Part shown: positions 1 to 5,850 of the stretch, one piece after another
Layout of the letters: each line of letters opens with the position of its first letter
Position numbering within the stretch: position 1 is the stretch's first letter
Source: an uncultured Eubacteriales bacterium
GTDB lineage: Bacteria; Bacillota_A; Clostridia; Saccharofermentanales; Saccharofermentanaceae
NCBI GenBank assembly: GCA_900313405.1
Contig: OMQY01000078.1
Span: forward strand, 1 to 5,850
DNA length: 5,850 nt
Reading direction: 5' to 3'
Program-made: the position numbers and the translations under genes
Notes under the pieces: model-generated
What the model was told of the DNA's origin: nothing
Database searches by the model: none
Seen by the model: only the letters and a program-made list of their open reading frames with translations

Positions 1-6
1 CACGGC

Positions 7-15
7 ATTATAGCA
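7..15 (-). promoter_or_regulatory. Extended -10 promoter element reading out of the left edge
   Basis: The minus strand reads TGCTATAAT, a perfect TGn extended -10 box with consensus TATAAT, beginning 11 bases past the TAG stop of the last gene. At 17-base spacing the -35 position (30-35) reads TTTATT, a poor match, which the TG extension can compensate for. It would start transcription just outside the window, toward an unseen downstream gene. No terminator hairpin is visible between the stop and this box. Direction and match are seen; promoter activity is inferred. Confidence 0.5.
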
Positions 16-25
16 CACTTTTTCC

Positions 26-1120
26 CTACAATAAAGTAATTCCTTCTACACACATGATCGCTATTCCGCCAACTATCAACATAAGCGGCAGTCCGTCAGC
101 CGGAGCAGGCCTTTCCGAGAAGATACTGCGTCTCTTATATGTCGTCAGATAACCGGTAGCGATAATGTCAGCCATTATCACTGCCAAGACATAGAAAACA
201 AGTAATAGCGCTGTCTTTACTCCATGCGATCCGAGTCTGTCATTCTTGATAAAAGGCAACGATATCATCGCTGCGGCAGCGATCGCTTCATAGATACAAT
301 ACTTTCCGGATCTGCCACCATCCCGGGACAAAAACTTTTCCGTTCCAAAAGCAACTAATGTCATCACTGCGAGTACAAAGAGCGGAATGATAAGCAGCAT
401 TCTGTCGTTATCATCCAAATATATATCATACAGTTTACGGCCGCCGTATGCCGCTGCCAGAGCCGGGATCATCCCGATCGCAAAGAAAAGCCTTGCAAGA
501 AGGAATCCGCGGACATTCTCCATAGATGCCGAGGGCATTACCGTGTAATCTCCTAACGCAGGGGATGAGAAGGACACTTTCCTTCCGGTCGAATAAGATC
601 CTAATGCTGCCATGAGTATCAATGTCAAAGCAGACACAATAACAGCAACTGATGTTATCTTACGATCTGCCGGAACACATACTGCGGCGGCAGGGGCGAG
701 AGACGCAAGCGATAAAGCAACAGGAATGATCAACTCTTTTACGGGATCAATGCGTCCGGATCCGGTCTCTTCATCACCCGTTTCTGAACCGAGAGCCGTA
801 AGTCCTGCAGCCAGTGGCATAAGATAGATATATTCACCCGGATCGACATCAGCATCAAGCATCTTGGCTGCAAATAAGCATATAAAGACAACAAGTACAT
901 TAACGAACATGTTAAGATGCTTCGTTGAAGTCCTCTGCCAGAAGATCATTATTCCTGCCCATACTGCCAGCTGAGCAACGACACAGAGCGACATTGTAAG
1001 GATATCTTCACTTCGTGTTATCAGAGCTGCGCCTGTGGCGATCAGTCCTGCCAGAAATACAGATGAACGAGCCGACAGACTGATGTTCTCTTCATTCTTT
1101 GTGACCGCGGTCTTCTTCAC
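26..1120 (-). CDS. Polytopic membrane protein, probable divergent RnfE-RnfA fusion lacking the cluster cysteines
   Basis: 364 residues with about ten to twelve hydrophobic helices (roughly 20-37, 43-61, 70-88, 96-111, 128-148, 155-175, 203-224, 240-258, 274-292, 301-325, 343-362). No obvious family at first sight. Read against RnfE and RnfA, which are homologous six-helix proteins of about 200 residues, the N-half follows RnfE: AGLIATGAALITRSEDILTM (24-43) for lGLCPaLAVTts.enaLgM, and YLMPLAAGLTALGSE (99-113) for fIPLIvvNCiILGRAE. The C-half follows RnfA: ARLFFAIGMIPAL (209-221) for sRFLGICPFLG, ISLPFIKND (286-294) for iyLPLItTNC, and PADGLPLMLIVGGIAIMCVEG (340-360, near the C-terminus) for the family end FkGFPIALItAGlmaLaF.GF. 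It sits where rnfE and rnfA follow rnfG. The cysteines that hold the membrane [2Fe-2S] cluster are absent. Start is GTG at 1118-1120, chosen for the AAAGGAGG six bases upstream; stop TAG at 26-28. Alternative: an unrelated membrane protein recruited to the operon. Confidence 0.6.
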   Translation of the reverse strand: MKKTAVTKNEENISLSARSSVFLAGLIATGAALITRSEDILTMSLCVVAQLAVWAGIMIFWQRTSTKHLNMFVNVLVVFICLFAAKMLDADVDPGEYIYLMPLAAGLTALGSETGDEETGSGRIDPVKELIIPVALSLASLAPAAAVCVPADRKITSVAVIVSALTLILMAALGSYSTGRKVSFSSPALGDYTVMPSASMENVRGFLLARLFFAIGMIPALAAAYGGRKLYDIYLDDNDRMLLIIPLFVLAVMTLVAFGTEKFLSRDGGRSGKYCIYEAIAAAAMISLPFIKNDRLGSHGVKTALLLVFYVLAVIMADIIATGYLTTYKRRSIFSERPAPADGLPLMLIVGGIAIMCVEGITLL

Positions 1121-1126
1121 TTGTTG

Positions 1127-1134
1127 CCTCCTTT
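1127..1134 (-). promoter_or_regulatory. Strong Shine-Dalgarno (AAAGGAGG) deciding a GTG start
   Basis: AAAGGAGG on the minus strand lies six bases before the GTG at 1118-1120 that starts the polytopic membrane protein. It is the only clear gap in the operon (31 bases, 1121-1151) and the strongest ribosome binding site in the window, so this last gene probably initiates independently rather than by coupling. No hairpin or promoter is visible in the gap. Confidence 0.85.
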
Positions 1135-1151
1135 CGATGATGATAACGGCC

Positions 1152-2537
1152 TTAAGCGAGCCAGTTCAGATACTGCTTCAGGAACTTATATCCCGTATTA
1201 AGCGCTGACAATACTTCGAGCGATGCAGCCTCGTTATTATCGATCCCCTCTATGTAAGTGATTATCTCTGTCATCGGGATCCCGTCTATACTGTCAGTAA
1301 TGACGCTGTTAGTCCTGCCGTTGACCACACCGTCCTCAGTACCGTCGTAATACTGAGCAGGCGCAGAAGGCTCTTCTGTCTCATATGTCTCATCCGTCCC
1401 CGTCTCGTCTGAACCGGGCAGATCATCCAAAACTATAGGTGTTCCGTTCTCATCATCGGATCCCTCAGCGCTATAGTACTCAACGTATTCCCTGATATTG
1501 AGTTCACCGATCTCATTGCCGTTATTGTCGTAGACCTTAAAGTAGTTGGGATATTCATCGAAAGAATACACAACAAAGCCGTCATCATTTACGAGTCCGA
1601 GTTCTTCAGCGCCGGATCCGAACAATCTGGTAAAGGCCAGATCCATTCCTTCGTAATAGTCATTTTTGGTAAAACCCGCCCTGGAACTGTCGATGCACTC
1701 ATAAGCCAGTTCAACGAAGCTTCGAATGTTGACGGTAACTCCTTCAACGATCTCTGTAGTTCCGTCAGACTTCATCGCCAGCCTTGCGGGATCCTGAAGA
1801 TTGATAAGTGCATGGCAGAGGTTGTACGACTGTGTCGCCCAGTTCTCTCCCGATATGGTATATGCTCCGGTAAGTGAAGCCTCACGTCTGTTGGGTGTCG
1901 TAGGATCGATATTGAATGCGTCCCATTGAACACGGGTGATGATCCCGTCAATTACATCTATCTCGACATAATCTATATAGCCTTTACGATCCGCGAACTG
2001 ACGCTGTGCATAGTACGTACCGTCACGCAGTCCTCCGAGTCTGATCACGGTATCATCTGTCTCTGTCAAAGAACTGTACTGTGAATTCAAGGCGATCGGT
2101 ATCCTTTTTCCCATAACCTGCTTGAGGATCTCATCCAGTTCCTCATCCGTTATTGAGATCGGATCGGTCTCGTCATTGACCCGTCTTATGCCTGTCACGA
2201 CAGCACCGTCAGCTTTAATACCTTCGAGAAGATGAAGCTTCTTACCGTTCTTGTCAGTCACCGTGACGTCGATGATATACCCGGTCTCTACTCCGTCCTC
2301 GTCATAAGCAACATACACATGAGATATATCGGCGAAAAGTTCCATCTCCGAGGGATGGACCTCCTGATAATCAGCGGCCGGAAGAACATTCTTGAACTCC
2401 TCCGAATATTCGCTCTGCTGTCTGTCATCCGCCTTGTTCCCCGCCATCCATTCTCCGATCGAGAGCACGACGACGCTGATGATCGCGATAACGATCAACT
2501 CGAACATCATCCTACGAAGCAACTGACGGGTCATCAT
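1152..2537 (-). CDS. rnfG: RnfG-like membrane-anchored protein with FMN-binding-type domain and degenerate flavinylation sites
   Basis: Position (after rnfD) and architecture point to the RnfG slot, the extracytoplasmic covalent-flavin subunit. The protein has 461 residues, about twice the usual RnfG length. An N-terminal signal-anchor helix occupies about 11-28. Residues 71-125 resemble the RnfG N-terminal half (GYIIDVTVTDKNGKKLHLLE, then GIKADGAVVTGI and NDETDP where RnfG has h.ETPG). Residues 168-285 look like a second FMN_bind-type module: LRDGTYYAQRQF, VEIDVIDGIITRVQWDAFN, then EIVEGVTVNI at 262-271 at the place of DxxSGATxS. An acidic, low-complexity linker runs about 353-395. The C-terminus (TDSIDGIPMTEI 414-425, then SALNTGYKFLKQYL) resembles the RnfG end with its SGAT site, but the acceptor position is Pro421. 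Start: the first of two adjacent ATGs, overlapping the rnfD stop as ATGA; AGGAGG lies 11 bases upstream. Symbol given for position and family resemblance; flavin binding is not certain. Confidence 0.72.
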   Translation of the reverse strand: MMTRQLLRRMMFELIVIAIISVVVLSIGEWMAGNKADDRQQSEYSEEFKNVLPAADYQEVHPSEMELFADISHVYVAYDEDGVETGYIIDVTVTDKNGKKLHLLEGIKADGAVVTGIRRVNDETDPISITDEELDEILKQVMGKRIPIALNSQYSSLTETDDTVIRLGGLRDGTYYAQRQFADRKGYIDYVEIDVIDGIITRVQWDAFNIDPTTPNRREASLTGAYTISGENWATQSYNLCHALINLQDPARLAMKSDGTTEIVEGVTVNIRSFVELAYECIDSSRAGFTKNDYYEGMDLAFTRLFGSGAEELGLVNDDGFVVYSFDEYPNYFKVYDNNGNEIGELNIREYVEYYSAEGSDDENGTPIVLDDLPGSDETGTDETYETEEPSAPAQYYDGTEDGVVNGRTNSVITDSIDGIPMTEIITYIEGIDNNEAASLEVLSALNTGYKFLKQYLNWLA

Positions 2538-3496
2538 ATGCGCAATTTCCTCCTGCTCCTTACAGATGATATAACAAACTCAAGTGTGTAAGTCAGGTAA
2601 TTTGTCATGATTACCGGAACCGTCAGATACACTATATTCGAAGTAAAACGGCTGAGGACCACCGTCATAAGTCCCGCAAAGCATCCCGAGATGATCCCTC
2701 CGGACAATCCCTGAGAAACACATATATAGTCGGTTATCATAAAGGCTGCCGCAAAGAGCACACCTGACGTCACCATAAACACGAGCAATTCTCTCTGCCC
2801 GTCAGATTTGAGCACATCGACCTTATAAAGAATACAATACCCGATCAATACCGTCGCCAGATACGCGGCAGGGGCCTCGATACGAACTATCCTCTTGGAG
2901 ACCAGATAAACGATACCGATCAGTATCATCAGACAGCAGCCCGTGCCGAATCTGCCGGCATAGCTTCCCGTCAGGATCTCGGTAATGTAAAGATCATCAA
3001 GTACAGCGGGCTGATCTCCGCTTACATGCAGTGTGAACAATCCGTCCAGTCCCAGCCGGTCCTTATAAGGCTCGATATATCCGTTCTCGATATCCTCGAA
3101 AAGCAGATTGATAAAAAGAGCCGAAGCCGCCGCCATATTCACGGGATTACCGCCTAATCCTCCGAACAGCTGCTTAAAAGCCAGTTCACCGATAAGGATT
3201 CCGAGTATCGATATGATAAGAGGGGTCCCGGGCGGGAGAAGCAATGCATAAATGATACCGCTTACCATGGCACTGATGTCATAGTATTCAACCGCAGCTA
3301 CTCCCCTCAGCCTGTCACATATCCTTGCCGTAACAAGCGAGAGCATAGCACACGCAGCCATGGTAACCGCAGCTCTGATCCCGTAACAGAATACCGAGTA
3401 AAGTGCACAGGGCAATACTGCAGCCATCATATTGGTATATATGTACGGAGTATTCAGATCCGTATGTATATAGGGCGCATTACTTCGAAGGATCAT
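2534..3496 (-). CDS. rnfD: RnfD-like integral membrane subunit lacking the flavin-attachment SGAT motif
   Basis: Polytopic membrane subunit of the RnfD/NqrB family, 320 residues, roughly the usual RnfD length. Family signatures: SNAPYIHTDLNTPYIYTNMM at 5-24 (SPHI...-like start), DISAMVSGIIYALLLPPGTP at 73-92 (consensus DGSA.VTG..LAL.LPP), KQLFGGLGGNPVNMAAA at 108-124 (KhlFGGLG.NPFNPA), the helix GIVYLVSKRIVRIEAPAAYL at 194-213, and FMITDYI at 252-258 (F.MATDP). About eight to ten hydrophobic helices. Canonical RnfD carries FMN on the Thr of an SGAT motif in the loop before the GETS block; here that loop reads LHVSGDQPAVLDD (156-168), with no Thr, and the GETS block reads FGTGCC (183-188). Start ATG lies inside the rnfC stop (ATGA), preceded by AAGGGGG about 9 bases upstream; its own TGA overlaps the next start the same way. 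Membership is clear; loss of covalent FMN is inferred from the missing residue. Confidence 0.9.
   Translation of the reverse strand: MILRSNAPYIHTDLNTPYIYTNMMAAVLPCALYSVFCYGIRAAVTMAACAMLSLVTARICDRLRGVAAVEYYDISAMVSGIIYALLLPPGTPLIISILGILIGELAFKQLFGGLGGNPVNMAAASALFINLLFEDIENGYIEPYKDRLGLDGLFTLHVSGDQPAVLDDLYITEILTGSYAGRFGTGCCLMILIGIVYLVSKRIVRIEAPAAYLATVLIGYCILYKVDVLKSDGQRELLVFMVTSGVLFAAAFMITDYICVSQGLSGGIISGCFAGLMTVVLSRFTSNIVYLTVPVIMTNYLTYTLEFVISSVRSRRKLRI
2549..2554 (-). promoter_or_regulatory. Shine-Dalgarno (AGGAGG) of the RnfG-like gene, inside the end of rnfD
   Basis: AGGAGG on the minus strand is embedded in the last codons of rnfD, 11 bases before the ATG at 2535-2537. The spacing is a little long, but the ATGA stop/start overlap allows re-initiation by ribosomes finishing rnfD. 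A second ATG follows at once, so the start could be one codon later. Confidence 0.7.
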
Positions 3497-5025
3497 ACTT
3501 CTTTGCCCCCTTCGAACGGAAGGAAGATCTTCTCCTCGTCGCCTTCATCTCCCGCGGACTCGTCTTCACTGTACGATTCGAGCATCGACACACTGCCGAT
3601 AACGATCTTCTCAGTAGACGGGATCGATCCGTTGGTCTTAATGGATCTTCTTTCTATTCCCTCTGTCGTCTGTTTCTTCTTCTGGGCTGACACGGCATAG
3701 CCGGCTACCGTTCCGGTAAGATCCAATCCCGACGGACATACATAAGAACAGGTACCGCAAGCAATACATGCGCCGGCTCTCTCCTCATCAGCCTTGGAAA
3801 AGGCTCCTCGGCTGACGAGCTTGGCGATAAGCCCGGGATTAATGTCCATCGGACAATTCTCGGCACATTTACCGCAGTGAATGCATTTGGTCACTACTAT
3901 CTCACGTTTACGCACTACCGTTATGGCGGTAGTCGTCTTAATGATCGGAGTATTATCAGGATCGGTAACGAGAAGGCCCGTCATACATCCGCCCCATACA
4001 ACACGCGATTCCGTCTCGCTGATACCATTAACGGTATTGAGCAGTTCTGATACGGGAGTGCCTATCGGCGCAAGTACATTATGCCCGCCTCCCTCACCGT
4101 CTGAGATCGTTATCAGACGGCCTGTCAACGGCATATTGCCGCTGATGGCATCCCAGCACGCATACAATGTAGAGCAGTTGAAAAGGACAGCTCCGCATGA
4201 ATCCTCAAGGGTGTCATCCTCAGCAAGTTCCTTTCCGTAGAGTGCTCTGGCAACAAGCCTGTAATACCCCTGCGGGAACCTGTCTCTGAAGAACTTGAAC
4301 CCGATGGTGAAGTCGGGATACTCATCCGTTACTCTCTCTGACGCGGCTCTCAATGCTTCTATCTCATCCTTCTTATCAGCGGATATCAGGACCGTTATGT
4401 TATGAGTCCCGCATGCTCCTGCCACGGCAACCGCGCCCATCAAGACATAATCTGCATACTCTCCCGCAATAAACAGGTCACAGACCGCGTATGGCTCGCT
4501 CTGAAGGATGTTGACCAGCAGTTCCCTGACTCCGGCCTTACGGGCACGATCTATCTTTGCTATCGTAGGTATTCCTTCACCGCCGAGACCGACAATGCCG
4601 GAATCGCGAACGATCCCCATTACCGTTGAAGCACTGATATTGAGTTCCATTCTCGGCAATACAACGGACGGATGTCTCGTCCTCTTGCGATCGCTTTCGA
4701 TACAAACAGCTTTACACTCTACACCGTTAGGCATCCTGATCGGCTTGATGTCAGTAACGGTTCCGGATATGCCCGCATGTATCGGGACCGCGAACGCGCC
4801 CTCGGGCGGGATTCCGATACACTGACCTATGAGCACGTGCTCGCCGATAGTAACGATCGGGACGCACTCATCTCCGAAATGCTGCTTCATCGGAAGTATT
4901 ATCTTCGTAGGGAAAACACGCTCGAGCATAATCTCGCGGACAAAGGAAGAACGCCCGGAGAATCTCAAGGCGTTCCTTTCTCTCAGATTCCTAAGATAGG
5001 AATATTTATGCTCTCCGACTGACAT
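3493..5025 (-). CDS. rnfC: RnfC-like electron transport complex subunit with two [4Fe-4S] clusters
   Basis: Cytosolic, membrane-associated subunit of an Rnf-type complex; in the family it binds FMN and NAD(H) and passes electrons through two [4Fe-4S] clusters. Length 510 residues, normal to slightly long. Visible in order: an RnfC N-terminal/barrel-sandwich region about 40-110 (ILPMKQHFG, then VPIHAGISGTV); the glycine-rich nucleotide/flavin loop GLGGEGIPT at 146-154; NILQSEPY at 172-179 in place of the usual NGAECEPY; RFPQGYYRLV at 249-258; a SLBB-like segment about 300-350 with IGTPVSELL and GGCMTG; ferredoxin motifs CIHCGKCAENCP (Cys 381, 384, 387, 391) and CIACGTCSYVCP (Cys 420, 423, 426, 430). 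The N-terminal GGxHP motif typical of RnfC is not recognisable. The last 65 residues form a polar, late acidic tail (about 483-498). Start ATG overlaps the rpoD stop (TAATG), with only a weak GAGGG 12 bases upstream, which favours coupled translation. The stop overlaps rnfD (ATGA). NqrA is excluded because it lacks the ferredoxin motifs. Confidence 0.93.
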   Translation of the reverse strand: MSVGEHKYSYLRNLRERNALRFSGRSSFVREIMLERVFPTKIILPMKQHFGDECVPIVTIGEHVLIGQCIGIPPEGAFAVPIHAGISGTVTDIKPIRMPNGVECKAVCIESDRKRTRHPSVVLPRMELNISASTVMGIVRDSGIVGLGGEGIPTIAKIDRARKAGVRELLVNILQSEPYAVCDLFIAGEYADYVLMGAVAVAGACGTHNITVLISADKKDEIEALRAASERVTDEYPDFTIGFKFFRDRFPQGYYRLVARALYGKELAEDDTLEDSCGAVLFNCSTLYACWDAISGNMPLTGRLITISDGEGGGHNVLAPIGTPVSELLNTVNGISETESRVVWGGCMTGLLVTDPDNTPIIKTTTAITVVRKREIVVTKCIHCGKCAENCPMDINPGLIAKLVSRGAFSKADEERAGACIACGTCSYVCPSGLDLTGTVAGYAVSAQKKKQTTEGIERRSIKTNGSIPSTEKIVIGSVSMLESYSEDESAGDEGDEEKIFLPFEGGKEV

Positions 5026-5850
5026 TAGTCAGCATAGCCCTCAAGACGCTTGGCATCACTGGATCTGCCGAGCTTCCTGATCGCCTTGGCTTCGATCTGA
5101 CGGATACGCTCTCTTGTAACTCCGAGGCTCTTACCGACTTCCTCGAGAGTCCTCTGCTTATCATCATCAAGGCCGAATCTCAGGCGGATAACCTTGGCCT
5201 CTCTGTCAGTGAGCTTATCCAGGACCTTGATCAGGTCCTCCTTCAGAAGGTCTCTCGAGACCTCTTCATCAGGTGAGATGTACTCATCACTCGAGATAAA
5301 GTCAACCAGATGGCTGTCCTCTTCTTCACCTACAGGCTTGTCGATGGAGACAGGATCCTGGCTGATCCTCTGGATATCTCTGATCTTGTCAGAAGGCATC
5401 CCCATCTTCTCTGCCAGCTCATCGATCGTAGGCTCTCTTCCGAGATCCTGAACGAGCTGACGCTGAACTCTTGTAAGCTTGTTGATCGTCTCGACCATAT
5501 GAACAGGGATACGGATCGTTCTTGCCTGATCGGCAATAGCTCTTGTAATAGCCTGTCTGATCCACCATGTGGCATATGTACTGAACTTGAATCCCTTGGA
5601 ATAGTCGAACTTGTCTACTGCCTTGATAAGACCGATATTACCCTCCTGGATAAGATCGAGCAACGACAGACCTCTGTTCATATATTTCTTGGCGATAGAT
5701 ACGACCAGTCGGAGGTTGGACTCTACGAGGATATCCTTGGCATCCATATCGCCATCCTGCATTCTTCTGGCAAGCTCCTTCTCGTCTTCTGCCTTGAGAA
5801 GCGGGATCTTACCGATCTCCTTGAGATACATCCTGACTGAGTCATCTACG
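5025..5850 (-). CDS. rpoD: RNA polymerase primary sigma factor SigA/RpoD (partial, N-terminus outside window)
   Basis: Primary (group 1) sigma-70 factor that directs core RNA polymerase to -10/-35 promoters of housekeeping genes. The frame stays open to the right window edge, upstream of the first internal Met at 5831, reading [13 protein letters not shown], the usual start of region 1.2; region 1.1 and the true start lie outside. Counting from that internal Met: region 2 spans about 30-102, with the core-binding [19 protein letters not shown] and the -10-recognition helix [19 protein letters not shown] at 82-100; region 3 is about 110-185; region 4.2 has the helix-turn-helix [20 protein letters not shown] at 228-247, which reads the -35 box. 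All conserved blocks are intact. The C-terminus is slightly unusual (RKLGRSS where RKLRHPS is common). Its TAA stop overlaps the rnfC start by one base (TAATG), so the downstream genes probably share its mRNA. Sporulation or alternative sigma factors are unlikely given the near-perfect group 1 regions 2.4 and 4.2. Confidence 0.97.

Follow-up and report, generated by a model that had tools for sequence, protein, structure and literature searches.

An rpoD-linked Rnf relative in Clostridia with a predicted intact RnfC and lost covalent-flavin sites, a possible non-pumping redox module

A large group of Clostridia keeps the NAD(H)-side subunits of an Rnf-derived complex under strong selection after the loss of the ferredoxin arm, the membrane cluster, and the covalent flavins. 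We tentatively read this complex as a selected, non-pumping RnfC-RnfD module that may relay or sense, across the membrane, the redox state of NAD(P)H. Rnf is usually regarded as an all-or-nothing redox pump. With this group, a separate, non-pumping function of RnfC-RnfD-RnfG becomes directly testable, and natural reduced versions make it possible to ask what each carrier does; an rnfC or rnfD annotation in a genome is, moreover, no proof of a pump. In the window (the whole 5,850-nucleotide stretch of DNA analyzed here), the minus strand reads rpoD-rnfC-rnfD-rnfG-(E/A-like):

5025..5849, minus strand: rpoD, 3' part only, coding for the housekeeping sigma factor and heading the operon (TIGR02393, 389.8 bits)
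3493..5025, minus strand: RnfC-like protein of 510 aa with sequence-intact sites for FMN and two [4Fe-4S] clusters (TIGR01945 above cut-off; PDB RnfC, 4.5e-54)
2534..3496, minus strand: RnfD-like protein, 320 aa (PF03116, 2.9e-46; profile match to canonical RnfD, 2.8e-45)
1152..2537, minus strand: RnfG-like protein, 461 aa, membrane helix plus split RnfG fold plus inserted FMN_bind domain (AlphaFold2, structural alignment, 122-member alignment)
26..1120, minus strand: E/A-like membrane protein of 364 aa with multiple helices, probably an RnfE-RnfA fusion lacking cluster cysteines (32/32 long loci, profile links)

The rpoD stop codon overlaps the RnfC start (junction TAATG). Relatives' loci were picked by RnfD match; in all 32 long ones RnfC is preceded by rpoD and the order rpoD-C-D-G-EA is held on one strand, and C-D-G occur in order in 50/50 group genomes whose locus was read. 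The group comprises genomes G001 to G085 (n = 85) and the outside set G086 to G148 (n = 63), assemblies that come without completeness figures. Because dN/dS between the window and L001 was saturated for C and G, 12 close pairs were used, giving 0.018 to 0.065 for C, 0.039 to 0.094 for D, and 0.045 to 0.075 for G; one pair gave 0.068 for E/A. The simultaneous loss of several cofactor sites could also mark a decaying remnant or an assembly artefact, but the constant gene order and dN/dS ratios of 0.02 to 0.09 make that reading scarcely credible. The preliminary description had proposed a selected, repurposed complex and named a lone decaying outlier as the contrary outcome. Selection is borne out by these low ratios and by motif losses common to relatives (50 RnfD and 122 RnfG sequences), so the locus is no outlier, and the description's individual claims for RnfC, RnfD, the G-like and E/A-like proteins, and RnfB likewise hold in the comparisons that follow.

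RnfC had been described as retaining its glycine loop and eight cluster cysteines, and the window protein passes the curated cut-off (TIGR01945, 273.8 vs 245.95 bits).

4555..4599, minus strand: RnfC FMN glycine loop, residues 143-157 (GIVGLGGEGIPTIAK; alignment with canonical RnfC)
3853..3885, minus strand: first [4Fe-4S] motif of RnfC, Cys381/384/387/391 (61/61)
3736..3768, minus strand: second [4Fe-4S] motif of RnfC, Cys420/423/426/430 (61/61)
3502..3522, minus strand: group-specific RnfC C-terminal tail motif LPFEGGK, residues 502-508 (conservation, n = 61)

By alignment, all eight [4Fe-4S] cysteines and the FMN loop residues (Gly143, 146, 148, 149, and 151 plus Lys157) are conserved in 61/61 sequences, a set in which some genomes are represented by both a truncated and a complete copy. 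Leu502, Pro503, and Phe504 of the tail are equally invariant (61/61), and the LPFEGGK tail was not found in an alignment of 3 transitional and 6 canonical RnfC. In G034, RnfC and RnfD form a single 806-aa ORF.

The RnfD-like protein is a superfamily member (PF03116, 158.6 vs 27.7 bits) and lies below the curated RnfD cut-off (TIGR01946, 109.8 vs 207.05 bits).

3011..3046, minus strand: RnfD residues 151-162 (DGLFTLHVSGDQ), covalent-FMN acceptor motif lost (pattern plus aligned column)
2942..2944, minus strand: RnfD Thr185, equivalent to C. tetanomorphum Glu185 beside the covalent FMN, lost (alignment)
3137..3139, minus strand: RnfD Asn120, equivalent to C. tetanomorphum Asn124 beside riboflavin, kept (alignment)
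2729..2731, minus strand: RnfD Asp256, equivalent to C. tetanomorphum Asp248 beside riboflavin, kept (47/50)

The aligned acceptor column holds Thr in 1/50 group RnfD vs 30/30 canonical ones. Near the acceptor place, x-x-A-T-[PSA] was found in 0/50 group vs 26/30 canonical sequences; this wide pattern, which misses 4/30 canonical RnfD, was adopted after a strict version caught only 19/30. Three group RnfD carry loose-pattern matches elsewhere in the protein that we rejected as acceptor motifs, among them SAAT in L018, upstream of the acceptor region. Glu at the Glu185 position, beside the covalent FMN, is likewise absent from the group (0/50 vs 30/30 canonical). According to the available text of PMC9588780, C. 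tetanomorphum RnfD also holds a non-covalent riboflavin flanked by Asn124 and Asp248. Asn124 is present in 40/50 group RnfD and Asp248 in 47/50, with both in the window, which suggests that the non-covalent site is mostly kept. Asn124 is missing in 10/50 and Asp248 in 3/50, and 18/50 lack one or more of Asn121, Asn124, and Asp248, so RnfD may be flavin-free in some members that still keep the RnfC clusters. The earlier claim that losses fall at every membrane carrier therefore stands for the covalent FMN motif but not for the riboflavin residues, nor for the Thr of the inserted-domain motif in RnfG (below). Conserved RnfD cysteines were considered as a relay and rejected, as two of the positions, compared by eye, are also Cys in these loci's canonical RnfD.

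RnfD might instead act as a redox-gated channel or transporter that passes an ion or solute once RnfC is reduced. The available text of PMC9588780 relates RnfD structurally to ammonium and urea transporters, and the Asp248 kept in 47/50 lies next to the proposed Na+ path; Glu185 of the same path, however, is lost in 50/50, and no transporter-specific sign was found. Asn90 is also absent (0/50), which says little since only 16/30 canonical RnfD have it. We regard the channel as improbable.

The RnfG-like protein, modelled by AlphaFold2 with a mean pLDDT of 81, has the RnfG fold and scores below the curated RnfG cut-off (TIGR01947, 19.8 vs 102 bits).

1653..2033, minus strand: inserted FMN_bind-type domain, RnfG residues about 169-295
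1734..1745, minus strand: EGVT, RnfG residues 265-268, replacing SGAT (alignment to 2kzx)
1815..1817, minus strand: RnfG Cys241 of the extracytoplasmic pair (122/122; 51/51 locus sequences; absent from 3/3 transitional)
1695..1697, minus strand: RnfG Cys281 of the extracytoplasmic pair (122/122; 51/51 locus sequences; 3/3 transitional)
1167..1250, minus strand: RnfG C-terminal segment, residues 430-457, with Glu at the old acceptor position, about 436 (profile plus structure)

Its inserted domain shares the fold of the FMN_bind proteins 2kzx (C. thermocellum) and 3o6u (C. perfringens); in contrast to these, the group has mostly replaced SGAT with [D/E/P]GVT and added two invariant cysteines. 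At the EGVT site, Gly is conserved in 117/122, Val in 122/122, and Thr268 of the old motif in 120/122. The degenerate flavinylation motifs first noticed in the window are common to the whole set, with a covalent-flavin motif in the folded domains of 0/122. The pattern [ST][GAS]AT occurs in 2/122 group sequences (P0056 and P0073), both times in a linker, vs 19/30 canonical RnfG, and a wider flavinylation pattern in 0/122 vs 24/30. A conserved C-terminal DSIDG[IL]P was rejected as the old SGAT because profile and structure agree on an acceptor site near residue 436, where the last helix begins; the profile alignment of the tail alone is modest (27.2 vs 22.5 for the best of 20 shuffles). By alignment, RnfG has gained an invariant extracytoplasmic cysteine pair, Cys241/Cys281, which could form a purely structural disulfide.

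The losses extend to the genomes. An RnfA/E family match (PF02508) was found in 0/85 group genomes vs 58/63 outside, and the RnfB-type FeS domain (PF04060) in 2/85 vs 57/63. Both group PF04060 matches are ORFs of 561 and 564 aa that are not RnfB-sized and lie away from the operon, and RnfB was not found in the window, in line with its reported absence. The flavin transferase ApbE is present in 3/85 group genomes vs 56/63 outside and missing in 82/85. Carriers and the flavin-attaching enzyme have been lost together. G083 retains ApbE and has the cysteine pair, so that the pair and ApbE loss are not exactly coincident. An ordinary Rnf with unusual sequences, or with motifs missed by alignment, would account for an RnfC above its cut-off and the canonical C-D-G-E-A order, and the wide patterns do miss 4/30 canonical RnfD and 6/30 RnfG. 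It is nevertheless very improbable, as RnfD and RnfG score below their curated cut-offs, the same patterns find nothing in the group's 50 RnfD and 122 RnfG, and the PF02508 and ApbE counts run against it.

A further alternative, possible but doubtful, is an electron relay with loosely bound flavins, in which D and G would still bind FMN or riboflavin non-covalently and, as in the two-subunit Nqr/Rnf-like systems, pass electrons from NAD(P)H to an acceptor outside the cell. The available text of PMC10979944 models those RnfD proteins, also without the acceptor Thr, as flavin-binding. The preserved FMN_bind fold and Thr268 in G fit such a relay, as does an Arg at the FMN-side Arg130 position of D (46/50, not in the window), and the clusters of RnfC imply that D has an acceptor for single electrons. 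The missing ApbE and the loss of Glu185 in 50/50 speak against it, as does the FMN_bind model PF04205, which matches in only 1/15 group genomes tested, though it also misses G's own inserted domain; moreover, outside the membrane a free flavin would probably be lost easily.

The E/A-like protein of the window has no Pfam match, PF02508 included. No shared set of the four [2Fe-2S] cysteines was seen in the E/A alignment, as the preliminary description had noted for the window; the best Cys column reaches 18/35, the window having Ala31 there, and a loose cysteine pattern in 5/35 rows gave no shared cluster set on inspection. An AlphaFold2 model of the E/A-like protein, built with four sequences, reached a mean pLDDT of 39, and no claim on its fold, such as the RnfA/E hourglass, was drawn from it. 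An unrelated membrane protein recruited to the RnfCDG module would fit the missing Pfam match, the unusable model, and the lack of a profile match between the main group and RnfE; it would also fit the transitional pair not matching RnfA (18.2) and L055 alone not matching RnfE (21.9). Against recruitment, a match of 160 columns links the transitional pair to RnfE (51.9 vs at most 24.7 in 60 shuffles; L053 alone, 32.6), the C-terminal tail of the main group is similar to RnfA (27.5 vs at most 21.0 for control single membrane ORFs, L053's own excepted), and the tails of main and transitional groups match (29.3 vs 18.1 in 60 shuffles). Among the 48 membrane ORFs of the control were two sequences of E/A and two of group RnfD, and its best score besides L053's E/A (32.6) was 23.6, from a group RnfD. 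We consider recruitment unlikely and an RnfE-RnfA fusion lacking cluster cysteines probable, its descent leaning mainly on one transitional sequence, L053.

Returning to a non-pumping RnfC-RnfD module, we infer its mechanism (riboflavin binding, electron flow, cysteine role, and sensing or relay) from this anatomy. The ferredoxin arm (RnfB and the RnfA/E [2Fe-2S] cluster) would have been lost with both covalent flavins, so the complex could not work as a ferredoxin:NAD+ ion pump. The kept NAD(H) arm would place the RnfC FMN and two [4Fe-4S] clusters next to the predicted RnfD riboflavin site, and electrons would most likely pass from NAD(P)H to FMN, the two clusters, riboflavin, and then a membrane end or the G protein. 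In extracytoplasmic G, the cysteine pair, which sits in a domain that no longer has its flavin motif, is a possible end point. Without pumping ions, the complex would in this way report or relay the redox state of cytosolic NAD(P)H across the membrane. Against this reading, the riboflavin-to-G gap without covalent FMN may be too long for electrons. A more specific version, in which RnfC-RnfD electrons reach the RnfG pair and the complex, expressed together with the housekeeping sigma factor, acts as a non-pumping dithiol relay or switch from NAD(P)H to the outside, seems rather unlikely to us.

The complex shares with canonical Rnf (RnfABCDGE; Clostridium tetanomorphum 7zc6, Acetobacterium woodii 9eri) the RnfC FMN and two [4Fe-4S] sites, the RnfD and RnfG folds, and the C-D-G-(E-A) order. 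It differs in lacking RnfB, the E/A cluster cysteines, and acceptor motifs in RnfD and RnfG, and in its extra FMN_bind domain in RnfG, its rpoD linkage, and the lack of ApbE in most of its genomes. Two-subunit Nqr/Rnf-like systems, in the available text of Meheust 2021 (PMC8238504) and Huang 2024 (PMC10979944), are also partial Rnf with an RnfD-like protein lacking the acceptor Thr, but their RnfD is fused to a PF00175 NAD-binding domain and their RnfG is flavinylated. The window instead encodes RnfC separately, its RnfG has no acceptor motif, and a Pfam search found no PF00175 domain in its RnfD. Na+-NQR has related folds (RnfD/NqrB, RnfG/NqrC, and RnfA/E/NqrD/E, per the available text of PMC12174285) but uses NqrF and all membrane carriers, whereas RnfC carries the NAD(H) side in the window.

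The evolutionary part, covering losses and selection, is well supported by sequence comparison: within the clade, covalent flavins, the membrane cluster, and, in nearly all genomes, the transferase appear to have been abandoned. In an RnfD tree (n = 61, including 21 of the group's 50), the group falls on one side of a branch with support 100/99 and canonical RnfD on one with 100/100. The preliminary description raised the question whether the same genomes also carry a canonical rnf: G086 to G088, outside the group, carry the rpoD-linked version plus a canonical operon, and the group itself has no RnfA/E family match. The origin was probably an old rnfCDGEA duplication, later attached to rpoD, and the genomes with both versions fit duplication. 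The rpoD-linked RnfD of G086 still has DTISSATP, which fits stepwise loss.

The complex is encoded on the minus strand as an operon with the following features.

Head of operon, minus strand: 3' part of rpoD
5025-3493, minus strand: RnfC-like protein (C), intact ORF
3496-2534, minus strand: RnfD-like protein (D), intact ORF
2537-1152, minus strand: RnfG-like protein (G), intact ORF
1120-26, minus strand: E/A-like multi-helix protein (E/A), intact ORF

In the window, RnfC starts within the stop codon of rpoD, neighboring genes share 4 nt at both the C-D and the D-G junction, and there are Shine-Dalgarno-like stretches. The window RnfC scores above its curated cut-off, RnfD and RnfG fall below theirs, and the E/A-like protein has no Pfam family match.

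A genome_contigs search returned one syntenic locus, L001, from a metagenome-assembled uncultured Clostridia bacterium, with identities to the window of 82, 68, 73, and 51 percent for C, D, G, and E/A. Searching with G matched 135 proteins. Among the matches listed (120 of 135), those that are named come from Saccharofermentans, Clostridiales, Clostridia, and Ruminococcaceae records labeled "hypothetical protein" at NCBI, and three JGI records label G "major membrane immunogen (membrane-anchored lipoprotein)". RnfD-type matches occur in 141 of 148 genomes comprising that of L001 and its relatives. We divided the 148 genomes, taken in the order of their handles, between G085 and G086, the point at which strong rpoD-type D matches yield to canonical ones. 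The resulting group of 85 includes G070 and G072, which have no D match; operon loci were read from 50 of its genomes, all picked by D match (the 30 with the highest scores and 20 for spread). The window complex is a member of a family and not the lone decaying outlier that the preliminary description had named as counting against its reading: C-D-G order is seen in 50/50 group loci, and rpoD before and an E/A-like gene after, on one strand, in all 32 loci of sufficient length. In a sample of 391 genomes from the class, 11 contained full-length G, all of them known group members, and the other 17 G matches were partial.

Individual loci show further features. RnfC and RnfD form one 806-aa ORF, a probable fusion, at L052:4348-6768 (minus strand; genome G034), a tandem pair of rpoD-like ORFs lies ahead of the operon at L045:3274-5420 (plus strand), and ORFs that by eye appear integrase-like and prophage- or plasmid-like lie directly 3' of the operon at L001:12655-17762, in the closest relative of the window.

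Under the comparison that the preliminary description proposed, the relatives share the motif losses. Near the acceptor place of RnfD, an acceptor-type motif is present in 0/50 group proteins versus 26/30 canonical ones, and Thr occupies the aligned acceptor column in 1/50 versus 30/30. In RnfG, [ST][GAS]AT occurs in 2/122 group proteins, both times in linkers, compared with 19/30 canonical proteins, and a wider acceptor pattern in 0/122 compared with 24/30. No column of E/A holds a conserved Cys (the best reaches 18/35); both cysteine motifs are found in 65/66 canonical RnfA/E. Beside the FMN of RnfD (C. tetanomorphum numbering), Glu185 is gone from 50/50 group proteins and present in 30/30 canonical ones, while Arg130 is kept in 46/50, the window not among them. 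The proposal that every membrane carrier was lost thus holds for the covalent-flavin motifs and E/A cysteines but not for the riboflavin side of RnfD, since Asn124 (40/50) and Asp248 (47/50), which lie beside riboflavin according to PMC9588780, are mostly kept. The picture is not uniform: in 18/50, the trio Asn121, Asn124, and Asp248 is incomplete.

Gene content elsewhere in the genomes, which come without completeness figures, agrees with these losses. The RnfA/E family PF02508 is found in 0/85 genomes inside the group and 58/63 outside, the FeS domain PF04060 in 2/85 and 57/63, and ApbE in 3/85 (G069, G082, and G083) and 56/63. Both inside PF04060 matches are ORFs of 561 and 564 aa, not RnfB size, and several of the matches outside the group likewise fall in ORFs that exceed the length of an RnfB. 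FMN_bind (PF04205) was matched in 1 of 15 group genomes tested, by a model that also misses the inserted domain of G.

The complex is under selection. Over 12 close pairs, dN/dS is low, at 0.018-0.065 for C, 0.039-0.094 for D, and 0.045-0.075 for G, with 0.068 for E/A in a single pair. Between the window and L001, C and G are saturated, and D and E/A give 0.086 and 0.22 at dS >=1.9.

Phylogenetic analysis of 61 RnfD sequences (21 of the 50 group rows, 37 canonical, and 3 transitional) places the group on one side of a branch with support of 100/99, and the canonical sequences likewise with 100/100. The transitional RnfD, from rpoD-linked loci of G086-G088, fall between them. These genomes hold rpoD-linked C-D-G, with E/A complete in two and truncated where the contig stops in G086. 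On the earlier question of whether canonical rnf accompanies the complex, PF02508 has no match in the 85 group genomes, and G086-G088 also carry a canonical operon of RnfC, D, G, E, and A with an adjoining RnfB-sized FeS ORF. DTISSATP persists in the rpoD-linked RnfD of G086 (L057:1647-2657, minus strand) and is lost in the other two. The presence of both versions, together with this motif, fits a history in which the operon was duplicated, became linked to rpoD, and underwent losses one step at a time, probably in that order.

The E/A-like protein probably descends from RnfE and RnfA. The two complete transitional E/A match the RnfE profile over 160 columns with a score of 51.9 (60 shuffles, <=24.7; reversed, 16.0), mostly through L053 (32.6 alone; L055 alone, 21.9, within noise). 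This pair did not match RnfA (18.2). Main-group E/A resembles RnfA at the C-terminal tail only (27.5), and its tail is like the transitional one (29.3; 60 shuffles, <=18.1).

Genomes G100 and G112 have the order C-D-G-E-A, no PF04060 match anywhere in the genome, and all four RnfA/E cluster cysteines replaced, and they keep SGAT in RnfD as well as ApbE. Because their RnfD lie within the canonical clade, the ferredoxin arm seems to have been lost at least twice among relatives. At L068:8657-9893 and L066:4675-5911, Pfam recognizes RnfE and RnfA although none of the four cluster cysteines remains, and these genomes give no RnfB-type FeS match, an independent loss of this arm. The RnfG-like proteins of a second Rnf variant, at L068:7578-8660 (plus strand) and L066:5908-6837 (minus strand), carry tandem repeats (8.5 copies of 48 bp and 3.3 copies of 75 bp, respectively) with ApbE-like motifs, namely eight copies of DGQSGAT in L068 and four of DG[E/A]SSAT, counting one similar, in L066. 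Both genomes keep ApbE, and the repeat is possibly a many-flavin linker.

Judged by its residues, RnfC retains what is needed to take NAD(P)H electrons and split them through two clusters, whose canonical exit, as given in PMC9588780, is the riboflavin in RnfD, a site mostly kept in the group. With the ferredoxin arm and covalent-flavin motifs gone, we infer that the complex neither pumps nor links ferredoxin to NAD. Most likely, the NAD(P)H redox state would be relayed or reported through RnfD to extracytoplasmic G, perhaps by the cysteine pair of G, and the rpoD linkage suggests constant expression. Among the papers listed for Rnf in connection with Saccharofermentans, rpoD, the absence of subunits, or flavin sites that are not conserved, no title or abstract opening describes this complex. 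Partial Nqr/Rnf-like systems whose RnfD has no acceptor Thr are already published (PMC10979944); they have a PF00175 domain and flavinylated RnfG, unlike the present complex. The RnfC tail LPFEGGK (window 3502-3522, minus strand) is perhaps a docking motif; its LPF occurs in 61/61 group RnfC and is missing from the three transitional and six canonical RnfC aligned.
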